A stretch of 64,000 bases of DNA, taken from assembly GCF_004358425.1 (NCBI RefSeq), contig NZ_CP037948.1:2352001-2416000 (forward strand), read 5' to 3'. The notes under the pieces are model-generated. The model had not been told where the DNA came from, ran no database searches, and saw nothing but the letters and a program-made list of their open reading frames with translations. Shown piece after piece: positions 1-64,000 of this stretch (position 1 is its first letter; every line of letters begins with the position of its first letter). The stretch comes from Qipengyuania sediminis (GTDB lineage Bacteria > Pseudomonadota > Alphaproteobacteria > Sphingomonadales > Sphingomonadaceae). Both the position numbers and the translations under genes were made by a program.

Positions 1-925
1 TCACCGCGCGCACGCCCTCGGCGAAATCGGGGCGGGTGAGGACGCGAGAGGCGATGCGGTATTCCATCGCCATGTTGGCGGCGAAATCGTCGAGTTCGGC
101 GCTTCTTGCAAGCTGGCGCAGCGCGACCTTGCAGGTCTGCGGGCTTTTGGTGCGCAAGGTCGCCAGCTCCCTCGCCGCCCATTCGCTGTCATCGGCTTCG
201 AGACTGGCCAGGATGTCCTCGAGCCGGTCGGAGGCGAAATGCCTCGCGATCCGCTCGGCGTTGTCAGCGATTTTCGCGGGCGGCGGGGTCGCGGAGAGCT
301 CGGCAAGAATGCCAGCGATCCGCGCCGGATGCTCGGCGATCCGCGCTTTCGCCTCCGCGAGCTTGTCCGCGGCGAGGTAATGGGTCGCGAGCCCCGCCCA
401 CAGGCATTCCGCGCCGTCCGCCCTCGCGCCGGTCAGTGCCAGGAACTGGCCGAGCCGCCCTGGGAGGCGGGAGAGATACCAGCCCCCGCCCACGTCCGGG
501 AACAGCCCGATGCCGGTCTCGGGCATGGCGAAACGCGTGTTCTCGGTCGCGACGCGGTAGGTCGCCGGCATGGCGATCCCGACCCCGCCGCCCATGGTGA
601 TCCCGTCCATGAAGGCGACGACCGGCTTCGCATAGGTGAAGAGCTGGTGGTTGAGCCGGTATTCGTCGTGAAAAAACCTGCGGCCCGAAGCCCCGCCATC
701 CTTCAGCGCCGAATCGCGCAGGAAGGCGATGTCGCCCCCGGCGCAAAACCCGCGCCCCTCGGCATGGTCGATGATGACGGCTTCCACGGCGTCGTTTTTC
801 GCCCAGTCGCTCAGCGCCGTGATCATCGCCTGGCACATCTCCAGCGTCAGCGCATGGAGCGCCTTGGGGCGGTTGAGCGAGAGGTGGCCGATGGTGCCTG
901 TGCGGCGGGCGAGGAGGTCGGTCAC
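1..925 (-). CDS. 3-hydroxyisobutyryl-CoA hydrolase (partial, C-terminus outside window)
   Basis: Crotonase-fold thioesterase of valine breakdown that hydrolyses 3-hydroxyisobutyryl-CoA. Visible motifs are the oxyanion-hole segment GRGFCAGGDI, the glycine run MGGGVGIAMP and PETGIGLFPDVGGG, which carries the family's acidic residue. The GTG at 923-925 is the only start available, because an in-frame TGA lies two codons upstream. The frame stays open to base 1, so about 308 residues are seen and the last part is cut off. It follows an acyl-CoA dehydrogenase on the same strand, consistent with a valine operon. A plain enoyl-CoA hydratase is less likely, because the long C-terminal half (ERIARHFASD, LATLRTKSPQT) is typical of the hydrolase. 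Confidence 0.88.
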   Translation of the reverse strand, partial: MTDLLARRTGTIGHLSLNRPKALHALTLEMCQAMITALSDWAKNDAVEAVIIDHAEGRGFCAGGDIAFLRDSALKDGGASGRRFFHDEYRLNHQLFTYAKPVVAFMDGITMGGGVGIAMPATYRVATENTRFAMPETGIGLFPDVGGGWYLSRLPGRLGQFLALTGARADGAECLWAGLATHYLAADKLAEAKARIAEHPARIAGILAELSATPPPAKIADNAERIARHFASDRLEDILASLEADDSEWAARELATLRTKSPQTCKVALRQLARSAELDDFAANMAMEYRIASRVLTRPDFAEGVRAV

Positions 926-933
926 GCCTCAAT

Positions 934-1056
934 CCTCCCCATCGACAGATGGGGAGGGGGACCATGCACAGCATGGTGGAGGGGTGGCGTGCGTTCCCAA
1001 ACCCCTCCACCAACCTGCGGGTGGTCCCCCTCCCCGGCTAGGCCGGGGAGGATTTG
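934..1056. repeat. Composite extragenic palindrome, family A copy 1
   Basis: About 120 bp of nested inverted repeats between the acyl-CoA dehydrogenase and hydrolase genes. The outer arms AATCCTCCCC and GGGGAGGATT enclose GGGGAGGGGGACCA facing TGGTCCCCCTCCCC, and then TGGTGGAGGGGT facing ACCCCTCCACCA. A shortened relative lies at 62414-62522 and a half-element at 59797-59825. It could fold into a long cruciform or RNA hairpin and modulate readthrough within the valine operon. Confidence 0.85.
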
Positions 1057-1067
1057 CACTATGTTGA

Positions 1068-2225
1068 TCACTGCCGCACCAGCTCCCGCCCGACGATCAT
1101 GCGCATGACCTGGTTGGTGCCCTCGAGGATCGAATGGACGCGCAGGTCGCGCCAGAAGCGTTCGATCGGGTAGTCGCGCAGATAGCCGTAGCCGCCGAAC
1201 AATTGCAGCGCATCGTTGACGATCTTCGATCCGCTGTCGGTGGCCAGCCGCTTGGCCATGGCGGAGAATTTGCTTTTGTCGGGTGCGCCGTCCGTCACCT
1301 TGGCTGCGGCCAGGTAGAGGAGCGCGCGCGCCGCCTCCAGATCGGTGGCCATGTCAGCGAGCATGAACTGGGTGTTCTGGAAGTCCGCGATCGGCGTTCC
1401 GAACTGCTGGCGCTCCTTGGTGTATCTGACCGCTTCGTCGAGGCAACGCTGCGCCCCGCCCAAAGAGCAGGCGCCGATGTTGAGCCGCCCGCCGTCCAAG
1501 CCCATCATCGCGAAGCGGAAGCCGTGCCCTTCCTCGCCGACCCGATTGGCGACGGGCACGCGCGCGTCCTCGAAGATCATCGCCGCGGTCGGGCTGGCGT
1601 TCCAGCCGAGCTTCTTCTCGGGCGCGCCGAAGCTGACGCCGGGCATGTCCTTCTCGACCACGAGGCAGGTAATGCCCCTGGTCTTGTCCTCGCCGGTGCG
1701 GACCATGGTCACATAGACATCGTTGACCCCGCCGCCCGAGATGAACTGCTTGGTGCCGTTGAGGATGTAGTGGTCGCCGTCGAGCCGCGCGGTGGTCTTG
1801 AGCCCCGCCGCGTCCGAGCCCGAGCCCGGCTCGGTCAGCGCGTAGCTCGCGATTTTCTCCATCGTCACGAGATCGGGGAGATAGCGCGCTTTCACGTCCG
1901 CGCCGCCGAAGGCGTCGATCATCCAGGCGGCCATGTTGTGGATCGAGATGAAGGCGCTGGTCGCCGGGCAGCCATAGGCCATCGCCTCCATGATCAGCGC
2001 CGCCTCCAGCCTTCCGAGCCCGATCCCGCCGCTGTCTTCGCTGACATAGATCGCGCCGAAGCCGAGCTCCGCGCTCGCCTTGATCGTATCGCGGGGGAAG
2101 ATGTGCTTCTCGTCCCATTCGGCGGCGAACGGCGTGATCGCATCGGCGGTGAAGCGCTGCGCCATCTCCTGGACCATGCGCTGGTCCTCGGTCAGCTGGA
2201 ATTGTCCGGAGGTTCCTGTGCTCAT
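1068..2225 (-). CDS. Acyl-CoA dehydrogenase (isobutyryl-CoA dehydrogenase-like)
   Basis: FAD-dependent acyl-CoA dehydrogenase of 385 residues, the usual family length. Signature segments are YALTEPGSGSDAAG in the middle and FGGYGYLRDYPIERFWRD near the end. The expected catalytic glutamate is E368 in ILEGTNQ. The neighbouring 3-hydroxyisobutyryl-CoA hydrolase points to isobutyryl-CoA as substrate and therefore to valine catabolism. A composite palindrome separates the two genes. A general short/branched-chain acyl-CoA dehydrogenase remains possible. The ATG at 2225 begins MSTGTSGQF and fits the normal N-terminus. Confidence 0.88.
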   Translation of the reverse strand: MSTGTSGQFQLTEDQRMVQEMAQRFTADAITPFAAEWDEKHIFPRDTIKASAELGFGAIYVSEDSGGIGLGRLEAALIMEAMAYGCPATSAFISIHNMAAWMIDAFGGADVKARYLPDLVTMEKIASYALTEPGSGSDAAGLKTTARLDGDHYILNGTKQFISGGGVNDVYVTMVRTGEDKTRGITCLVVEKDMPGVSFGAPEKKLGWNASPTAAMIFEDARVPVANRVGEEGHGFRFAMMGLDGGRLNIGACSLGGAQRCLDEAVRYTKERQQFGTPIADFQNTQFMLADMATDLEAARALLYLAAAKVTDGAPDKSKFSAMAKRLATDSGSKIVNDALQLFGGYGYLRDYPIERFWRDLRVHSILEGTNQVMRMIVGRELVRQ

Positions 2226-2286
2226 GGCGGGTGTCCATAATCGCCTGCCGCGTGATTTCCACCCCGACGTGCCTTATGGCCGCGCA

Positions 2287-2658
2287 ATGACTGCAGGATC
2301 GGCACGCGAGCTTATCATCGTCTACAACGCCGATGGCGGGCCCTTCGCCGCGCTTGCGGACATGCTGCACAAGGCCATCTCGCCCGAGACTTATTCATGC
2401 TCCCTGTGCGCGGTGACGTATGGTCCCGTGGCAATGCGCGGGGAATGGCGGCGATTTCTCGGCGGCCTGCTGCTCGCCAAGCGCTTTTTCCACCGCGACG
2501 ATTTCGCCGTCGCCTTCCCCGGCCTCGCCATCTCGTTGCCGGCGATCCTGCTGCGCGAGGGGGCGGACACGCCGTGCGTGCTGGTCTCGGCCCAGGAGCT
2601 CGATGCGGCAAGTGACCTCGCGGCGCTGATCGCTCTTGTAAGGCAGCGGCTCGCCTAG
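2287..2658 (+). CDS. Conserved hypothetical protein with CSLC motif
   Basis: A 123-residue soluble protein I cannot assign to a function. Its N-terminal strand ELIIVYNADGGPFAALAD is followed by a conserved-looking stretch, LHKAISPETYSCSLCAVTYG, holding a CxxC pair. There is no signal peptide or membrane segment. The ATG at 2287 is preferred: an in-frame ATG at 2224 would overlap the divergent dehydrogenase start and add an atypical tail. The stop overlaps the stop of the convergent RidA gene by 4 bp. The CxxC could bind a metal or be redox-active; this is inference. Confidence 0.72.
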   Translation: MTAGSARELIIVYNADGGPFAALADMLHKAISPETYSCSLCAVTYGPVAMRGEWRRFLGGLLLAKRFFHRDDFAVAFPGLAISLPAILLREGADTPCVLVSAQELDAASDLAALIALVRQRLA

Positions 2659-3053
2659 CGGGCCGACGGGAGGACCGCCTCGGCCTCGATCTCGACCCGC
2701 CATTCGGGCCGGCACAGCCAGGCGACCCCCGCCATGGTCGCGGCGGGCTGGGCGGCACCGAACCAGCGCGCGTGGACCATGCCCACCGCATCCTGGTCGG
2801 CGGGGTCGGTCAGCAGCATCCGGGTGCGCGCAACATGCTCGGGCCCGGCGCCGAACTGCGCGAGCGCCCGCGCGATGAGAGCGCAGCAGCGTTCGGCCTG
2901 CGCCGCCGCATCGCCCGGTGTGGTGCTGCCGTCGTCCTCGACCGGCCCGGTGCCGGACACGATCACACGCGCGCCGACACGCACCGCCCGTGCAAAGCCG
3001 AACCGCGCTTCGTAGGGCGAACCGGTAAAGGCGCATTCACGAGTGCCGGGCAT
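2655..3053 (-). CDS. RidA/YjgF/UK114 family protein
   Basis: A 132-residue member of the RidA superfamily, trimeric proteins that hydrolyse reactive enamine/imine intermediates such as 2-aminoacrylate. Visible features are the N-terminal VIVSGTGPVEDDG, the central helix with AERCCALIARALAQFGAG, and the C-terminal strand VEIEAEAVLPS. The RTRMLLTDPAD segment matches the family pattern. Several RidA subfamilies lack the catalytic arginine, and I cannot place this one. It converges with the CxxC protein (4-bp stop overlap) and diverges from mtnP. Confidence 0.8.
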   Translation of the reverse strand: MPGTRECAFTGSPYEARFGFARAVRVGARVIVSGTGPVEDDGSTTPGDAAAQAERCCALIARALAQFGAGPEHVARTRMLLTDPADQDAVGMVHARWFGAAQPAATMAGVAWLCRPEWRVEIEAEAVLPSAR

Positions 3054-3146
3054 AGGGCGTTGTGACGGCGGTGCCGCGGCAATACAACCCGCGCCCTTGC
3101 CGGCGGGGTGCGGGGCGCATTACCGGTCCGCATAAGAGGAGCAGGC

Positions 3147-4010
3147 ATGAGCGGCGAATGGGTCATCGGCGTGATCGGCGGATCGGGGCTCTATACGCTT
3201 CCGGGGCTCGAGGACGCGCAGTGGATCGCGGTGCGGTCACCCTTCGGCACGCCGTCTGACGAGATCCTGTGCGGCCGGCTTGGCGAGGTGCAGGTGCGCT
3301 TCCTGCCACGCCACGGCCGCGGGCATCGCCTGCCGCCACACGCGATCGATGCGCGCGCCAATGTGGATGCGCTGAAGCGGGCGGGCTGCACCGATATCCT
3401 CGCGATCGCTGCGGTCGGATCGCTCAGCGACGCGCTGCCGCCGGGCCGTTTCGTGGCGGTGGATCAATTCATCGATGCAACGCGCGGGCGTGACGCGAGC
3501 TTCTTCGGCGCCGGCTTCGTGGCGCATGTCGGGTTTGCGGAGCCCACCTGTCCCCGCCTTACCGCCATGGCGGCGGCAGCAGTGCGCGAAAGCGGCGGCG
3601 AAGTCACCGCAAGCGGAACCTATGTGGCGATCGAAGGGCCGGCGCTGTCCACTCGCGCCGAAAGCCGCCTTTACGCGCAATGGGGCGGCGATGTGGTCGG
3701 CATGACCGCGCTGCCGGAAGCCAAGCTCGCGCGCGAGGCGGAGCTGCCCTATGCCCTGCTGGCCATGGTCAGCGACCGCGACGGGGTGGCGGCGGCGGAT
3801 ATCGAGCGGTTGGTCGCGCAGATGCACGCCAATGCCGCGCTCGCCCGAACTGCGATCGCGCGGCTTCTGGCCGGGCTGCCGGCGTGGCGCGAACCCTCGC
3901 CGATCGACCGCGCGCTGGATGATGGGGTGATCACCAATCCCGATCGCTTCGACCGCGAACTGGTGGCGAAGCTCGATGCAGTGGCGGGGCGGCTCTTTGC
4001 CGGACGCTGA
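3147..4010 (+). CDS. mtnP: S-methyl-5'-thioadenosine phosphorylase
   Basis: Purine nucleoside phosphorylase family enzyme that splits 5'-methylthioadenosine into adenine and methylthioribose-1-phosphate, part of methionine salvage after polyamine or N-acylhomoserine-lactone synthesis. The N-terminus has IGVIGGSGLY, followed by PRHGRGHRLPPH and the C-terminal VGMTALPEAKLAREAELPY. The ATG at 3147 has an AAGAGGAG ribosome-binding site just upstream and gives 287 residues, normal for the family. A methylthioinosine phosphorylase is the main alternative, because closely related bacterial enzymes prefer inosine substrates. Its 3' end overlaps the glpD reading frame. Confidence 0.88.
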   Translation: MSGEWVIGVIGGSGLYTLPGLEDAQWIAVRSPFGTPSDEILCGRLGEVQVRFLPRHGRGHRLPPHAIDARANVDALKRAGCTDILAIAAVGSLSDALPPGRFVAVDQFIDATRGRDASFFGAGFVAHVGFAEPTCPRLTAMAAAAVRESGGEVTASGTYVAIEGPALSTRAESRLYAQWGGDVVGMTALPEAKLAREAELPYALLAMVSDRDGVAAADIERLVAQMHANAALARTAIARLLAGLPAWREPSPIDRALDDGVITNPDRFDRELVAKLDAVAGRLFAGR

Positions 4011-5487
4011 GCCTTACGACCTGCTGATCGTCGGCGGCGGGATCAACGGCGCCGGGATCGCGCGAGATGCGGCCGGGCGGAGCCTGCGAGTGATCCTGTG
4101 CGAAAAGGACGATCTCGCGGCGCATACCTCGTCCGCAAGCACCAAGCTGATCCACGGCGGCCTGCGTTATCTGGAGCAATACGCGTTCCGGCTGGTAGCC
4201 GAATCGCTGCGCGAGCGCGCGGTGCTGCTGGCCGCCGCGCCGCATATCATCTGGCCCCTGCGCTTCGTCCTGCCGCACGAGCGCGGGATGCGGCCACGCT
4301 GGCTGCTGCGCGCGGGGCTGCTGCTCTACGATGGCCTGGGGGGCCGAGGCCGCAGCCTGCCGCGAAGCCGGGCGGTGCGGCTCGACCGGCCGCCGCACCG
4401 GGCCATGCTGCAGGACCGGCTGACCCGCGGCTTCGAATACTGGGACTGCTGGGTGGAGGATGCGCGGGCGGTGGTGCTCGCGGCGATGGACGCGCGCGAG
4501 CGCGGGGCCGAGGTGCTCACCCGCACGCGCTGCGCCGCGCTCGAGCGGGGCCGCGACCGCTGGCGTGCCACTCTGCGGAGCGAGGGGGGTGAGCGCGTGA
4601 TCGAAGCGCGCGCGGTGGTCAACGCCGCCGGGCCCTGGGTGGACCATGTCGCTGGCCTCGCGCTTGGGAACGCCGCACGGCCGCGCGCCCGGCTGGTCAA
4701 GGGCAGTCATATCGTCGTGCCGCGCGGCTTTGTGGGGGAGCAGGCCTATATCCTGCAGCAGCCCGACGGCCGGATCGTCTTCGCGATTCCCTACGAGCGC
4801 GATTACACGCTGATCGGCACCACCGATGTCGCCTTCGCCGGAGACCCCGACGCGGTGGCGATCTCGGAGGAAGAAACGGACTATCTCATCGCCGCCTATA
4901 CCCGCAGCTTCATGAGCGGGATCGCGCGCGACGAGATCGTTCACAGCTTCGCCGGGGTGCGGCCGCTTTACGACGATGGCGCAGCGCGCGCCTCTGCCGT
5001 GACCCGCGACTATGTGCTGAGCCTCGACGCCAAGGGCGGGGCGCCGCTGCTGTCGGTCTATGGTGGCAAGATCACGACTTTCCGCCGCCTCGCCGAAGCC
5101 GCGCTGAAGCGGCTCGGGCCGCATCTGGAAATGAGCGGACCCTGGACCGCCACCGCCCCGCTGCCAGGCGGCGACACAGGCGATTTCGCGCGCTTCCTGT
5201 GGGATGCGAGCATGCGCTGGCCATGGCTGCCGCCCGAGATGCTGCTGCGCCTCGCGCGTGCCTACGGCACGCGAATGGTTCGAGTGATCGGGACGGCGGC
5301 CGGGATCAGCGACCTGGGCCGCGATTTCGGCGGCACGCTGACCGAGGCGGAGCTGCGCTATCTGGTTGACGAGGAGTTGGCGCGAAGCGCCGAGGACGTG
5401 CTGTGGCGGCGCAGCAAGCTCGGTCTGCATGTCGGGGCGGAGACGGTGCGCGCGGTCGAAAACTGGTTCGCCGCGCGCCTCCCTTGA
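3976..5487 (+). CDS. glpD: Glycerol-3-phosphate dehydrogenase (FAD-dependent, aerobic type)
   Basis: Flavoprotein that oxidises sn-glycerol-3-phosphate to dihydroxyacetone phosphate and feeds electrons to quinone at the inner membrane. The FAD-binding Rossmann motif IVGGGINGAGIARDAAG is at the N-terminus, followed by STKLIHGGLRYLEQ. PYERDYTLIGTTDVAFAGD and SVYGGKITTFRRLAE follow in family order, with the usual C-terminal domain. Two starts are possible: ATG at 3976 (35-bp overlap with mtnP, 503 residues) and TTG at 3997. No glycerol kinase or facilitator gene is nearby. putA, another quinone-linked flavoenzyme, follows on the same strand. Confidence 0.92.
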   Translation: MQWRGGSLPDAEPYDLLIVGGGINGAGIARDAAGRSLRVILCEKDDLAAHTSSASTKLIHGGLRYLEQYAFRLVAESLRERAVLLAAAPHIIWPLRFVLPHERGMRPRWLLRAGLLLYDGLGGRGRSLPRSRAVRLDRPPHRAMLQDRLTRGFEYWDCWVEDARAVVLAAMDARERGAEVLTRTRCAALERGRDRWRATLRSEGGERVIEARAVVNAAGPWVDHVAGLALGNAARPRARLVKGSHIVVPRGFVGEQAYILQQPDGRIVFAIPYERDYTLIGTTDVAFAGDPDAVAISEEETDYLIAAYTRSFMSGIARDEIVHSFAGVRPLYDDGAARASAVTRDYVLSLDAKGGAPLLSVYGGKITTFRRLAEAALKRLGPHLEMSGPWTATAPLPGGDTGDFARFLWDASMRWPWLPPEMLLRLARAYGTRMVRVIGTAAGISDLGRDFGGTLTEAELRYLVDEELARSAEDVLWRRSKLGLHVGAETVRAVENWFAARLP

Positions 5488-5519
5488 TCGCGGGGAAGGC
5501 GCGGTCCAAGGGCGCCCCC

Positions 5520-8500
5520 ATGCCTGCCCCGCTCGACAGAATTGACCTTCGCCGCGCCTACCGCCTCGACGAGGAGGCGTGCGCCGCGCAGCGTCTGCGC
5601 GAGGCCGCCCCGGCCAGCGCCGTGCATGAGACCGCCGCGCGGTTGGCGGTGCAGCTGATCGAGGGCGCGCGGGCGCGCAGGGCCAGCGGGCTCGACGCCT
5701 TCCTCCAGCAGTTCGGCCTCGATACCCAGGAGGGCATTGCCCTCATGTGCCTGGCCGAGGCGCTGCTGCGTGTGCCCGATGCGCGCACCGCCGACGCGCT
5801 GATCCGCGATACCATCGGCGATATCGACTGGGGCGAGCATCTCGGCGCCTCGAGCTCGACCTTTGTCAATGCCGCCACCTTCTCGCTGATGCTGACGGGC
5901 GAGGTGCTCGACCGGCCGCAGGATGCAGCGCGTGGGGCTCGCGCCACATTGAAGCGCACCATCGGCCGGGTGGGCGAACCCGTGATCCGCAAGGCGACGC
6001 TTCAGGCGATGCGCATCCTTGGCGGTCAGTTCGTCTTCGGGCGTACCATGGACGAGGCGCTGAAACGGGCCGCCCCCGAACGCGCGCGCGGCATCGCGCA
6101 CAGCTTCGACATGCTGGGCGAAGGGGCGCTGACCTTCGCAGACGCCGAACGCTACCGCCAAAGCTACGAGGCCGCGGTCGTGCGATTGGCGCGCGAGGCG
6201 GGGGAGGGCGTGCGGCGCGCGCCGGGCATTTCGGTCAAGCTCTCGGCGCTGTATCCGAAATACGATTTCCTTCATGCGGAGGCGGCGAAGGCGGCGCTGG
6301 TGCCGATGATCCGCGATCTCGCGATGAAGGCGCGCGATGCGGACATGCATTTCACCGTGGACGCGGAGGAGGCCGAGCGGCTCGAGCTCAGCCTCGACAT
6401 CATCGAGGCGCTGGTAGCGGACGACATTCTGTTCGCCGGCGGCTGGGAAGGCTTCGGCCTTGCTATCCAGGCCTATCAGAAGCGCGCGGTGCCGCTTTGC
6501 CGCTGGGTCGCGGACCTCGCCCGCGCCCATGGCCGCAAGCTCTTCGTGCGGCTGGTCAAGGGCGCCTATTGGGATACCGAGATCAAGGCGAGCCAGGTAG
6601 GCGGCTATCGCGACTTCCCCGTCTTCACCCGCAAGCTCGCGACCGATGTCAGCTATCTCGCCTGCGCCGATGTGCTGCTGGGTGCGGGCGACGCGCTCTA
6701 CCCCGCCTTCGCCACGCACAACGCCTATACGGTCGGCGCGATCAAGGCTTTGGCGGACCGGCATGGGCGGGCGGGCGATTTTGAGTTCCAAAGGCTCCAC
6801 GGCATGGGTGAGGATATCTATGCCGAATTGGCGAAGCGCGAGGGCAATCGGCCGACCCAGGTCCGCATCTATGCGCCCGTCGGCAGCCACAAGGACCTGC
6901 TCGCCTATCTCGTGCGGCGGCTGCTCGAGAACGGCGCCAATTCGAGCTTCGTCAACCGCATGGCCGATGCCGGGGTCCCGGCGGGCGAGCTGGCGAGCGA
7001 TCCTGTCGCCGAGCTCGCGGCGCTGAACCCCAAGCGCAACCCGGCGATCCCGCTGCCGGGCGCGATCTTCCCCAACCGCGCGAACAGCGCGGGCGTGGAT
7101 CTGGCCGATCCTTTGGTGCGCGAGCCATTGCTCGCGCAATTGGCAGAGCTGCAGGCTCGTGAGTGGGAGGCGGCGCCGACATTCGCAGCGGGGGGCGCAG
7201 CGCGCGACATCCGCTCGCCCCAGGATACCACCCAGATCGTCGGCCAATGCCGTGATGCCACGCCCGCCGAAGTCGCCGAAGCCATCGCCCGCGCCAAAGC
7301 GGCGCAGCCTGCGTGGAACGCGCGCGGAGGCGAGGCGCGGGCGGCGCTGCTCGAGGCGGCGGCCGATCTCTTCGAAGCGCGTACCGAAGAAATCCTCAGC
7401 CTGTGCCAGCGCGAGGCGGGCAAGACGCTGACCGATGCTGTGCTCGAACTGCGCGAGGCGGTCGATTTCCTGCGCTATTATGCCTCCGAAGCGCGGCATC
7501 TGTTCGATCCAGAAGGCTTCCGCCTCCCCGGTCCCACGGGGGAGGAGAACCGGCTGGTGCTTGCGGGGCGCGGGGTATGGGCGACGATCAGCCCCTGGAA
7601 CTTTCCGCTCGCAATCTTCATCGGCCCTGCCGCCGCCGCGCTGGCCGCGGGCAATTGCGTCCTCGCCAAGCCCGCCGAGCAGACCCCGCTGATCGCCGCG
7701 TTGGCGATCAATATCTGCCACCAGGCGGGCATTCCCCGCGACGTTCTCCAGCTCCTCCCCGGGGCGGGTGAGGTAGGCCAGGCGATCACGTCCGACCCGC
7801 GCATCGCCGGGGTCGCCTTCACCGGCTCGACCGCGACGGCGCAGGCGATCAACCGCAGCCTCGCCGCGCGCGAGGGGCCCTTGGGCATCCTCATCGCGGA
7901 GACTGGCGGGCAGAACGCGATGATCGTCGACAGCTCGGCGCTCCCCGAACAGGTGACGCGCGACGTCGTGAACTCCGCCTTCCAGAGCGCGGGGCAGCGC
8001 TGCTCCGCTCTGCGCGTGCTCTATGTGCAGGAAGAGGTGGCCGATGGAATGCTGGCGATGATCCGGGGCGCGTTCGAGGCGCTTTCCATCGGCGATCCGG
8101 CCAGCCTCGCGACCGAGGTGGGTCCGGTGATCGACGCTGAGGCCAAGGCCGCGCTCGATGGTCACGTCGCGGCGATGCGCGCCGCCGGCCGCCGCGTGTG
8201 GCAGCGCGAGCTGCCGCCGATATGCGAAAAGGGCAGCTTCGTCGCCCCGGCGATCATCGAGATCGTTTCGATCCGCGATCTGGAGGCGGAAAACTTCGGC
8301 CCGGTGCTGCATGTCGCGCGCTTCGCCGGCGGGGAACTGGAACGGGTTATCGAGGACATCAACGCGGTCGGATACGGGCTCACGCTGGGACTTCACAGCC
8401 GGATCGAGGCGACTCGCAAGCTGGTCGAAGCGAAGGCGCGGGTCGGGAACCTCTACGTCAACCGCAATCAGATCGGCGCGGTAGTGGAAAGCCAGCCCTT

Positions 8501-8633
8501 CGGCGGTGAGGGGCTCTCAGGCACCGGCCCCAAGGCGGGTGGCCCCCATTATGTCGCGCGCTTCGCGACGGAGCGCGTGATCACCATCGACACGACCGCG
8601 GCGGGCGGGAACGCGACTCTTTTGGCAAGCTAA
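5520..8633 (+). CDS. putA: Bifunctional proline dehydrogenase / L-glutamate gamma-semialdehyde dehydrogenase
   Basis: Converts proline to glutamate in two linked steps on one 1037-residue chain. The first half is the FAD proline dehydrogenase barrel (ISVKLSALYPKYD, RLVKGAYWDTEIK, FATHNAYTVGAI). From about residue 580 it is an aldehyde dehydrogenase with WNFPLAIFIGPAAAAL, the FTGSTATAQ cofactor segment and the catalytic cysteine in AGQRCSALRVLY. The N-terminal ribbon-helix-helix repressor domain found in enterobacterial PutA is absent, so this is the short, enzyme-only type. The ATG at 5520 is chosen because earlier codons overlap glpD and encode an arginine-rich, non-family tail. Confidence 0.94.
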   Translation: MPAPLDRIDLRRAYRLDEEACAAQRLREAAPASAVHETAARLAVQLIEGARARRASGLDAFLQQFGLDTQEGIALMCLAEALLRVPDARTADALIRDTIGDIDWGEHLGASSSTFVNAATFSLMLTGEVLDRPQDAARGARATLKRTIGRVGEPVIRKATLQAMRILGGQFVFGRTMDEALKRAAPERARGIAHSFDMLGEGALTFADAERYRQSYEAAVVRLAREAGEGVRRAPGISVKLSALYPKYDFLHAEAAKAALVPMIRDLAMKARDADMHFTVDAEEAERLELSLDIIEALVADDILFAGGWEGFGLAIQAYQKRAVPLCRWVADLARAHGRKLFVRLVKGAYWDTEIKASQVGGYRDFPVFTRKLATDVSYLACADVLLGAGDALYPAFATHNAYTVGAIKALADRHGRAGDFEFQRLHGMGEDIYAELAKREGNRPTQVRIYAPVGSHKDLLAYLVRRLLENGANSSFVNRMADAGVPAGELASDPVAELAALNPKRNPAIPLPGAIFPNRANSAGVDLADPLVREPLLAQLAELQAREWEAAPTFAAGGAARDIRSPQDTTQIVGQCRDATPAEVAEAIARAKAAQPAWNARGGEARAALLEAAADLFEARTEEILSLCQREAGKTLTDAVLELREAVDFLRYYASEARHLFDPEGFRLPGPTGEENRLVLAGRGVWATISPWNFPLAIFIGPAAAALAAGNCVLAKPAEQTPLIAALAINICHQAGIPRDVLQLLPGAGEVGQAITSDPRIAGVAFTGSTATAQAINRSLAAREGPLGILIAETGGQNAMIVDSSALPEQVTRDVVNSAFQSAGQRCSALRVLYVQEEVADGMLAMIRGAFEALSIGDPASLATEVGPVIDAEAKAALDGHVAAMRAAGRRVWQRELPPICEKGSFVAPAIIEIVSIRDLEAENFGPVLHVARFAGGELERVIEDINAVGYGLTLGLHSRIEATRKLVEAKARVGNLYVNRNQIGAVVESQPFGGEGLSGTGPKAGGPHYVARFATERVITIDTTAAGGNATLLAS

Positions 8634-8727
8634 GGCACACGCTAAGCTCGCCAACCCATCAGATGATGGGATCGGTGCCACCACGGGGACTCAGGCGCTG
8701 GTTCCCGCTTGGTAAAAGGGGGCGGCG

Positions 8728-10887
8728 TTGGAACTTTGGGGCGGCCATGAATGCACGGTCAACCGCGTGGGCGATGCTTATCGCGATCAGACGCGGCTGA
8801 CCGGGCACCACGAGCGGATCGAAGATCTCTCCCGTTTCGCTGCGCTCGGCATCACGGCGCTGCGCTATCCCGCGCTGTGGGAACGGATCGCACCCGACGA
8901 TCCCGAGACGCGCGACTGGACCTGGACCGACGAACGCGTTGCGGAGATCGAGCGGCTGGGCATGACGCCCATTCTCGGCCTGCTCCATCATGGCAGCGGC
9001 CCCGCCTACACCTCTCTGATCGACGACAATTTCGTACCCCTGTTCGTGCGCCAGGCCGCGGCCACCGCGCGCCGCTATCCCCAGGTGCGCGATTGGACGC
9101 CGATCAACGAACCGCTCACCACCGCCCGCTTCAGCGCGCTTTACGGCGTTTGGTATCCGCACGCGCGTGACGAGCGCCTGTTCTGGCTGGCCCTGCTCAA
9201 TCAGGTGGACGCAACGCGCGCAGCCATGGCGGCGATACGCGCGGAGATCGGCGACGCGCGGCTGGTGCAGACCGAAGACCTCGGGCTTACTTTGTCTACC
9301 CCCGCGCTCGCGCCCTATGCCGAGCATTACAACACGCGCCGCTGGGCGAGCTGGGATTTGCTGACGGGGCGTATCACTCGCACGCACCCGCTCTATGAGC
9401 GGATCGCTGCCTACGGGTTCGCGAACCGTCTCGACGCCATCGCGGATGATCCGTGCCCGCCCGCCATCCTGGGCATCAACCACTACGCCACCAGCGACCG
9501 CTTCCTCGACGACCGGCTGGACGCGTATTCCGACCCGCCCCGGGAGGAGGGCTTCCACGATATCGCGGCGGTGCGGGCGCTTGATCCGCCAGCTCCGGGG
9601 CTGGTGGGCGTGCTGCGCGAGGCTTGGGAGCGCTACCGCCTGCCGATGGCGGTGACTGAGCTCCACCTCGGCTGCTCACGCGAGGAGCAATTGCGGTGGC
9701 TGGCGCAGGGTTGGGCTGCCTGCGCGGCGTTGCAGGCGGAGGGGCTCGACATACGCGCAGTGACTGCCTGGGCGCTTCTCGGCAATGTCGACTGGAATAG
9801 CCTCATCACCCGCGATGCAGGACATTACGAAAGCGGCGCCTTCGACGTGCGCGGACCCGCGCCGCGCCCCACTGCTGTCGCAAGGCTTCTGCGCGGGCTC
9901 GCGTATGGAGAGGGGGGGGGTCCGGTGGCCGAGATCGCGGCGCAGCCCGGCTGGTGGCAACGACCCGAACGGCTGCTGCATCGACCCTTCGCGAGCCCGC
10001 TTCCGGCCACCGCTCCCACGCCCGATCTCCCCTCTTCCGCCCGCCCGATCGTCATTACCGGCGGCACGGGGACGCTGGGTCGGGCGCTGGCGCGTGCCTG
10101 CACGCTTCGCGGCCTCCAACATGTCCTGACCGACCGCGCGATGCTGCCGATCGATGATGCCAGCCGAGTCGCCGCGTTCCTTGATACGCACCGCCCCTGG
10201 GCCGTGATCAATGCCGCGGGCTGGGTGCGGGTCGACGATGCAGAGCTCGAGCCTGACGGCTGCTTCCGCGCCAATAGCGAGGGCGCGATCGTCCTTGCTC
10301 AAGCCTGTGCGGAGCGGGGGATCCATTGCACCGCCTTCTCTTCCGACCTCGTTTTCGACGGCTGCAAACGCGCGCCCTATCTTGAGGAGGACGCCCCCGC
10401 CCCGCTCAACGTCTATGGCGAGAGCAAGCAGCGCGTCGAGGCCTGGGCGGCGGCTCATCCGGCTGCGATGCTCGTGATCCGCACCGCAGCTTTCTTCAGC
10501 CCGCACGATTCTTTCAACTTCGCCATGGCAGTCGAGCACAGGCTGCGCGAGGGCCAGTCCTTCGCTGCGGCAGCGGATTACGTCGTCACCCCGACCTATG
10601 TCTGCGATCTGGTGAGTGCCACGCTGGACCTCGTGATCGACGCGGAGACGGGCTGTTGGCATCTCACCAATAATGACCCCGTCAGCTGGCTCGAGTTCGG
10701 TCGGCAGGTTGCAACTGCGCTTGCGCTCGATCCCCGGCGGATCGTTCCCGCGAGCGGCCCCGAGCTCGGCTGGCGTGCCAGGCGGCCGCGCTATGCGGCG
10801 CTCTGCTCGGCGCGCGGGCAGCTTCTGCCCCCGCTCGCCGATGCGTTGGAGCGTCACGCGGCCGAGCGGTTGCGCGCCGCAGCATAG
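8728..10887 (+). CDS. Fusion: family 1 glycosidase-like domain + RmlD-like sugar-nucleotide reductase domain
   Basis: A 719-residue two-domain protein. Residues 1-400 resemble a GH1/clan-A beta-glycosidase, with the acid/base candidate E128 in WTPINEPL and the nucleophile candidate E311 in VTELHLG. Residues 440-719 form an extended SDR of the dTDP-4-dehydrorhamnose reductase type, with GGTGTLG at 445-451, FSSDLVFDG and the Tyr-Lys pair in YGESK at 563-567. The TTG start at 8728 follows a G-rich ribosome-binding site. No signal peptide is seen, so it should be cytoplasmic. The pairing suggests handling of a deoxysugar or glycoside; the substrate is unknown. Similar fusions occur in other bacteria, to my recollection. 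Confidence 0.82.
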   Translation: MELWGGHECTVNRVGDAYRDQTRLTGHHERIEDLSRFAALGITALRYPALWERIAPDDPETRDWTWTDERVAEIERLGMTPILGLLHHGSGPAYTSLIDDNFVPLFVRQAAATARRYPQVRDWTPINEPLTTARFSALYGVWYPHARDERLFWLALLNQVDATRAAMAAIRAEIGDARLVQTEDLGLTLSTPALAPYAEHYNTRRWASWDLLTGRITRTHPLYERIAAYGFANRLDAIADDPCPPAILGINHYATSDRFLDDRLDAYSDPPREEGFHDIAAVRALDPPAPGLVGVLREAWERYRLPMAVTELHLGCSREEQLRWLAQGWAACAALQAEGLDIRAVTAWALLGNVDWNSLITRDAGHYESGAFDVRGPAPRPTAVARLLRGLAYGEGGGPVAEIAAQPGWWQRPERLLHRPFASPLPATAPTPDLPSSARPIVITGGTGTLGRALARACTLRGLQHVLTDRAMLPIDDASRVAAFLDTHRPWAVINAAGWVRVDDAELEPDGCFRANSEGAIVLAQACAERGIHCTAFSSDLVFDGCKRAPYLEEDAPAPLNVYGESKQRVEAWAAAHPAAMLVIRTAAFFSPHDSFNFAMAVEHRLREGQSFAAAADYVVTPTYVCDLVSATLDLVIDAETGCWHLTNNDPVSWLEFGRQVATALALDPRRIVPASGPELGWRARRPRYAALCSARGQLLPPLADALERHAAERLRAAA

Positions 10888-10942
10888 GCTCGGCGCGCAC
10901 TGTTCATTGCGCCTTCAAGCGCTTTTGCGATAGGCGCGGGCC

Positions 10943-11473
10943 ATGGTCCGCTTCCTTCGCTTCGTCGTCATGCTGCTCGCGCTGGTATCCGCTGCGGCGG
11001 CGAGCGCGGAGGTGCGTGTCACCTTCCACAGCTTCAACGGCTCGATGCCGTTCGGGCGGTTTCCGCACGCATTCGTCTCGTTTGACGGGACGCTGGAGGC
11101 GACCGGGCAGCCGGTGCGCGAGAACTTCGGCTGGTCGGCCAAGAATATCTCCCCCGCGATCCTCCAGGGCCCGGTCTATGGCATCGTCCTCGTCGAAAAG
11201 GACAAGTGGCTAACCAAGACGAACCGCCACTTCACCGTGCCGCTGACGGATGCGCAATACCGCCGCCTGCGTGCCGAGGTGGAGGCGTTCCGCACCGCGC
11301 CCGGCAAGCACTACAGCCTGGAGACGCGCAACTGCATCCACTTTGTGGGGCGCATGGCGGAGCTGATCGGTCTGAAGGTCGATTACCCGGCCAACATGAT
11401 GCGCCGCCCGCGCGAATGGCTCAACCACATCGGAACTTTGAACCCGCACTTGGGCGCCAGGCGGTTCGGTTAG
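10943..11473 (+). CDS. Secreted protein with permuted NlpC/P60-like (DUF4105/LRAT-like) signature
   Basis: A 176-residue protein with an N-terminal signal peptide ([22 protein letters not shown]). The mature part has a histidine early ([10 protein letters not shown]) and a cysteine late ([12 protein letters not shown]). That His-before-Cys order is seen in circularly permuted papain-like hydrolases such as DUF4105 and LRAT-like proteins. The likely location is the periplasm or outer surface, with a cell-wall or lipid amide substrate. It sits between the fusion enzyme and dcd on the same strand. The assignment rests on motif order only and could be wrong. Confidence 0.7.
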
Positions 11474-11528
11474 GATAAGTTGCCGGGCCGGCCTTGCTTG
11501 CGCGGCGGGGAGCGGGAATGACCGCCCC

Positions 11529-12083
11529 ATGGCCATTCTCTCCGACCGCTGGATTCGCGAGGCGGCGACAACGCGCGGGATGATCGAGCCTTTCGTAGAG
11601 GCTCAGCGGCGCGACGGCTGCATTTCCTATGGCCTGTCGAGCTTCGGCTACGATGCGCGCGTGGCTGACGAGTTCAAGATCTTCACCAATGTCGACAACG
11701 CGATCGTCGATCCCAAGGACTTCGCCGCCACAAGCTTCGTCGATCGGCAAACCCAGGTCTGCGTGATCCCGCCCAACAGCTTCGCGCTCGCGCGCACAGT
11801 CGAATATTTCCGTGTGCCCGAGGATGTCCTCGTCATCTGTCTCGGCAAGAGCACTTATGCCCGCTGCGGCATCATCGTGAACGTCACCCCGCTCGAGCCG
11901 GGGTGGGAAGGGCACGTGACGCTCGAATTCTCGAACACCACTCCGCTCCCCGCCAAGATCTACGCCGGCGAAGGGGCATGCCAGTTCCTGTTCCTACAGG
12001 GGAACGAGCGGCCGGAGGTGACCTATGCCGATCGCGCCGGCAAATACATGGGCCAGCGCGGGGTGACCTTGCCGCGGCTCTGA
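11529..12083 (+). CDS. dcd: dCTP deaminase
   Basis: A 184-residue trimeric nucleotide deaminase that converts dCTP to dUTP, feeding thymidylate synthesis. Family segments are present: [27 protein letters not shown] at the start, [27 protein letters not shown] in the core (R and E are the catalytic and nucleotide-binding positions) and [11 protein letters not shown] near the end. Length and start (ATG at 11529, MAILSDRWI) agree with the family. The product is soluble and cytoplasmic. The DoxX gene follows after 62 bp. Confidence 0.95.
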
Positions 12084-12145
12084 CCCGCCGGAACCGATCC
12101 CCATCCCGACCCGTTGCCGGGATCGAGTTCAGGGGAGATAAGGCA

Positions 12146-12691
12146 ATGGCGGCTCTGGCGGCAATCATCGGGCGGCTGTGCATCGCCGCGCTCTTCGTGA
12201 TGTCGGGCATCGCCAAGCTCGCCGATCCGGCGGGGACGGCACAGTACATCACGGCCAACAGCACCCTTCCCGCGACGCTGGCCACTCCTGTCGGCATCTT
12301 CGAGATCGTGGCCGGCGTGCTGCTGGGCCTGGGCCTCATGACGCGGCTCGTAGCGATCGTGCTTGCCGGCTACATCGCGCTCGCGACCCTGTTGTTCCAC
12401 AGCCAGATCACCGATGCCGCGCAGGGCATGCTGGCGAGCCGCAATCTCGCGATCCTGGGCGGTCTGCTGATGGTCTTCGCCTATGGTCAGGTGAGCTGGC
12501 GGGTGAGCACCTGGAAGGAACGCGCGCGCCGCCATGACGCCGAGGTCGCTGCCGCGAAGGCCGAGGCGCGGGCCGATGCGCTGGGCCACGACCGGACGGT
12601 GGTGGTGAACAACCAGGGCGGCGCGGCTGCCCCGGCTTATCCTCCCGGGCGGACGGTGGCGGACCGCACTGACGGCGATCCGCGCACCTGA
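12146..12691 (+). CDS. DoxX family membrane protein
   Basis: A 181-residue integral membrane protein. The first helix carries IGRLCIAALFVMSGIAKL, the standard DoxX opening, and about four membrane helices follow up to residue 125. The C-terminal tail is charged and alanine-rich (RRHDAEVAAAKAEARADA), then turns proline/glycine-rich. DoxX proteins are associated with oxidative-stress or quinone-linked functions, but their activity is not settled. The ATG at 12146 is set by the ribosome-binding site AGGGGAGAT. Its stop lies inside a perfect hairpin shared with the convergent TonB receptor gene. Confidence 0.85.
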   Translation: MAALAAIIGRLCIAALFVMSGIAKLADPAGTAQYITANSTLPATLATPVGIFEIVAGVLLGLGLMTRLVAIVLAGYIALATLLFHSQITDAAQGMLASRNLAILGGLLMVFAYGQVSWRVSTWKERARRHDAEVAAAKAEARADALGHDRTVVVNNQGGAAAPAYPPGRTVADRTDGDPRT

Positions 12692-12721
12692 GCGCGCGCC
12701 TAAAAGCTTAGGCGCGCGCTC
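12690..12721. terminator. Perfect bidirectional hairpin between doxX-like and TonB-receptor genes
   Basis: Arms GAGCGCGCGCCTAA (12690-12703) and TTAGGCGCGCGCTC (12708-12721) pair perfectly over 14 bp around a 4-base loop. The hairpin covers the DoxX stop codon and the last codons and stop of the TonB receptor. It can therefore end transcription from both sides. Confidence 0.75.
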
Positions 12722-14889
12722 ACGCGGAAGTTGCGCCCCGGGAGCGGGACGAAATCCTTGGTGAAGCTCGTATGGCGGCGCCCTTCGACGTTGAAGATGT
12801 TCTCGACCTGACCGAGCAAGGTGACGCTGCCGTCCTGGCCGAACGGCTTCCAGGCCAGCGAGGCGCTGACGAAGGTGAATGCATCGGTCGGTGTTTCGAA
12901 TTCGGCCACGCGGTCCTGTTCGAAAAAGTGCTGGACCTCGACCCGGCCCTCGAGCGGGCCGGTCCGGGCCTCGAGCGCGCCCAGCAGGCGCAGCGGCGGG
13001 ATGCGCGGGACCGGGCTGCCGTCGGCAAGTTCGGCTCGCACATAATCGCCTCCAAGGTCGACCGAAATGCCGAAGCCGTCGCGATTGACCAGGGGCACGT
13101 TGATCTCGCCTTCGATGGCGAAATAATCCGCTTCGTCCTGCAGGAAGACGAAGACCGGAAGATCGCCTTCCTCCTCCCCTCTCGGTGAAAGATAGATGAA
13201 GTCTTCGAACCAGCTCTGTGACACGGCGAAGTTCACCCGCGCGGGGCCAATGGTGCCGCGAACGAAGGCTTCGACCCCCCAGGCCTTTTCCATCGACAGG
13301 TTGACGTCGCCGATCTCGAACGCCTGCGTCGCGATATGGGGGCCGTTGGCAAACAGCTCCTCGCCCGCGGGCGCGCGCTGCACCCGCGTCCCGTTGACGC
13401 CGACGCGCAATCCGCCATCGGTCTGGAAAGAGACGCCGAGCGCCCCCGAAAGCCCATCGAATTCGCGATCCACGCCCAGCGCCGGCGAGCGGACGCTGGT
13501 CGTTTCATAGCGCAGCGCGGCTTCGATCTGTACGGGCCCCGTGCCGAACTCCTGCAGGGTGAACACGGCGAACTGATCGGTGACATTGGGCCGGACGAAG
13601 GCTTCCGCCCCGATCGCCTGGAAGTCGCGCCAGTAATACTGGATGCCGGTCGAACCGCGCAGCGCGCGATCCTGGTTCTGCACGAGCTCGGCGCGCGCCT
13701 CGATCCCCTCGACGCCGAAGACCGTGCCGACTTCGCTGCCTTCGAATTCGGTATGGGTATAGTCGGTATACCCCACCCGGGTGACGAAGCGCTCGAAAAG
13801 CCCATCCCCGAGCGCGAGTTCGGCGCGAAGATCGGCGCGGAACCGCTCGAGGCCGATGGAGACCTGCTCCTCGCCCTCCTCTTGCCCTTCAGCGCCCGCC
13901 TCCTCTTCACCTTCCTCGCCATGGTGGTGGTGACCGGCACCAGGGCGCCCGGGGATGCCGTAGGTGGTATCGTAATATCCGACCGACGCGCCCAGCGTGC
14001 TCTCGCCGGCAAAGATGGCGAAGCCGGCATTGGCGCTGGTGGCTTCGAAATAGCTGTTGGGCAGCACGTCGCGCTGGTTCGCCGCCTCGCGCAGCTCGGC
14101 CGACGCTTCGAGCTCGCCCTCGGCTTCTTCCTCGGCGGCATCGGCAAGCAGATCGGCGCGCAGACCTTCGGCAATTGTGAAGCCCGGAACGGAGAGGTCA
14201 CCCGCGTCGCGATAGCTGCCGTCGATATGGAAAACGATGGTCTCGCCGAGCGGCACATCGAGCGAGCCGGCGATCTGGTACTGGTCGTTGACGCTGTCGA
14301 AACCGGCCAGCGCGTCGAAGTGGAAGGCTTCGTCGAGCGGGCGGCGCGGGATGCGCTTGTCGATGACATTCACCGCCCCGCCGATGGCCTGGCTGCCATA
14401 GAGCAGCACCGCGGGGCCGCGCAGCACCTCGATCCGCTCGGTCGTGAGGCTGTCGACGGCCACCGCATGGTCGTCGGAGGTGTTCGATGCATCGAGCGTC
14501 CCGATCCCGTCAACCAATGTCCGCACGCGCTCGCCCGAAAGGCCGCGCAGGACGGGGCGGGAGGCGCCGGGCGCGAACCCGCTCGATGTGACGCCGGGGA
14601 GCTTTGCCAGCACATCACCCAATTGGCCCGATTGGTTGCGTTGCAACTCGTCACCCTGGAGCACAGAGGTGCCGGCAAGAATGTCGAGGTCGCGCACGCC
14701 CCGCGCGCTTACGATGATCTCAGGCGCGATTTCGTGATAATCTTCGCCTTCGACCTGACTTTGGGTCGCGCTTTCGGTGCGCGCTTCGGCCGTGGTCTGG
14801 GCCTGCCCCGGTGCAGCGGCAGCCAAGGCGATGGCGAGGATGGATGCTCCCAGGAAAAGCGGGTGAGCGGTTTGCGTATGATACAACAT
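12700..14889 (-). CDS. TonB-dependent receptor, ZnuD-like (zinc uptake candidate)
   Basis: Outer-membrane beta-barrel transporter of 729 residues with a signal peptide ending near APGQAQ. An N-terminal plug domain (LQGDELQRNQSGQLGDVLAKLPGV) contains VLRGLSGERVRTLVDGIG, and the barrel ends in the aromatic residue of SARLSF. An external-loop-like insert reads YGIPGRPGAGHHHHGEEGEE. This His- and acid-rich loop in that position is characteristic of ZnuD-type zinc receptors. The ATG at 14889 is favoured over the upstream ATG at 14976 because the signal peptide begins there. A short palindrome overlaps this start codon. The substrate is inferred, not proven. Confidence 0.85.
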   Translation of the reverse strand: MLYHTQTAHPLFLGASILAIALAAAAPGQAQTTAEARTESATQSQVEGEDYHEIAPEIIVSARGVRDLDILAGTSVLQGDELQRNQSGQLGDVLAKLPGVTSSGFAPGASRPVLRGLSGERVRTLVDGIGTLDASNTSDDHAVAVDSLTTERIEVLRGPAVLLYGSQAIGGAVNVIDKRIPRRPLDEAFHFDALAGFDSVNDQYQIAGSLDVPLGETIVFHIDGSYRDAGDLSVPGFTIAEGLRADLLADAAEEEAEGELEASAELREAANQRDVLPNSYFEATSANAGFAIFAGESTLGASVGYYDTTYGIPGRPGAGHHHHGEEGEEEAGAEGQEEGEEQVSIGLERFRADLRAELALGDGLFERFVTRVGYTDYTHTEFEGSEVGTVFGVEGIEARAELVQNQDRALRGSTGIQYYWRDFQAIGAEAFVRPNVTDQFAVFTLQEFGTGPVQIEAALRYETTSVRSPALGVDREFDGLSGALGVSFQTDGGLRVGVNGTRVQRAPAGEELFANGPHIATQAFEIGDVNLSMEKAWGVEAFVRGTIGPARVNFAVSQSWFEDFIYLSPRGEEEGDLPVFVFLQDEADYFAIEGEINVPLVNRDGFGISVDLGGDYVRAELADGSPVPRIPPLRLLGALEARTGPLEGRVEVQHFFEQDRVAEFETPTDAFTFVSASLAWKPFGQDGSVTLLGQVENIFNVEGRRHTSFTKDFVPLPGRNFRVSARLSF

Positions 14890-14891
14890 AC
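14876..14891. promoter_or_regulatory. Palindrome GTATG-N6-CATAC over the TonB-receptor start codon
   Basis: The inverted repeat GTATG(atacaa)CATAC covers the ATG of the ZnuD-like receptor. It could be an operator for a metal regulator such as Zur, but it is short and does not match the alphaproteobacterial Zur consensus well from memory. It could also be chance. Confidence 0.3.
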
Positions 14892-15049
14892 CATCCGCAA
14901 TAAAGCCTCGGCCGGCGGGTTCAACCGCCTGGATGCCAGAAGCGAAGCGCGGTAAAAACTGTGGCCCGAAAGTCACCCCATGGCGACGGGGCGAGGCGGC
15001 TCGGCAGCGATGCGCGAGACCTGGCGCTCCGATGCAGGCAAAATGGAAC

Positions 15050-15124
15050 TGGAGCGGGCGAAGGGATTCGAACCCTCGACCCCAACCTTGGCAAGGTTGT
15101 GCTCTACCCCTGAGCTACGCCCGC
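15050..15124 (-). tRNA. tRNA-Gly (anticodon GCC)
   Basis: A complete cloverleaf of 75 nt with the 3' CCA encoded. Acceptor arms GCGGGCG (15124-15118) and CGCCCGC (15060-15054) pair perfectly. The D-arm has GCTCAGGGGTAGAGC, the anticodon loop TTGCCAA gives GCC at 15090-15092, and the T-arm contains GGTTCGAATCC. It lies alone between the TonB receptor and the thioredoxin-like gene. Confidence 0.97.
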
Positions 15125-15301
15125 TCTGGCGTGGCCGCGCGCCGCATATGCGGGGCCCGGCCGGGAGGCGCGCGATTAGCAGCGGGCCGGTAGGGCTGCA
15201 AGTGCAAATGGCGGCCGCCGGATGGGCCCGTTCCGCCCTTCACATTCGCGCGGCCCGCGCCCACATGGACGTCTTGTTCCGCAAACAGGGAATTGGGTAG
15301 C

Positions 15302-16219
15302 GTGGCGAGCCTCGGCCTCAACATCGACGAACAGAAGGCGGTCGAACGCTTCCGCAAGGAGGTCGTCGAACCTTCGATGACCAGCCTCGTCATCCTCGAT
15401 TTCTGGGCCGAATGGTGCGGTCCTTGCAAGGCGCTGACCCCGGTGCTGGAAAAGGTCGCCGCGGACTATGCCGACAAGGGCGTGGTGCTCGCCAAGATCA
15501 ATGTCGACGAAGAGCAGTTCATCGCGAGCCAGTTCCAGGTCCGCTCGATCCCCACGGTCTATGCTCTGTTCCAGGGGCAGCCGGTCGCCGATCTCACCAG
15601 CGCGCGCAGCGAGAGCCAGCTGAAGCAGGTGCTCGACCAGCTGCTAGCGCAGCTACCCGTCGGCGGCGCCGCCGGCGAAGCCAAGGCCGAGATCGCGCAA
15701 TTCGTCGCCATGGGCGAGGAGATCCTGGCGGGCGGCGATCCGGAGCGCGCGGCGGGCATCTTCTCGCAAGTGGTTGAGATGGCGCCCGAAGAACCGGCCG
15801 CGCATGCCGGGCTGATCCGCGCGCTGGTCGAGGCGGGGCGGATCGAGGAGGCGCAGGCTGCGCTCGCTTTGGCGGAGGGCCTGCCCGCGGTCGCCGCCGA
15901 TCCCGCGCTAGGGCAGGCGAAAAGCGCCCTGGCGCTGCAGGCGGCCAGGCCCGATGACGGCGCGCTTGCCGCGCTGCGGGCGCGTGCGGCCGAAAGCCCG
16001 AGTGACTTCGCAGCCCGCTTCGCCTTCGCCGAAGCCGCTTTCGCTGCCGGCGAGCGCGATACCGCCGCGGACGAGCTCCTCGCCATCATCGCCGCCGACC
16101 GCGACTGGAACGAGGGTTCCGCCAAGGCCAAGCTGCTGCAGATTTTCGAAGCTGTTGGACTTGAAGACGCGTGGGTCGTCGCCACCCGCCGCCGCCTTTC
16201 GCGCCTGCTGTTCGGATGA
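15302..16219 (+). CDS. Thioredoxin-TPR co-chaperone (YbbN/CnoX-like)
   Basis: A protein of about 305 residues with an N-terminal thioredoxin fold carrying the redox pair C39/C42 in AEWCGPCK and the cis-proline segment SIPTVYALF. An alanine-rich tetratricopeptide-like region follows (DPERAAGIFSQVVEMAPEEPA, FAFAEAAFAAGERDTAADELL). This architecture is that of YbbN/CnoX, which protects clients under oxidative stress and hands them to GroEL or DnaK. Many enterobacterial YbbN proteins lack the CxxC, whereas here it is intact. The GTG at 15302 is preferred over the TTG at 15293 for spacing from the AGGG ribosome-binding site; either is possible. Confidence 0.88.
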   Translation: MASLGLNIDEQKAVERFRKEVVEPSMTSLVILDFWAEWCGPCKALTPVLEKVAADYADKGVVLAKINVDEEQFIASQFQVRSIPTVYALFQGQPVADLTSARSESQLKQVLDQLLAQLPVGGAAGEAKAEIAQFVAMGEEILAGGDPERAAGIFSQVVEMAPEEPAAHAGLIRALVEAGRIEEAQAALALAEGLPAVAADPALGQAKSALALQAARPDDGALAALRARAAESPSDFAARFAFAEAAFAAGERDTAADELLAIIAADRDWNEGSAKAKLLQIFEAVGLEDAWVVATRRRLSRLLFG

Positions 16220-16234
16220 TGGCCCTTTCTATCC

Positions 16235-16327
16235 CCGTTCGTGCTGGGCTTGTCGGAGCACCGCTCCTCTTGGTCGGCGCAGCGCATAAAAGGATTGGCG
16301 CCCCTTCCACTGGCTCAGGGCGAACGG
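16235..16327. repeat. REP-like paired inverted element, family B copy 1
   Basis: Two facing modules, CCGTTCGTGCTGGGCTTGTC at 16235 and CTGGCTCAGGGCGAACGG ending at 16327, lie in the gap between the YbbN-like and Lon-domain genes. Three more copies occur at 31646, 46881 and 50714. Confidence 0.8.
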
Positions 16328-16370
16328 CCATGGGGGCTTGGTCGGGGGGCCTTGGCGTGGGGGTCGTGAC

Positions 16371-16973
16371 TTGAGGCTCTCGATCTTCCCGCTTCCCGGC
16401 GCGATCCTCTTTCCAGGGTTGGCGCTGCCGCTGCACCTGTTCGAGCCGCGCTATCGCGCGCTGGCAAGCGACGCTCTGGCGCGCGACCGGCGCATCGCGA
16501 TGATTCAGCCGCAGGGCCCGGGCGACCGGCTCTACGATATCGGCTGCGTCGGCAGGATCGGCGAGGTCGAGGCGATGGAAGACGGGCGCTACAACCTTGT
16601 CCTCGAAGGCGAGACCCGGTTTCGGGTGCTGCGCGAGCTGGAGGTTACGACCCCCTTCCGCCAGGTCGAGGCCGAGCCGATCGCCGACGCTGAGTTCGAA
16701 GTGCTGGCCGCCGTCGAGCGGGCAGGCTTCGAGCAGGAGGCGCGCGCCTTCGCCGACGCGCAAGGTTACAGCGTCGATTGGGATGCAGTGACGCGGCTCG
16801 ATGACCAGACGCTCATCAACGGCGTCTCACAGATCGCGCCCTTCGATTTCGCCGCCAAGCAGGCGCTGCTCGAGGCGCCGGACTTGTCGGCGCGCTGCGA
16901 GCTCCTCATCCAGCTCATGCAATTCTTCGGCGCGCGCAGCGAATGGCCGGGCGGCAAGGTCACGCTGCAGTAA
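16371..16973 (+). CDS. LON N-terminal substrate-binding domain protein
   Basis: A 200-residue protein that consists of only the Lon protease N-terminal domain. It opens with LSIFPLPGAILFPG and LPLHLFEPRYRAL, and the strand VGRIGEVEAMEDGRYNLVLEG follows. No ATPase or protease domain is encoded. Such stand-alone proteins are widespread, and their role in substrate binding or regulation is not established. The TTG at 16371 is chosen because homologous sequence starts there and a GGGGGT ribosome-binding site precedes it; the earlier frame runs into a REP element. The last codons overlap the convergent membrane-protein gene by 14 bp. Confidence 0.85.
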   Translation: MRLSIFPLPGAILFPGLALPLHLFEPRYRALASDALARDRRIAMIQPQGPGDRLYDIGCVGRIGEVEAMEDGRYNLVLEGETRFRVLRELEVTTPFRQVEAEPIADAEFEVLAAVERAGFEQEARAFADAQGYSVDWDAVTRLDDQTLINGVSQIAPFDFAAKQALLEAPDLSARCELLIQLMQFFGARSEWPGGKVTLQ

Positions 16974-17508
16974 CGCCCTCGCGCACAGCGCGCCGGGTCA
17001 GAACTATCCCGAACACAAGCTCCACCGCCGCGACTGCCAGCATCAACCACGATGTCTGGCCAGGCAGCCAGAACAGCACGGCACAACCCAGTGCGGTGAT
17101 GACGGCACCGAGCAGCCAATAGGTCCGGTCTCCGTACATCGTCTTGAAGGTGAAATAATGCGTGCCGACCGCGATCGCCGCGATCGGGAACACCCATTCG
17201 GGACGGGTGTCCAGCAGCAGCCAGGCGGCGAGCAGACAGCCGATCATTGCGATGGTGCTTTCCAGGCCCAGACCGCCGAGCGGATTGCCTGCGACCGAAG
17301 CACTGCGCTTGTAAATGAGGCGGCAGAGGACGACGCTGAGCGGATAGATAAGGAAGCCGCCGAAAAACAGCGTCGCGAAACCGGTGTGATAGCCGCTCTG
17401 CCGATAGACCAATGCGGCGGCGAGCCAGACCAGGGCCGAGACCAACGCCCCCGGCCCACCGCCGACGCATTCGACACGAATTTGCCGCTGCGCCTCCGAT
17501 ACCGTCAT
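16960..17508 (-). CDS. Integral membrane protein, DUF7010-like
   Basis: A 182-residue protein with several hydrophobic helices (ALVSALVWLAAALVY, TLFFGGFLIYPLSVVLCRLIY, TIAMIGCLLAAWLLL) and RPEWVFPIAAIAVGTHYFTF. The pattern resembles DUF7010 proteins, whose function is unknown. The ATG at 17508 has the ribosome-binding site GAGGGGGAAGG. An upstream GTG at 17526 would put that site inside the coding region. It is the last gene of the argB-yggT-folD-lipoprotein-marC cluster on this strand. Confidence 0.75.
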   Translation of the reverse strand: MTVSEAQRQIRVECVGGGPGALVSALVWLAAALVYRQSGYHTGFATLFFGGFLIYPLSVVLCRLIYKRSASVAGNPLGGLGLESTIAMIGCLLAAWLLLDTRPEWVFPIAAIAVGTHYFTFKTMYGDRTYWLLGAVITALGCAVLFWLPGQTSWLMLAVAAVELVFGIVLTRRAVREGVTAA

Positions 17509-17518
17509 GCCTTCCCCC

Positions 17519-18166
17519 TCAGACACCGAAACCGCTCTTCAGGCCATCGATCACATATTGCGCGGCGAGCGCGGCGAGAAGAACGCCCAGCAGCCGGGTG
17601 ATGACCGCTTCTACCCGGTCGCCGAACAGTTTCATCAGCGGGCCCGCCGCGATCAGCGCTGCCATGGTAAGGAGCAGCACCAGCAGCAGTGCGCCAAGCA
17701 CCGTCAGCGTTCCCTCGGTCCCCTGCGCCTTGCTGGTGAGCAGCATCACTGAAGCGATCGCGCCCGGCCCGGCCAGCATCGGCATGGCCATGGGGAAGAC
17801 CGACACGTCGTCGACCTCGGGCGTCAGCGCGTTCGCGACCGCCACCCGCTCCGCCCGCTCCTCACGCCGCTGCGTGCGTTTCTCGAACACCATGTCGAGC
17901 GCGATCAAAAACAGCATGAGCCCGCCCGCGATGCGGAAGCTGTCGAGCTCGATATGCAGCGCGGCCAGCAGCGCCTCGCCGAACAACGCGAAGATCAGCA
18001 GGATCGCGCCTGCGATCACGGTCGCGCGGATCGCCATGTTGCGGCGCTGCGAGGCGCTCGCCTCCTTTGTCAGCCCGGCATAGATCGGCGCGCAGCCTGG
18101 CGGATCGATCACCACGAACAGCGTGATGAAGGCGCTGAAGAACAGCTCGGTGAGGGCCGGGTCCAT
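17519..18166 (-). CDS. MarC family (NAAT) membrane protein
   Basis: A 215-residue inner-membrane protein with six predicted helices in two halves. It opens with ITLFVVIDPPGCAPIYAGL, the classic MarC segment, and contains FPMAMPMLAGPGAI in the second half. MarC proteins were once linked to multidrug resistance, but that role was later disproved; transport of amino acids or small solutes has been suggested. It begins just after the lipoprotein gene and probably shares its transcript. Confidence 0.9.
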   Translation of the reverse strand: MDPALTELFFSAFITLFVVIDPPGCAPIYAGLTKEASASQRRNMAIRATVIAGAILLIFALFGEALLAALHIELDSFRIAGGLMLFLIALDMVFEKRTQRREERAERVAVANALTPEVDDVSVFPMAMPMLAGPGAIASVMLLTSKAQGTEGTLTVLGALLLVLLLTMAALIAAGPLMKLFGDRVEAVITRLLGVLLAALAAQYVIDGLKSGFGV

Positions 18167-18170
18167 CGTC

Positions 18171-18842
18171 CTATTCCATTACGAAGGTCGCGGTCAGCGC
18201 CGTCTTGTGCGTCGTCCCGTCCCACAGACCCGCGCGCACCACCACGCCGTTGGAGGGCTGCACGATGGCATAGCGCAAGGTGTTGTCGGCGGACCGGCCT
18301 TGTGCGACCACGGGCACCTCTGCCGAGGGGATGGCGGGATCGGGCGCCGGCCGGCAGGTGGCGACATGTGTCTGAACGAATTCGGGCGCGGGCAGGGGCT
18401 CGGCACGGAACTGGCCGACGTCGACAATCCACTTGTAACCGCCGCCCCGCTGCCGCTCCCAGATCGTCAGGAAATCGCCGTGCCGCCCGTCGGGCCATTG
18501 CGCCGCGCCGCGGGTGATGGCGAGAGTGCCGTCGCAGCTCGACCATACCTCGTGCGGTTCCCAGCGCACCGCCTGGGGCGGATCGGCGCGGCCGCGAAGC
18601 CAGGTCTTGGCATCGACCTTGTCGGGCACGAACATGATCGCGCCGTCAGCGGCGGTGTCGCGGAAGGCGGTCCATTGCCCACGTTCCTGCGCTTCGCGGG
18701 CGAAAGCGAGCTCGGCGGCGATAACCGCGCTCGGCTCCGCGGCCTGTCCGAGGAAGGCGGCCCTGCGCTTCTCCACCGGACTTGCCCCGGTGGCGCAGCC
18801 GGCGAGCATCAGCAGGGCCAGCGCGGCGGTGATCGCTTTCAT
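18171..18842 (-). CDS. Lipoprotein with a DUF4440/SnoaL-like region
   Basis: A 223-residue secreted lipoprotein whose signal peptide ends in the lipobox LAGC. The mature part begins with a helix, [20 protein letters not shown], followed by [19 protein letters not shown] and [18 protein letters not shown]. This layout recalls NTF2-like DUF4440 proteins. Two further cysteines lie in SSCDGT and ATCRPA. Its ATG overlaps the folD stop by 4 bp (ATGA), so translation is probably coupled. The function is unknown. Confidence 0.8.
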
Positions 18843-19732
18843 AGCTCTTCCTCGAGGCGGAGGCCCGCATGGATATGGGCCGCCACCAGCGCATTGCGAA
18901 GCAGCACCGCGATGGTCATCGGGCCCACCCCGCCGGGCACCGGTGTGATCGCCCCCGCGGCCTCGCTGGCGGAAGCGAAATCGACGTCGCCCACCAGCCT
19001 TGCCTTCGCCTCGCCATCGGCGGGGGGGAGACGGTTGATGCCGACGTCGATCACAGTCGCCCCCGGCTTAAGCCAATCGCCCTTGACCATCTCCGCGCGG
19101 CCTACCGCCGCCACCACGATATCGGCGCGGCGCACGAGGCTCTGCAGATCGCGGGTGCGGCTGTGCGCCACGGTCACCGTACAGCTTTCGGCGAGCAGCA
19201 GCTGCGCCATGGGCTTGCCGACGATATTGGAGCGCCCGATCACCACCGCGTCGAAACCCGAGAGATCGCCGAGGTGGTCCTTGAGGAGCATCAGGCAGCC
19301 CAAGGGCGTGCAGGGCACGAAACCCGCCAGCCCGGTCGCGAGCCGTCCCGCGCTTTCGGTGGTGAAGCCGTCGACGTCTTTGCCCGGATCGATCGCGGCG
19401 ATCACCGCGGCCTCGTCCATATGCTTGGGCAGCGGGAGCTGGACAAGGATGCCGTCGACCGCAGGGTCGGCATTGAGCCGCTCGATCAGCGCCAGCAACT
19501 CCCCTTCAGGGGTCTCCGCGGGCAGGCGGTGCTCGAAGCTCGCCATCCCCGCCTCGCGCGTCGCCTTGCCCTTCGCGCCGACATAGACCTCGCTTGCCGG
19601 GTCCGCACCCACCAGCACTACGGCCAGGCCCGCCGGGCGCCCAGCCGCCGCCTCGAACCGGCGCGCGGCCTCTCCGACCCGCGCCCGCAGTCGTGAGGCG
19701 AAGGCCTTGCCGTCGATGAGCTTGGCAGCCAT
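18839..19732 (-). CDS. folD: Bifunctional methylenetetrahydrofolate dehydrogenase / cyclohydrolase
   Basis: A 297-residue enzyme that interconverts 5,10-methylene-, methenyl- and 10-formyl-tetrahydrofolate with NADP. Family signatures are [17 protein letters not shown] (catalytic lysine in the YVGAKGK context), [13 protein letters not shown] and the nucleotide-binding [17 protein letters not shown]. The C-terminal [16 protein letters not shown] is also present. Its start codon overlaps the yggT stop by one base, and its end overlaps the lipoprotein start. Supply of one-carbon units is the expected role. Confidence 0.96.
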
Positions 19733-20022
19733 CAGGCCACCATGATGCCGTTCAGCACGATCAGCACGATGTTGAGCAGGATGATCAGCACCAGCGGCGC
19801 GAAATCGATCGCCCCCGTCGCCGGCAGTATCCGCCGGATGGGCCGGTAAACCGGCTCGAGCAGGCGGTTGATGGCGTCGTAGAAGCTCATCAGGAACTGG
19901 TTCGAGGTGTTCACCACGTTGAAGGCGAACAGCAGCCCGATGATGAACTGGATGATGATCAGCATCACCAGCACATTGGTGAGCATGGAGATGATCTCGT
20001 AGAGGACGAAAAGAACCTGCAT
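19732..20022 (-). CDS. YggT family membrane protein
   Basis: A 96-residue inner-membrane protein of the YggT family with two hydrophobic blocks. Between them lies [21 protein letters not shown], the diagnostic family loop. The ATG at 20022 has a GGAAGG ribosome-binding site. Proteins of this family have been linked to osmotic or envelope stress and, in plants, to thylakoid cytochrome assembly. The exact role here is unknown. It lies between argB and folD in a tight minus-strand cluster. Confidence 0.9.
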
Positions 20023-20080
20023 CGCATCCTTCCAGTGGTTGGCCGCCTGTCTTACCCGACCAATACGCCCCGTGCCAGCC

Positions 20081-20983
20081 TCATTCGGCGCGCACCAGTG
20101 TGCCCGCCCCGCGTGCGGTAAAGAATTCGAGCAGCATCGCGTGCGGCACACGCCCATCCAGCACCACCGCCGCCTCGCACCCCGCCTCCACCGCGGCGAC
20201 GCAGGTCTCGAGCTTGGGAATCATCCCGCCAGTGATCGCGCCTTCCGCGCGCAGATTGGCGATCGCGGCGGGGGTGAGATCGGTGAGCAGTTCGCCCTCC
20301 CTGTCGAGCACGCCTGCGACATCGGTCAGCAGCATCAGCCGCGCGGCGTGAAGCGCTCCCGCCAGCGCGCCCGCCATCGTGTCGGCGTTGATATTGTAGG
20401 TGTGCCCATCCTCGCCGGCGCCGATGGGGGCGACGACCGGGATCATTCCTGCCGCCACAGCCGTGTCGATGAGGCGCGCGTCGACCCGTATCGGCTCCCC
20501 CACGAAGCCGAGGTCGAGCGCCTGCTCGATATGGCTGCCGGGGTCCTTCCGCGTCCGGCTGAGCTTTCTCGCGGTGACGAGCCCGCCGTCCTTTCCCGAA
20601 ATTCCCAGCGCCCGCCCCCCGGCGCGTGTGATCGCACCGACCAGCTGTTTGTTGATCGCCCCCGAAAGCACCATCTCGGCGACCTCCGCAGTTGCCTTGT
20701 CGGTCACGCGCAGGCCGTCAACGAAGCGGGACTCGACCCCGAGCTTCTCCAGCATGGCGCCGATCTGCGGGCCGCCGCCGTGGACCACCACCGGGTTGAT
20801 CCCAACCGCCTTCAGCAGCACGACGTCTTCAGCGAACTCGCGCTCCCTTTTCTCGTCCCCCATGGCGTTGCCGCCGTATTTCACCACGAAGGTCCGCCCT
20901 GCGTAACGCTGCAGATAGGGGAGCGCCTCGATGAGGGTCTCCGCCTTGGCGCGGACGCCGGCAAGATCGGTGCTGTCGTTCAT
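20081..20983 (-). CDS. argB: Acetylglutamate kinase
   Basis: A 300-residue amino-acid kinase that phosphorylates N-acetylglutamate in arginine biosynthesis. Signatures are the phosphate loop [24 protein letters not shown], the substrate region [16 protein letters not shown], and [17 protein letters not shown] near the C-terminus. The ATG at 20983 gives the usual family length; the frame is open further upstream but reads through the divergent promoter region. It heads a minus-strand cluster with yggT and folD. Confidence 0.95.
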
Positions 20984-21052
20984 GCCCGCGCCGTTAGCGC
21001 CGGAACGCGCGCCGCGCCATTTGCTTTCAGTCCTGACGATTGGAGAGGGAAT

Positions 21053-21190
21053 ATGGCCGAAAAGAATGGCAACGGTAGCGAAACCGCCAGAAGGGCGAAC
21101 GCCAAGGCTTCCAAGCAAGGCAAGTCCAACCCGCGCAAGAGCAGCGCCGCGCAGGCGGAGCTGGGCAAGAAGGGCGGCAGGAAAAGCTAG
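21053..21190 (+). CDS. Small basic disordered protein (45 aa)
   Basis: A short lysine-, serine- and asparagine-rich peptide, [20 protein letters not shown] to the end [11 protein letters not shown], with no hydrophobic core. A strong ribosome-binding site (GGAGAGGGAAT) precedes the ATG. A weak general-stress-like promoter, GGAAC at 21002-21006 with GCTT 16 bases later, lies upstream. The stop overlaps the convergent zinc-ribbon gene by 4 bp, as in other real gene pairs here. Probably a nucleic-acid-binding or stress peptide; function unknown. Confidence 0.65.
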
Positions 21191-21477
21191 TCGAAGATCT
21201 CTTCGAAGAAACTCTTCTTGCGCTTGTGCGGCTTGCCGTAACCGTGGCCGTAGCCCGCATGCTGGTGCCCGCCGTGCTGGGCATAGCTCGGCGCGGGGCG
21301 CGGGGCAGGAGATGCAGGACCACTGCGTTCAATGATCTTGTCGAGCTCGCCCCGGTCGAGCCACACCCCGCGGCATTGCGGGCAATAGTCGATCTCGATC
21401 CCCTGACGGTCGCTCATTGCCAGCGGCACCCGGCACACGGGGCATTGCATCGCCGCGACCTGGTCCTGGCTGCGCAT
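21187..21477 (-). CDS. TFIIB-type zinc-ribbon protein with His-rich tail
   Basis: A 96-residue protein with two CxxC knuckles, CPVCRVPL and [18 protein letters not shown], the pattern of the small zf-TFIIB (DUF) zinc ribbon. The middle is proline/alanine-rich, with a [14 protein letters not shown] stretch that could bind metal, and the end is FFEEIFD. Start choice between ATG 21477 and ATG 21450 is open. It is soluble and of unknown function. It converges with the small basic protein gene. Confidence 0.8.
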
Positions 21478-21575
21478 CGGCGGGTGTCCTCTCGTTATCG
21501 TTGGGAGGCAAGATAAGCACGGCGGCGCGGCATCTCAAGCTTGCGTCCGCCGCCAGCGGCTCTAGCCTTCCGGCG

Positions 21576-22196
21576 ATGCACCTCGCCCTTGCCGCAGCCA
21601 TGCTTGCGCTCGCCCTCGCCGGTTGCGCGACAGCATCCCAGCCGGCCCACCCGCAGGACCGCTTCTGGCAGGCGCTCGCGAGCCATTGCGGCAAGGCCTA
21701 TGCGGGCGGCATGGTCAGCGACGAGGCGCCGGACGCGGAGATGCGCGGCGCGGCGATGGCGATGCACGTCCGGCGCTGCTCACCCGCGCGGATCGAGGTG
21801 CCGTTTCACGTCCAGCGCGCTGACGGGACCTGGGACCGGAGCCGCACCTGGATATTCACCCGCACGGCCACCGGGCTGCGCCTGAAGCACGACCATCGGC
21901 ATGAAGACGGCAGACCCGATGCGATGACGCAGTATGGCGGCGACACGGCCACCGGAGGCACTGTCCGCGCGCAGGCGTTCCCGGTGGACGCCGAAAGCCA
22001 GGCGCTGTTCCGGCGCGAGGGGCGGGCGGTCTCGCTCACCAATGTCTGGTGGGTAGAGGTCGATCGCGCGGGCACGCCTGGGGCCGCGTTCGCCTATCGC
22101 CTGCGCCGCGAAGCTCCGAACGCGCGCGACTTCCGTGTCGCCTTCGACCTCACCCGCCCCGTCCCCGCGCCGCCCGCACCCTGGGGATACGACTAG
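21576..22196 (+). CDS. Hypothetical lipoprotein
   Basis: A 206-residue lipoprotein with signal peptide MHLALAAAMLALALAGC ending at the lipobox cysteine. The mature region has FWQALASHCGKAYAGG, DRSRTWIFTRTATGLRLKHDHR, TNVWWVEVDR and FRVAFDLTRPV. These suggest a beta-rich fold with one further conserved-looking cysteine. I do not recognise a named domain. The context is a group of small secreted and disordered proteins, and a hairpin follows the stop. Confidence 0.75.
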   Translation: MHLALAAAMLALALAGCATASQPAHPQDRFWQALASHCGKAYAGGMVSDEAPDAEMRGAAMAMHVRRCSPARIEVPFHVQRADGTWDRSRTWIFTRTATGLRLKHDHRHEDGRPDAMTQYGGDTATGGTVRAQAFPVDAESQALFRREGRAVSLTNVWWVEVDRAGTPGAAFAYRLRREAPNARDFRVAFDLTRPVPAPPAPWGYD

Positions 22197-22251
22197 CCGG
22201 CACGAAGACGGCCGCCCCCCTGGCGGGAGAGCGGCCGCTTCTTGTGGCCGG
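22197..22251. terminator. Imperfect bidirectional hairpin
   Basis: GAAG(A)CGGCCGC at 22204-22215 pairs with GCGGCCGCTTC at 22231-22241, extended by CCGG arms, between two convergent genes. The short CTTCTTG supports termination of the plus-strand lipoprotein transcript. Confidence 0.5.
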
Positions 22252-22261
22252 CCCGGACGGG

Positions 22262-22933
22262 TCAGGTCAGGCTGGCGTCGTCTTCATCGTCGTTCGAGCC
22301 GCGGCCGATCTCGCCGCCCTGGCGACCGGCCCGGCCGCTCTCGCTCTGCTCCGACTGGTTCCAGCTGTTTTCGTCGGCGATGCCGGTGCCCATCGAGCCC
22401 GTTTCGCCGCCGTCTTCGCCGATGCCGGTTTCGGTCTGGCGGCTCTCGCCGTCCTGGCCCGAACCGCTGCGCTGGCTGCCGTAATCGGCCTGCTCGTACT
22501 GGCCCGAGCTGCTCGAGCCGCCCCCGAGCTGGTCGGCTTCATTGCCGAGCGGCGCGCCAGAGGTGGCATTGCCACCGCCGCGCTGATCGCCGCCGCCGCC
22601 CTGGCTCATGCCAAGACCCGAGGCGCCGGTCTGGCTGCCGTCCTGACCGCCGGTGCCCGAGCCCGGATTGGCCTGCTCCTGCTGCATCTCGCTGTCGCCG
22701 CGCCCGCGCTCGCCTTCGGCCTGGCCCGGAGTCGCCGAACCACCCTGCTGGCCCTGATAGCCGCCCGACTGCTGCGCCTGCGCGCCGCTCTGCTGCTGGT
22801 CCTGGCCGAAGCCCGACTGGCCCTGGCCGGCGCCGGAGAAGTTCTGACCGGGGGTTTGGCCGCTTTGGCCCGACTGATCCTGCTGCTGCTGGCCCGACTG
22901 CTTGCCAAAGCTGCTGTTGTCCGACTGGTTCAT
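22262..22933 (-). CDS. Low-complexity Gln/Gly/Ser-rich (prion-like) protein
   Basis: A 223-residue protein that is almost wholly low complexity. It begins MNQSDNSSFGKQSGQQQQDQ and continues with GQ, SG and QQ repeats, and ends acidic (SNDDEDDASLT). There is no cysteine, no signal peptide and no hydrophobic segment. Aromatic residues (F, Y, W) are spaced through it, as in prion-like or phase-separating domains. The minus frame is chosen because it has an ATG with a clear AAGGAGAG ribosome-binding site; the plus-strand frame opposite looks like a GC-rich antisense shadow. No function is known. Confidence 0.7.
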   Translation of the reverse strand: MNQSDNSSFGKQSGQQQQDQSGQSGQTPGQNFSGAGQGQSGFGQDQQQSGAQAQQSGGYQGQQGGSATPGQAEGERGRGDSEMQQEQANPGSGTGGQDGSQTGASGLGMSQGGGGDQRGGGNATSGAPLGNEADQLGGGSSSSGQYEQADYGSQRSGSGQDGESRQTETGIGEDGGETGSMGTGIADENSWNQSEQSESGRAGRQGGEIGRGSNDDEDDASLT

Positions 22934-23122
22934 TATCGCTCTCCTTGGTCTCTTCGTAGGCGACGTTCGCGCCGCCGCTGTCTTTTGAGAGTCCTCGGCC
23001 CGGCAAAGGTTCCACACCTGCGCCGGAATGGGGCCTGACCGCGCCGCTCCGCAGGTAAGCAGGGGCCGGCGCGTTGTGCGCGCTTCGGCATAGCCGGTGC
23101 CGGAAGCTGGCGGAGAACGGCG

Positions 23123-23456
23123 ATGCTTTGGGTGATGACGGCAGCATTGGTGACGGCAAGCCCGCCTGCGCCGGTCGTGACCGCCCAGCCCGATGGCGAG
23201 GCACTGGCGCTCGGCCGCGAGCTGGCGGAGACCGGCGGCTGATGGCGGCGGAGGGCGGCACCTTTGCCGAGGCGCTGTCGCTGGAGCACCTGCGCGAACT
23301 GGCAGCGGCGGCGCTCGCCCGCGCAGGTCGCTTATCGCGCGGCCATGCCCCGGGTCATCCCGGCGACAATGGCGCAAGTGCAGGGGAGGCTTCAAGGCCG
23401 ACATGCGCGCCGCCTGGTGCGCGGAGAGGGGCAAGGGCTGCGCTGCCGGGCGCTAG
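23123..23456 (+). pseudogene. Frameshifted gene for a small secreted protein (DUF2059-like C-terminus)
   Basis: Coding-like pieces lie in three frames. MLWVMTAALVTASPPAPVV through ELAETGG stops at 23241-23243. The next frame gives FAEALSLEHLRELAAAALA, then AQVAYRAAMPRVIPATMAQV, then FKADMRAAWCAERGKGC to a stop at 23454-23456. Joined, they make one protein of about 110 residues with a signal peptide and a helical C-terminus reminiscent of DUF2059. At least three shifts are needed, so this is a decayed gene or an error-prone stretch of sequence. Confidence 0.5.
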
Positions 23457-23460
23457 GCTA

Positions 23461-23479
23461 CGCCTCCACGGCGGAGGCG
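23461..23479. terminator. Short hairpin after the frameshifted gene
   Basis: CGCCTCC (23461-23467) pairs with GGAGGCG (23473-23479), followed by CTTTC. It is a plausible weak terminator. Confidence 0.4.
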
Positions 23480-23520
23480 CTTTCATGCTTTGTTGAGGTT
23501 GCGCCCGCCATGATGCGGCG

Positions 23521-24081
23521 ATGGGCGACATCGTGCCGTTCCGCCGCCGCCGGCCCTTCACGCGCCCGAGCGGCCATGGCTTTCGCGAGGCGACCTGGTG
23601 GGACGCCGCGCGCGAGAGTGGGCCGATCCTCCTCATGGCCCCGCTGGCCTTGTTCGCAGTGTTGACATTCTGGCCGCGCACCGGGGCCGTGCCGGACTTC
23701 GGGTCCGAGGCTCCGCCGGGCGCGATCGACCGCGAGAGCGCGAGCTTCACGCGCTGCGGCCGCTCTTCGGGCGGCAACTGCGTGATCGACGGCGACACCT
23801 TCCGCTATCGGGGCGAGAAGATCCGCGTCGCCGATATCAACACGCCCGAGGTCTCGAGTCCGCAGTGTGCCTACGAAGCGCAGCTCGGCGCCAGGGCCAC
23901 CGCCCGCTTCCACCAACTCCTCAACGAAGGCCCCTTTACGCTCGAACCCACCGACCGCGCCCAAGACAAATACGGCCGCGCGCTTTTCGTGGTGACGCGG
24001 GATGGTGAGAGCCTCGGCGCGGTGCTGGTCCGCGAAGGGCTCGCGGAGGAGTGGCAGGGCTATCGGCGGGAGTGGTGTTAG
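23521..24081 (+). CDS. Thermonuclease family protein (SNase-like), membrane-anchored
   Basis: A 186-residue protein with a single membrane segment (PILLMAPLALFAVLTFW) and an extracytoplasmic staphylococcal-nuclease-like domain. Catalytic signatures are IDGDTFRYRGEKIRVADINTPE and DKYGRALFVV, and the C-terminal helix reads LVREGLAEEW. It should cleave nucleic acid at the periplasmic face, or act in nutrient scavenging. The ATG at 23521 begins MGDIVPFRRRRP. The gene downstream is convergent and of lower GC. Confidence 0.88.
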   Translation: MGDIVPFRRRRPFTRPSGHGFREATWWDAARESGPILLMAPLALFAVLTFWPRTGAVPDFGSEAPPGAIDRESASFTRCGRSSGGNCVIDGDTFRYRGEKIRVADINTPEVSSPQCAYEAQLGARATARFHQLLNEGPFTLEPTDRAQDKYGRALFVVTRDGESLGAVLVREGLAEEWQGYRREWC

Positions 24082-24116
24082 TCACCAAGGCACGGTTGCG
24101 CAGGATTACTGTCTTC

Positions 24117-25727
24117 TTAAAAGTTTAGGTGCGCACCGCAGTGGCCAATGACAATAAGCCGCCGATCAGCGATCCATTCGAAGTGAATGCGAAGTGTCTC
24201 AGCTTTATTGTCAGCGACACCGATCTTCAGATGTCGCTCCATTTCCAACTCTGCACCTTCGAAAATGAATGTACGGCGTTGTCGCCCAGCTTTGGAGAGA
24301 GTTTCAGCTTCCTTCGCTGCATATGAAGCACCGAAACATTGTCGAGCGGTCACATCACTTCCGCCTTCAGCTAAGGTGGTCCAATAAGACGTGCTTAACG
24401 ACCAAAGAAGTTCAAACGCCTTGCTGCGGTGCCGGAAAGCGTAGGAGTCGCGCGCTGACTCCAAAGCGGATTCGAGAACAGTCACCCGATCAGGGAAAAG
24501 CGCTGTGACGATGCGCAGAGAAGTTTCGAGAGTAGGTTCGCGTTCGAAAACCGCTTGAACATCATCAGGAGCAAGCGGCGGATGTGTCTTCGAGCTTGCC
24601 TGCGCTAATCCGCGCATCCGCTCCCGAAGGGAATGATTCTCATCTTCGAGCCTCGCAAACTCAGCTTGTAGTTCTGTTAGCTTGGCCGCTTCTTCGGTCA
24701 TCAAGGCCTCTGCGGTCTGCCCGGCTTCTTTCGCTACATCGATCTCTGCGCGCAACGCCTCTACTTCGGCTGCCAACTGGTCTTCTCGGCTTCCGGCAGC
24801 CGAGTTTGCAAGCGCGCGAGATGCTGCTTGCCGTAGAAGTCCAACCCTCCAGAAACGTGCGCTGCCTTCAGAGTCCCGGAATTGCAGCGGCAATACGCGC
24901 GATGCAATCTGGTGAGTGGCGCGAGGATTGCTCCCGGAATGCGGACATAGCCAAAGCGGGTGTTTGAACGGGTCTTCTGTTTCGGTTTCAAGCCCTGGCA
25001 TATAAAGGCGGATCGCCCCGTTGAAGGTGGACATGCGCTTGCCGACCATACGCGTGAGCTCAAAACCAGCTTCCGTCGCTATGGAACGCAAGTGGGCAGT
25101 GCCTGATAATCTGTTCGCAAGTCGTTCAAGGTCAACTTGGGCACCGCCGGTGTCGTCAACCGATATGAGGACCACGGGCAAGCGACGTTCCGGATTATAT
25201 AGAAGACCGGCGAGTTGGCTTACCTCTTCGGTTAAGACCGGGACGACCTCGTTTGTGAGAGACTCGCCGTCCGCCTCAGCAGCAAGTTTGCCGATCAAGT
25301 CGCGCACGATGCGTGGACGGCTATGGTCAAACCCTGGATCATCAGCGCTGCATTGGCAGATGAGTTGGGCACCATATCTCGTAAGAGATCCGGCGCGCTG
25401 CTCGACGAAAATGTCAGTCAGCCACTTTCGGCCTGCGACCTTGTCGCCAAGATAAGTCGTGCGAGCAGCCCAGACATGCCCCTGCTCGTCCTGCAGCCGG
25501 AATGCATTGACGGTAGCACGGGAGCCGGCATCAAGCTGGAAGCTATCACCATGCGCGGCCTCGCTGGGTAACTCTACCGCAGCCGTGTTCGCGATCCATT
25601 CTACGGAGAGGGATACAGCCGCGTCGAATGCCGCCCTGTCAGAAAGATCAAAGATCGCCCTAGACACTGGCAGGTTACGTTGCGGGCGGTTCATTGCCGC
25701 ACTCTCAAGATCGGGCAAGGTCGCCAT
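24117..25727 (-). CDS. Unrecognised 536-aa protein with central coiled coil, coupled to nrdB
   Basis: I do not recognise this protein's function. Residues 1-300 form an alpha/beta region with a striking motif, VGKRMSTFNGAIRLYMPG (228-245), followed by DPFKHPLWL. Residues about 313-372 are a coiled coil (EVEALRAEID, ELQAEFARLEDENHSLRER), and the C-terminal 150 residues are globular. The ATG at 25727 lies 3 bp after the nrdB stop, with GGAG inside the nrdB end, so translation is probably coupled. Base composition is visibly lower in GC than all flanking genes, a sign of transfer. The motif recalls proteins from mobile or defence-type islands, but that is only an impression. Confidence 0.85.
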   Translation of the reverse strand: MATLPDLESAAMNRPQRNLPVSRAIFDLSDRAAFDAAVSLSVEWIANTAAVELPSEAAHGDSFQLDAGSRATVNAFRLQDEQGHVWAARTTYLGDKVAGRKWLTDIFVEQRAGSLTRYGAQLICQCSADDPGFDHSRPRIVRDLIGKLAAEADGESLTNEVVPVLTEEVSQLAGLLYNPERRLPVVLISVDDTGGAQVDLERLANRLSGTAHLRSIATEAGFELTRMVGKRMSTFNGAIRLYMPGLETETEDPFKHPLWLCPHSGSNPRATHQIASRVLPLQFRDSEGSARFWRVGLLRQAASRALANSAAGSREDQLAAEVEALRAEIDVAKEAGQTAEALMTEEAAKLTELQAEFARLEDENHSLRERMRGLAQASSKTHPPLAPDDVQAVFEREPTLETSLRIVTALFPDRVTVLESALESARDSYAFRHRSKAFELLWSLSTSYWTTLAEGGSDVTARQCFGASYAAKEAETLSKAGRQRRTFIFEGAELEMERHLKIGVADNKAETLRIHFEWIADRRLIVIGHCGAHLNF

Positions 25728-25730
25728 TGG

Positions 25731-26813
25731 TTACTCCGCCGCCACGCTACCCACACCACCCCGCGCATCAAACAACCCCGGCCCCGCGTCCGCATCGCCA
25801 GCGTCCACCTCGTTCGCCGCCTCGGCCTTCGCCTTCGCGCCCTGCCTCTTGTCGAAGCTCGACCAGACGTCGTTCCAGTTCCCCCGGGTCGCGCCCTTGG
25901 AATATTCCGTCGCGCGGGTTTCGAAGAAGTTGGCGTGCTCCACCCCGTTCAGCAGCGGGGCGAGCCAGGGGAGGGGGTGGTCCTCCACCATGTAGAGCGG
26001 CTGGAGGCCCAGCTGGCCCAGCCGCCAGTCGGCGATGTAGCGGATGTAGCGCTTGATCTCCTTCGCGGTCATCCCCGGCACCGGACCCATCTCGAAGGCG
26101 AGGTCGATGAAGGCATCCTCCAGCCGCACCGTCTTCTGGCAGATGTCGGTGATCTCCTCCTTGAGGAGCTTGGTATAGCAGTCGCGCTCGCGCACGAATT
26201 CGTGGAACAGGCGGATGATGCCTTCGCAATGCAGGCTCTCGTCGCGCACGCTCCAGCTGACGATCTGGCCCATCCCCTTCATCTTGTTGAAGCGGGGAAA
26301 GTTCATCAGCATGGCGAAGCTCGCGAACAGCTGCAGCCCTTCAGTGAAGCCGCCGAAGACCGCCAGCGTGCGCGCGATATCCGCATCGCTGTCGACGCCG
26401 AAGCCCTGCAGGAAATCGTGCTTGTCCTTCATCTCCTCGTACTCGAGGAAGGCGGAATACTCCGCCTCGGGCATGCCGATGGTGTCGAGCAAATGGCTGT
26501 AGGCGGCGATGTGCACCGTCTCCATATTGGAGAAGGCGGCCAGCATCATCTTGATCTCGGTCGGCTTGAACACCCGGCCGTAGTGCTCGTGATAGCAGTT
26601 CTGAACCTCGACATCGGCCTGGGTGAAGAAGCGGAAGATTTGCGTCAGGAGGTTGCGCTCGGTCTCGGTGATCTTCTGCGCCCAATCGCGGCAATCCTCG
26701 CCCAGCGGCACCTCCTCGGGCATCCAGTGGATCTGCTGCTGGCGCTTCCAGAAGTCGTAGGCCCAGGGATACTCGAAGGGCTTATAGGTCTTGCGGGCTT
26801 CGAGCAGCGACAT
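25731..26813 (-). CDS. nrdB: Ribonucleoside-diphosphate reductase subunit beta
   Basis: A 360-residue class I small subunit that houses the diiron/tyrosyl radical cofactor for deoxyribonucleotide synthesis. Ligand-bearing helices are visible in LLTQIFRFFTQADVEVQNCYHEHY, FSNMETVHIAAYSHLLDTIG and SWSVRDESLHCEGIIRLFHEF. The start MSLLEARKTYKPFEYPWAYDFW is typical of the alphaproteobacterial form. The partner nrdA is about 9 kb away in the opposite orientation. I saw no GAAC-N7-GAAC box upstream of nrdB, unlike nrdA. A lower-GC gene has inserted directly behind it. Confidence 0.95.
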   Translation of the reverse strand: MSLLEARKTYKPFEYPWAYDFWKRQQQIHWMPEEVPLGEDCRDWAQKITETERNLLTQIFRFFTQADVEVQNCYHEHYGRVFKPTEIKMMLAAFSNMETVHIAAYSHLLDTIGMPEAEYSAFLEYEEMKDKHDFLQGFGVDSDADIARTLAVFGGFTEGLQLFASFAMLMNFPRFNKMKGMGQIVSWSVRDESLHCEGIIRLFHEFVRERDCYTKLLKEEITDICQKTVRLEDAFIDLAFEMGPVPGMTAKEIKRYIRYIADWRLGQLGLQPLYMVEDHPLPWLAPLLNGVEHANFFETRATEYSKGATRGNWNDVWSSFDKRQGAKAKAEAANEVDAGDADAGPGLFDARGGVGSVAAE

Positions 26814-26907
26814 CTGGCATCTCCGGGCGTTTACGCGGCCGGCAGGTATAGGCGCTCGGCTCGCGGAATCGAAGCGATTGGTTGGCGATTCGGCGGGGAT
26901 AAGGGCG

Positions 26908-26932
26908 GGAACGGGCGCCGGTGCATAGGGTT
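26908..26932 (+). promoter_or_regulatory. EcfG-type general stress promoter candidate
   Basis: GGAAC at 26908-26912 and GGTT at 26929-26932 are separated by 16 bases, close to the alphaproteobacterial EcfG pattern GGAAC-N16/17-CGTT. They lie 24 bp upstream of the start of the small hydrophilic protein gene at 26956. One -10 base differs from the consensus. Confidence 0.5.
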
Positions 26933-26955
26933 AATGAGAGCGAAGGAGCTTTCCC

Positions 26956-27219
26956 ATGGGCGAGTACGAACCCGACGACAGCCGCGACGTGACGCTGTCC
27001 GACCACCAGGCGCCGGGCGAACCGCCGCGCACCGGCCCGCGCGAGGATGAAGCGCGCGCGAAGGCCGCCGGAGGGCAGGCTGGCACCCAGATGAGCGGCC
27101 AGGACGGCGCGATCCCCGATGCCACCGGGGGCCGCCCGGTGGACGAGGCAGCGCTCGCCAAGGATGCCGAGGACGCGGCCCGCGCGCAGCCTTCGCAAGA
27201 TCGCACCGGCGGCTCCTGA
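26956..27219 (+). CDS. Small hydrophilic disordered protein (87 aa)
   Basis: A protein made mostly of D, E, G, A, P and R (MGEYEPDDSRDVTLSDHQAP, then DEARAKAAGGQAGTQMSG) with no hydrophobic core or cysteine. It resembles the hydrophilin-like stress proteins common in alphaproteobacteria. The ribosome-binding site AAGGAG precedes the ATG, and an EcfG-like promoter lies immediately upstream. Production in stress or stationary phase is therefore likely. Function is unknown. It diverges from nrdB. Confidence 0.72.
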   Translation: MGEYEPDDSRDVTLSDHQAPGEPPRTGPREDEARAKAAGGQAGTQMSGQDGAIPDATGGRPVDEAALAKDAEDAARAQPSQDRTGGS

Positions 27220-27298
27220 CCCGCGTAATTCCTGTTCTTCGGGGCGAGGCGGCCCGGCCCGGTTTCCCCTTTTGCGGGGCCGACCCCCGCCTCCCCGG

Positions 27299-27328
27299 CG
27301 CCCCGCCCTCATCCGGCGGGGCGTTTTT
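27299..27328 (+). terminator. Rho-independent terminator
   Basis: The stem CGCCCCGCC (27299-27307) / GGCGGGGCG (27315-27323) is followed by TTTTT. It ends the transcript of the small hydrophilic protein. Confidence 0.85.
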
Positions 27329-27431
27329 GTTCGAACGGCCTACCGCTGCGCTGCTTGAGGCCGTGCAAACAGGTGGCGGTTGCTACGGGCCACTTCTCCC
27401 CGTTGGAAGCCGATTGGGGGGGGTCGATGGT

Positions 27432-27803
27432 CTAACCGGGCTCCGCGACCACCACTCCGAACGGGGTCTGCTGGTGCTGGATCACCACCCATTGCTCGTG
27501 TCCCAGGCGCCGGAGTGTGCTGGTGCAGAGCGCGTGGTATTCCTTGCCTTCGCCCCTGCGGGCGCGGACGCGGTAGGCGATGACGATCAGCCCTTCGTGC
27601 GGGCGCTCGACACAGGTGTCCTCGAAGCGTGCCTCGTCCCAACGCGGGGTGGCCTTTACCGCCTCTATCGCCGCGCGGCGGTCGTAGAGGTAGGGCGCTT
27701 GCGGCAGCGCCATCACGCAGTCCTCGGCAACCTTGCGCTCATAGGCCTCGGGCCCGCCGACCCACAGCTCGCGCTCGAATTCCCAGATGCGATCGTCGTC
27801 CAC
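27432..27803 (-). CDS. NTF2-like (DUF4440/SnoaL-type) protein
   Basis: A 123-residue protein with the NTF2-like pattern: an N-terminal helix RIWEFERELWVGGPEAYERKVAEDCVMALP, a helix YDRRAAIEAVKATPRW, and a sheet EGLIVIAYRVRARR and TSTLRRLGHEQWVVIQHQQTP. The GTG at 27803 has an AAGGAGAG ribosome-binding site 7 bases away; the longer frame from 27860 only adds an arginine-rich tail. Proteins of this fold bind small molecules or act as isomerases. No specific role can be stated. Confidence 0.8.
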   Translation of the reverse strand: MDDDRIWEFERELWVGGPEAYERKVAEDCVMALPQAPYLYDRRAAIEAVKATPRWDEARFEDTCVERPHEGLIVIAYRVRARRGEGKEYHALCTSTLRRLGHEQWVVIQHQQTPFGVVVAEPG

Positions 27804-27881
27804 TTGCGGCCTCTCCTTCGCCCGTCGCGCTGGCAACGGGCGAAGGCGCACTCGGTTCACATCCTACGCTGAAGGAGGCGA

Positions 27882-28292
27882 TTACCCCTTCTTGTCGGCT
27901 TTCTCGTAAGGCACGAAATCGTCGAGGAAGATCACCCCGGTGAACATGCCGGTCAGCCGGTCGGCGAGCGTGATGCTATCGGTGCGGCACAGGCCCGAAC
28001 CGCCGAAACGGCGCACCACCAGCACATCGTCGCTGTCGATCGCATCGGGCGTGCGGGTGCGGTTGACCCACAGCGTGCCCCCCTCCTTGTAGACGAGCGC
28101 GGTGCCGTCGATGACGGTGAGGTCGTTGCCCGTGGGCCGGGTGGTTATGCAGCTCCGCGGCTCGCCGGCCACGCGGCCTTCGATAAGCTTCGCCAGCCGC
28201 TCCTCGCCCGAGTGGTGTTCCGCCATGGCGGGGGCGGCCAAAAAGCCGAGCGCTGCGGTGGCAGCGGCCAGGGTTCCGATAATCTTGCGCAT
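27882..28292 (-). CDS. Hypothetical periplasmic protein
   Basis: A 136-residue protein with a clear signal peptide, MRKIIGTLAAATAALGFLAAPAMA. The mature part begins EHHSGEERLAKLIEGRVAGEPRSC, with strands LTVIDGTALVYKEGG and DVLVVRRFGGSGLCRTDSITL. Two cysteines may form a disulfide. The AAGGAGTG ribosome-binding site fixes the start. Similar small secreted proteins are common in sphingomonads. It follows tldD on the same strand; the function is unknown. Confidence 0.8.
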   Translation of the reverse strand: MRKIIGTLAAATAALGFLAAPAMAEHHSGEERLAKLIEGRVAGEPRSCITTRPTGNDLTVIDGTALVYKEGGTLWVNRTRTPDAIDSDDVLVVRRFGGSGLCRTDSITLADRLTGMFTGVIFLDDFVPYEKADKKG

Positions 28293-28361
28293 GTTAGCAC
28301 TCCTTGTGCGGGCGGAGTAGCACGCCGCGAATGAACCGCGCCTGATCAATACAACAAGCCG

Positions 28362-29783
28362 CTACCCCGTTCCCCCCACGGTGATGCCGTCGATCAGCAG
28401 CGTCGGCTGGCCCACGCCTGCGGGCACCCCCTGCCCGCCTTTGCCGCACATGCCGACGCCCTGGTCGAGCTCGAGGTCATTGCCGATGCCGATCACGCGG
28501 GTGAGCACCGTGGGCCCGTCGCCGATCAGCGTCGCGCCCTTGATCGGCGCGACTATTCGTCCGCTTTCGACCTTATAGGCCTCCGTACAGGCGAAGACGA
28601 ACTTGCCGCTGGTGATATCGACCTGCCCGCCGCCGAAGCTCGTCGCATAGATGCCGTCCTTGACGCGCGACAGGAGCTCCGCCGGATCGTCGCTGCCGGC
28701 GCGCATGAAGGTATTGGTCATGCGCGGCATGGGCGCATGCTCATAGCTTTCGCGGCGGCCGTTGCCGGTCGGCTCCACCCCCATCAGCCGGGCGTTGAGG
28801 CGGTCCTGCATATAGCCCTTGAGGATGCCGTCCTCGATCAACACGGTCTCACGCGTCGGCGTCCCCTCGTCATCGACGGTGAGCGATCCGCGGCGGTTCG
28901 CGATAGCCCCATCATCGACTACGGTGACGCCCGGTGCTGCGACGCGTTCTCCAATGCGGCCCGAAAAGGCGCTGGTGCCTTTGCGGTTGAAATCGCCTTC
29001 GAGCCCGTGGCCCACCGCTTCATGGAGCAGCACGCCCGGCCAGCCGGGGCCGAGCAGGACCGTGCAGCTGCCCGCCGGCGCTGGCACGCTCTCAAGGTTG
29101 ACGAGCGCCTGGCGCACCGCCTCGTCCACGGCCTGCATCCAGCGGCCTTCATCGAAGAGCTGATCGTAGAGATAGCGTCCGCCGAAGCCGTAGCTGCCGG
29201 TTTCGCGCCGGCCGTTCGCTTGGGCGACGATCGATACGTTGAGGCGCACCAGCGGGCGGATGTCGCGCGCGCTGAAGCCATCGGGGCGCAGGATATCTAT
29301 CACGCTCCAGCTCGCCGCCAGGCTGGCGCTGACCTGCGCTACGCGCGGGTCCTTGGCGCGCGCGACTGCATCGATCTTCTCGAGCAGCGCAACCTTCTCG
29401 GCGAACGGCACGAGGTCGAGCGGGCTCGCATCGGTATAGAGGTGGCGATTGGTCCGCGGCGGCGGCGTGGCGCGGGGGGCGGTGGCGGGATCGAGCAATT
29501 GCAGCGTCTCGCCCGCCCGCGCAATTGCGGCGGCGCTGATGTCGTTGGCATGGGCAAAACCGGTTGCTTCGCCCGATACGCCGCGCAGGCCGAAGCCTGA
29601 ATCGCGCGCATAATCGGCCACTTTCAGCCGTCCATCGTCATAGGCGAAGCTCTCGGAGGCGATGAACTGGAGGTAGAGCTCGCCATCGTCGCAGCGCGCC
29701 AACAGCCGCCGGGCCAGCACCTGCGCCTCCGCGGGGCCGAGCTTGTCGGAATAAAGGAGGCTTGCGGGGTCGGGGGTTTGCAT
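28362..29783 (-). CDS. tldD: TldD metalloprotease subunit
   Basis: A 473-residue member of the TldD/TldE (PmbA) family, heterodimeric peptidases that degrade unfolded small peptides and mature microcins. The zinc motif HEAVGH is at residues 254-259 within LLHEAVGHGLEGDF. The C-terminal GLY-rich region ELDQGVGMCGKGGQGVPAG is typical. The TldE partner is not in this window. Length is normal. The upstream gene encodes a small zinc-finger protein on the same strand, 39 bp away. Confidence 0.94.
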   Translation of the reverse strand: MQTPDPASLLYSDKLGPAEAQVLARRLLARCDDGELYLQFIASESFAYDDGRLKVADYARDSGFGLRGVSGEATGFAHANDISAAAIARAGETLQLLDPATAPRATPPPRTNRHLYTDASPLDLVPFAEKVALLEKIDAVARAKDPRVAQVSASLAASWSVIDILRPDGFSARDIRPLVRLNVSIVAQANGRRETGSYGFGGRYLYDQLFDEGRWMQAVDEAVRQALVNLESVPAPAGSCTVLLGPGWPGVLLHEAVGHGLEGDFNRKGTSAFSGRIGERVAAPGVTVVDDGAIANRRGSLTVDDEGTPTRETVLIEDGILKGYMQDRLNARLMGVEPTGNGRRESYEHAPMPRMTNTFMRAGSDDPAELLSRVKDGIYATSFGGGQVDITSGKFVFACTEAYKVESGRIVAPIKGATLIGDGPTVLTRVIGIGNDLELDQGVGMCGKGGQGVPAGVGQPTLLIDGITVGGTG

Positions 29784-29822
29784 GGCGCCGATGTAGGCAC
29801 AGGCGGGCTTCGCGAACAGCCC

Positions 29823-30083
29823 TCAGCGAACCCCCGGATCGCTGCCCTCTGCGATATCGGGCAATTGCGCCTGATCCGCGCCATCCGCCGGACCGCCTTC
29901 CAGCACGAAGCGCTTGTCGCAATAGCCACAATCGACATAGCCGTGCTCGTCGATCTGCAGCCAGACCTTGGGATGGCCGAGCGCAGCGGCGCGATAGGCA
30001 AGCCCCGAGCGGATGTCGGTCGCGCCATCGCACCACACGCGGCGCGTTTCGACCAGACTCACTTCAGGCGGAGGAATGCTCAT
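29823..30083 (-). CDS. CHCC-type zinc-finger protein
   Basis: An 86-residue protein of the zf-CHCC family, related to the mitochondrial complex I subunit NDUFS6. The metal-binding layout is visible: a cysteine in VWCDG, then GHPKVWLQIDEHGYVDCGYCDKRF with His and two Cys. The ATG at 30083 is chosen because MSIPPPEV precedes the conserved part. In alphaproteobacteria this protein may accompany NADH dehydrogenase, but no nuo gene is nearby. It diverges from the ABC ATPase. Confidence 0.85.
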   Translation of the reverse strand: MSIPPPEVSLVETRRVWCDGATDIRSGLAYRAAALGHPKVWLQIDEHGYVDCGYCDKRFVLEGGPADGADQAQLPDIAEGSDPGVR

Positions 30084-30139
30084 CACCGCGGCGATAATGG
30101 CTTGGGCGATGCGTCGCAACGTCCTAAGCGCTGCAAACC

Positions 30140-31081
30140 ATGCTCACGCCGCCCGCGATCCGGATCGACAATCTCGTCAAGCGCTATGCCCCGCCGCCCA
30201 AGGCGGGCGGGGAAGGCAAGCTGGCGCTGAAGGGCGTCAGCTTCGATGTGCCGCAGGGGCAGATCTTCGGGCTGCTGGGGCCGAACGGGGCGGGCAAATC
30301 GACCTTGATCAACATCCTCGCCGGGCTGGTGATGAAGACCTCGGGCAGCGCCGAGATCTGGGGTTTCGACATCGACGCGCATCCGCGCAACGCCAAGCGC
30401 TCGATCGGCATTGTCCCGCAGGAAATCGTCTTCGATCCCTTCTTCACCCCTTTCGAGGTGCTCGAGAACCAGGCCGGCTTCTACGGCCTCAGGAAGCGCG
30501 AACGGCGCAGCGAGGCGCTGCTCGACGCGGTGCATCTTGGCGACAAGCGCGATGCTTATGCCCGCACGCTCTCGGGCGGCATGAAGCGGCGGCTGCTGGT
30601 GGCGAAGGCGATGGTGCATTCGCCACCGATACTGGTGCTGGACGAGCCGACCGCGGGCGTCGATGTCGAGCTGCGCCGCCAGCTCTGGGACCTCATCACC
30701 GGCCTCAACCGCGAGGGCGTGACGGTGGTGCTGACGACGCATTACCTCGCCGAAGCGGAGGAGCTGTGCGACCGCATCGCGATCATCAACCATGGAGAGC
30801 TGATCGCCGACAAGCCCACGCGCGAACTGGTCGGCATGGCGCGCGAGAAGATCGTGTCAGTGACGGTGGACAAGGACATCGCCGGCCCGCCGATGGAACC
30901 CGCCTTCCTGAAGGCCGACGTAGTGGAGCCGCGCCGCATCGAGATAACCTACGACCGCGATGAAGCGAGCGCCGGCCAGGTGCTCGCGCTGCTCCAGAGC
31001 CACGGTTACGCGATCGAGGACGTGACCACCCGCGAGGCCGATCTCGAGGACGTTTTCGTTCAGCTGACCGGCGCCGCGTAA
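30140..31081 (+). CDS. ABC transporter ATP-binding protein
   Basis: A 313-residue ATPase. Walker A is GPNGAGKST, the signature is LSGGMKRRLLVAKAM, and Walker B with the following turn is ILVLDEPTAGVD. The C-terminal extension past residue 230 is typical of YadG/CcmA-type exporters. No permease gene follows; the next 260 bp hold only a decayed reading frame, so the membrane partner must be elsewhere. The substrate cannot be deduced. The ATG at 30140 starts MLTPPAIRIDNL. Confidence 0.92.
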   Translation: MLTPPAIRIDNLVKRYAPPPKAGGEGKLALKGVSFDVPQGQIFGLLGPNGAGKSTLINILAGLVMKTSGSAEIWGFDIDAHPRNAKRSIGIVPQEIVFDPFFTPFEVLENQAGFYGLRKRERRSEALLDAVHLGDKRDAYARTLSGGMKRRLLVAKAMVHSPPILVLDEPTAGVDVELRRQLWDLITGLNREGVTVVLTTHYLAEAEELCDRIAIINHGELIADKPTRELVGMAREKIVSVTVDKDIAGPPMEPAFLKADVVEPRRIEITYDRDEASAGQVLALLQSHGYAIEDVTTREADLEDVFVQLTGAA

Positions 31082-31153
31082 GTTCCGCAAGATCGGGAAC
31101 GCGCCTTTCGCCGTGCTCCGCTAGCACGCTCCTTGCAAGCAAGGAGCAAGGCG

Positions 31154-31340
31154 ATGCGCAAGCCGGCAAACTATGCCAATCGGAGCGAACACGCCAAGCG
31201 CCGCTCGACACGCTCTGCGAACTCGCGGTGGCGCTCGACCTGCCGCTGGCGGGGATGCGCCGCTGTTCCCCTATCACCACGACCCGGAAGCGGTCGCGGG
31301 GACCGACCTGCGCGCCGATCCCTACCTCAGGCTCGGCTAA
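31154..31340 (+). pseudogene. Degenerate small gene
   Basis: Three frames each carry a coding-like piece: MRKPANYANRSEHA after an AAGGAGCAAGGCG ribosome-binding site, then LDTLCELAVALDLPLAG, then DAPLFPYHHDPEAV through DPYLRLG ending at TAA 31338-31340. That stop overlaps the convergent small gene's stop, as for intact pairs here. A product of about 60 residues broken by two shifts is likely. I recognise no family. Confidence 0.4.
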
Positions 31341-31525
31341 AGGTTGTAGCGCCGTCCCAGGCCCGCGTCCGGCACGCGCTGGACCTCCCAGACCTGCGGC
31401 GCAGTCTCCTCCATCGGCGCGGCGCAATGCCGGCAACGGCCCACGCGCAACCCGTGGATGCGGCCGAGCTTATCGGTATCGAGGCTGTGCTTCCCGAATG
31501 CACAGGCCAGTGCTGCGAGTTTCAT
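31337..31525 (-). CDS. Small conserved hypothetical protein (62 aa)
   Basis: A 62-residue protein with a CRHC pair in LRVGRCRHCAAPMEE and the tail WEVQRVPDAGLGRRY. A GGGAGAT ribosome-binding site precedes its ATG. The pattern resembles short sphingomonad proteins of unknown role. No signal peptide or membrane segment is evident. Its stop overlaps that of the decayed gene on the other strand. Confidence 0.6.
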   Translation of the reverse strand: MKLAALACAFGKHSLDTDKLGRIHGLRVGRCRHCAAPMEETAPQVWEVQRVPDAGLGRRYNL

Positions 31526-31645
31526 GACCCGCGATCTCCCGTCCCTATCCCCTGCATCCTTCCTGCTAAACGCTTCGCGATCATGGTAAACAGCGTGGCG
31601 ACGAAGCGCCCGAATTGCGCGCCCGCCTAGCCATCTCGACCAAAT

Positions 31646-31735
31646 CCTTCGCCCTGAGCTTGTCGCAGGGCCGTCCTTCCTTCAAGCGCCACATCGCCGC
31701 CAAGTGCAGCGCCTCGACACGCTCAGCGCGAACGG
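31646..31735. repeat. REP-like paired inverted element, family B copy 2
   Basis: CCTTCGCCCTGAGCTTGTCG (31646) faces CGACACGCTCAGCGCGAACGG (ending 31735). It ends 9 bp before the nadB start, so it occupies the nadB leader. Confidence 0.8.
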
Positions 31736-31744
31736 ATTTATCAG

Positions 31745-33334
31745 GTGAACGAGTCAAATCTTCATGACGTGCTCATCATCGGCTCGGGTGCGGCGGGGCT
31801 GACCGCAGCGCTGGCGCTGGCCGGGACCAAGCGGGTGCTGGTGCTTGCCAAGGGCGGCCTCTCCGAAGGCGCGACCGCCTGGGCGCAGGGCGGGATCGCC
31901 GCGGTGCTGGAAGCGGGCGACACCTTCGAGAACCACGTCCGCGACACCATGGTGGCGGGCGCCGGGCTCAACGACCGCGAGGTGGTCGAGCATGTCATCG
32001 CGCAGGCCCCCGCCTCGATCGAGCGATTGCGAGCGCTCGGCGTCCCGTTCAATACGGAGAGCGGTGACCTTCACCTCACCCGCGAGGGCGGCCATTCACA
32101 CCGCCGGATCGTCCATGTGAACGATGCGACCGGCTGGGCGGTGCAGGAGGCACTGCTGAAGGCCGCCGCAGAGCACCCGAACATCACCTTGCTGCCGGGC
32201 CAGAGCTGCATCGATCTCATCACCGGGCACCATCAGGAGCGTTTCTCGGGCTCGGGCCGGGTTTGGGGGGCCTATGCGCTCGACGAGGCGAGCGGGCGGG
32301 TTACCGCCCATATTGCGCGTGCCACCGTGCTGGCGACCGGCGGGGCGGGGCGGGTCTATCTCTTCAGCACTGCCCCGCGCGGCGCGACGGGGGACGGCAT
32401 CGCCATGGCCTGGCGGGCGGGGGCGCGGGTGTCCAACATGGAGATGATGCAATTCCACCCGACCTGCCTCTACCATGCCGAGGTCAAGAACTTCCTCGTC
32501 ACCGAGGCGGTGCGCGGGGAGGGCGGGCGGCTGCTCAATCCCAGGACCGGCGCGCGCTTCATGGAAGCGCACGACCTCGAGCGCCTGGAGCTTGCCCCGC
32601 GCGATGTGGTGGCCCGCGCGATCGATGCGGAGATCAAGCGCTTCGGGCTCGACTACGTTCATCTCGACATCAGCCACCAGCCCGCCGATTTCGTCCGCGG
32701 TCATTTCCCCACCATCCACGAGAAATTGCTCGGCCTCGGCATCGACATGACCCGGCAGCCGATCCCTGTCGTACCGGCGCAGCATTACACCTGTGGCGGG
32801 GTGGTGGTGGACCTGGCCGCGCGCACCGATCTGCCTGGGCTATGGGCGGCGGGCGAATGCACCGAGAGCGGGCTCCACGGCGCGAACCGGCTCGCATCCA
32901 ATTCCCTCCTCGAATGTTTCGTCTTCGGCGAGGCGGCGGCGAGTGACATCCTGGCGAGGTGGGACACGCTCGAAGCGCCGCCCGCGATCCGCCCCTGGGA
33001 CGAAAGCCGCGTCACGGATTCGGACGAAGCGGTCGTCATCAAGCAGAACTGGACCGAAATCCGAAGATTCATGTGGAACTACGTGGGCATCGTGCGGACC
33101 ACGAAGCGCCTGCAGCGCGCGCAACGCCGGATCGCGCTGCTGGGACAGGAGATCGAGGACTATTACGGAGCCTTCCGCGTCACCACCGACCTTATCGAGC
33201 TGCGCAATCTCCATCAGGCGGCCGAGCTGATCGTCAGAAGCGCGCTGAAACGCCGGGAGAGCCGGGGCCTGCACTACACGCTCGACTATCCGGAGACCAC
33301 CGCATCGGCGGCGGACACCGTGCTGGTGCCATAA
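31745..33334 (+). CDS. nadB: L-aspartate oxidase
   Basis: A 529-residue flavoenzyme that oxidises aspartate to iminoaspartate for quinolinate and NAD synthesis. The FAD motif is VLIIGSGAAGLTAAL, with ATAWAQGGIAAVL and GGHSHRRIVHVNDATG following. CGGVVVDLAARTDLPGLWAAGE and GANRLASNSLLECFVFG complete the family pattern. The GTG at 31745 is right behind a REP-like repeat and has a poor ribosome-binding site, so expression may be modest. nadA and nadC are not adjacent. Confidence 0.94.
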   Translation: MNESNLHDVLIIGSGAAGLTAALALAGTKRVLVLAKGGLSEGATAWAQGGIAAVLEAGDTFENHVRDTMVAGAGLNDREVVEHVIAQAPASIERLRALGVPFNTESGDLHLTREGGHSHRRIVHVNDATGWAVQEALLKAAAEHPNITLLPGQSCIDLITGHHQERFSGSGRVWGAYALDEASGRVTAHIARATVLATGGAGRVYLFSTAPRGATGDGIAMAWRAGARVSNMEMMQFHPTCLYHAEVKNFLVTEAVRGEGGRLLNPRTGARFMEAHDLERLELAPRDVVARAIDAEIKRFGLDYVHLDISHQPADFVRGHFPTIHEKLLGLGIDMTRQPIPVVPAQHYTCGGVVVDLAARTDLPGLWAAGECTESGLHGANRLASNSLLECFVFGEAAASDILARWDTLEAPPAIRPWDESRVTDSDEAVVIKQNWTEIRRFMWNYVGIVRTTKRLQRAQRRIALLGQEIEDYYGAFRVTTDLIELRNLHQAAELIVRSALKRRESRGLHYTLDYPETTASAADTVLVP

Positions 33335-33435
33335 CGGGGGCAGGGAAACTTTGCCGGTTCGGGAAACATCCGCCCCCCTCGGCATAGGTCCTTGCATGAC
33401 GGCGATCCCGCCGCGCTTGCCAAGGAACCAGAGCC

Positions 33436-33939
33436 ATGTCCGCACCCGAAAACCTCGAAGACTGCTACACCGAAGAGCTGGCCGACAACTGGTCGGCGAA
33501 CGACCAGATGCGCGAAATCGTCGCGCAGATGGCCGAAGCCGCATCCGACAAGCGGCTGAAGACCCGGCTGGAAAAGGCGGTCAAGGGCATCGAGAAGCAC
33601 ACCGAGACGATCAAGCAATTGCTCGCCGAGCTGGGCGAAGACGAGCCCGAGCACTGCAAGGGCATGGAAGGCCTTGTGAGGGAGGCGAAGAAGCACGCGC
33701 TCGACGCCAAGATCAAGGACCCCGACGTGCGCGATGTCGTCATCGTCGCGCAGTACCAGCGGATGTGTCATTACGGCATCTGCGGCATCGGCACCGCCAA
33801 GGCCTTCGCGGAGGCGCTGGGTCGCAAGGATCACGCCAAGAAGCTCGATAGCGTCGTTGCCGATATCTACGGCACCGACGAGAACATGACCGATCTCGCC
33901 GAACGCAGCGTCAACCTCCAGGCGCGCGAAGCGGCCTGA
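33436..33939 (+). CDS. Ferritin-like DUF892 (YciE/YciF-type) protein
   Basis: A 167-residue all-helical protein beginning LEDCYTEELADNWSANDQM and containing RLEKAVKGIEKHTETIKQLL and KGMEGLVREAKKHAL. Potential metal ligands (E, H) lie in the pattern of the ferritin-like DUF892 family. Such proteins are induced by osmotic or oxidative stress in other bacteria. The start at 33436 follows AAGGAACC. A bidirectional hairpin follows the stop. Confidence 0.85.
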   Translation: MSAPENLEDCYTEELADNWSANDQMREIVAQMAEAASDKRLKTRLEKAVKGIEKHTETIKQLLAELGEDEPEHCKGMEGLVREAKKHALDAKIKDPDVRDVVIVAQYQRMCHYGICGIGTAKAFAEALGRKDHAKKLDSVVADIYGTDENMTDLAERSVNLQAREAA

Positions 33940-33948
33940 CCCGGGCGG

Positions 33949-33987
33949 TCACCCCGCCGCGCGCTGCCTAGGCTGCGCGGCGGGTGA
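33949..33987. terminator. Bidirectional hairpin between DUF892 and PilZ genes
   Basis: TCACCCCGCCGCGC faces GCGCGGCGGGTGA with a one-base bulge. It overlaps the PilZ stop region and can end both convergent transcripts. Confidence 0.6.
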
Positions 33988-34288
33988 TGCGGCCGTTGTG
34001 GATGTCGGGTTCGGGATCGGCCAGGCGGCGCAGCGTCGCGAGGTCGATCTCTCGGCGGAAGGCGAGGCCGACATGGCCCTGCCGCGCCCAGATGACGCGT
34101 GCGGGGACGCTGACGCCTTCGAAGAGCTCGATCTCGATATCCTCGCCGGTGATCGCGGCGAGGCCGGCATCGGCGATCATGCAGCCGAGGCGCGAGACAT
34201 TGCGGCAGGGATGCGCTCTTCGTGTCCCGCGCTTCAACGAATGGACCAGGGTCTCGCTTGTCAGCCGTGTCTCTCTGCGCTCGTCCAT
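33968..34288 (-). CDS. PilZ domain protein
   Basis: A 106-residue single-domain protein. The cyclic-di-GMP-binding signature appears as an N-terminal arginine-rich stretch (ERRETRL, KRGTRRAHP) followed by CRNVSRLGCMI, the D/N-x-S-x-x-G element. The strands PARVIWARQGHVGLAFRREID complete the barrel. The sphingomonad-style start MDERRETRL supports the ATG at 34288. It may act as a c-di-GMP receptor in motility or surface behaviour; no partner is adjacent. Confidence 0.85.
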   Translation of the reverse strand: MDERRETRLTSETLVHSLKRGTRRAHPCRNVSRLGCMIADAGLAAITGEDIEIELFEGVSVPARVIWARQGHVGLAFRREIDLATLRRLADPEPDIHNGRITRRAA

Positions 34289-34410
34289 CGTTCCGTCCCG
34301 TCTCTCCGCCCGCCCCCCGGACTTGCGGGGGGAAACCCCCGCGCGCTACAGTCTTCGCCGCAACCGCCTAAGAATTGGTTAGTATCCACAAGAAGGCGGG
34401 CCGGGGGATC

Positions 34411-35307
34411 ATGCCGCAGATCGCAGCCAACGGGATAACGCTCGAATACGAGGATAATGGTGCGCCTGCCGCGCCCCCGCTGCTGCTGATCATGGGGCTC
34501 GGCGCGCAGCTCACGCTGTGGCCGATGGAACTGGTCGAGGCGCTGGCGGAGCGCGGTTTCCGCGTGATTCGCTTCGACAACCGAGACATCGGCCTCTCGC
34601 ACAAGCTGGAGGGGGCGAAGGCACCGGGCATGGTCCGGCACATTCTGGCCAAACGGTTGGGGCTGAACCCGCGCGTCCCCTATACGCTCGCCGATATGGC
34701 GGCAGACGCCGCGGGGCTGCTCGACGCGCTGGGGATCGCACGCGCGCATATCGTCGGCGCAAGCATGGGCGGGATGATCGCGCAGCACATCGCCTTCTCG
34801 CATCCCGAAAAGGTAGCGAGCCTCACTTCGATCATGTCGACCAGCGGCAACCCCCGGCTGCCACAAGCGCGGCGCGAAGCGCTCAAGGTCCTGACCAAAC
34901 GGCCCGCCAGCCTGGAGGAAGCGGTGCTGGTCGAGCATGGCGTCAGGATCGGCCGCACGATCGGCTCGCCCGGTTTTCCCGCTGACGAGAGGCGCCTGCG
35001 CGCTGCGACTGCGGCGAATGTCCGCCGCTCGGTCTATCCCCAGGGCATGCCGCGCCAGCTCGCCGCGATCATCGATGATGGCGACCGCCGCGCGCGGCTC
35101 GCCCGGGTGCAGGCGCCAACGCTGGTCATTCACGGCGAGGCCGATCCGCTGGTGCCCGTCGAGGGCGGGCGTGACACCGCCGCGCATATCCCCGGCGCCA
35201 AGCTCAAGACGATCCCCGGCATGGGGCACGATTTGCCGCTGGAACTGGTGGACGAGATCGCGGATGCGATCGCCGGCCATGCACGGGCGGCCGAAGCGAT
35301 CCCTTAA
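34411..35307 (+). CDS. Alpha/beta hydrolase
   Basis: A 298-residue serine hydrolase with the nucleophile elbow GASMGGM, the oxyanion strand LLLIMGLGAQLTLWP and a histidine in IPGMGHDLP. The aspartate candidate is in VIHGEADPLVP. The ATG at 34411 with a GGGGGAT ribosome-binding site is preferred over the TTG at 34375. The substrate is unknown; similar proteins are annotated as esterases or aclacinomycin methylesterase-like enzymes. Its stop overlaps the stop of a frameshifted minus-strand gene. Confidence 0.88.
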   Translation: MPQIAANGITLEYEDNGAPAAPPLLLIMGLGAQLTLWPMELVEALAERGFRVIRFDNRDIGLSHKLEGAKAPGMVRHILAKRLGLNPRVPYTLADMAADAAGLLDALGIARAHIVGASMGGMIAQHIAFSHPEKVASLTSIMSTSGNPRLPQARREALKVLTKRPASLEEAVLVEHGVRIGRTIGSPGFPADERRLRAATAANVRRSVYPQGMPRQLAAIIDDGDRRARLARVQAPTLVIHGEADPLVPVEGGRDTAAHIPGAKLKTIPGMGHDLPLELVDEIADAIAGHARAAEAIP

Positions 35308-35559
35308 TCTCCGGCCGGGGGCGCGACGCGCGCTTTCCGCCGCTCTTCGATTGCTGGATAGAGAAACCCCCACCATCCCGCGTTGACCACCACCCGCTCC
35401 AAAACGGCGCCTTTGCAAAGCCCGGCGCACGGCGGGCAAGGGTAGAAAGCGCGCCTGGACCGCGACGCCCACCCAGAACCATATCGCCGCGAGGGCGGAG
35501 AGGTGCCCGGTGTACGGAGCGAGCCGAGCTTCCAGCCGATCGAGTATCCCGCCTGCCAC
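35304..35559 (-). pseudogene. Frameshifted small membrane-protein gene
   Basis: An AGGAGG ribosome-binding site leads to a GTG at 35559 and VAGGILDRLEARLAPYTGHL plus LSALAAIWFWVGVAVQARF. The continuation, ERVVVNAGWWGFLYPAIEER to a TAA at 35304-35306, is in another frame. One single-base shift joins them into about 84 residues with one or two membrane segments. The stop overlaps the convergent hydrolase stop. It could also be a sequencing error. Confidence 0.5.
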
Positions 35560-35983
35560 GCCGGCCCTCCTGCCGCGCGGATGATGCAAACCGATCGCCA
35601 CCCGACAGCCGGCGGCGCGTGATTCGATGAATGCCACCTTTGGCGCGCATTGCGGCCCGATAAAAACTTTTCCGCATTTTCGTTTTCAGGCTTGTTCTTT
35701 TGCGGAGCCGCGTTTTTTCGCCGGGCGCCAGCCACCTCCGGCTGCCACGAGCCGCGGCAAATGCCGCCCGGCATACATAACGCGCCCCCACCCTCTTGCG
35801 CGCTTTGCGCGGAGGATTCATCATCCACGGCCCGGCTTCGGGGCTTTGCCTGCGCTGGCGATGGGAGGTTCCGGACCCCATATGGACGGGGGCCCGGTTG
35901 CTCGGGTCTAGCGTGTGGCGAACGATAGGTTTTTCGCCTTCGCGGGCGGGGGGATTACAGGGCGGAGCGCGCTTCGCCGAACA

Positions 35984-35998
35984 GAACACAGGCGGAAC
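35984..35998. promoter_or_regulatory. LexA (SOS) box candidate upstream of nrdA
   Basis: GAAC-ACAGGCG-GAAC is an exact GAAC-N7-GAAC, the reverse complement of the alphaproteobacterial LexA direct repeat GTTC-N7-GTTC. It lies 52 bp upstream of the nrdA ATG. The rest of the interval 35560-36049 shows no further gene. Confidence 0.65.
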
Positions 35999-36049
35999 AT
36001 TCGCTCTTGCAAAAGGCGGTGCCGCAACGGACAGGACGGCGGGAGCGAG

Positions 36050-38062
36050 ATGGATTTCAGAAGCGGAGACGATGCGGCGGTGGAACGCGAGCTCGAGAGC
36101 GCCGTCGCAGCGGACGAGGCCCCACGAAAGGCGATGACGATGACCGCAGAGGACAAGGGCAGCGCTGCGCTGGCCGAAGCATCCGCCGCCGCCATGGCCG
36201 AGGCGGGCAAGGCAATCGCGGGCGCCGCCAAGCGCGCCGCGGACGAGGACAGCAAGAAGATCAACGACCGCCGCTTCGCCGTCGTGACCGATCCTGCGCG
36301 AGACGATCTCCTCACCGACTTTGGGAAGGAGACGCTGACCGACCGATATCTGCTGCCCGGCGAAAGCTATCAGGACCTCTTCGCGCGCGTCGCCGATGCC
36401 TATGCCGACGATGAGGCGCACGCGCAGCGGCTCTACGACTACATCTCGAAGTTGTGGTTCATGCCCGCGACCCCGGTGCTCTCGAACGGCGGCACCAATC
36501 GCGGCTTGCCAATCTCATGCTATTTGAACTCGGTCTCCGACAGTCTCGACGGCATCGTCGGCACCTGGAACGAGAACGTCTGGCTTGCCAGCAAGGGCGG
36601 GGGCATCGGCACCTATTGGGGCAATGTCCGCGGCATCGGCGAGCCCGTCGGCCTCAATGGCAAGACCAGCGGCATCATCCCCTTCGTGCGGGTGATGGAC
36701 AGCCTGACGCTGGCGATCAGCCAGGGCTCGCTCCGGCGCGGCTCGGCGGCCTGCTACCTCGATATCTCGCATCCCGAGATCGAGGAGTTCCTGGAAATCC
36801 GCAAGCCCAGCGGCGACTTCAACCGCAAGGCGCTGAACCTCCATCATGGCGTGCTCGTCACCGATGCCTTCATGGAAGCGGTTCGCGCCGGCGAGAGCTT
36901 CAACCTTCTCTCCCCACGCGACGGCAGCGTGCGCAAGACCGTCGATGCGCGCAGCCTGTTCCAGAAGCTGGTCGAAACCCGGCTCGCGACCGGAGAGCCC
37001 TATATCGTCTTTTCTGACACCGTGAACCGCGCGATGCCCAAGCATCACCGCGATCTGGGGCTCAAGGTCTCGACCTCGAACCTGTGCGCGGAGATCACGC
37101 TGCCGACCGGCATCGACCATCTCGGCAACGACCGCACCGCGGTGTGCTGCCTCTCCAGCCTCAATCTCGAGACCTGGGACGAATGGGAAGGCGACAAGAC
37201 CTTCATCGAGGATGTGATGCGCTTCCTCGACAATGTCCTGCAGGACTACATCGACCGCGCCCCTGACGAGATGGCGCGCGCCAAATATTCGGCGGAGCGG
37301 GAGCGCAGCGTTGGCATGGGGGTGATGGGCTTCCACTCCTTCCTGCAGATGAAGGGCATCGGCTTCGAAAGCCCCATGGCGAAGGTGTGGAACCTTCGCA
37401 TGTTCAAGCACATCGCCGCCAAGGCGGAGGAAGCCTCGCTCTTGCTCGCGCAGGAGCGCGGGCCGTGCCCCGACGCCGCCGACATGGGCGCGATGGAGCG
37501 CTTTTCCTGCAAGATGGCGATCGCGCCCACCGCCTCCATCAGCATCATCTGCGGCGGGACCAGCGCCTGCATCGAGCCGATCCCGGCGAATATCTACACC
37601 CACAAGACGCTTTCGGGCAGCTTCGTGGTGAAGAACCCCTATCTCGAGAAACTGCTCGAGAAGAAGAGCAAGAATTCCACCAATGTCTGGAACTCGATCC
37701 TGGAGAAAGGCGGCAGCGTCCAGCACCTCGATTTCCTCAGCGCCGAAGAAAAGGCGGTCTACAAGACCAGCTTCGAGATCGATCAGCGCTGGCTCTTGGA
37801 GTTCGCCGGCGACCGCGCGCCTTTCATCGACCAGGCGCAGAGCCTCAACCTCTTCATCCCCGCCGATGTCGACAAGTGGGACCTTGCGATGCTCCACTTC
37901 CAGGCCTGGGAGAAGGGCATCAAGTCGCTCTATTACCTGCGGTCGATGAGCGTCCAGCGCGCCGGCTTCGCCGGAGGGGTGGAGGCGGACAACACGGCGG
38001 AGGCGCCGGTGATCGAGCTCGCCGGGCAGACCGATTACGAGGAGTGTTTGGCCTGCCAGTGA
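36050..38062 (+). CDS. nrdA: Ribonucleoside-diphosphate reductase subunit alpha
   Basis: A 670-residue catalytic subunit of class I ribonucleotide reductase. Visible are the substrate-site cysteine in LPISCYLNSVSDSLDG, the N-x-C-x-E radical-site segment SNLCAEITLP, YKTSFEIDQRWLLEFA, and a C-terminal tail ending in the redox cysteines CLACQ. The first 80 residues are alanine-rich and variable. The ATG at 36050 follows GGGAGCGAG; the open frame further upstream crosses the LexA-type box and is leader. The partner nrdB is on the other strand at 26 kb. The stop overlaps the next gene by GTGA. Confidence 0.95.
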   Translation: MDFRSGDDAAVERELESAVAADEAPRKAMTMTAEDKGSAALAEASAAAMAEAGKAIAGAAKRAADEDSKKINDRRFAVVTDPARDDLLTDFGKETLTDRYLLPGESYQDLFARVADAYADDEAHAQRLYDYISKLWFMPATPVLSNGGTNRGLPISCYLNSVSDSLDGIVGTWNENVWLASKGGGIGTYWGNVRGIGEPVGLNGKTSGIIPFVRVMDSLTLAISQGSLRRGSAACYLDISHPEIEEFLEIRKPSGDFNRKALNLHHGVLVTDAFMEAVRAGESFNLLSPRDGSVRKTVDARSLFQKLVETRLATGEPYIVFSDTVNRAMPKHHRDLGLKVSTSNLCAEITLPTGIDHLGNDRTAVCCLSSLNLETWDEWEGDKTFIEDVMRFLDNVLQDYIDRAPDEMARAKYSAERERSVGMGVMGFHSFLQMKGIGFESPMAKVWNLRMFKHIAAKAEEASLLLAQERGPCPDAADMGAMERFSCKMAIAPTASISIICGGTSACIEPIPANIYTHKTLSGSFVVKNPYLEKLLEKKSKNSTNVWNSILEKGGSVQHLDFLSAEEKAVYKTSFEIDQRWLLEFAGDRAPFIDQAQSLNLFIPADVDKWDLAMLHFQAWEKGIKSLYYLRSMSVQRAGFAGGVEADNTAEAPVIELAGQTDYEECLACQ

Positions 38063-38529
38063 TCCGCGCCGCGACCGAAGCGGATGTGCCCGCCCTTGGC
38101 GGCATCGCCGAGGCTGCCGGCCTGTTCCCCGCGGCGATGCTGCCGGAGATGATCACGCCCTATTTCGCGGGCTCGGGCGAAGATCGGTGGTGGACGGTCG
38201 AGATAGAGGGACGGGCGGCCGGCTTCGTCTTCTGCGAGCCCGAACGCTTCACCAACGCCACCTGGAACATGCGCGCCATCGCCGTTGCGCCCGGGCTGCA
38301 GAGCCGGGGCATCGGCGCGGCGCTGATGCGAAACGTCGAGGAAGAGTTGCGCGCGCGGGACGGCCGGGTGCTGATTGTGGAGACCGATAGCGCCCTCGAG
38401 CACCGGCGCACCTGTGCCTTCTACCTTCGAGAAGCCTATCGCGAAGCGGCGCGGATCGCGGATTTCTGGGACGAGGGAATCGACAAGATCGTGTTCTGGA
38501 AGAAGCTCACGCAGCCGCCGGCTGGATAA
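38059..38529 (+). CDS. GNAT family N-acetyltransferase
   Basis: A 156-residue acetyltransferase starting at the GTG that overlaps the nrdA stop (GTGA), so it is translationally coupled. The acetyl-CoA-binding signature is MRAIAVAPGLQSRGIGAALM, followed by LIVETDSALEHRRTCAFYLR. The substrate is unknown. The 3' end overlaps the convergent glycosylase gene by 23 bp. Confidence 0.85.
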   Translation: MIRAATEADVPALGGIAEAAGLFPAAMLPEMITPYFAGSGEDRWWTVEIEGRAAGFVFCEPERFTNATWNMRAIAVAPGLQSRGIGAALMRNVEEELRARDGRVLIVETDSALEHRRTCAFYLREAYREAARIADFWDEGIDKIVFWKKLTQPPAG

Positions 38530-39223
38530 CCGCCACCCGCGCCCGCCCTGTCTCGCACCACGGAAGCGCCGGGCAGGTCTCGCAGATCAGCGTCTTGGGC
38601 TTGCAATGGGTGCGGCCTAGCTCCTTCATCAGCGCGTGGTGCTCATCGATATCTGCCGCAGTCCATTCAGGCGGAAGTAGCGGCATGATGTGGTCATAGG
38701 CGCTGCGGGTATCGTCACGCGGGCCGATCAACCCCATCCGCGCCAGGATGCGCAGGTGATGCGTGTCGAGCACCAGTGCGCGGCGGCAAAGCGTGCTGGC
38801 GTTCATCACTTGCGCCGCGATCTTGCGTCCGAGCCCCGGCAGCGTCTCAAGCCAGGCCATCGCCGCTCCAGTTTCCATCGCGGCGAGATGCGACAGGTCC
38901 ACGCGACCCCGCTGCGCCACGATCGCGCCGAGCACATCGTGGACCCGCTTCGCCGACTGGTTCGGGAAGCGCACACCCTTCAACTCGGCCGTCAGCCGGT
39001 CTAGCGCCAGCGCCGCCACGACGTCCCAGCTCCCCAGCCGTGCAAGCACGCCATCCGCGACCGCGCTCGACGCCTCGGACGGCATCCGCGACCCGATCAG
39101 CCCCTGCACCATCATCCATTCGGGCGCTTTGCGGCGTTCGTCGGAACGCACCCGCCGGCCGAAGCGCAGGATCAGCGCCGCGTGCACGTCGCGCAGCGCC
39201 GCCGTCGCGCCGGTCTCAGGCAA
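38507..39223 (-). CDS. Endonuclease III-like DNA glycosylase (HhH-GPD, 4Fe-4S)
   Basis: A DNA repair enzyme of about 238 residues. The helix-hairpin-helix is ETLPGLGRKIAAQV and the catalytic aspartate region is VLDTHHLRILARMGLI. Four cysteines in CKPKTLICETCPALPWC follow C-x6-C-x2-C-x5-C, the iron-sulfur loop of endonuclease III. The start is uncertain: TTG at 39223 slightly overlaps the LysR gene, and GTG at 39187 is an alternative. It is shorter at the N-terminus than classical Nth, so a related subfamily is likely. It probably excises oxidised or mismatched bases. Confidence 0.82.
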   Translation of the reverse strand: MPETGATAALRDVHAALILRFGRRVRSDERRKAPEWMMVQGLIGSRMPSEASSAVADGVLARLGSWDVVAALALDRLTAELKGVRFPNQSAKRVHDVLGAIVAQRGRVDLSHLAAMETGAAMAWLETLPGLGRKIAAQVMNASTLCRRALVLDTHHLRILARMGLIGPRDDTRSAYDHIMPLLPPEWTAADIDEHHALMKELGRTHCKPKTLICETCPALPWCETGRARVAVIQPAAA

Positions 39224-40109
39224 GCGGGTGCGCGGCGCAGTAACGTACCGCCTCGCTGACAAAGGCGCGGACATTGGCTGAATTGCGCGCCCCGGCGGCA
39301 TAGACCAGGCTGACCGGAACCGGCGGCGGCTCGTCATCGGGCAACAGCCGCACCAGCCGCCCCGCGGCGATCCCATCGCCCAGCTGATAGGAATATAGCC
39401 GCCCAATGCCGTGGCCGCGCTCGATCGCGCCCAAAGCCGCCTCCGCGCAATTGACTGCGAGCCGCGGGCTGGTGCGCACCACCGCGCGGCGGCGGGGGCC
39501 GAACTGCCACTCGTCGGTCGAGCCGACGCCTTCGAACGAGACGATCCGGTGCGCGGCAAGATCGCCAGGCGCGCGCGGCGTGCCCGCCTGCGCCAGATAG
39601 GCCGGGCTCGCCACGATCACGAGGCGGACTTCGGCAAGCTTGACCGCCACCAGCGCGGAATCGGGGAGGGGGCCCAGCCGCACCGCGACATCGAACCCTT
39701 CCTCCACCAGATGCACGACCCGGTCGAGCAGCGTGATACGCAGGGTGAGCGCGGGATGCGCGCGCTGCGTCGCTTCGGCGATGGGCATCACGTGCCGGCG
39801 GCCGAACAAGGCCGGGGCCGTCACGCGCAGCGTCCCTCCGGGCGCGGCATCCTCGCCCCGGGTCAGACTGCGCGCCGCCGCGAGCGTGCTCAGGATCTCG
39901 CGGCTCTTGTCGGCGAAGATCGTCCCGCCTTCGGTCAGGCGGACGACACGGGTGGTGCGGTTGAACAGCGACACGCCCAGCTCTTCCTCCAACTGGGCGA
40001 CAGCGCGGGTCACGCTGGCGGGCGACCAGCGCAGCGCCCGCGCCGCCGGTGCAAACCCACCGAGGTCGGCGACGGTCACGAAGGCGCGCATTGCGTCGAT
40101 CCGGTCCAT
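39216..40109 (-). CDS. LysR family transcriptional regulator
   Basis: A 297-residue regulator with an N-terminal winged helix (MDRIDAMRAFVTVADLGGFA, then RALRWSPASVTRAVAQLEEEL) and an effector-binding domain. The ATG at 40109 has a GGAAGGATC ribosome-binding site. It is divergent from the AhpD-like gene at 40227, with a 117-bp shared promoter region. By the usual LysR logic it controls that gene, perhaps in response to an oxidant or aromatic compound. Confidence 0.92.
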   Translation of the reverse strand: MDRIDAMRAFVTVADLGGFAPAARALRWSPASVTRAVAQLEEELGVSLFNRTTRVVRLTEGGTIFADKSREILSTLAAARSLTRGEDAAPGGTLRVTAPALFGRRHVMPIAEATQRAHPALTLRITLLDRVVHLVEEGFDVAVRLGPLPDSALVAVKLAEVRLVIVASPAYLAQAGTPRAPGDLAAHRIVSFEGVGSTDEWQFGPRRRAVVRTSPRLAVNCAEAALGAIERGHGIGRLYSYQLGDGIAAGRLVRLLPDDEPPPVPVSLVYAAGARNSANVRAFVSEAVRYCAAHPLA

Positions 40110-40226
40110 CGATCCTTCCAAAACCTGCAACGGTAAAGTGTCAAGAGAGCGTATTATCACCGGGACCGAGCAGGCGCATCTCACGGGCGATGGCGATCCC
40201 CGTCATCGCTTCAGAAAGGCTCCCCC

Positions 40227-40769
40227 ATGTCCCGCCTCGCAATTCCCGCCCGCTCCGCCGCCCCGGCCGCTGCGCAGCCGCTGCTCGACGCCGTCGAAAG
40301 CCAGCTCGGCGTGGTGCCCAATCTGTTCCGCCTGCTGGCGCTCAGCCCGCCCGCGCTCGAAGGCTTTCTCGGCCTCTCGGGGGCGTTGTCGCGCACGCTC
40401 GACGCGAAGACGCGCGAAGGCATCGCGCTCGCCACGGCGCAGGTCAACGGCTGCGACTATTGCCTGTCGGCGCACAGCTATCTCGGCGCCCAGGTCGCCA
40501 AGCTCGATGCCGCGGAGATCGCGGCCAACCGGCGCGGCGCATCGGCCGATGCCAGGACCGGCGTCGCGCTCGAATTCGCGCGCAGCGTGGCGGAACGCCG
40601 CGGCCAGGTGGATGATGGCGCGCTGGAAGCGGTGCGCCGTGCGGGGTACGGGGACGCCGAGATCGTGGAGATCGTCGCCCAGGTCGCGCTGAACGTGCTG
40701 ACCAATTTCCTCAACAACACGGCGGAAACGGACATCGATTTCCCCGTCGTGAGCAGTCAGGCCGCCTGA
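40227..40769 (+). CDS. Carboxymuconolactone decarboxylase family / AhpD-like peroxidase
   Basis: A 180-residue alkylhydroperoxidase-like protein. The redox motif NGCDYCLSAH carries C76, C79 and H83, the arrangement used by AhpD for peroxide reduction. The helical pattern KTREGIALATAQ before it and EIVEIVAQVALNVLTNFLNN after it match peroxidase-related members. It is divergent from the LysR regulator and probably under its control. A near-perfect hairpin follows the stop. Confidence 0.9.
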   Translation: MSRLAIPARSAAPAAAQPLLDAVESQLGVVPNLFRLLALSPPALEGFLGLSGALSRTLDAKTREGIALATAQVNGCDYCLSAHSYLGAQVAKLDAAEIAANRRGASADARTGVALEFARSVAERRGQVDDGALEAVRRAGYGDAEIVEIVAQVALNVLTNFLNNTAETDIDFPVVSSQAA

Positions 40770-40776
40770 TTAGGGT

Positions 40777-40806
40777 GAGGCGCGGCGGGCAGCCCCGCCG
40801 TGCCTC
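40777..40806 (+). terminator. Hairpin after the AhpD-like gene
   Basis: GAGGCGCGGCGGG (40777-40789) pairs with CCCGCCGTGCCTC (ending 40806) with one mismatch. There is no T run, so it is terminator-like at best. Confidence 0.5.
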
Positions 40807-41117
40807 ATTCCTGACAACAACAATCGGAGAATATCGCGCCTACAATTGGACTAGGGCTGCAGCACGCGGGAAGCACCTCCTCTTCCATACCGCACGCCTA
40901 CGACGCTACCGCGCGGAGAGCTACACCGGCAAGCACCCATTGGCAGCCCAGAGCGCGCTCCGCTGGACTGCAACGGCCATGGCAGCGGCCCGTATTGCCG
41001 CCCGCCTATTTCTCCGTCCTACCCAGACCAACACCAGTGACCGTCGATTGCCGTATCGCCTGCGCTGCGCTTGTAAGGTCGCGAGGCGTTTTCCCTCGAC
41101 ATCAGAAGGAGGCGATC

Positions 41118-41285
41118 ATGGCCAATCCGGTCAACAAACCCCCTGCCAAGACTACCAGGTCACCATGCGATCGCCTGAGGCAGTCGAGGCGTCAGCAGCG
41201 CTCGTCGACATTCGTGTGGCGCGCCCGAGAACACAAACGGACGTTCAACTTCCGGCTGCTGCGGACATCGGTGGCTCGGGTCTGA
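41118..41285 (+). CDS. Possible small basic protein (55 aa)
   Basis: The ATG at 41118 has an excellent ribosome-binding site, AGAAGGAGGCGATC, and encodes MANPVNKPPAKTTRSPCDRL followed by an arginine/serine-rich tail. The quality of the ribosome-binding site argues that something is translated here, but the tail looks like off-frame sequence, so a frameshift is possible. The rest of 40807-41393 shows no other supported gene. Confidence 0.35.
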   Translation: MANPVNKPPAKTTRSPCDRLRQSRRQQRSSTFVWRAREHKRTFNFRLLRTSVARV

Positions 41286-41393
41286 TTTCGACAATCGTCG
41301 ACTTGGCTGACAGCACAAGGCGGCTCCTCTCCCACGGAGGCGTCCCTCCACTTGTTCGAGAGAAATTAACTCTCACGTGGCATACTCCGGGGC

Positions 41394-42848
41394 ATGGTGC
41401 GAACGGATGCAACGCGGTCCAGAATAGCGGCAGCCGGGCACGCGATCGCGTTCCTTGCGCTTGGCGGGTGCAATTCCAAACTGGCCGTCCTTCTGCAACC
41501 AAACGAAGAGGATAAAGCGCAGCTCGCTAGCCTGAATGCGGAGGCGTACCGCGCCAATGCTCGCGTGAAGCTGCCATTCGATCCGCAACGTCAAAGCCTC
41601 GTTGTGGAAGACAACGCATTTCTTGGCCGCGTTCCGGCTTCGTTGGTCAGCCAGTATGGGCTGCCGATCGCTTACACACAGCCAACAATCCGCACTCAGG
41701 TCCCGACGGCGTTCCGACTGATCGATAAAGCTTTGTGCGACGAGATTTCGGCTGACCCGACCATGCGGGCGTCCGGGATCATGATCGGGATGCAGGTCTC
41801 ATCTCCAGAGGCAGCGTCTTGCGTCCTGAGCACAGAAGAAGCCCTACCCGCCTCTGCATTGCGGGTCTCAAGCAAGGTCGAGCAGGTGCCGTCCGATACA
41901 GCTCGCGGAATCTATCGGGTTCAGATCGACGTCCACTCGCCCGCAGGCCAGGTTTACAGGCTCCAGCATTATGTGTTCGGCCGCGACGGATCGAACGACA
42001 CATCATTGGCCGATGTCGTTGCCCGCGCGATCGGTTTGGCCGGCCCCGTCCAAGCGAGGAACATGGTTGATCGCGAGGTCGTGCTGAAGCTGGTGCAAGC
42101 AAGGCGGCAGCTCACGAGTGCGGCTGCCGTTGCAGAATTGGAGACGTTCCTGGCGGACGGCACGGGGCACGCCAGGGGCGAAGTCGGCTTTGAACTCTTC
42201 GCCCGTGATCCCGAGCTTCTGAGCCCCTATGCCGATCGGCTCATCGCTAAACTGGACGAACAGCAGCGCCTCTCGAGAGCGCAGCAGGGTGATCAGCGCG
42301 AGAAAACGGGGGACCTGATCTCGATCCTCCCTTCCACAGAGTTCAATAGGCTGACCGCAGCTATCCTCGCCACCCTTAGGACCAATCCCGACCATGTCGA
42401 TGGCGTATCAGAACGGCTCGTAGAGCGGCTTGCCGGCGCGGGCTCCTCTGTGCTCCCGCTACTCGGTGACATGGCAGCAGACTATCGTCGCGTGAACCGG
42501 CCTCCTCCTTACGCTCACCTCAACCTAGCCTGCAGGGTCGGCCTTAAGGCCCAAGCAGTCGTTGGCGACGATTATCTCCATTTCTGGGCGCGAGCGAACG
42601 AGCCCGAGCTGCGCCACCGTGGCAATCGAGCCGGGCAGCGCCGCCTCCATCGCAAGTTCGATATTCACTATGCCCCGAACGTCTCATCCTACGGTGCGAT
42701 GTTGTACATTACGTTGCGTCGCATCGGCCTGGCTAAAGCTGCGGAAGCGAAGGCAGCACACACCCAAATCCGGAGCTTCCGCGAACGGGCTGGTCACGTG
42801 CATCCCAAGTCACCGCCCGAGGTTTGCACGTCGGCGCTGATGGCGTAG
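41394..42848 (+). CDS. Unrecognised lipoprotein-like protein (484 aa)
   Basis: The N-terminus has basic residues, a hydrophobic stretch (AAAGHAIAFLALGG) and a lipobox-like LGGC at residue 26. This suggests export and lipid anchoring, although the basic lead is long. The mature region is rich in helices (DREVVLKLVQARRQ, PYADRLIAKLDEQQRLSRAQ) with RNLAC-like positions late. The last 100 residues are more basic and might be off-frame. Codon use is less GC-biased than in neighbours. I cannot assign a function. It lies in a small accessory segment between the AhpD-like gene and guaA. Confidence 0.6.
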   Translation: MVRTDATRSRIAAAGHAIAFLALGGCNSKLAVLLQPNEEDKAQLASLNAEAYRANARVKLPFDPQRQSLVVEDNAFLGRVPASLVSQYGLPIAYTQPTIRTQVPTAFRLIDKALCDEISADPTMRASGIMIGMQVSSPEAASCVLSTEEALPASALRVSSKVEQVPSDTARGIYRVQIDVHSPAGQVYRLQHYVFGRDGSNDTSLADVVARAIGLAGPVQARNMVDREVVLKLVQARRQLTSAAAVAELETFLADGTGHARGEVGFELFARDPELLSPYADRLIAKLDEQQRLSRAQQGDQREKTGDLISILPSTEFNRLTAAILATLRTNPDHVDGVSERLVERLAGAGSSVLPLLGDMAADYRRVNRPPPYAHLNLACRVGLKAQAVVGDDYLHFWARANEPELRHRGNRAGQRRLHRKFDIHYAPNVSSYGAMLYITLRRIGLAKAAEAKAAHTQIRSFRERAGHVHPKSPPEVCTSALMA

Positions 42849-42857
42849 TCTCATCCG

Positions 42858-43061
42858 ATGAGCCGCCGAGCATCCGGACTGGGCCGCCTGATTGGGCTTG
42901 CCTATCAAATGTCGAGGCACGCACCAGAAGCTGTCGAGAACGCCAAGGCAGCGTCGAAGCACCCGTTGGCCGTGCCGGGCCTGCTTTTCATGCTGCTGTC
43001 GGAGGCGGCCAAGTCGCGGTCGCAGCGACGAACTCGCGCTGAGCGGTCGAAACGTGACTAG
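42858..43061 (+). CDS. Possible small protein (67 aa)
   Basis: ATG at 42858 encodes MSRRASGLGRLIGLAYQMSR with a short hydrophobic helix HPLAVPGLLFMLLSEAA and a basic tail. It begins 9 bp after the lipoprotein-like gene stop, which hints at coupling. No family is recognised. The 153 bp that follow, up to guaA, hold nothing I can support. Confidence 0.4.
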   Translation: MSRRASGLGRLIGLAYQMSRHAPEAVENAKAASKHPLAVPGLLFMLLSEAAKSRSQRRTRAERSKRD

Positions 43062-43214
43062 GCCAGGTGCCTTCTCGTTGAGCATTGCGGCAAGTCTCTG
43101 CTTATCGCTTGTTCCGGACCTCAGCCGGGGCGCAGCGTGAGTCGACGCGTATCGAGAACGGTCTTGACGCCAGGTTTGGCTTTCGCCGCCGATTGCCGCC
43201 GATACTAGTACCCT

Positions 43215-44780
43215 TCACTCCCATTCTATCGTGCCGGGGGGCTTGCTGGTGTAATCGTAGACCACCCGGTTGATGCCGCGCACTTCGTTGACGATGCGGG
43301 TGGCGGTGCGCGACAGGAAGCCCGCGTCGAAGGGGTAGACGTCCGCCGTCATGCCATCGGTGCTGGTAACCGCGCGCAAGGCGCAGACGGCTTCGTAGGT
43401 GCGGTGATCGCCCATCACCCCCACGGTCCTGACCGGCAGCAGCACCGCGAAGGCCTGCCAGATCGCATCATAGAGCCCGGCGGCGCGGATTTCCTCGAGA
43501 TAGATCGCGTCAGCCTTGCGCAAGATGTCGCACCGCTCCTTCGTCACCTCGCCCGGAATGCGGATGGCGAGGCCGGGGCCGGGGAAGGGGTGGCGGCCCA
43601 CGAAGCGCTCGTCGAGCCCGAGCTCGCGGCCGAGCAGGCGCACCTCGTCCTTGAACAGCTCGCGCAAGGGCTCGACCAAAGCCATGTCCATGCGTTCGGG
43701 CAGGCCGCCGACATTGTGGTGGCTCTTGATCGTCACCGAAGGCCCGCCGGTGAAGCTGACGCTCTCGATCACGTCGGGATAGAGCGTGCCCTGCGCGAGG
43801 AAATCGGCACCGCCGAGCTTTGCGGCTTCTTCCTCGAACACGGCGATGAATTCAGCCCCGATGAACTTGCGCTTGGCTTCGGGATCGCTGATCCCAGCGA
43901 GGCCGCCGAGGAAGCGGTCCTGCGCCTCCACCACCACCAGCGGGATGTGGTAGTGTTCGCGGAACAGCGTCTCGACTTGCTCGCGCTCGCCCGCGCGCAG
44001 GAGGCCGTGATCGACGAAGACGCAAGTGAGCTGCTCGCCCACCGCCTGGTGAATCAGGATCGCCGCGACCGAGCTGTCCACCCCGCCCGAAAGGCCGCAG
44101 ATCACCCGTCCCTGCCCGACCTGGGCGCGGATATCGGCGATCTTGGTCTCTCGATAGGCGGCCATGGTCCAGCCACCGGGAGCGCCGCAGACGCGGTGGA
44201 CGAAATTGCCGATCAGCTTCGCCCCATCGGGGGTATGAACGACCTCGGGATGGAACTGCACGCCGTAGAAGCGGCGCGCTTCGTCCGCGGTGACGGCGAA
44301 GGGCGCGCCCTCGCTGGCTGCGATGGGGACGAACCCTTCGGGCAGGGCCTGGACCTTGTCGCCGTGGCTCATCCACACCTGATGCCGTTCGCCTTCCGCC
44401 CAGAGCCCCTCGAAAAGCGGCGAAGCTCGATGTACCTGCACGAATGCGCGCCCGAACTCCCCGCCTTCGCCCGAGGTGACGACTCTGCCGCCGAGCTGCG
44501 CGCACATTACTTGCTGGCCATAGCAGATCCCGAGGATCGGCACGCCCGCCTCGAAGAGCGCCTTCGGCGCGCGCGGGCTTTGGTCCGCCGTCACCGAAGC
44601 GGGGCCGCCCGACAGGATCACGCCTTTGGGCCGCAGCCGTGCGAAAGCCTCCGCGGCCCTGTTGAACGGCGCGATCTCGCTATAAACCCCCGCTTCGCGA
44701 ACCCGGCGGGCGATGAGCTGCGTGACCTGGCTGCCGAAATCGACGATGAGGATGGAATCGGGGGTCTGCGTTGACTGCAT
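43215..44780 (-). CDS. guaA: GMP synthase (glutamine-hydrolysing)
   Basis: A 521-residue enzyme that aminates XMP to GMP. The glutaminase half begins [17 protein letters not shown] and has the catalytic cysteine in GICYGQQVM. The ATP-pyrophosphatase half has the P-loop [15 protein letters not shown]. The C-terminal dimerisation part ends [18 protein letters not shown], as in all GuaA. The ATG at 44780 starts MQSTQTPDS; the frame is open much further upstream but has no family sequence. Confidence 0.97.
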
Positions 44781-45288
44781 GGGGGCCGCGTTTGCGGCGC
44801 GGCCGGGGCGCTGTCTAGCCGTTGCAGTTTTCGCAAGATCGCGCGCCCTTTTCGCACTTTTGGCAGGCGGCGTGATGCCGTACCGGGCGGGCAACGATCG
44901 GGCGACGCCAATTCCCGATGCGAACCGCGGCCATCGGCAGAGGTTCGGGCCTGACCCGCCGTTTATGGTGCTGGCGCGATCTGTCCCCCCAAAGGTCGCC
45001 GGTGTCGCGGGCCAGGCCGGCAGCAAGTAGAGACGCGGCCGCCGACCCTCTCCCCCTCCCAGGCGGCCGCGTCCCGAAAGCCTTAGCGCGACAGGGCTTA
45101 TCTCAAACGGCGGCTGGCTGAGAGCGGCGCGGTATCCCTTGCACCACCTGATCGGCAGAGCACAAGCGAGACGGCAAATCCTACCGAGTGCGTGCGGGGG
45201 TTTCGCCGTCCTAGATCGTCCTTCTGGCGCGACCCGAAGGGCGGCGTGGCAAGGCGGCGCTGCCGAGGCCCGAACATCCAGACGAAGG
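44781..45288. other. 508-bp intergenic region upstream of guaA
   Basis: I see no gene here. Open frames are GC-rich antisense or upstream extensions of guaA without family sequence. The region should hold the guaA promoter. The only clear structure is the hairpin at 45032-45073. Confidence 0.6.
45032..45073 (-). terminator. Long perfect hairpin downstream of the acyl-CoA synthetase
   Basis: GACGCGGCCGCC (45032-45043) and GGCGGCCGCGTC (45062-45073) pair perfectly over 12 bp around an 18-base pyrimidine-rich loop. No strong T run follows. It lies about 215 bp after the synthetase stop on the minus strand and may end that transcript before guaA. Confidence 0.5.
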
Positions 45289-46842
45289 TCAGAGGCGCGG
45301 CTCTCGCCGCCCCGCCTCCTCACGCAGAACGGTCTTCAGGAGCTTGCCGATGTGGCTGCGCGGCATTTCGGCGATGGCATGGAGAGCGGACAGGCGCTGC
45401 GTCTTGCCGAGGCGCGCGTTGACCGCGTCGCGGATCAGTCGCGGATCGCGCGCGCCCTCCTTGAGCACCACGAAGCCGACCGGGGTCTCGCCCCATTCGC
45501 GGCTCGGCATCCCGATGACCGCGGCTTCGGCGACCTCGGGCTCCTTCAATAGCTCGGTCTCTAGGTCGCTGGGATAGATATTGAAGCCACCGGAGATGAT
45601 CATGTCCTTGGCGCGGCCCACCAGCTCGACGAAGCCGCTCTCATCCACCCGGCCGATATCGCCCATGCGCTGCCACGGCTCGCCCGCTTCGGGATCGGTC
45701 CAGTAACCTTCGCGGGTCTTGTCCGGCTGGTTGTTGTAGCCCGCCATCATGGTCGCGCTGCGCCCGACGAGGTGGCCCGCGGTGCCCGGCGCCACTTCGC
45801 GATCCTCGTCGTCCAGCACCTTGAGTTCGCTTCCGGGCGCGGGGCGGCCGACGGTGTGCAGCTTGTCGGGGAACTCGTGGCAGGCCAGGAGGGTGACGAG
45901 CCCGCCCTCGGTCATCGAGTAGATCTCGATCAGCGCGCCGGGCATCCGCGCCAGGACCTGGCGCTTCAGCTCGGGCGAGAAGGGCGCGCTGGTGCAATAT
46001 TTGAGGCGCAGCGAGGAAAGGTCGGCGATTTTGAGCGCGGGCGCATCCAACAGCCGCTGATACTGCACCGGCACCAGCATGGTCACCGTGGCCCGGTCTG
46101 CCTCGGCATGGGCGAGCCAGCGCTCGGCGTCGAACTTGCCCATGATCCTGACGCTTCCGCCCGCGAGCAAGGGGGCGAGGAAGGCAACCATGGTGGTGTT
46201 GGAATAGAGAGGCGTGGAGGCAAGGCTACGGACCTCAAGGCCCGCACTTGTCCAGGCCGCAGCAGTGGCGGCGAACTGGCGCCAGCGCATCTGATGCGAA
46301 TGGACGATTCCCTTGGGCGTGCCCGTGGTGCCGGAGGAATAGATGATGTTGAAGGGGTCCTGCGGCTCGGGCGCGAAAGCGGGTGCGGGGGTTCCGGGGG
46401 GTGCCATCCATGCGTCGAGCTCTTCGAGGATGACGCGAACAAGGCCGGAAAAGGCCCCCGCCCCGAGCTCCGCCGCTTTCGCCCGGTCCATGAAGATATG
46501 CGCCGCGCCGCTATCCGCTGCCATGGCGGCAAGCTGCTCGGCGCTGGCGCTGGTGGTGAGCGGCGCGGCGACCCCGCCCGCGCGCACCGCGGCGAGGAAG
46601 ACCAGGGCATAGGCGATGCTGGAGGTGCCGAGGATCGCCACAGCCTGACCGCGTTCCAATCCATCTGCTGCGAGCTGCGCTGCGAGCCGGGCGGTGTGGT
46701 CCTCGAGCTCCGCCCAGGTCAGCCTGCCGCCATCATCGGTAAGCGCGATCGCGTCAGGCTGCGCCGCCGCCCAGTGTGACAGGACGGCGGAAAAATCCCC
46801 GAAGGTCGCGGCGAGATCGGCGGCGGGAGGCGCGGTGGTCAT
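45289..46842 (-). CDS. AMP-dependent acyl-CoA synthetase (ligase)
   Basis: A 517-residue ANL-superfamily enzyme that activates a carboxylic acid to its CoA ester through an acyl-AMP. The P-loop is [16 protein letters not shown], followed by EIYSMTEGG and the hinge region [20 protein letters not shown]. The catalytic lysine lies near the end in [10 protein letters not shown]. The fatty or aromatic acid substrate cannot be told from sequence. A REP-like element lies in the gap upstream of its start. Confidence 0.9.
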
Positions 46843-46880
46843 GGGAGGAGCGCTACGTCAGCTTACGGAAAAACCAAAAG

Positions 46881-46969
46881 CCGTTCGTGCCGAGCTTGCC
46901 GAAGCACCGTACTTTATAGCGCCCCAGTGACAAACGGCGAGCGGCCCTTCGACAAGCTCAGGGCGACGG
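46881..46969. repeat. REP-like paired inverted element, family B copy 3
   Basis: CCGTTCGTGCCGAGCTTGCC (46881) faces CCCTTCGACAAGCTCAGGGC (46945-46964, module ending 46969). It sits between the acyl-CoA synthetase start and the cation transporter stop. Confidence 0.85.
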
Positions 46970-47055
46970 AAATGGGGTGGATGCATCGCCGCGAGCGCGA
47001 CGTCTCTGCGCTCCCGCTTCCGCTGCGTTCCTGCGAGAAACCCTTTGCCACCACC

Positions 47056-48006
47056 CTAGCGGTGGTTCTCGTCTTCCTTCTCCTCCATCGCGTCGCTCAT
47101 CGCGCAGCCCTTGGGGGTGAAGCTGAGCTGCGCGAGGCGCCAGCGCTGGTCCTGACCCATCCAGTCCCCCAGCGGCGGCAAGTCGTCCGGCGGCTCGGCG
47201 CCGCCGACATTGGCGAGGATGTAGCGGCCCGATTCGCGCAGCCGCACATGCGCATCGGGAAAGCGCGCCTCCAGCCGCTCGCGCAGGCGCCGCGCATCGG
47301 GAGCCATGTTCGTGCCCTCGAGCGCGCGCGGCACGCTGTCGAGCAGCTCGGCGGCGGCGCCGCGCATGTTCTTGAACCCGTCCTTCAGGATCGACAGCGA
47401 GATCGCCGCCGCCGCGGCCGCGTCCGCCCACCAGAAGCCGAGGCCCACCCCCAGCACGCCCACGATCCCGGCAAGGCCGGTCTTCCAGTCCGCCTTTTGC
47501 ATATCGGCATCGGTGTGCAGCACCTTGTCCTGCAGCCGCTGGGCCACCGGCTTTTTCAAATGGCCGAGCACGACTGGCACGATCACCGAATAGGCAAGCG
47601 CCGCGATCATCACCCAGCCTAGCCAGATCTGCTGCCCGAAGAGCTCGATCGGCGGGATGGTCACATGCTCCCGTTTCATGAGCGTCGAGAACCCTTCGAA
47701 CAGGAGCAACGCACCCAGCGTCGTAAGCACCACCGCGCTGATGAAGAAGGCGAGGCTGTTCACGCGCACAAAGCCGAAGGGATAGCGCTCGCTGGGCGGG
47801 CGCGGCTCGAATCGGGCGGCGATGAGGAAGGTGATCGCCGGGACCAGGCTCAGGACATCCTCGACGAAGGCGGTCCGCATCGCCTGGCTCTGGCCCATGG
47901 CGAACGCCATCACCGCGATCACCGAGGCCATGCCGGCGAGCGTCCACCATTCGAGCTTGCGCGCGCGGTGAAGGTCGTCGACGATTTCGACCGGGGTTTC
48001 GATCAT
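47056..48006 (-). CDS. Cation diffusion facilitator family transporter
   Basis: A 316-residue CDF antiporter with paired acidic and histidine metal sites. The E-D pair lies in TAFVEDVLSLVPA, and the cytoplasm-side site lies in HTDADMQKADWKTGLAG. About six membrane helices are followed by a cytoplasmic domain (DARRLRERLEARFPDAHVRL). The metal (Zn, Fe, Co or Mn) cannot be fixed, because the usual HxxxD/DxxxD motif is only partly kept. Its ATG overlaps the upstream lipoprotein stop by 4 bp, so the two are coupled. Confidence 0.87.
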   Translation of the reverse strand: MIETPVEIVDDLHRARKLEWWTLAGMASVIAVMAFAMGQSQAMRTAFVEDVLSLVPAITFLIAARFEPRPPSERYPFGFVRVNSLAFFISAVVLTTLGALLLFEGFSTLMKREHVTIPPIELFGQQIWLGWVMIAALAYSVIVPVVLGHLKKPVAQRLQDKVLHTDADMQKADWKTGLAGIVGVLGVGLGFWWADAAAAAAISLSILKDGFKNMRGAAAELLDSVPRALEGTNMAPDARRLRERLEARFPDAHVRLRESGRYILANVGGAEPPDDLPPLGDWMGQDQRWRLAQLSFTPKGCAMSDAMEEKEDENHR

Positions 48007-48431
48007 GGTTTTGCCGCCTCCTCGACCAGGCCGATCCAGCCGTTTTCGCCATTGCGATAGGCGAACCGCAGCGCGGCGACATGCTTGGGTGGCTCGGCGC
48101 GGTAGCCGAGGGCGCGGCCGAGATGGACGTGCTTCGCCCAGGGGCTCGCCATGGCGAAGGCGCCGTAGACGAGGTCGATCTTCCCCTCTTCGAGTTCGGC
48201 CAGCAGCGTCTCGCTGTCGCCCTCGCGCCGCTCGACCTTCGCGCCGGTGGCGCCGGAGACCTGCTGGAGGGTGGCGATGGCAGCCGGTTCGTCCTTCGTG
48301 CCGGCAACCCAGCCCAGCCGGATCGTGCCGGTTTCGCGCACCAGCGCCTCGGTCCGCTCCGGATCGCGCGGGATGTCGGCGCAGGCTGCCAGCGTCAGCG
48401 CCAGCGCCCCCGCCGCGACCTTGATACGCAT
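48003..48431 (-). CDS. Small lipoprotein with half-size substrate-binding-like domain
   Basis: A 142-residue lipoprotein (signal MRIKVAAGALALTLAAC). The mature part reads like one lobe of a periplasmic solute-binding protein: ETGTIRLGWVAGTKDEP, ATGAKVERREGDSETLLAEL and EEGKIDLVYGAFAM. It is too short for a full two-lobed binding protein. Coupling to the CDF transporter by an ATGA overlap suggests a joint function in metal handling, which is inference. Confidence 0.78.
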   Translation of the reverse strand: MRIKVAAGALALTLAACADIPRDPERTEALVRETGTIRLGWVAGTKDEPAAIATLQQVSGATGAKVERREGDSETLLAELEEGKIDLVYGAFAMASPWAKHVHLGRALGYRAEPPKHVAALRFAYRNGENGWIGLVEEAAKP

Positions 48432-48448
48432 GTCCGTTTCCCCCTCGG

Positions 48449-48477
48449 CCCCCCGCCATCCTAGCCCCGGCGGGGGG
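48449..48477 (-). terminator. Hairpin after sdaA
   Basis: CCCCCCGCC (48449-48457) pairs with GGCGGGGGG (48469-48477) between the sdaA stop and the next minus-strand gene. No T run was seen. Confidence 0.45.
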
Positions 48478-48483
48478 GCGGGT

Positions 48484-49860
48484 TCAACAGGCGATGACGT
48501 TCACCGCCAGCCCGCCCTGGCTCGTCTCCTTGTATTTGCTCGACATATCGAGCCCGGTCTGGCGCATGGTCTCGATCACCTGGTCGAGAGTCACCAGTGT
48601 CGCGCTATCGCAGCGATGGAGGCTGAGGCGCGCGGCATTGACCGCCTTGACCGCGCCTATCGCGTTGCGCTCGATACAGGGCACCTGCACCAGCCCGCCG
48701 ACGGGGTCGCAGGTGAGGCCGAGATTGTGCTCCATCCCGATCTCCGCCGCCACAGCGACCTGCGCCGGGCTCGCGCCCCAGACCGCGGCGAGCCCGCCCG
48801 CGGCCATCGAGCAGGCGACTCCGACCTCGCCCTGGCACCCCATCTCTGCGCCTGATATGCTCGCGCGCTGCTTATAGAGCAGGCCGATGGCGCCGGCGGT
48901 CAGCAGGAAGCGGCGCCGTTTCACCTGCGGCTCTGCGGCGTTCTCGCAGTAGAAGCGCATGACGGCCGGGATGATCCCGGCCGCGCCATTGGTGGGGGCG
49001 GTGACGACGCGGCCGCCTGCGGCGTTCTCCTCGTTCACCGCCATCGCATAGCAGTTGAGCCAGTCGAACAGCTGCTCGCGCTCGTTGGATTGCGGATTGG
49101 CCTGGAGGCCGCGCCACAGCCCCGGCGCACGGCGATGGACCTGGAGGCCGCCGGGCAGGATGCCCTCCTGGGTGAGGCCCCGCTCGATGCAGGCGTCCAT
49201 CGCCTGCGTGATGCGATCGAGACCCGCCTCCGTCTCCGCGCGGGGACGCAGCGCATCCTCGTTGGCGAGCACCAGCCCCGCGATGTCGAGCCTGGTGGCA
49301 TCGCACATCGCCAGCAGCTCCCCGGCCGAGCCGAAGGGGTAGGGCACGGTGCCGCCGGCGCGGATGCGGTCGTCCTCGCTCGGCCGCGCGAGCTGCGCCT
49401 CGCTCGCGACGAAGCCGCCGCCGGTCGAGAAACAAGTCCGCTCGAGCAGCAACGCGCCTGCCGCATCCCAGGCGCGCATCACCATGCCGTTAGGGTGCAG
49501 CGCGGGGATGATGTGGCCGGCAAGGTCGATATCGCGCTTGGGGTCGAAGCCGATCGCGTGGCCCGCGACGGTGAGCCGCCCGCTGGCACGGATGGCGGAG
49601 AGCGCCGCCGCCGCCTCGTCGGGATCGGTGCTCTGCGGGGCGAAGCCGGCGAGGCCGAGGATGGTGGCATCGACCGTTCCGTGACCGATCCCAGTCAGCG
49701 CCAGCGAACCTTGCAATTCGACCGCGATGCGGTGGGTTTGCGCTAAGAGCTCGCGCTTCACCAGCGCGCGTACGAAGCGCCGGGCGATCCGCATCGGCCC
49801 GACCGTGTGCGAGGACGAGGGGCCGATCCCGATCCGGAAGATGTCGAGCACCGAGAGCAT
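48484..49860 (-). CDS. sdaA: L-serine ammonia-lyase (iron-sulfur, single chain)
   Basis: A 458-residue enzyme that deaminates serine to pyruvate using a 4Fe-4S cluster. Signatures are [21 protein letters not shown] at the start and [20 protein letters not shown] plus [21 protein letters not shown] in the core, where the cluster cysteines lie. It follows the one-polypeptide form. The ATG at 49860 is immediately divergent from a PIG-L gene. The role is serine catabolism. Confidence 0.95.
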
Positions 49861-49922
49861 GGTTCGTGGGCGTTGCGCTTGGGGACCGGCTGGGTCAAGC
49901 TGCGGGGCGAGGGAGAAGTCGA

Positions 49923-50708
49923 TTGCGAAAATGGGTTATGCTTCCGGCGCTTGCAATGGCGACGCCGCTCATTGCCGCGGAGCCGCCGCGCGTGCTCGCC
50001 GTCTTCGCGCATCCCGATGACGAGATCGTGGTCGCCCCCGCGCTCGCCGCCGCGGCGCGGGGCGGGGCGCATGTGCGGATCGTCTATGCCACCGCCGGCG
50101 ACGCCGCCGCGCCTGAGACAAGGCTCCAGCCGGGCGCGGCGATTGCGGCGCTGCGCACCGGCGAAGCGCGCTGCGCGGCGCGGGCCCTGGGGGCGGTTGA
50201 GCCGATCATGCTAGGCTTTGGCGATGGCAAGCTGGGGGAGATCGTGCGTCCCCCGGCCGCCACGCTAACCCGGCTGCGCGAAGCGATCGCGGCGGTCATC
50301 GCGACGGAGCGCCCCGACATCGTCGTCACCTGGGGCCCCGACGGCGGCTATGGCCATCCCGATCACCGGCTGGTGAGCGCGGTCGTCACGGAATTGCTCG
50401 CAAGCCGGGCGCAGCGCCCGCTGCTGCTCCACGCCGCGCTTGCCGCGGGCAGCGTGCCGCCGGTGCCGGAGATGGACCGCTGGGCGGTGGAGCAACCCGA
50501 GCTGATCACGGTTCGCACTGCCCACACCCCGGGCGACCTCGCTGCCACGGCCAAGGCCGTCGATTGCCACAAGAGCCAGTTCAGCGCTGTGATCCGCGCC
50601 GGGCTGGTCCCGCTGTTCGCGGGCAGCGTGTGGAAGGACGGGGTGGCCTTCCGCGCGCCCCTCGATCCGGCGCGGGGGGACGTGCTGGGCCGGGCAATCG
50701 CCGATTAG
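49923..50708 (+). CDS. PIG-L family (LmbE-like) deacetylase, secreted
   Basis: A 261-residue zinc N-deacetylase. The metal motif AHPDDE is at residues 30-34 region, and the second ligand cluster is YGHPDHRLV. A signal peptide MRKWVMLPALAMATPLIAA precedes the domain when the TTG at 49923 is used, which has a GAGGGAGAAG ribosome-binding site. The longer frame from 49866 would destroy that signal peptide. It probably acts in the periplasm on an N-acetyl-glucosamine-type sugar or peptide conjugate. Confidence 0.85.
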   Translation: MRKWVMLPALAMATPLIAAEPPRVLAVFAHPDDEIVVAPALAAAARGGAHVRIVYATAGDAAAPETRLQPGAAIAALRTGEARCAARALGAVEPIMLGFGDGKLGEIVRPPAATLTRLREAIAAVIATERPDIVVTWGPDGGYGHPDHRLVSAVVTELLASRAQRPLLLHAALAAGSVPPVPEMDRWAVEQPELITVRTAHTPGDLAATAKAVDCHKSQFSAVIRAGLVPLFAGSVWKDGVAFRAPLDPARGDVLGRAIAD

Positions 50709-50713
50709 CCCTT

Positions 50714-50800
50714 CCCGTTCGCCCGAGCTTGTCGAAGGGCCGCACTGTTTTGTGAGCCGCGAAATTAAGTGCGGTGCTTCGACAGGTTAAGCACGAACGG
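50714..50800. repeat. REP-like paired inverted element, family B copy 4
   Basis: CCCGTTCGCCCGAGCTTGTC (50714) faces GCTTCGACAGGTTAAGCACG (50776-50795, module ending 50800), with AGTGCGG inner arms. It lies between the PIG-L and M20 genes and could form a large hairpin. Confidence 0.85.
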
Positions 50801-50829
50801 ATTGAGGTATTGGCGTCGATAGAATCCGC

Positions 50830-52278
50830 TTACCGCGTATCCGCCAGCACCTTGATCAGGTCGAACAGGTAGTCCCGCCCCGTGTAGATCCCCTTCACCT
50901 CCAGCCGCTCGTTGAGCCCATGGATGCCATTGCCGTCGGGGTCGGTCCAGGCGCCGGGAACGCCATAGGTCGGGATGCCCGCACCGCCGGTATAGACCGC
51001 GTCGGTGGCGCCGGTGCTCATCGCCGGGATCACGGGCACGCCGGGGAAGTGTTTTTGCGCCAGCCGTTCCATCGGGCCGATCAGCCGCGGGTCCAGCGCA
51101 GGCGGCTTGGCCAGCGGCTTGTCATCGCGCACGAACTCCAGCCTTATCGCGGGGTTGGCGATGATCCGGGTGAGTTCCGCTTTGATCTCCGCCGGGGTGC
51201 GGCCTGGGAAGATACGGCAATTGACGTTCGCCTCTACCCGCTGCGGCAAGGCGTTCACGGCGTGACCGCCCTCGATCATGGTGGCGACGCAGGTGGTCCT
51301 GAGCATGGAGTTGAGCGCGCGGTCCTTGTTCACGACCGCCATCGCCGCAGAATCGTTCAGGTCCCTGGTGAGCGCCACCATCGCAGCGCCGGTCTCGTCG
51401 CCGCGCACCGCGCCCATGCGGGTGAAGAAGACGCGGGTGGTATCGTTGAATTCGGCCGGAAAGACGTGGGCACTGATGCGCTCCAGCGCGCGGCCCATGT
51501 CGTAGATCGCGTTGGCGGGAACCGGCTGGCTCGAATGGCCGCCGGGATTGGTGACCGTAAGGCGATAGTCCTGATAGACCTTCTCGCCCACCTGAACCGT
51601 CTGGATAAGCAGCTTTCCCTTGCCATCGGCGCGCCCGCCGCCGCCTTCATTGAGCGCAAACTCCGCGTCGATCAGATCGCGGCGCTCCCTGGCGAGATAT
51701 TCCGCGCCGTTGAAGGCGGTGTCGGTCTCCTCTCCGCAGGTGAGCGCCAGCTTGATGGACCGCTGCGGCCGAAAGCCCTGCTGCTTCAGCCGGATCAGCG
51801 TATCGGCGTAGACCGCGGCCTGGAACTTGTCGTCGAGGATGCCGCGCGCGTAGTAATAGCCGTTCTCCTCAACGAGCTTGTAAGGTTCGCGCTCCCAATC
51901 GGCGCGGTTCGCGACCACCACGTCGATATGCGCGAGGAGCAGCATGGGCTTCAGCGTCTTCGACGTGCCCGGCAGCACGGCGACCAGGCCGCCCTCCTTC
52001 GGATGCTCGGGCACCGAGAAGGGGGTGAGCTCGGCATCGGTGAACCCCGCCGCGCGCATTCGCGCCGCGATCTGGGCCGCCGCCCTTGTGCAATCGCCGG
52101 TTGTGACGCTGGTGTCGGTCTCCACAAGCTCTTTGTAGAGCGCGAAGAAGCCCTGCTGATCGGGCCTCAGCGGCCCCTGCGGCGTGATCGTCATCTGGCC
52201 CGCGGCGGGAGGGGCCATCATCAGCGCCGCAGGGCCGGCGAGGGCGAGGGCGGTGGCGGCGAGCAGCGGCGATTTCAT
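50830..52278 (-). CDS. M20/M25/M40 family metallopeptidase, secreted
   Basis: A 482-residue dizinc hydrolase with a signal peptide (MKSPLLAATALALAGPAALM). Metal-ligand segments are LLLAHIDVVVANR, GRGIL-like YYARGILDDK, TCGEETDTAFNGAEYLA and AMSTGATDAVYTGGAG. This is the carboxypeptidase/aminoacylase type, which removes amino acids or acyl groups in the periplasm. The start MKSPLL is well placed. It diverges from gyrB. Confidence 0.9.
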   Translation of the reverse strand: MKSPLLAATALALAGPAALMMAPPAAGQMTITPQGPLRPDQQGFFALYKELVETDTSVTTGDCTRAAAQIAARMRAAGFTDAELTPFSVPEHPKEGGLVAVLPGTSKTLKPMLLLAHIDVVVANRADWEREPYKLVEENGYYYARGILDDKFQAAVYADTLIRLKQQGFRPQRSIKLALTCGEETDTAFNGAEYLARERRDLIDAEFALNEGGGGRADGKGKLLIQTVQVGEKVYQDYRLTVTNPGGHSSQPVPANAIYDMGRALERISAHVFPAEFNDTTRVFFTRMGAVRGDETGAAMVALTRDLNDSAAMAVVNKDRALNSMLRTTCVATMIEGGHAVNALPQRVEANVNCRIFPGRTPAEIKAELTRIIANPAIRLEFVRDDKPLAKPPALDPRLIGPMERLAQKHFPGVPVIPAMSTGATDAVYTGGAGIPTYGVPGAWTDPDGNGIHGLNERLEVKGIYTGRDYLFDLIKVLADTR

Positions 52279-52331
52279 CAGCGATCCTTCCCGTAAGTCC
52301 CGCCGGTTGTAACGCCCCCGCCTGTGGATGA

Positions 52332-54881
<2,550 letters not shown>

Positions 54882-54994
54882 CGACGCGAGGACTTTCTGG
54901 GGGCGCTGAACGTGGCGAATTGGGAGGTGTAGGGCGGGCCCCTCTCCCGTGCTATGTCCGGCCACCTGATTGACTCGAAGCGCCGGGGCTGCGG

Positions 54995-55894
54995 ATGGAT
55001 CGGACAAGGACCGTGCGGCGGTGCGTTGCGGTTACCGGGGCGTTGACCCTGTTGGCAGCCGGAGGTGCCCGGGCGCACCCCCCGCGGGGAATCGTCGCGG
55101 CACCCGACGGGACGGTTTACGCCAGCATGCTGACCCACGTGATCGCGATTTCGCCGACCGGCGCCGCGCGCGAGATCTATCGACCGCCCGATACGCATAT
55201 CCACGCCCTGGCCCTGGCCGCGGACGGCAGCGTGTGGGGCGAAGGGTCGGTATTCATTCCCGCCAACGAAACCTACCGCGAGGCGATCTGGCGCTACCGC
55301 CCCGGGCGCGGCGTGGATTACCGCACTGGCCCGCTGGTCGATCCGGAGCCGGGCTTGGGCCTCTTGCGCGATTCCAAGGGCTGCACGTGGCAGCTCGGGC
55401 AGGCGGCGCGCACCGGGGCGAAGCTGGTCTATCGCAAATGCGGGGCGGCGCCCGCACGCCTGGTGTTCGGGGCAGTTTCGGATGCCCGGGGCTATCGCCC
55501 GATCCTCAAGCTCGACCGGGCCGGGACGGCCCTGGACGGGAACGGGCATTTGTTGTTCCGCGATGGCGACAAGGTGCGCCGGGTCGCCGCGGACGGGCGG
55601 GCAGAGACCCTTGCCTCGGGCCTGTCGCGCGACGGGTTCGGGCTGGCGGCAATCCCGGGCGGCGGCGTTCTGGTGGCCGAGTTCGCCAGGGCCCGCGTGG
55701 TCGAGGTAAGAGCGGGGCGGACGCGCGTGATCGACCGCAGCGCGCCCGGCTGGGCGCCCACGGGTATCGCCCGGCGCGGCGGCACCCTCCACATCCTCGA
55801 AGCCTCGCTGCACCGCCCCGGAACCCCGGACCGGCTCCGCGTGCGGACCTGCGACGCCGCGGGGTGCCGGGTGCGCGCGAGTTCGGTCCTCTAG
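54995..55894 (+). CDS. Secreted beta-propeller (NHL/SMP-30-like) protein
   Basis: A 299-residue protein with a signal peptide (VAVTGALTLLAAGGARA). Repeated strand motifs such as GIVAAPDGTVYASML, ALALAADGSVWGEG and GLAAIPGGGVLVAEFA fit an NHL or strictosidine-synthase-like propeller. Two late cysteines (TCDAAGCRV) may pair. The substrate is unknown, and exported lactonase or binding roles are possible. The interval 55895-56086 after it holds no gene I can support. Confidence 0.75.
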   Translation: MDRTRTVRRCVAVTGALTLLAAGGARAHPPRGIVAAPDGTVYASMLTHVIAISPTGAAREIYRPPDTHIHALALAADGSVWGEGSVFIPANETYREAIWRYRPGRGVDYRTGPLVDPEPGLGLLRDSKGCTWQLGQAARTGAKLVYRKCGAAPARLVFGAVSDARGYRPILKLDRAGTALDGNGHLLFRDGDKVRRVAADGRAETLASGLSRDGFGLAAIPGGGVLVAEFARARVVEVRAGRTRVIDRSAPGWAPTGIARRGGTLHILEASLHRPGTPDRLRVRTCDAAGCRVRASSVL

Positions 55895-56086
55895 TCGCAA
55901 CGCGGATTGCGCTGGGCGGGGCCATTCTATAGGAATTTCAGAAGCGCGGGCATCGCATCGTCCGGCCCATAACCGGAACGTTTCGGGCGTTAGGATCGCG
56001 GGGACGCGCTAGACGCGGCTATGCCGTCGGGCCCATGACCCGAGGCGTTGCGGACGTAGGGGATAAGGCCGCGTCGCCCTGCCAGC

Positions 56087-57619
56087 TCACAATCCCAGCG
56101 CGCCCTGCTTGTCGGCGTCGCCCCTGGCGGCGGCGGATTTGATGGCGTCGGTGCGCGCCATGGGGAGGTCGAGGCGGCGGCTGTGGGGGGCGAACAGCTC
56201 GGCCACAAAGATGACTTGAAGCCGGTCGTCTTCGCGGTTGAGCAGGGGGTGCTTGAACTTGCCCGCCGCCGCAATCTCCTCGCGCATGGCCTTCCCGATC
56301 GGCATCGGCCCGGTGCAGATCAGGAAGCCGAACTCGGCTTTCTCGCGCAGGCGGTCGCTGTTGAGCGTGGCGAGATCGCCGCGGTTGCCGGGGCGGCTCT
56401 TGACCTGGAAGATCGCCTTGCCGTTCGTATCGCTGTCGAGCAGGAAATAGGCGATCCCGTCGATCCCCCCGTCGGCGCCCTTCTTCTCGTTGATGCGCGC
56501 CTGGTTCTTCGAGAAGGTGAGGATCGCCCACTTCTCGAACTCCTTGCGGGTCTTGTCGTCGCGGCGGTTGGCGAGCGCCATCGCGCTTTCGAGATCGCGC
56601 GGCACCCCGTCGAGCTTGATGTTCGCCTCGATCGCGGGCCATTCGTCGGGGTAGCGGTCCTGAAGGCGTTTCAGGATCAGCGCGATCGACTGATAGGTGA
56701 TGTCGATCCCGATCCACCGCCGACCCAGCCGCTGCGCCACCGCCACCGTGGTGCCGCAGCCGCAATAGGCGTCGAGCACGGTATCGCCTTCGTTCGAGGA
56801 CGCCTTGATTATGCGTTCGAGCAGCGCTTCGGGCTTCTGGGTGGGGTAGCCGAGGCGTTCCTTTGCAGCCGGATTGATGACGGAGATTTCCCACCAATCG
56901 GGCATCGCAGAACCTTGAGACTCGGCGTCTAGATTCGTCGCCAGCCGCCTGCCTTTGTCGTCAAAAACGGCCTGCTGTTTCTTGCCTTTCCAACGCTTCA
57001 TCGTGCCGGGCGAAAGCTCGATGTAGCTGGTGTTGAAGGTGCTTATGGCCGATTTCGAGTAAAATAGAATGACGTCGTGATTGCTGACGAACTGCCCCTG
57101 TTTCACTGACCATTTGCGGTAGCACCAGATTATCTCGTTGCGAAAATCCCCGCCCTGTCCGCAGAACACCGCGTCCAGCACCAGCTTGAGGTAGTGCGAG
57201 GCCGTGGGGTCGCAGTGGAGGTAGAAGCTGCCGGTGGGTTTGAGCACGCGGTGGATTTCGACGATCCGCAGCGTCATGTGGACGAGATAGGCGAGCAGGG
57301 AGCCCTTCCCGAGCACCTTTTCCAGGCCGCGGATCAACTCCACCGTCTGCTCGGTCCAGCGCGTCTCGCCCGCGCGCGGGCTCAGCCGCTCGATATCGAG
57401 GATGTAGGCGAGGGCGTCCGCCGCCTCGTCGCCCCAGTTCCAGGTGTCGACGAAGGCCTGCGCCTGCGCGCGGTCCTCCCCGCCCTGGTTGTTGTAGATC
57501 TGGAAGTAGTTGCGCTTCGAATTGAAGGGCGGATCGATGTAGCACAGATCCACGCTGCCGCTGGCGATCTTGCGGCGCAGCACATCGAGATTGTCGCCGT
57601 AATAGAGTTCGTTGATCAT
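56087..57619 (-). CDS. Fusion of DNA methyltransferase (beta class) and Mrr-like nuclease domain
   Basis: A 510-residue single-chain restriction-modification-like protein. The methyltransferase has YIDPPFNS (motif IV, 29-34) before YPTQKPEALLERI and DAYCGCGTTVAV (motifs X/I, to 291), the circularly permuted beta order seen in type III Mod-like enzymes. Residues 355-470 carry a PD-(D/E)xK-type nuclease pattern, GADGGIDGIAYF (381-392) and IFQVKS (403-408), as in Mrr. No separate Res or specificity gene lies beside it. Target sequence and whether it cleaves unmethylated or methylated DNA are unknown. It diverges from the head gene cluster. Confidence 0.85.
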   Translation of the reverse strand: MINELYYGDNLDVLRRKIASGSVDLCYIDPPFNSKRNYFQIYNNQGGEDRAQAQAFVDTWNWGDEAADALAYILDIERLSPRAGETRWTEQTVELIRGLEKVLGKGSLLAYLVHMTLRIVEIHRVLKPTGSFYLHCDPTASHYLKLVLDAVFCGQGGDFRNEIIWCYRKWSVKQGQFVSNHDVILFYSKSAISTFNTSYIELSPGTMKRWKGKKQQAVFDDKGRRLATNLDAESQGSAMPDWWEISVINPAAKERLGYPTQKPEALLERIIKASSNEGDTVLDAYCGCGTTVAVAQRLGRRWIGIDITYQSIALILKRLQDRYPDEWPAIEANIKLDGVPRDLESAMALANRRDDKTRKEFEKWAILTFSKNQARINEKKGADGGIDGIAYFLLDSDTNGKAIFQVKSRPGNRGDLATLNSDRLREKAEFGFLICTGPMPIGKAMREEIAAAGKFKHPLLNREDDRLQVIFVAELFAPHSRRLDLPMARTDAIKSAAARGDADKQGALGL

Positions 57620-57701
57620 GCGGCGGTCTCTGCCATGAGCCGGCGGTTTGGGGCAAGAACGTTGGATGCCGTGACCCCTTATCCTATATGGTAAAAAACG
57701 C

Positions 57702-57730
57702 TTGACAGCGTAACGCTCCCTGGCTAGAAA
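57702..57730 (+). promoter_or_regulatory. Sigma-70-type promoter of the terminase operon
   Basis: TTGACA (57702-57707), a 17-base spacer and TAGAAA (57725-57730). An A-rich stretch (GGTAAAAAACG) lies just upstream. It points toward the terminase genes. Confidence 0.6.
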
Positions 57731-57760
57731 AGCAGAACATCGCGATGGTGTGATTCGAAC

Positions 57761-57798
57761 CGGGGTGGCTCCTTCCCTGATCGGGAAGGGCCGCCCCG
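57761..57798 (+). promoter_or_regulatory. Leader hairpin between promoter and small terminase
   Basis: CGGGGTGG pairs with CCGCCCCG (one G-U), and the inner CCTTCCC pairs with GGGAAGG around a short loop. A weak T-rich stretch (TTTGCGTTTC) follows. It could be an attenuator or RNA-stability element. Confidence 0.55.
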
Positions 57799-57847
57799 TT
57801 TGCGTTTCGGCGCCCTTGCGCGATCCCCTTTCTTACAGGAGCCCGCC

Positions 57848-58450
57848 ATGCCCCGTCCCGCCGCCATCCCGGCGGCGCGCCCTCTCGCGCGCCGCAGCCG
57901 TGCCGCGGCCGCCCCTCCCCCCGCCGAGGCGGAGGCCGCGGCCGCCAAGGCACAGCCGATCCCCACCAATTGGCGCGCCCGCTTCCTCGCGCATCTGGGC
58001 GAGACCAGCAATGTCACCGCCGCCGCGCGCCATGCGAAGGTGCCGCTGCACGTCGTCTACAAGCATCGCCGCACCGATCCCGCGTTTCGCGGGGCGTGGT
58101 TCGCCGCGCTCGCCGAAGGCTACGACAATCTCGAGATGGAGCTGCTCCAGCACCTGCGCGGGAAGGAGGAGGAGGGCGAGGCGCCCGGCGCTTCCGCCGC
58201 GAAGCGCAAGTTCGATACCGCCACCGCCTTCCGCTGCCTCACCGCGCACCGCGAGAGCGTTGCCCGCGAGAAGGGGCGCCGCACGCTTGCCGACGAGGTG
58301 GCCACGATCGCCGCGATCAACGAGAAGATCGACCGGCTGCGCCTCAATGCGAAGGCGAGCGACCAGGCGGTTCGCAAGGCGCGCAAGACTGTCAAGACGG
58401 CCAGCGCGGAGGCGGATCACTCCTCGGCTCGCGAAGCGGCAGGACGATGA
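57848..58450 (+). CDS. Small terminase subunit-like protein
   Basis: A 200-residue protein with an alanine/proline-rich start and a helix-turn-helix-like segment, HLGETSNVTAAARHAKVPLH, typical of small terminases that mark DNA for packaging. A coiled, basic C-terminal part follows (EKIDRLRLNAKASDQAVRKA). An AGGAG ribosome-binding site precedes the ATG. The stop overlaps the large terminase start (ATGA). The role is inferred from this position and the helix-turn-helix. Confidence 0.75.
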   Translation: MPRPAAIPAARPLARRSRAAAAPPPAEAEAAAAKAQPIPTNWRARFLAHLGETSNVTAAARHAKVPLHVVYKHRRTDPAFRGAWFAALAEGYDNLEMELLQHLRGKEEEGEAPGASAAKRKFDTATAFRCLTAHRESVAREKGRRTLADEVATIAAINEKIDRLRLNAKASDQAVRKARKTVKTASAEADHSSAREAAGR

Positions 58451-59793
58451 CCAAGACACCCTCGCGCGGGACCTGGCTGCGGCGCTTCGGTGCCGAAGGC
58501 GATGCGGACCGCGCGGAGCTCGGCGCCAGCCTGGAACCGCACGAGCTCGCGGCGCTCGGCAGCTATTACTGGCAGGGCTGGGCGCGCGATGCGCAATTGC
58601 CGCCGGCGAGCGCCTGGCGGACCTGGCTGATCTGCGCTGGTCGCGGTTTCGGCAAGACCCGGGCGGGTGCCGAATGGGTTCGCGATGTCGCGCGTCACGA
58701 TGGCGCGGCGCGGATTGCTCTGGTGGGGGCGAGCCTCGCCGAGGCGCGCGCCGTGATGGTGGAAGGGGACAGCGGGGTGCTCGCCGCCAGCCCGGGCGCG
58801 CTGGCGCCGGTCTACGAGCCCTCGCTGAAGCGGCTGACCTGGGAGAACGGAGCCATGGCCATGCTCTATTCCGCCGCCGAGCCCGAGACCCTGCGCGGCC
58901 CGCAGCACAGCCACGCCTGGTGCGACGAAATCGCCAAGTGGGAGAATGTGCATGAAAAGGCGATTGCCGCATGGGACAATCTGCAGCTGACGATGCGGCT
59001 CGGCGACGGGCCGCGCGTTCTCGCGACGACGACGCCGCGGCTTTCTCCGCTGATGCACCGGCTGGCGGCCGAGGCGAAGGCGGGCCGGGTGGTGGTCGCG
59101 CGCGGCAAGACGCTGCAGGCGAAGGAAGTGCTGCCGCCCGACTATTTCGGCGCCATGATCGAGCAGTTCGAGCAATCGGGCTTCGGCCGGCAGGAGCTCG
59201 AAGGCGAGATGGCCGAGGCGGCGGAGGGCGCGCTGTGGAGCCGCGCGCTGATCGAAGGCTGCCGCGTGAAGGCACCCCTATCGCCTGCCCGCCGGGTCGT
59301 GGTGGCGGTCGATCCCCCGGCGAGCGCGCGCGGCGATGCCTGCGGGATCGTGGTCGCGGAACTGGGCGGCGACGGGATTGCTACCGTACGCGCCGATTGC
59401 TCGATCGCCCGGGCCAGCCCCGAGCGCTGGGCGAGCCGCGTGGCCAGGGTGGCCGAGGAGTGGCATGCGGACCGTGTCGTCGCCGAGAAGAACCAGGGCG
59501 GCGAAATGGTCGCAAGCGTGCTCAGGGCCGCGGATGTGACGCTGCCGGTCAAGCTGGTCCACGCCAGCCGCGGCAAGGCGGCGCGCGCGGAGCCGGTGGC
59601 GGCGCTCTACGAAGCGGGCAAGGTCCGCCACGCCGGCCTTTTCGCCAAGCTGGAGGACCAGATGTGCGGCCTCCTCGCGGGCGGCCAGTACGTCGGCCCG
59701 GGCCGCAGCCCCGACCGCGCCGACGCGCTGGTGTGGGCGCTCACCGAGCTGATGCTGGGGGCGAAGGGAGAGCCGAAGGTCCGCGCGCTCTAG
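58447..59793 (+). CDS. Terminase large subunit / DNA-packaging ATPase (GTA-type)
   Basis: A 448-residue packaging motor. The P-loop-like segment CAGRGFGKTRAGAEWVRD (Walker A) is near residue 70, the ATPase glutamate region is HAWCDEIAKWEN, and the nuclease metal residues are in VVAVDPPASARGD and PDRADALVWALTEL. Length and motif order match the gene transfer agent g2-type terminase of alphaproteobacteria. A half palindrome of family A follows the stop. Confidence 0.9.
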   Translation: MTKTPSRGTWLRRFGAEGDADRAELGASLEPHELAALGSYYWQGWARDAQLPPASAWRTWLICAGRGFGKTRAGAEWVRDVARHDGAARIALVGASLAEARAVMVEGDSGVLAASPGALAPVYEPSLKRLTWENGAMAMLYSAAEPETLRGPQHSHAWCDEIAKWENVHEKAIAAWDNLQLTMRLGDGPRVLATTTPRLSPLMHRLAAEAKAGRVVVARGKTLQAKEVLPPDYFGAMIEQFEQSGFGRQELEGEMAEAAEGALWSRALIEGCRVKAPLSPARRVVVAVDPPASARGDACGIVVAELGGDGIATVRADCSIARASPERWASRVARVAEEWHADRVVAEKNQGGEMVASVLRAADVTLPVKLVHASRGKAARAEPVAALYEAGKVRHAGLFAKLEDQMCGLLAGGQYVGPGRSPDRADALVWALTELMLGAKGEPKVRAL

Positions 59794-59796
59794 ACC

Positions 59797-59825
59797 TCCT
59801 CCCCATCGCGAGCCGATGGGGAGGA
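59797..59825. terminator. Family A half-element hairpin
   Basis: TCCTCCCCATCG (59797-59808) pairs perfectly with CGATGGGGAGGA (59814-59825). It resembles the left part of the element at 934-1056. It lies between the convergent terminase and PEP-CTERM genes and may end both. Confidence 0.65.
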
Positions 59826-59836
59826 AGCCAAGCGTG

Positions 59837-60433
59837 TCAGGCGAAGCTGACGGTGGCGCTGGTCTGTCGCCGGCGCATCGCCGCGCCGATCGCGCCGAAG
59901 CCCAGGATCAAGAGCGCCCATGTGCCCGGCTCGGGGATGGCGCCGGGGCCCGCGGTGGCGAGCACGACGACGCCGCTGCGCGCGACGCGCGCGAACTGAT
60001 AGGTGGTACCGGCCTCGACCGCCTCGCCCGGGCCGCTGAAATCGAAGCAGCCGTTGGTTTGCGCACAATAGAAGGTCTGGCCCGATCCCACGTTAGGCGC
60101 CTGGATCAGGAACATGCCGGAGCCGCTGAAATTGAAGCGAAGCTCGCTCGCCGTGGCGGTCAGGGCCGAACCACTCAGGAGCAGCCCGGAATTGTTGCCG
60201 CTGGCGGGACCGCGCAGGGTGAAGGTCTGGCCGCCTTCGTTCAGAACGATCGTCCAGTCGACGATGTCGGCGCTGTCGAGCACGCCGATGGTGTCGTTGG
60301 TGGTGATCGACAGCTCCGCGGTGGCGCCCGGCGCCATGGTGCGCGTGCCGGTGTAGATGGTCGCGGCTTCGGCGGCAGCCATCGGGCTCGCGGCCAGGAC
60401 TGCGCCGGCGCAGAGCGCTGCAAGATTCTTCAT
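59837..60433 (-). CDS. PEP-CTERM sorting domain protein
   Basis: A 198-residue exported protein with signal peptide MKNLAALCAGAVLAASPMAAAEA, a beta-rich middle (ATYTG-like TIYTGTRTMAPG, ELRFNFSGSGMFLI) and the C-terminal sorting signal IPEPGTWALLILGFG, then a helix and RRR. The PEPxxWA variant is typical of sphingomonads, where exosortase-linked export occurs. No exosortase is in this window. It is placed opposite to and inside the head gene cluster, separating terminase from portal. Confidence 0.9.
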   Translation of the reverse strand: MKNLAALCAGAVLAASPMAAAEAATIYTGTRTMAPGATAELSITTNDTIGVLDSADIVDWTIVLNEGGQTFTLRGPASGNNSGLLLSGSALTATASELRFNFSGSGMFLIQAPNVGSGQTFYCAQTNGCFDFSGPGEAVEAGTTYQFARVARSGVVVLATAGPGAIPEPGTWALLILGFGAIGAAMRRRQTSATVSFA

Positions 60434-60573
60434 GTTGTAAACCTCAATTTGATTGCTCGACCCTTCCCGGCCGTCTGTCCCGCTTACACGAATATCGAAC
60501 CTTACCAATCTTAATCGCGGCGCGTCCCGGTGTGGCACGGCCGCGCGCACTCTCTGTCCCAAAGGAGCCGCCC

Positions 60574-61734
60574 ATGTCCTTCCTCACCACGCTCGCTTCC
60601 GCCTTGAAGGGCGGGGGCGGGGCGACGCCGCACGTGCCCATCGGGCGCGGCTTCATCTCACCCTGGGCGACTGCCTTCGAGGCGCATCGCGGGGTGCCGC
60701 CCTTCGATTATGCCTCCGCCGTGCGCGAGGGCTATCTCGCCAATCCGATTGCGCAAAGGAGCGTGCGGATCGTCGCCGAAGGGGTGGGCGGGGCGCCGCT
60801 GGCCGTGGCCGATCCTTCGCTCGGCAAGCTGATCCGCGGCTCGGCGGGGACCACCCCACTGCTCGAGGTGCTGGCGGCACAGCTCACGCTCCACGGCAAT
60901 GCCTATGTTCAGGTGATCAAGGACGCCGGCGGCACGCCGCTCGAGCTGTTCCCGCTGCGGCCCGAGCGGGTGAGCGTGGTCGCGGGAAGCGACGGCTGGC
61001 CCGCCGCCTTCGCCTATCGCCTCGGTAGCGAGACGATTACCTTGCCGATCGAGGATGAGGCGGGCTGGCCCAATGTCATTCACCTCAAGGCCTTCCACCC
61101 CGTGGACGACCACTACGGCGCGGGCTGCCTTGCCGCCGCGGCGGGAGGCATCGCGGTCCACAATGCCGCCTCCGCCTGGAACCGCGCGCTGCTGGACAAT
61201 GCGGCGCGACCCAGCGGCGCGCTGGTCTATGCCCCCGGCGACGGCGGCACGCTCGCATCCGACCAGTTCGAGCGGCTGAAGGAGGAGCTTGCAACCGCCT
61301 TCCAGGGCGCTGGCAACGCCGGGCGGCCGATGCTGCTCGAGGGCGGGCTTACCTGGCAGTCGATGGCGCTTTCCCCTGCCGACATGGATTTCGCCGCCCT
61401 CAAGGCGTCCGCGGCGCGCGACATCGCGCTCGCCTTCGGAGTGCCGCCGATGCTGCTGGGGCTGCCGGGCGACAACACCTATGCCAATTTTCGCGAGGCG
61501 GGGCGGGCGCTGTGGCGGCTGACGCTGCTGCCGCTGGCGGAGCGGATCCTCGGCGGCCTCGCGCATGGGCTCGGGCCCTGGTTCCCGGAGGCGGCGCTGA
61601 AGGTCGATCTCGACCGCGTGCCGGCGCTCGCCGATGACCGCGAGGCTTTGTGGGCGCAGGTCAGCGCTGCCGACTTTCTTTCGGACGGCGAGAAACGCGC
61701 GCTGCTCGGGCTTCAGCAGGAGAACAAATCGTGA
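60574..61734 (+). CDS. Phage portal protein (HK97 family, GTA-type)
   Basis: A 386-residue portal of the HK97 family that forms the DNA entry ring in the head. Family segments are YLANPIAQRSVRIVAEGVG, QLTLHGNAYVQVIKDAGG, GAGCLAAAAGGIAVHN and GVPPMLLGLPGDNTYANFREA. An AAAGGAG ribosome-binding site precedes the ATG at 60574. The stop overlaps the next gene by GTGA. Gene order terminase-portal-small protein-protease-capsid is that of the alphaproteobacterial GTA. Confidence 0.93.
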   Translation: MSFLTTLASALKGGGGATPHVPIGRGFISPWATAFEAHRGVPPFDYASAVREGYLANPIAQRSVRIVAEGVGGAPLAVADPSLGKLIRGSAGTTPLLEVLAAQLTLHGNAYVQVIKDAGGTPLELFPLRPERVSVVAGSDGWPAAFAYRLGSETITLPIEDEAGWPNVIHLKAFHPVDDHYGAGCLAAAAGGIAVHNAASAWNRALLDNAARPSGALVYAPGDGGTLASDQFERLKEELATAFQGAGNAGRPMLLEGGLTWQSMALSPADMDFAALKASAARDIALAFGVPPMLLGLPGDNTYANFREAGRALWRLTLLPLAERILGGLAHGLGPWFPEAALKVDLDRVPALADDREALWAQVSAADFLSDGEKRALLGLQQENKS

Positions 61735-62039
61735 CCAGAGAAGACATGCTGGCGCGGCTGGTGGCGCAGGCCGCCACAACCCCGCCGGAAATCGTGACCC
61801 TGCGCGCGCTGGTCGAGGAGGCGAGCGAGCTGGGCGCGGCGCGGGCGCTGGAGCGGCTCGGGCTCGAGGATGCCCGCGCCAAGGACGACATGGGCGAGCT
61901 GCGCGAGCTGCTTTCCGCCTGGCGCGACGCCAAGCGCGGCGCGTGGAAGGCGGCGTTCGAATGGCTGCTGCGCGGGCTGCTCGCTTTGCTGCTGGTCGGC
62001 ATCGCCATGCGGCTCGGCCTGTCGGAGCTGCTGCGGTGA
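61731..62039 (+). CDS. Small membrane-anchored head-cluster protein (DUF6127-like)
   Basis: A 102-residue protein with an N-terminal helical part (EDMLARLVAQAATTPPEIVT, then ALVEEASELGAARALERLG) and a C-terminal hydrophobic helix (WLLRGLLALLLVGIAMRLGL). The GTG at 61731 overlaps the portal stop and its own stop overlaps the protease start, so it is translated as part of the operon. I recall small proteins of this type in sphingomonad GTA clusters. Its role is unknown. Confidence 0.75.
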   Translation: MTREDMLARLVAQAATTPPEIVTLRALVEEASELGAARALERLGLEDARAKDDMGELRELLSAWRDAKRGAWKAAFEWLLRGLLALLLVGIAMRLGLSELLR

Positions 62040-62554
62040 GGCTCGCGGGTTACGCGGCGCTTTTCCAGGTGCCCGATGCCGCGCGCGACCTCATCCGCCC
62101 GGGTGCTTTCGCGGCGAGCCTGGCATCGCGAAGTGACCTGCCGCTGCTCTGGCAGCATCGTCCCGCACAGCGGATCGGCCGGGTGGAGCGGGCGGCGGAG
62201 GACGTGCGCGGCCTGCGGGTGATCGCGCGGCTCGATCCCGCCACGCTGGCGGCGCAGCTGCTGGCGGACGGCGCGGTCAGCGGGCTCAGCTTCGGCTACC
62301 GCGCCCGCGATTATCGCCTGACACCGCGCGGCCGCGAGCTCGTCGAGGTCGAGCTCCTCGAGATCAGCCTCGTCACCCACCCGCTCCAGCACGGGGCGAG
62401 AGTGCATTTCATCGATCCTCCCCCAGCTCGCTTGGGGAGGGGGACCAGCCGTAGCCGCGACATAGCCCTCCACCACCTTTCAGGTGGTCCCCCTCCCCGG
62501 CACCGTCGGGGAGGATTTTTTTGCCCAGAGAGAAAGGCCAATACCCATGGATAG
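62036..62554 (+). CDS. HK97-family prohead protease with repeat-derived tail
   Basis: A 172-residue head-maturation protease. The catalytic core is visible as SDLPLLWQHRPAQRIGRV (histidine) and SGLSFGYRARDYRL (serine), ending LEISLVTHPLQHGARVHFID. From about residue 128 the frame runs through the family A palindrome, giving a proline/arginine-rich tail (PPPARLGRGTSRSRD). Its stop overlaps the capsid start. The GTG at 62036 overlaps the previous stop. The tail is unlikely to be needed for activity. Confidence 0.88.
   Translation: MRLAGYAALFQVPDAARDLIRPGAFAASLASRSDLPLLWQHRPAQRIGRVERAAEDVRGLRVIARLDPATLAAQLLADGAVSGLSFGYRARDYRLTPRGRELVEVELLEISLVTHPLQHGARVHFIDPPPARLGRGTSRSRDIALHHLSGGPPPRHRRGGFFCPERKANTHG
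62414..62522. repeat. Family A palindrome copy 2 with intrinsic-terminator end
   Basis: Shortened relative of the 934-1056 element (GATCCTCCCCC, GGGGAGGGGGACCA, GGTGGTCCCCCTCCCC, GGGGAGGATT). Its right end forms CCTCCCCG/CGGGGAGG (62492-62514) followed by seven Ts (62516-62522). It lies inside the protease coding region, immediately before the capsid gene. Confidence 0.85.
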
Positions 62555-63689
62555 CATCACCACCCCCATCCTCGCGGACCCCGCCGAGGCGAGCTTCGAC
62601 ATCGTGGCGCGCCAGGACGCCTGCGAGGCCGATATCGCGGCGATCCGCGCCGAGGTGACCGATGTGCGTCAGCGCGTCGACAGGATCGCGGTCGCGGCGC
62701 AGCGTCCGGCGCTTTCGGGCGGCTCGTCCAGCCCGGAAGTAAAGGGCTTCGTCGATGGCTACCTGCGCCGCGGCAGCACGCTGGAGCTGAAGTCGATCAC
62801 CGGCACCGTCCCGGCGGATGGCGGCTATGCCGTCCCGCGCGAGATCGACGCGCTGATCGCGCGCCAGCTTACCGAATTGAGCCCGATCCGGCAGATCGCG
62901 CAGGTCGTGCAGACCGGCAGCGCGGGCTATCGCAAGCTGATGACGCTGGGCGGAACCGCCTCCGGCTGGGTCAGCGAGACCGCGCCGCGGCCGGAGACCG
63001 CGACCCCGCAATTCGCCGAGATCGCCCCGCCCACGGGCGAGCTGTTCGCCAATCCGGCGGCGAGCCAGGCCATGCTCGACGATGCGGCCTTCGACCTCGA
63101 AGCCTGGCTGGGGCAGGAGATCGCCATGGAGTTCGCCCGCGCCGAAGGGGCGGCCTTTGTCAGCGGCACCGGCACCAATCAGCCCAGCGGCTTCCTCGCC
63201 GCACCCAAGAACGAGAACTTCGACGAGGACCGCGCCTTCGGTACGCTCCAATATATCGGCAGCGGCAATGCGACCGGCTTCGGCGCCAATCCCGATGCGA
63301 CGCTGATCGACCTCGTCCATACGCTCAAGGCCGGCCATCGCCAGGGCGCGTGCTGGGTGATGAATTCAGGCACGCTCGCCGAGGTGAGGAAGCTCAAGAC
63401 CGCGGATGGCGCCTTCCTGTGGCAGGCGGGCCTGGTGGAGGGGCAGCCCGACCGGCTGCTCGGCTATCCGGTGGTCGAGGCGGAGGACATGCCGGGGATC
63501 GGCGCGAACCAGTTCCCGATCGCCTTCGGCAACTTCCGCGCCGGCTACCTCATCGCCGAACGCACAGCAACGCAGATCCTGCGCGATCCCTTTACGCACA
63601 AGCCCTTCGTCCACTTCTACGCGACCAAGCGCGTGGGCGGCCAGGTGCTGGATTCGGCCGCGATCAAGCTTCTAAAAATAGAAGTTTGA
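62547..63689 (+). CDS. Major capsid protein (HK97 family, GTA-type)
   Basis: A 380-residue capsid. Residues 1-75 form the scaffold-like N-terminal region (DACEADIAAIRAEVTDVRQR) normally removed by the protease. The shell domain begins near KGFVDGYLRRGS, then VPADGGYAVPREIDALIAR, AQVVQTGSAGYRKL and SGTGTNQPSGFL. The end is KRVGGQVLDSAAIKLLKIEV. Length and order match GTA g5-type capsids. The ATG at 62547 overlaps the protease stop, and a terminator-like repeat lies just ahead of it, which could reduce readthrough. Confidence 0.93.
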   Translation: MDSITTPILADPAEASFDIVARQDACEADIAAIRAEVTDVRQRVDRIAVAAQRPALSGGSSSPEVKGFVDGYLRRGSTLELKSITGTVPADGGYAVPREIDALIARQLTELSPIRQIAQVVQTGSAGYRKLMTLGGTASGWVSETAPRPETATPQFAEIAPPTGELFANPAASQAMLDDAAFDLEAWLGQEIAMEFARAEGAAFVSGTGTNQPSGFLAAPKNENFDEDRAFGTLQYIGSGNATGFGANPDATLIDLVHTLKAGHRQGACWVMNSGTLAEVRKLKTADGAFLWQAGLVEGQPDRLLGYPVVEAEDMPGIGANQFPIAFGNFRAGYLIAERTATQILRDPFTHKPFVHFYATKRVGGQVLDSAAIKLLKIEV

Positions 63690-63771
63690 GTTTTTGTGGG
63701 TTCCGCACCGGCGTCCGCCGGTGCGGTCCTCGCGCCTGGCGGCGCTGCGGGCGCGCGGTCGCGCTTGGGGG

Positions 63772-64000
63772 CCGCTGGTCGCGGCCCGACCACCGCCACA
63801 CGGTGGCAATCTTCGATGATCGGTCGGCGACCAGCCGACCGCAAGGGCGACCGGCCGCCCGCAGCGACGCGCCCGCAGGGCGTGTGAGCGAGGATTTCGC
63901 GCGCGCGGAAGCGCGTGCGGACCGCTGGTCGCGGCCTGACCACCGCCACACGGTGGCAATCTTCGATGATCGGTCGGCGACCAGCCGACCGCAAGGGCGA
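63772..64000. repeat. Direct repeat, 150-bp period, at least two units
   Basis: A 79-bp block starting CCGCTGGTCGCGGCC at 63772-63850 recurs at 63922-64000 with one mismatch (63787 C, 63937 T). Each block has two hairpins, CCACCG/CGGTGG and GGTCGGC/GCCGACC. The second unit is cut by the window end, so the copy number is unknown. No supported gene lies in 63690-64000. Confidence 0.9.

Follow-up and report, generated by a model that had tools for sequence, protein, structure and literature searches.

A low-GC HEC-07 family gene directly behind nrdB in Qipengyuania sediminis is a candidate single-gene anti-phage system at a variable genomic site

Gene content and layout behind nrdB

The window analysed here is a 64,000-nucleotide stretch of the Qipengyuania sediminis genome in which nrdB, encoding the small subunit of ribonucleotide reductase (25731..26813, minus strand; PF00268, Ribonuc_red_sm, E 1.1e-77), anchors the putative defence hotspot described below. 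Its TAA stop codon is followed by three nucleotides (CCA) and then by the ATG start codon of a 536-aa gene on the same strand (24117..25727), which matches the PADLOC profile for the HEC-07 family (PDLC04161) at E 1.7e-86. A Shine-Dalgarno-like GGCGGAG, read from the sequence, lies within the final nrdB codons, which encode AAE (25734..25740, minus strand), and 6 nt separate it from this ATG. An earlier note on this DNA had placed the start 3 bp after the nrdB stop with the ribosome-binding site inside nrdB, and both details hold; the span given there, 24117-26813, takes in nrdB as well. An SNase-like gene (23521..24081, plus strand; PF00565, E 1.7e-8) forms the far flank in this genome, and the pocket between the nrdB and SNase stops (24082..25730, delimited from SNase distances and a comparison of 52 genomes) holds the 536-aa gene as a single-gene insert, without a partner gene.

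The composition of this gene is visibly unlike that of both neighbours, as had been remarked from the sequence: its GC content is 0.562 with a GC3 of 0.553, whereas nrdB stands at 0.628 (GC3 0.903) and the SNase gene at 0.699 (GC3 0.872). Among 624 intervals of 1611 bp, taken across the 64 kb with a step of 100, only one has a GC content as low, and it lies over the gene itself. Foreign composition and exact placement bear out the suggestion of gene transfer to a position directly behind nrdB. The layout suggests read-through from nrdB, and the two genes are likely to be co-expressed; most likely they would form an operon in which the 536-aa gene is second to be transcribed and translated, the end of nrdB serving as its ribosome-binding site. 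A consensus promoter scan of 23900-27100 returned two minus-strand sites, both within the 536-aa gene, and none in or before nrdB, but has little power because it missed nrdB's own promoter too.

Assignment to HEC-07 and context of relatives

The HEC-07 profile aligns over its full length with the 536-aa protein (residues 14-535; profile positions 17-549 of 553). No entry in Pfam or NCBIfam exceeded its curated cut-off for the whole protein, and the matches found in Pfam, NCBIfam and PHROGs were weak and fell mostly inside the coiled coil. The earlier statement that the protein belongs to no recognised family is therefore correct for Pfam and NCBIfam but not for PADLOC; judged by sequence comparison, the gene adds a new member to HEC-07 and does not found a new family. 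HEC stands for "Hma-embedded candidate", a term from the guilt-by-embedding study by Payne et al. 2024 (bioRxiv, doi 10.1101/2024.01.29.577857, known to us through its citation in PMC12988326). Several HECs, including HEC-06, are reported in the available passages of PMC12988326 to be antiviral in assays, and those passages do not mention HEC-07. Our literature search, which lay outside preprints, found no paper on HEC-07 and no published source for its domain architecture or effector. One literature match to the term "HEC-07" is, by title, an unrelated COVID-19 paper.

A protein search retrieved 64 proteins including the query, mostly from short metagenomic contigs. A relatives search in 61 genomes found matches in three, namely this genome, G011 and G014 (37-38% identity). 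The HEC-07 profile matches four of the 60 genomes of the genus at E 1e-20, and only in Q. sediminis does the gene lie behind nrdB; it is thus not a resident of this position across the genus, nor is HEC-07 a housekeeping family. The fourth of the matching genomes, G004, encodes a distant protein matching only the C-terminal part of the profile (340-551, E 1.1e-33).

The neighbours of relatives were listed for L005-L010, G014 and G011 (L011 and L012 were left out), with gene names given by eye from protein starts and not by profile search. Named in this way, G011, G014 and Aurantiacibacter L008 have type I R-M-like operons in which the HEC-07 relative comes after an hsdM-like gene (in G011 after an hsdS-like ORF as well) and shares 4 bp with the start of an hsdR-like gene of 1077 aa. 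Also by eye, the relative in L010 lies ahead of ORFs resembling JetB and JetC in a Wadjet-like cluster. The relatives in L006, L007 and L009, like the copy in the window, stand alone. Relatives also occur on plasmids, where tblastn at E 1e-10 matched 135 of 72,556 records (122 Pseudomonas, 9 Klebsiella), only one match covering more than 80% of the query; each of the three plasmid neighbourhoods viewed has the relative as a lone hypothetical gene. There was no match in 50,697 phage records at E 1e-3, and one viral contig (L170) carries a match.

Predicted domains and a putative effector

The predicted structure comprises an N-terminal helix-grip-like domain (residues 14-149; 25281..25688, minus strand), a thioredoxin-like fold that lacks CXXC (residues 157-282; 24882..25259, minus strand), a coiled coil (residues 314-376; 24600..24788, minus strand) and a C-terminal RelE-like domain (residues 412-536; 24120..24494, minus strand). 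The VGKRMSTFNGAIRLYMPG motif that had been picked out from the sequence occupies residues 228-245 (24993..25046, minus strand) and is largely kept in 60 homologues, with S233 invariant and G229, G237, R240, Y242, P244 and G245 nearly invariant. The central coiled coil proposed earlier is likewise consistent with the model, in which residues 314-376 form one long helix, and the weak sequence matches along this segment are to coiled-coil proteins.

The RelE likeness of the C-terminal H-x-K...R...GxH pattern was noticed ahead of the fold searches. Within this domain H499, R513 and H533 show no variation across the 60 aligned homologues, where K501 is almost invariant too; all four are invariant in a further alignment (A5). 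In Foldseek the first 12 rows for the C-terminal domain are chains of the RelE/ParE superfamily or of other toxin-antitoxin systems, with weak scores; similarly weak scores attach to the VIA search, where 43 of 50 rows are of this type by title. RelE, YoeB, HigB and YafQ chains head the VIA list, and ParE chains are also among the matches. When the whole model was the query, no Foldseek row fell below E 0.001, searches of PDB sequences gave coiled coils or chance matches only, and comparison of the C-terminal domain with sets of YafQ and ParE sequences by hhalign gave nothing above controls, the positive control itself being weak. Short homologues were considered as evidence that the C-terminal domain is a mobile module; they provide none, because all 14 looked at are N-terminally cut or late-started HEC-07 proteins.

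These features suggest how the protein may act. The helix-grip and thioredoxin-like domains might keep it inactive or sense infection, and the coiled coil could mediate oligomerisation; the C-terminal RelE-like domain, once released, would cut mRNA, probably on the ribosome, so that translation is halted and phage production stopped. The outcome would probably be an abortive type of defence. It is possible, although we consider it the less probable case, that the gene encodes a HEC-07 defence protein whose C-terminal domain does something other than cut mRNA as a RelE nuclease. This domain could instead be a ParE-like gyrase poison or a binding or adaptor domain, or activity could reside in the thioredoxin-like or helix-grip part. 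The weak fold scores, the lack of sequence support for RelE and the ParE chains among the fold matches are consistent with such alternatives, as is the highest Z in the fold comparison, which comes from the thioredoxin-like part. However, that part has no CXXC motif, and both the invariance of H499, R513 and H533 and the RelE, YoeB, HigB and YafQ chains at the top of the fold list argue for a RelE-type effector.

Variability of the nrdB pocket across the genus and family

A match to nrdB is present in all 60 genomes of the genus, 57 of which have a readable nrdB end and were used (G002, G062 and G012 have nrdB fragments only). NrdB ends in AAE in 57/57 genomes, and the sequence past the stop differs almost everywhere. 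Conserved core genes nevertheless flank the pocket on both sides, as argB lies downstream of nrdB in 51 of 56 genomes; an SNase-like match at E 1e-8 lies behind nrdB in 35 of 56 relatives. For pairwise comparison (alignments of 150 bp or more) we used 52 genomes, including this one, with >7 kb downstream, leaving out G073, which has no located flank. All 1326 pairs align over the final 500 bp of nrdB, and 16/1326 over the first 500 bp past its stop, giving 41 clusters, whereas at five control junctions further on 37-100% of pairs align (1187/1275, 457/1225, 1176/1176, 674/1128 and 933/990). Because 41 clusters occur in 52 genomes, adjacency to nrdB characterises the site and not the HEC-07 gene.

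Low GC is also common at this site: across 53 genomes the mean is 0.54-0.56 in the first kb behind nrdB versus ~0.66 beyond 2 kb, and in 41/52 genomes the first kb lies >5 GC points under the genome's own background. The first flank gene that could be recognised lies between 31 bp and 9.4 kb from nrdB (median ~2 kb); the SNase-like match starts 1650 bp behind nrdB in this genome and 31 bp behind it in G080, which, with G022 (305 bp), has a near-empty pocket. The first ORF lies on the nrdB strand in 35 of the 49 scoreable genomes among 53 (p 0.004) and is opposed to nrdB in 14, and the leftmost start of the same-strand ORFs falls within 20 bp of the stop in 15 and within 100 bp in 31 of the 35, all of these counts being approximate because the ORFs were picked mechanically and at least one (G003) is in a broken frame. 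The final nrdB codon is GAG in 55/57 genomes. GCG GCG GAG at the end of nrdB was considered as a DNA-level signal, which we do not claim because other conserved nrdB codons are as uniform (6/17 conserved Ala and 6/24 conserved Glu columns).

The same pattern is seen in other genera of the family. From 56 further genomes with an nrdB match, the 29 loci with the highest nrdB scores were compared; 406/406 pairs align over the final 500 bp of nrdB and 1/406 over the 500 bp that follow. Occupants here include a C5 methylase, a BglII-like endonuclease, PDC-S59, a NACHT protein, a Schlafen AlbA_2 protein and an AAA_21 ATPase that scores with AriA and GajA; at some loci the DNA that follows nrdB is high in GC and looks ordinary. 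PADLOC matched four of ten ORFs selected by eye, eight of which were also scanned with Pfam, and left six without a match; a DrmA score among the four is probably due to a shared ATPase fold.

As for entry of the cargo, G074 and G003 carry at the far side of the insert a decayed duplicate of nrdB's final 170-200 bp (79% and 88% identical, respectively), as expected if DNA with its own nrdB end had recombined into nrdB. The other 52 of the 54 genomes compared show no clear direct repeat of the nrdB end on the far side. Four of these have short weak matches no better than those of control pieces; the rest, Q. sediminis among them, have no match, and the window contains no second copy beyond the nrdB end itself. 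Homologous recombination via conserved flanks has been suggested for cDHS1 of Pseudomonas aeruginosa (PMC10250203), and exchange of the pocket through its conserved flanks would be the simplest account here too.

Occupants of the pocket

Occupant ORFs were chosen by eye in 53 cases, of which 32 were scanned singly with Pfam and 10 with PADLOC; 50 together with HEC-07 were tallied, and the ORFs of G079, G021 and G025 were dropped as doubtful. By profile search, defence or defence-like families occupy the pocket in 19 genomes, HEC-07 included. They comprise an IrrE-type peptidase (G072), DndB (G073), an MT-A70 methylase with a BglII endonuclease (G030), TIR proteins (G066, G016), a TIR-like effector (G011), Abi_2 (G035), FRG (G070), putAbiC (G083), a metallo-beta-lactamase fold (G024), HNH_2 (G004), SIR2_2 (G063), DUF5343, corresponding to PADLOC PDC-M34A (G069), SocA/Panacea (G017), a C5 methylase with an NgoMIV endonuclease (G061), PDC-M28C, weak at 1e-5 (G082), an OLD-like ATPase-TOPRIM behind a DUF4160-like ORF (G008) and DUF4160 (G074). 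Eight more genomes are tied to these by similarity (G006, G031, G078, G018, G068, G075, G076 and G003), giving 27/57 genomes, or 21/57 on a stricter count without IrrE, FRG, the beta-lactamase fold, HNH_2, DUF4160 alone and G003.

Other occupants are non-defence or unknown. Profile searches gave a histidine kinase (G001), proteins with DUF4145 (G014) and DUF4747 (G009), and a weak AbiJ match (G026) that we placed with this class; sulfotransferase- or sulfatase-like ORFs were named by eye in G005, G029, G034 and G036, and further occupants have no family at all. The 51 tallied occupants matched 182 PADLOC models at 1e-5, a count of models and not of matching occupants, with many of these models recognising the same methylases. 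No PADLOC family was found in 49 control ORFs beyond argB, although in 26 cases the ORF is the same conserved thioredoxin-like gene.

The mixed content raises the question of whether the pocket is simply a permissive insertion sink, in which harmless arrivals are tolerated and the share of defence genes mirrors their mobility. The non-defence and unknown occupants, the first ORFs opposed to nrdB and the near-empty sites of G080 and G022 would all be expected of such a sink. We nevertheless regard this explanation as rather unlikely, given the same-strand bias and the 15 starts close to the stop (mechanical picks notwithstanding) and the defence or defence-like families in nearly half of the genomes. 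Improbable, too, is the idea that the gene is addiction-type or selfish cargo, a toxin without benefit retained through its coupling to an essential gene: the fold is toxin-like and DUF4160 genes occupy the same place in other genomes, but the insert is a single gene with no adjoining partner. It is highly unlikely that the gene serves nucleotide metabolism jointly with nrdB, the link to dNTP supply suggested in the earlier note from its position 3 bp behind nrdB, since the profile occurs in so few genomes of the genus and behind nrdB only here, homologues lie in R-M-like operons and on plasmids, Pfam indicates no enzyme, the site holds so many different sequences, and no NrdR-box-like match was found in the window.

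Interpretation and comparison with known systems

A phage-defence role, offered at first as a guess, now appears the likeliest in view of the HEC-07 match, the R-M-like and Wadjet-like contexts of relatives and the defence genes among the other occupants. We consider it fairly probable that the gene arrived by horizontal transfer and represents a single-gene anti-phage candidate of the HEC-07 family with a RelE-like mRNA-cutting effector, situated in a core defence hotspot directly behind nrdB. For the site as a whole a broader proposal can be made, though only tentatively. The nrdB stop might act as a family-wide landing pad at which single defence systems are swapped, entering by recombination at the end of nrdB and in the flank on the argB side, and being switched on by the nrdB promoter and the built-in ribosome-binding site; HEC-07, as a fused sensor and RelE-type mRNA cutter, would be one passenger. 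Since nrdB must run during DNA replication, and the pad would supply both an essential gene's promoter and a ribosome-binding site, each newcomer would be expressed at once.

The first genes behind nrdB represent a fixed and easily found address from which a ready list of defence systems in the family can be compiled, and the low-GC genes without a family in this pocket are strong candidates for new ones. The site also poses a testable question, namely whether defence cargo is favoured behind essential genes through borrowed expression, and for HEC-07 itself RelE-type mRNA cutting is a concrete hypothesis of mechanism that is cheap to test.

The protein resembles HEC-07 as defined in PADLOC in its full-length profile match and in having relatives embedded in defence operons; in contrast, the copy described here stands alone behind nrdB. 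The PADLOC profile NsnC aligns with residues 328-535 (E 5.4e-9) and so has this part in common, but is shorter, with 316 positions; no paper was about NsnC, by title, among the matches listed. Cami1, a CARF-RelE effector (Mogila et al. 2023, as described in PMC11229360), differs in that the 536-aa protein has no CARF match in profile searches of Pfam, PADLOC, NCBIfam and PHROGs, and its RelE assignment is weak.

The nrdB pocket corresponds to what is called a core defence hotspot. No nrdB or ribonucleotide reductase defence hotspot was found among the matches listed in our literature search, which lay outside bioRxiv and most subscription papers, and word searches of the main text of the hotspot survey PMC10121019, and of the main text of PMC10250203 as available, found no mention of nrd genes. 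Like cDHS1 and cDHS2 of P. aeruginosa, as described in the available text of PMC10250203, the pocket has fixed core-gene flanks and defence systems that differ from genome to genome, with no single mobile element in view. Unlike these hotspots of one species, it spans genera of one family, is small, often containing one or two genes, and begins at the stop codon of an essential gene, its cargo often lying on the same strand.

Occupants of the pocket behind nrdB

DUF4160-like open reading frames are a recurrent occupant of the variable pocket behind nrdB in several genomes, starting directly 3' of this gene at loci L098 (genome G008), L043 (G074), L044 (G003), L082 (G028) and L103 (from another genus), the assignment being confirmed by Pfam for L043 alone and made by look for the other four. 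Across the insert from nrdB, two of these loci carry a second, decayed copy of the nrdB 3' end in the same orientation as the gene itself (L043, contig G074:C42, 5226-5387; L044, G003:C4, 8902-9066), and we regard these copies as traces of recombination into nrdB.

At a further seven loci, from other genomes, neither Pfam nor PADLOC gave a match to the gene behind nrdB within the cut-offs applied (L047:4624-5520, L073:1401-2186, L068:1320-1922, L069:1290-1832, L080:1323-2111, L087:1851-2495 and L115:485-1459). The GC content of these unmatched genes is mostly low, and they are candidates for undescribed defence genes. Within the Q. sediminis window, nrdA (Ribonuc_red_lgC; 36515-37939, forward strand) lies approximately 10 kb from nrdB on the opposite strand, and hence the two do not form one operon here.

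Relatives of HEC-07 in other contexts, and a YafQ-family toxin gene

Three genomes (L049, L050 and L008) share a unit resembling a type I restriction-modification operon, in which a HEC-07 relative immediately precedes an hsdR-like gene and a 236-aa gene comes next; the restriction-modification-like neighbours were named by eye from protein starts. A 513-aa open frame at L178 (G004:C2:5031-5657) has in common with HEC-07 only the C-terminal part of that family (RHL...RIYY...IVIG...HLPN), which is preceded by a different N-terminal part. A genuine YafQ-family toxin gene is present in the Q. sediminis genome outside the window (L137, G000:C1:1107809-1108090; E 2.9e-27). On a 111 kb Klebsiella pneumoniae plasmid (L173), genes for a 5'-3' exonuclease and a recombinase adjoin the HEC-07 relative, a layout that we take to be reminiscent of phage-plasmids.
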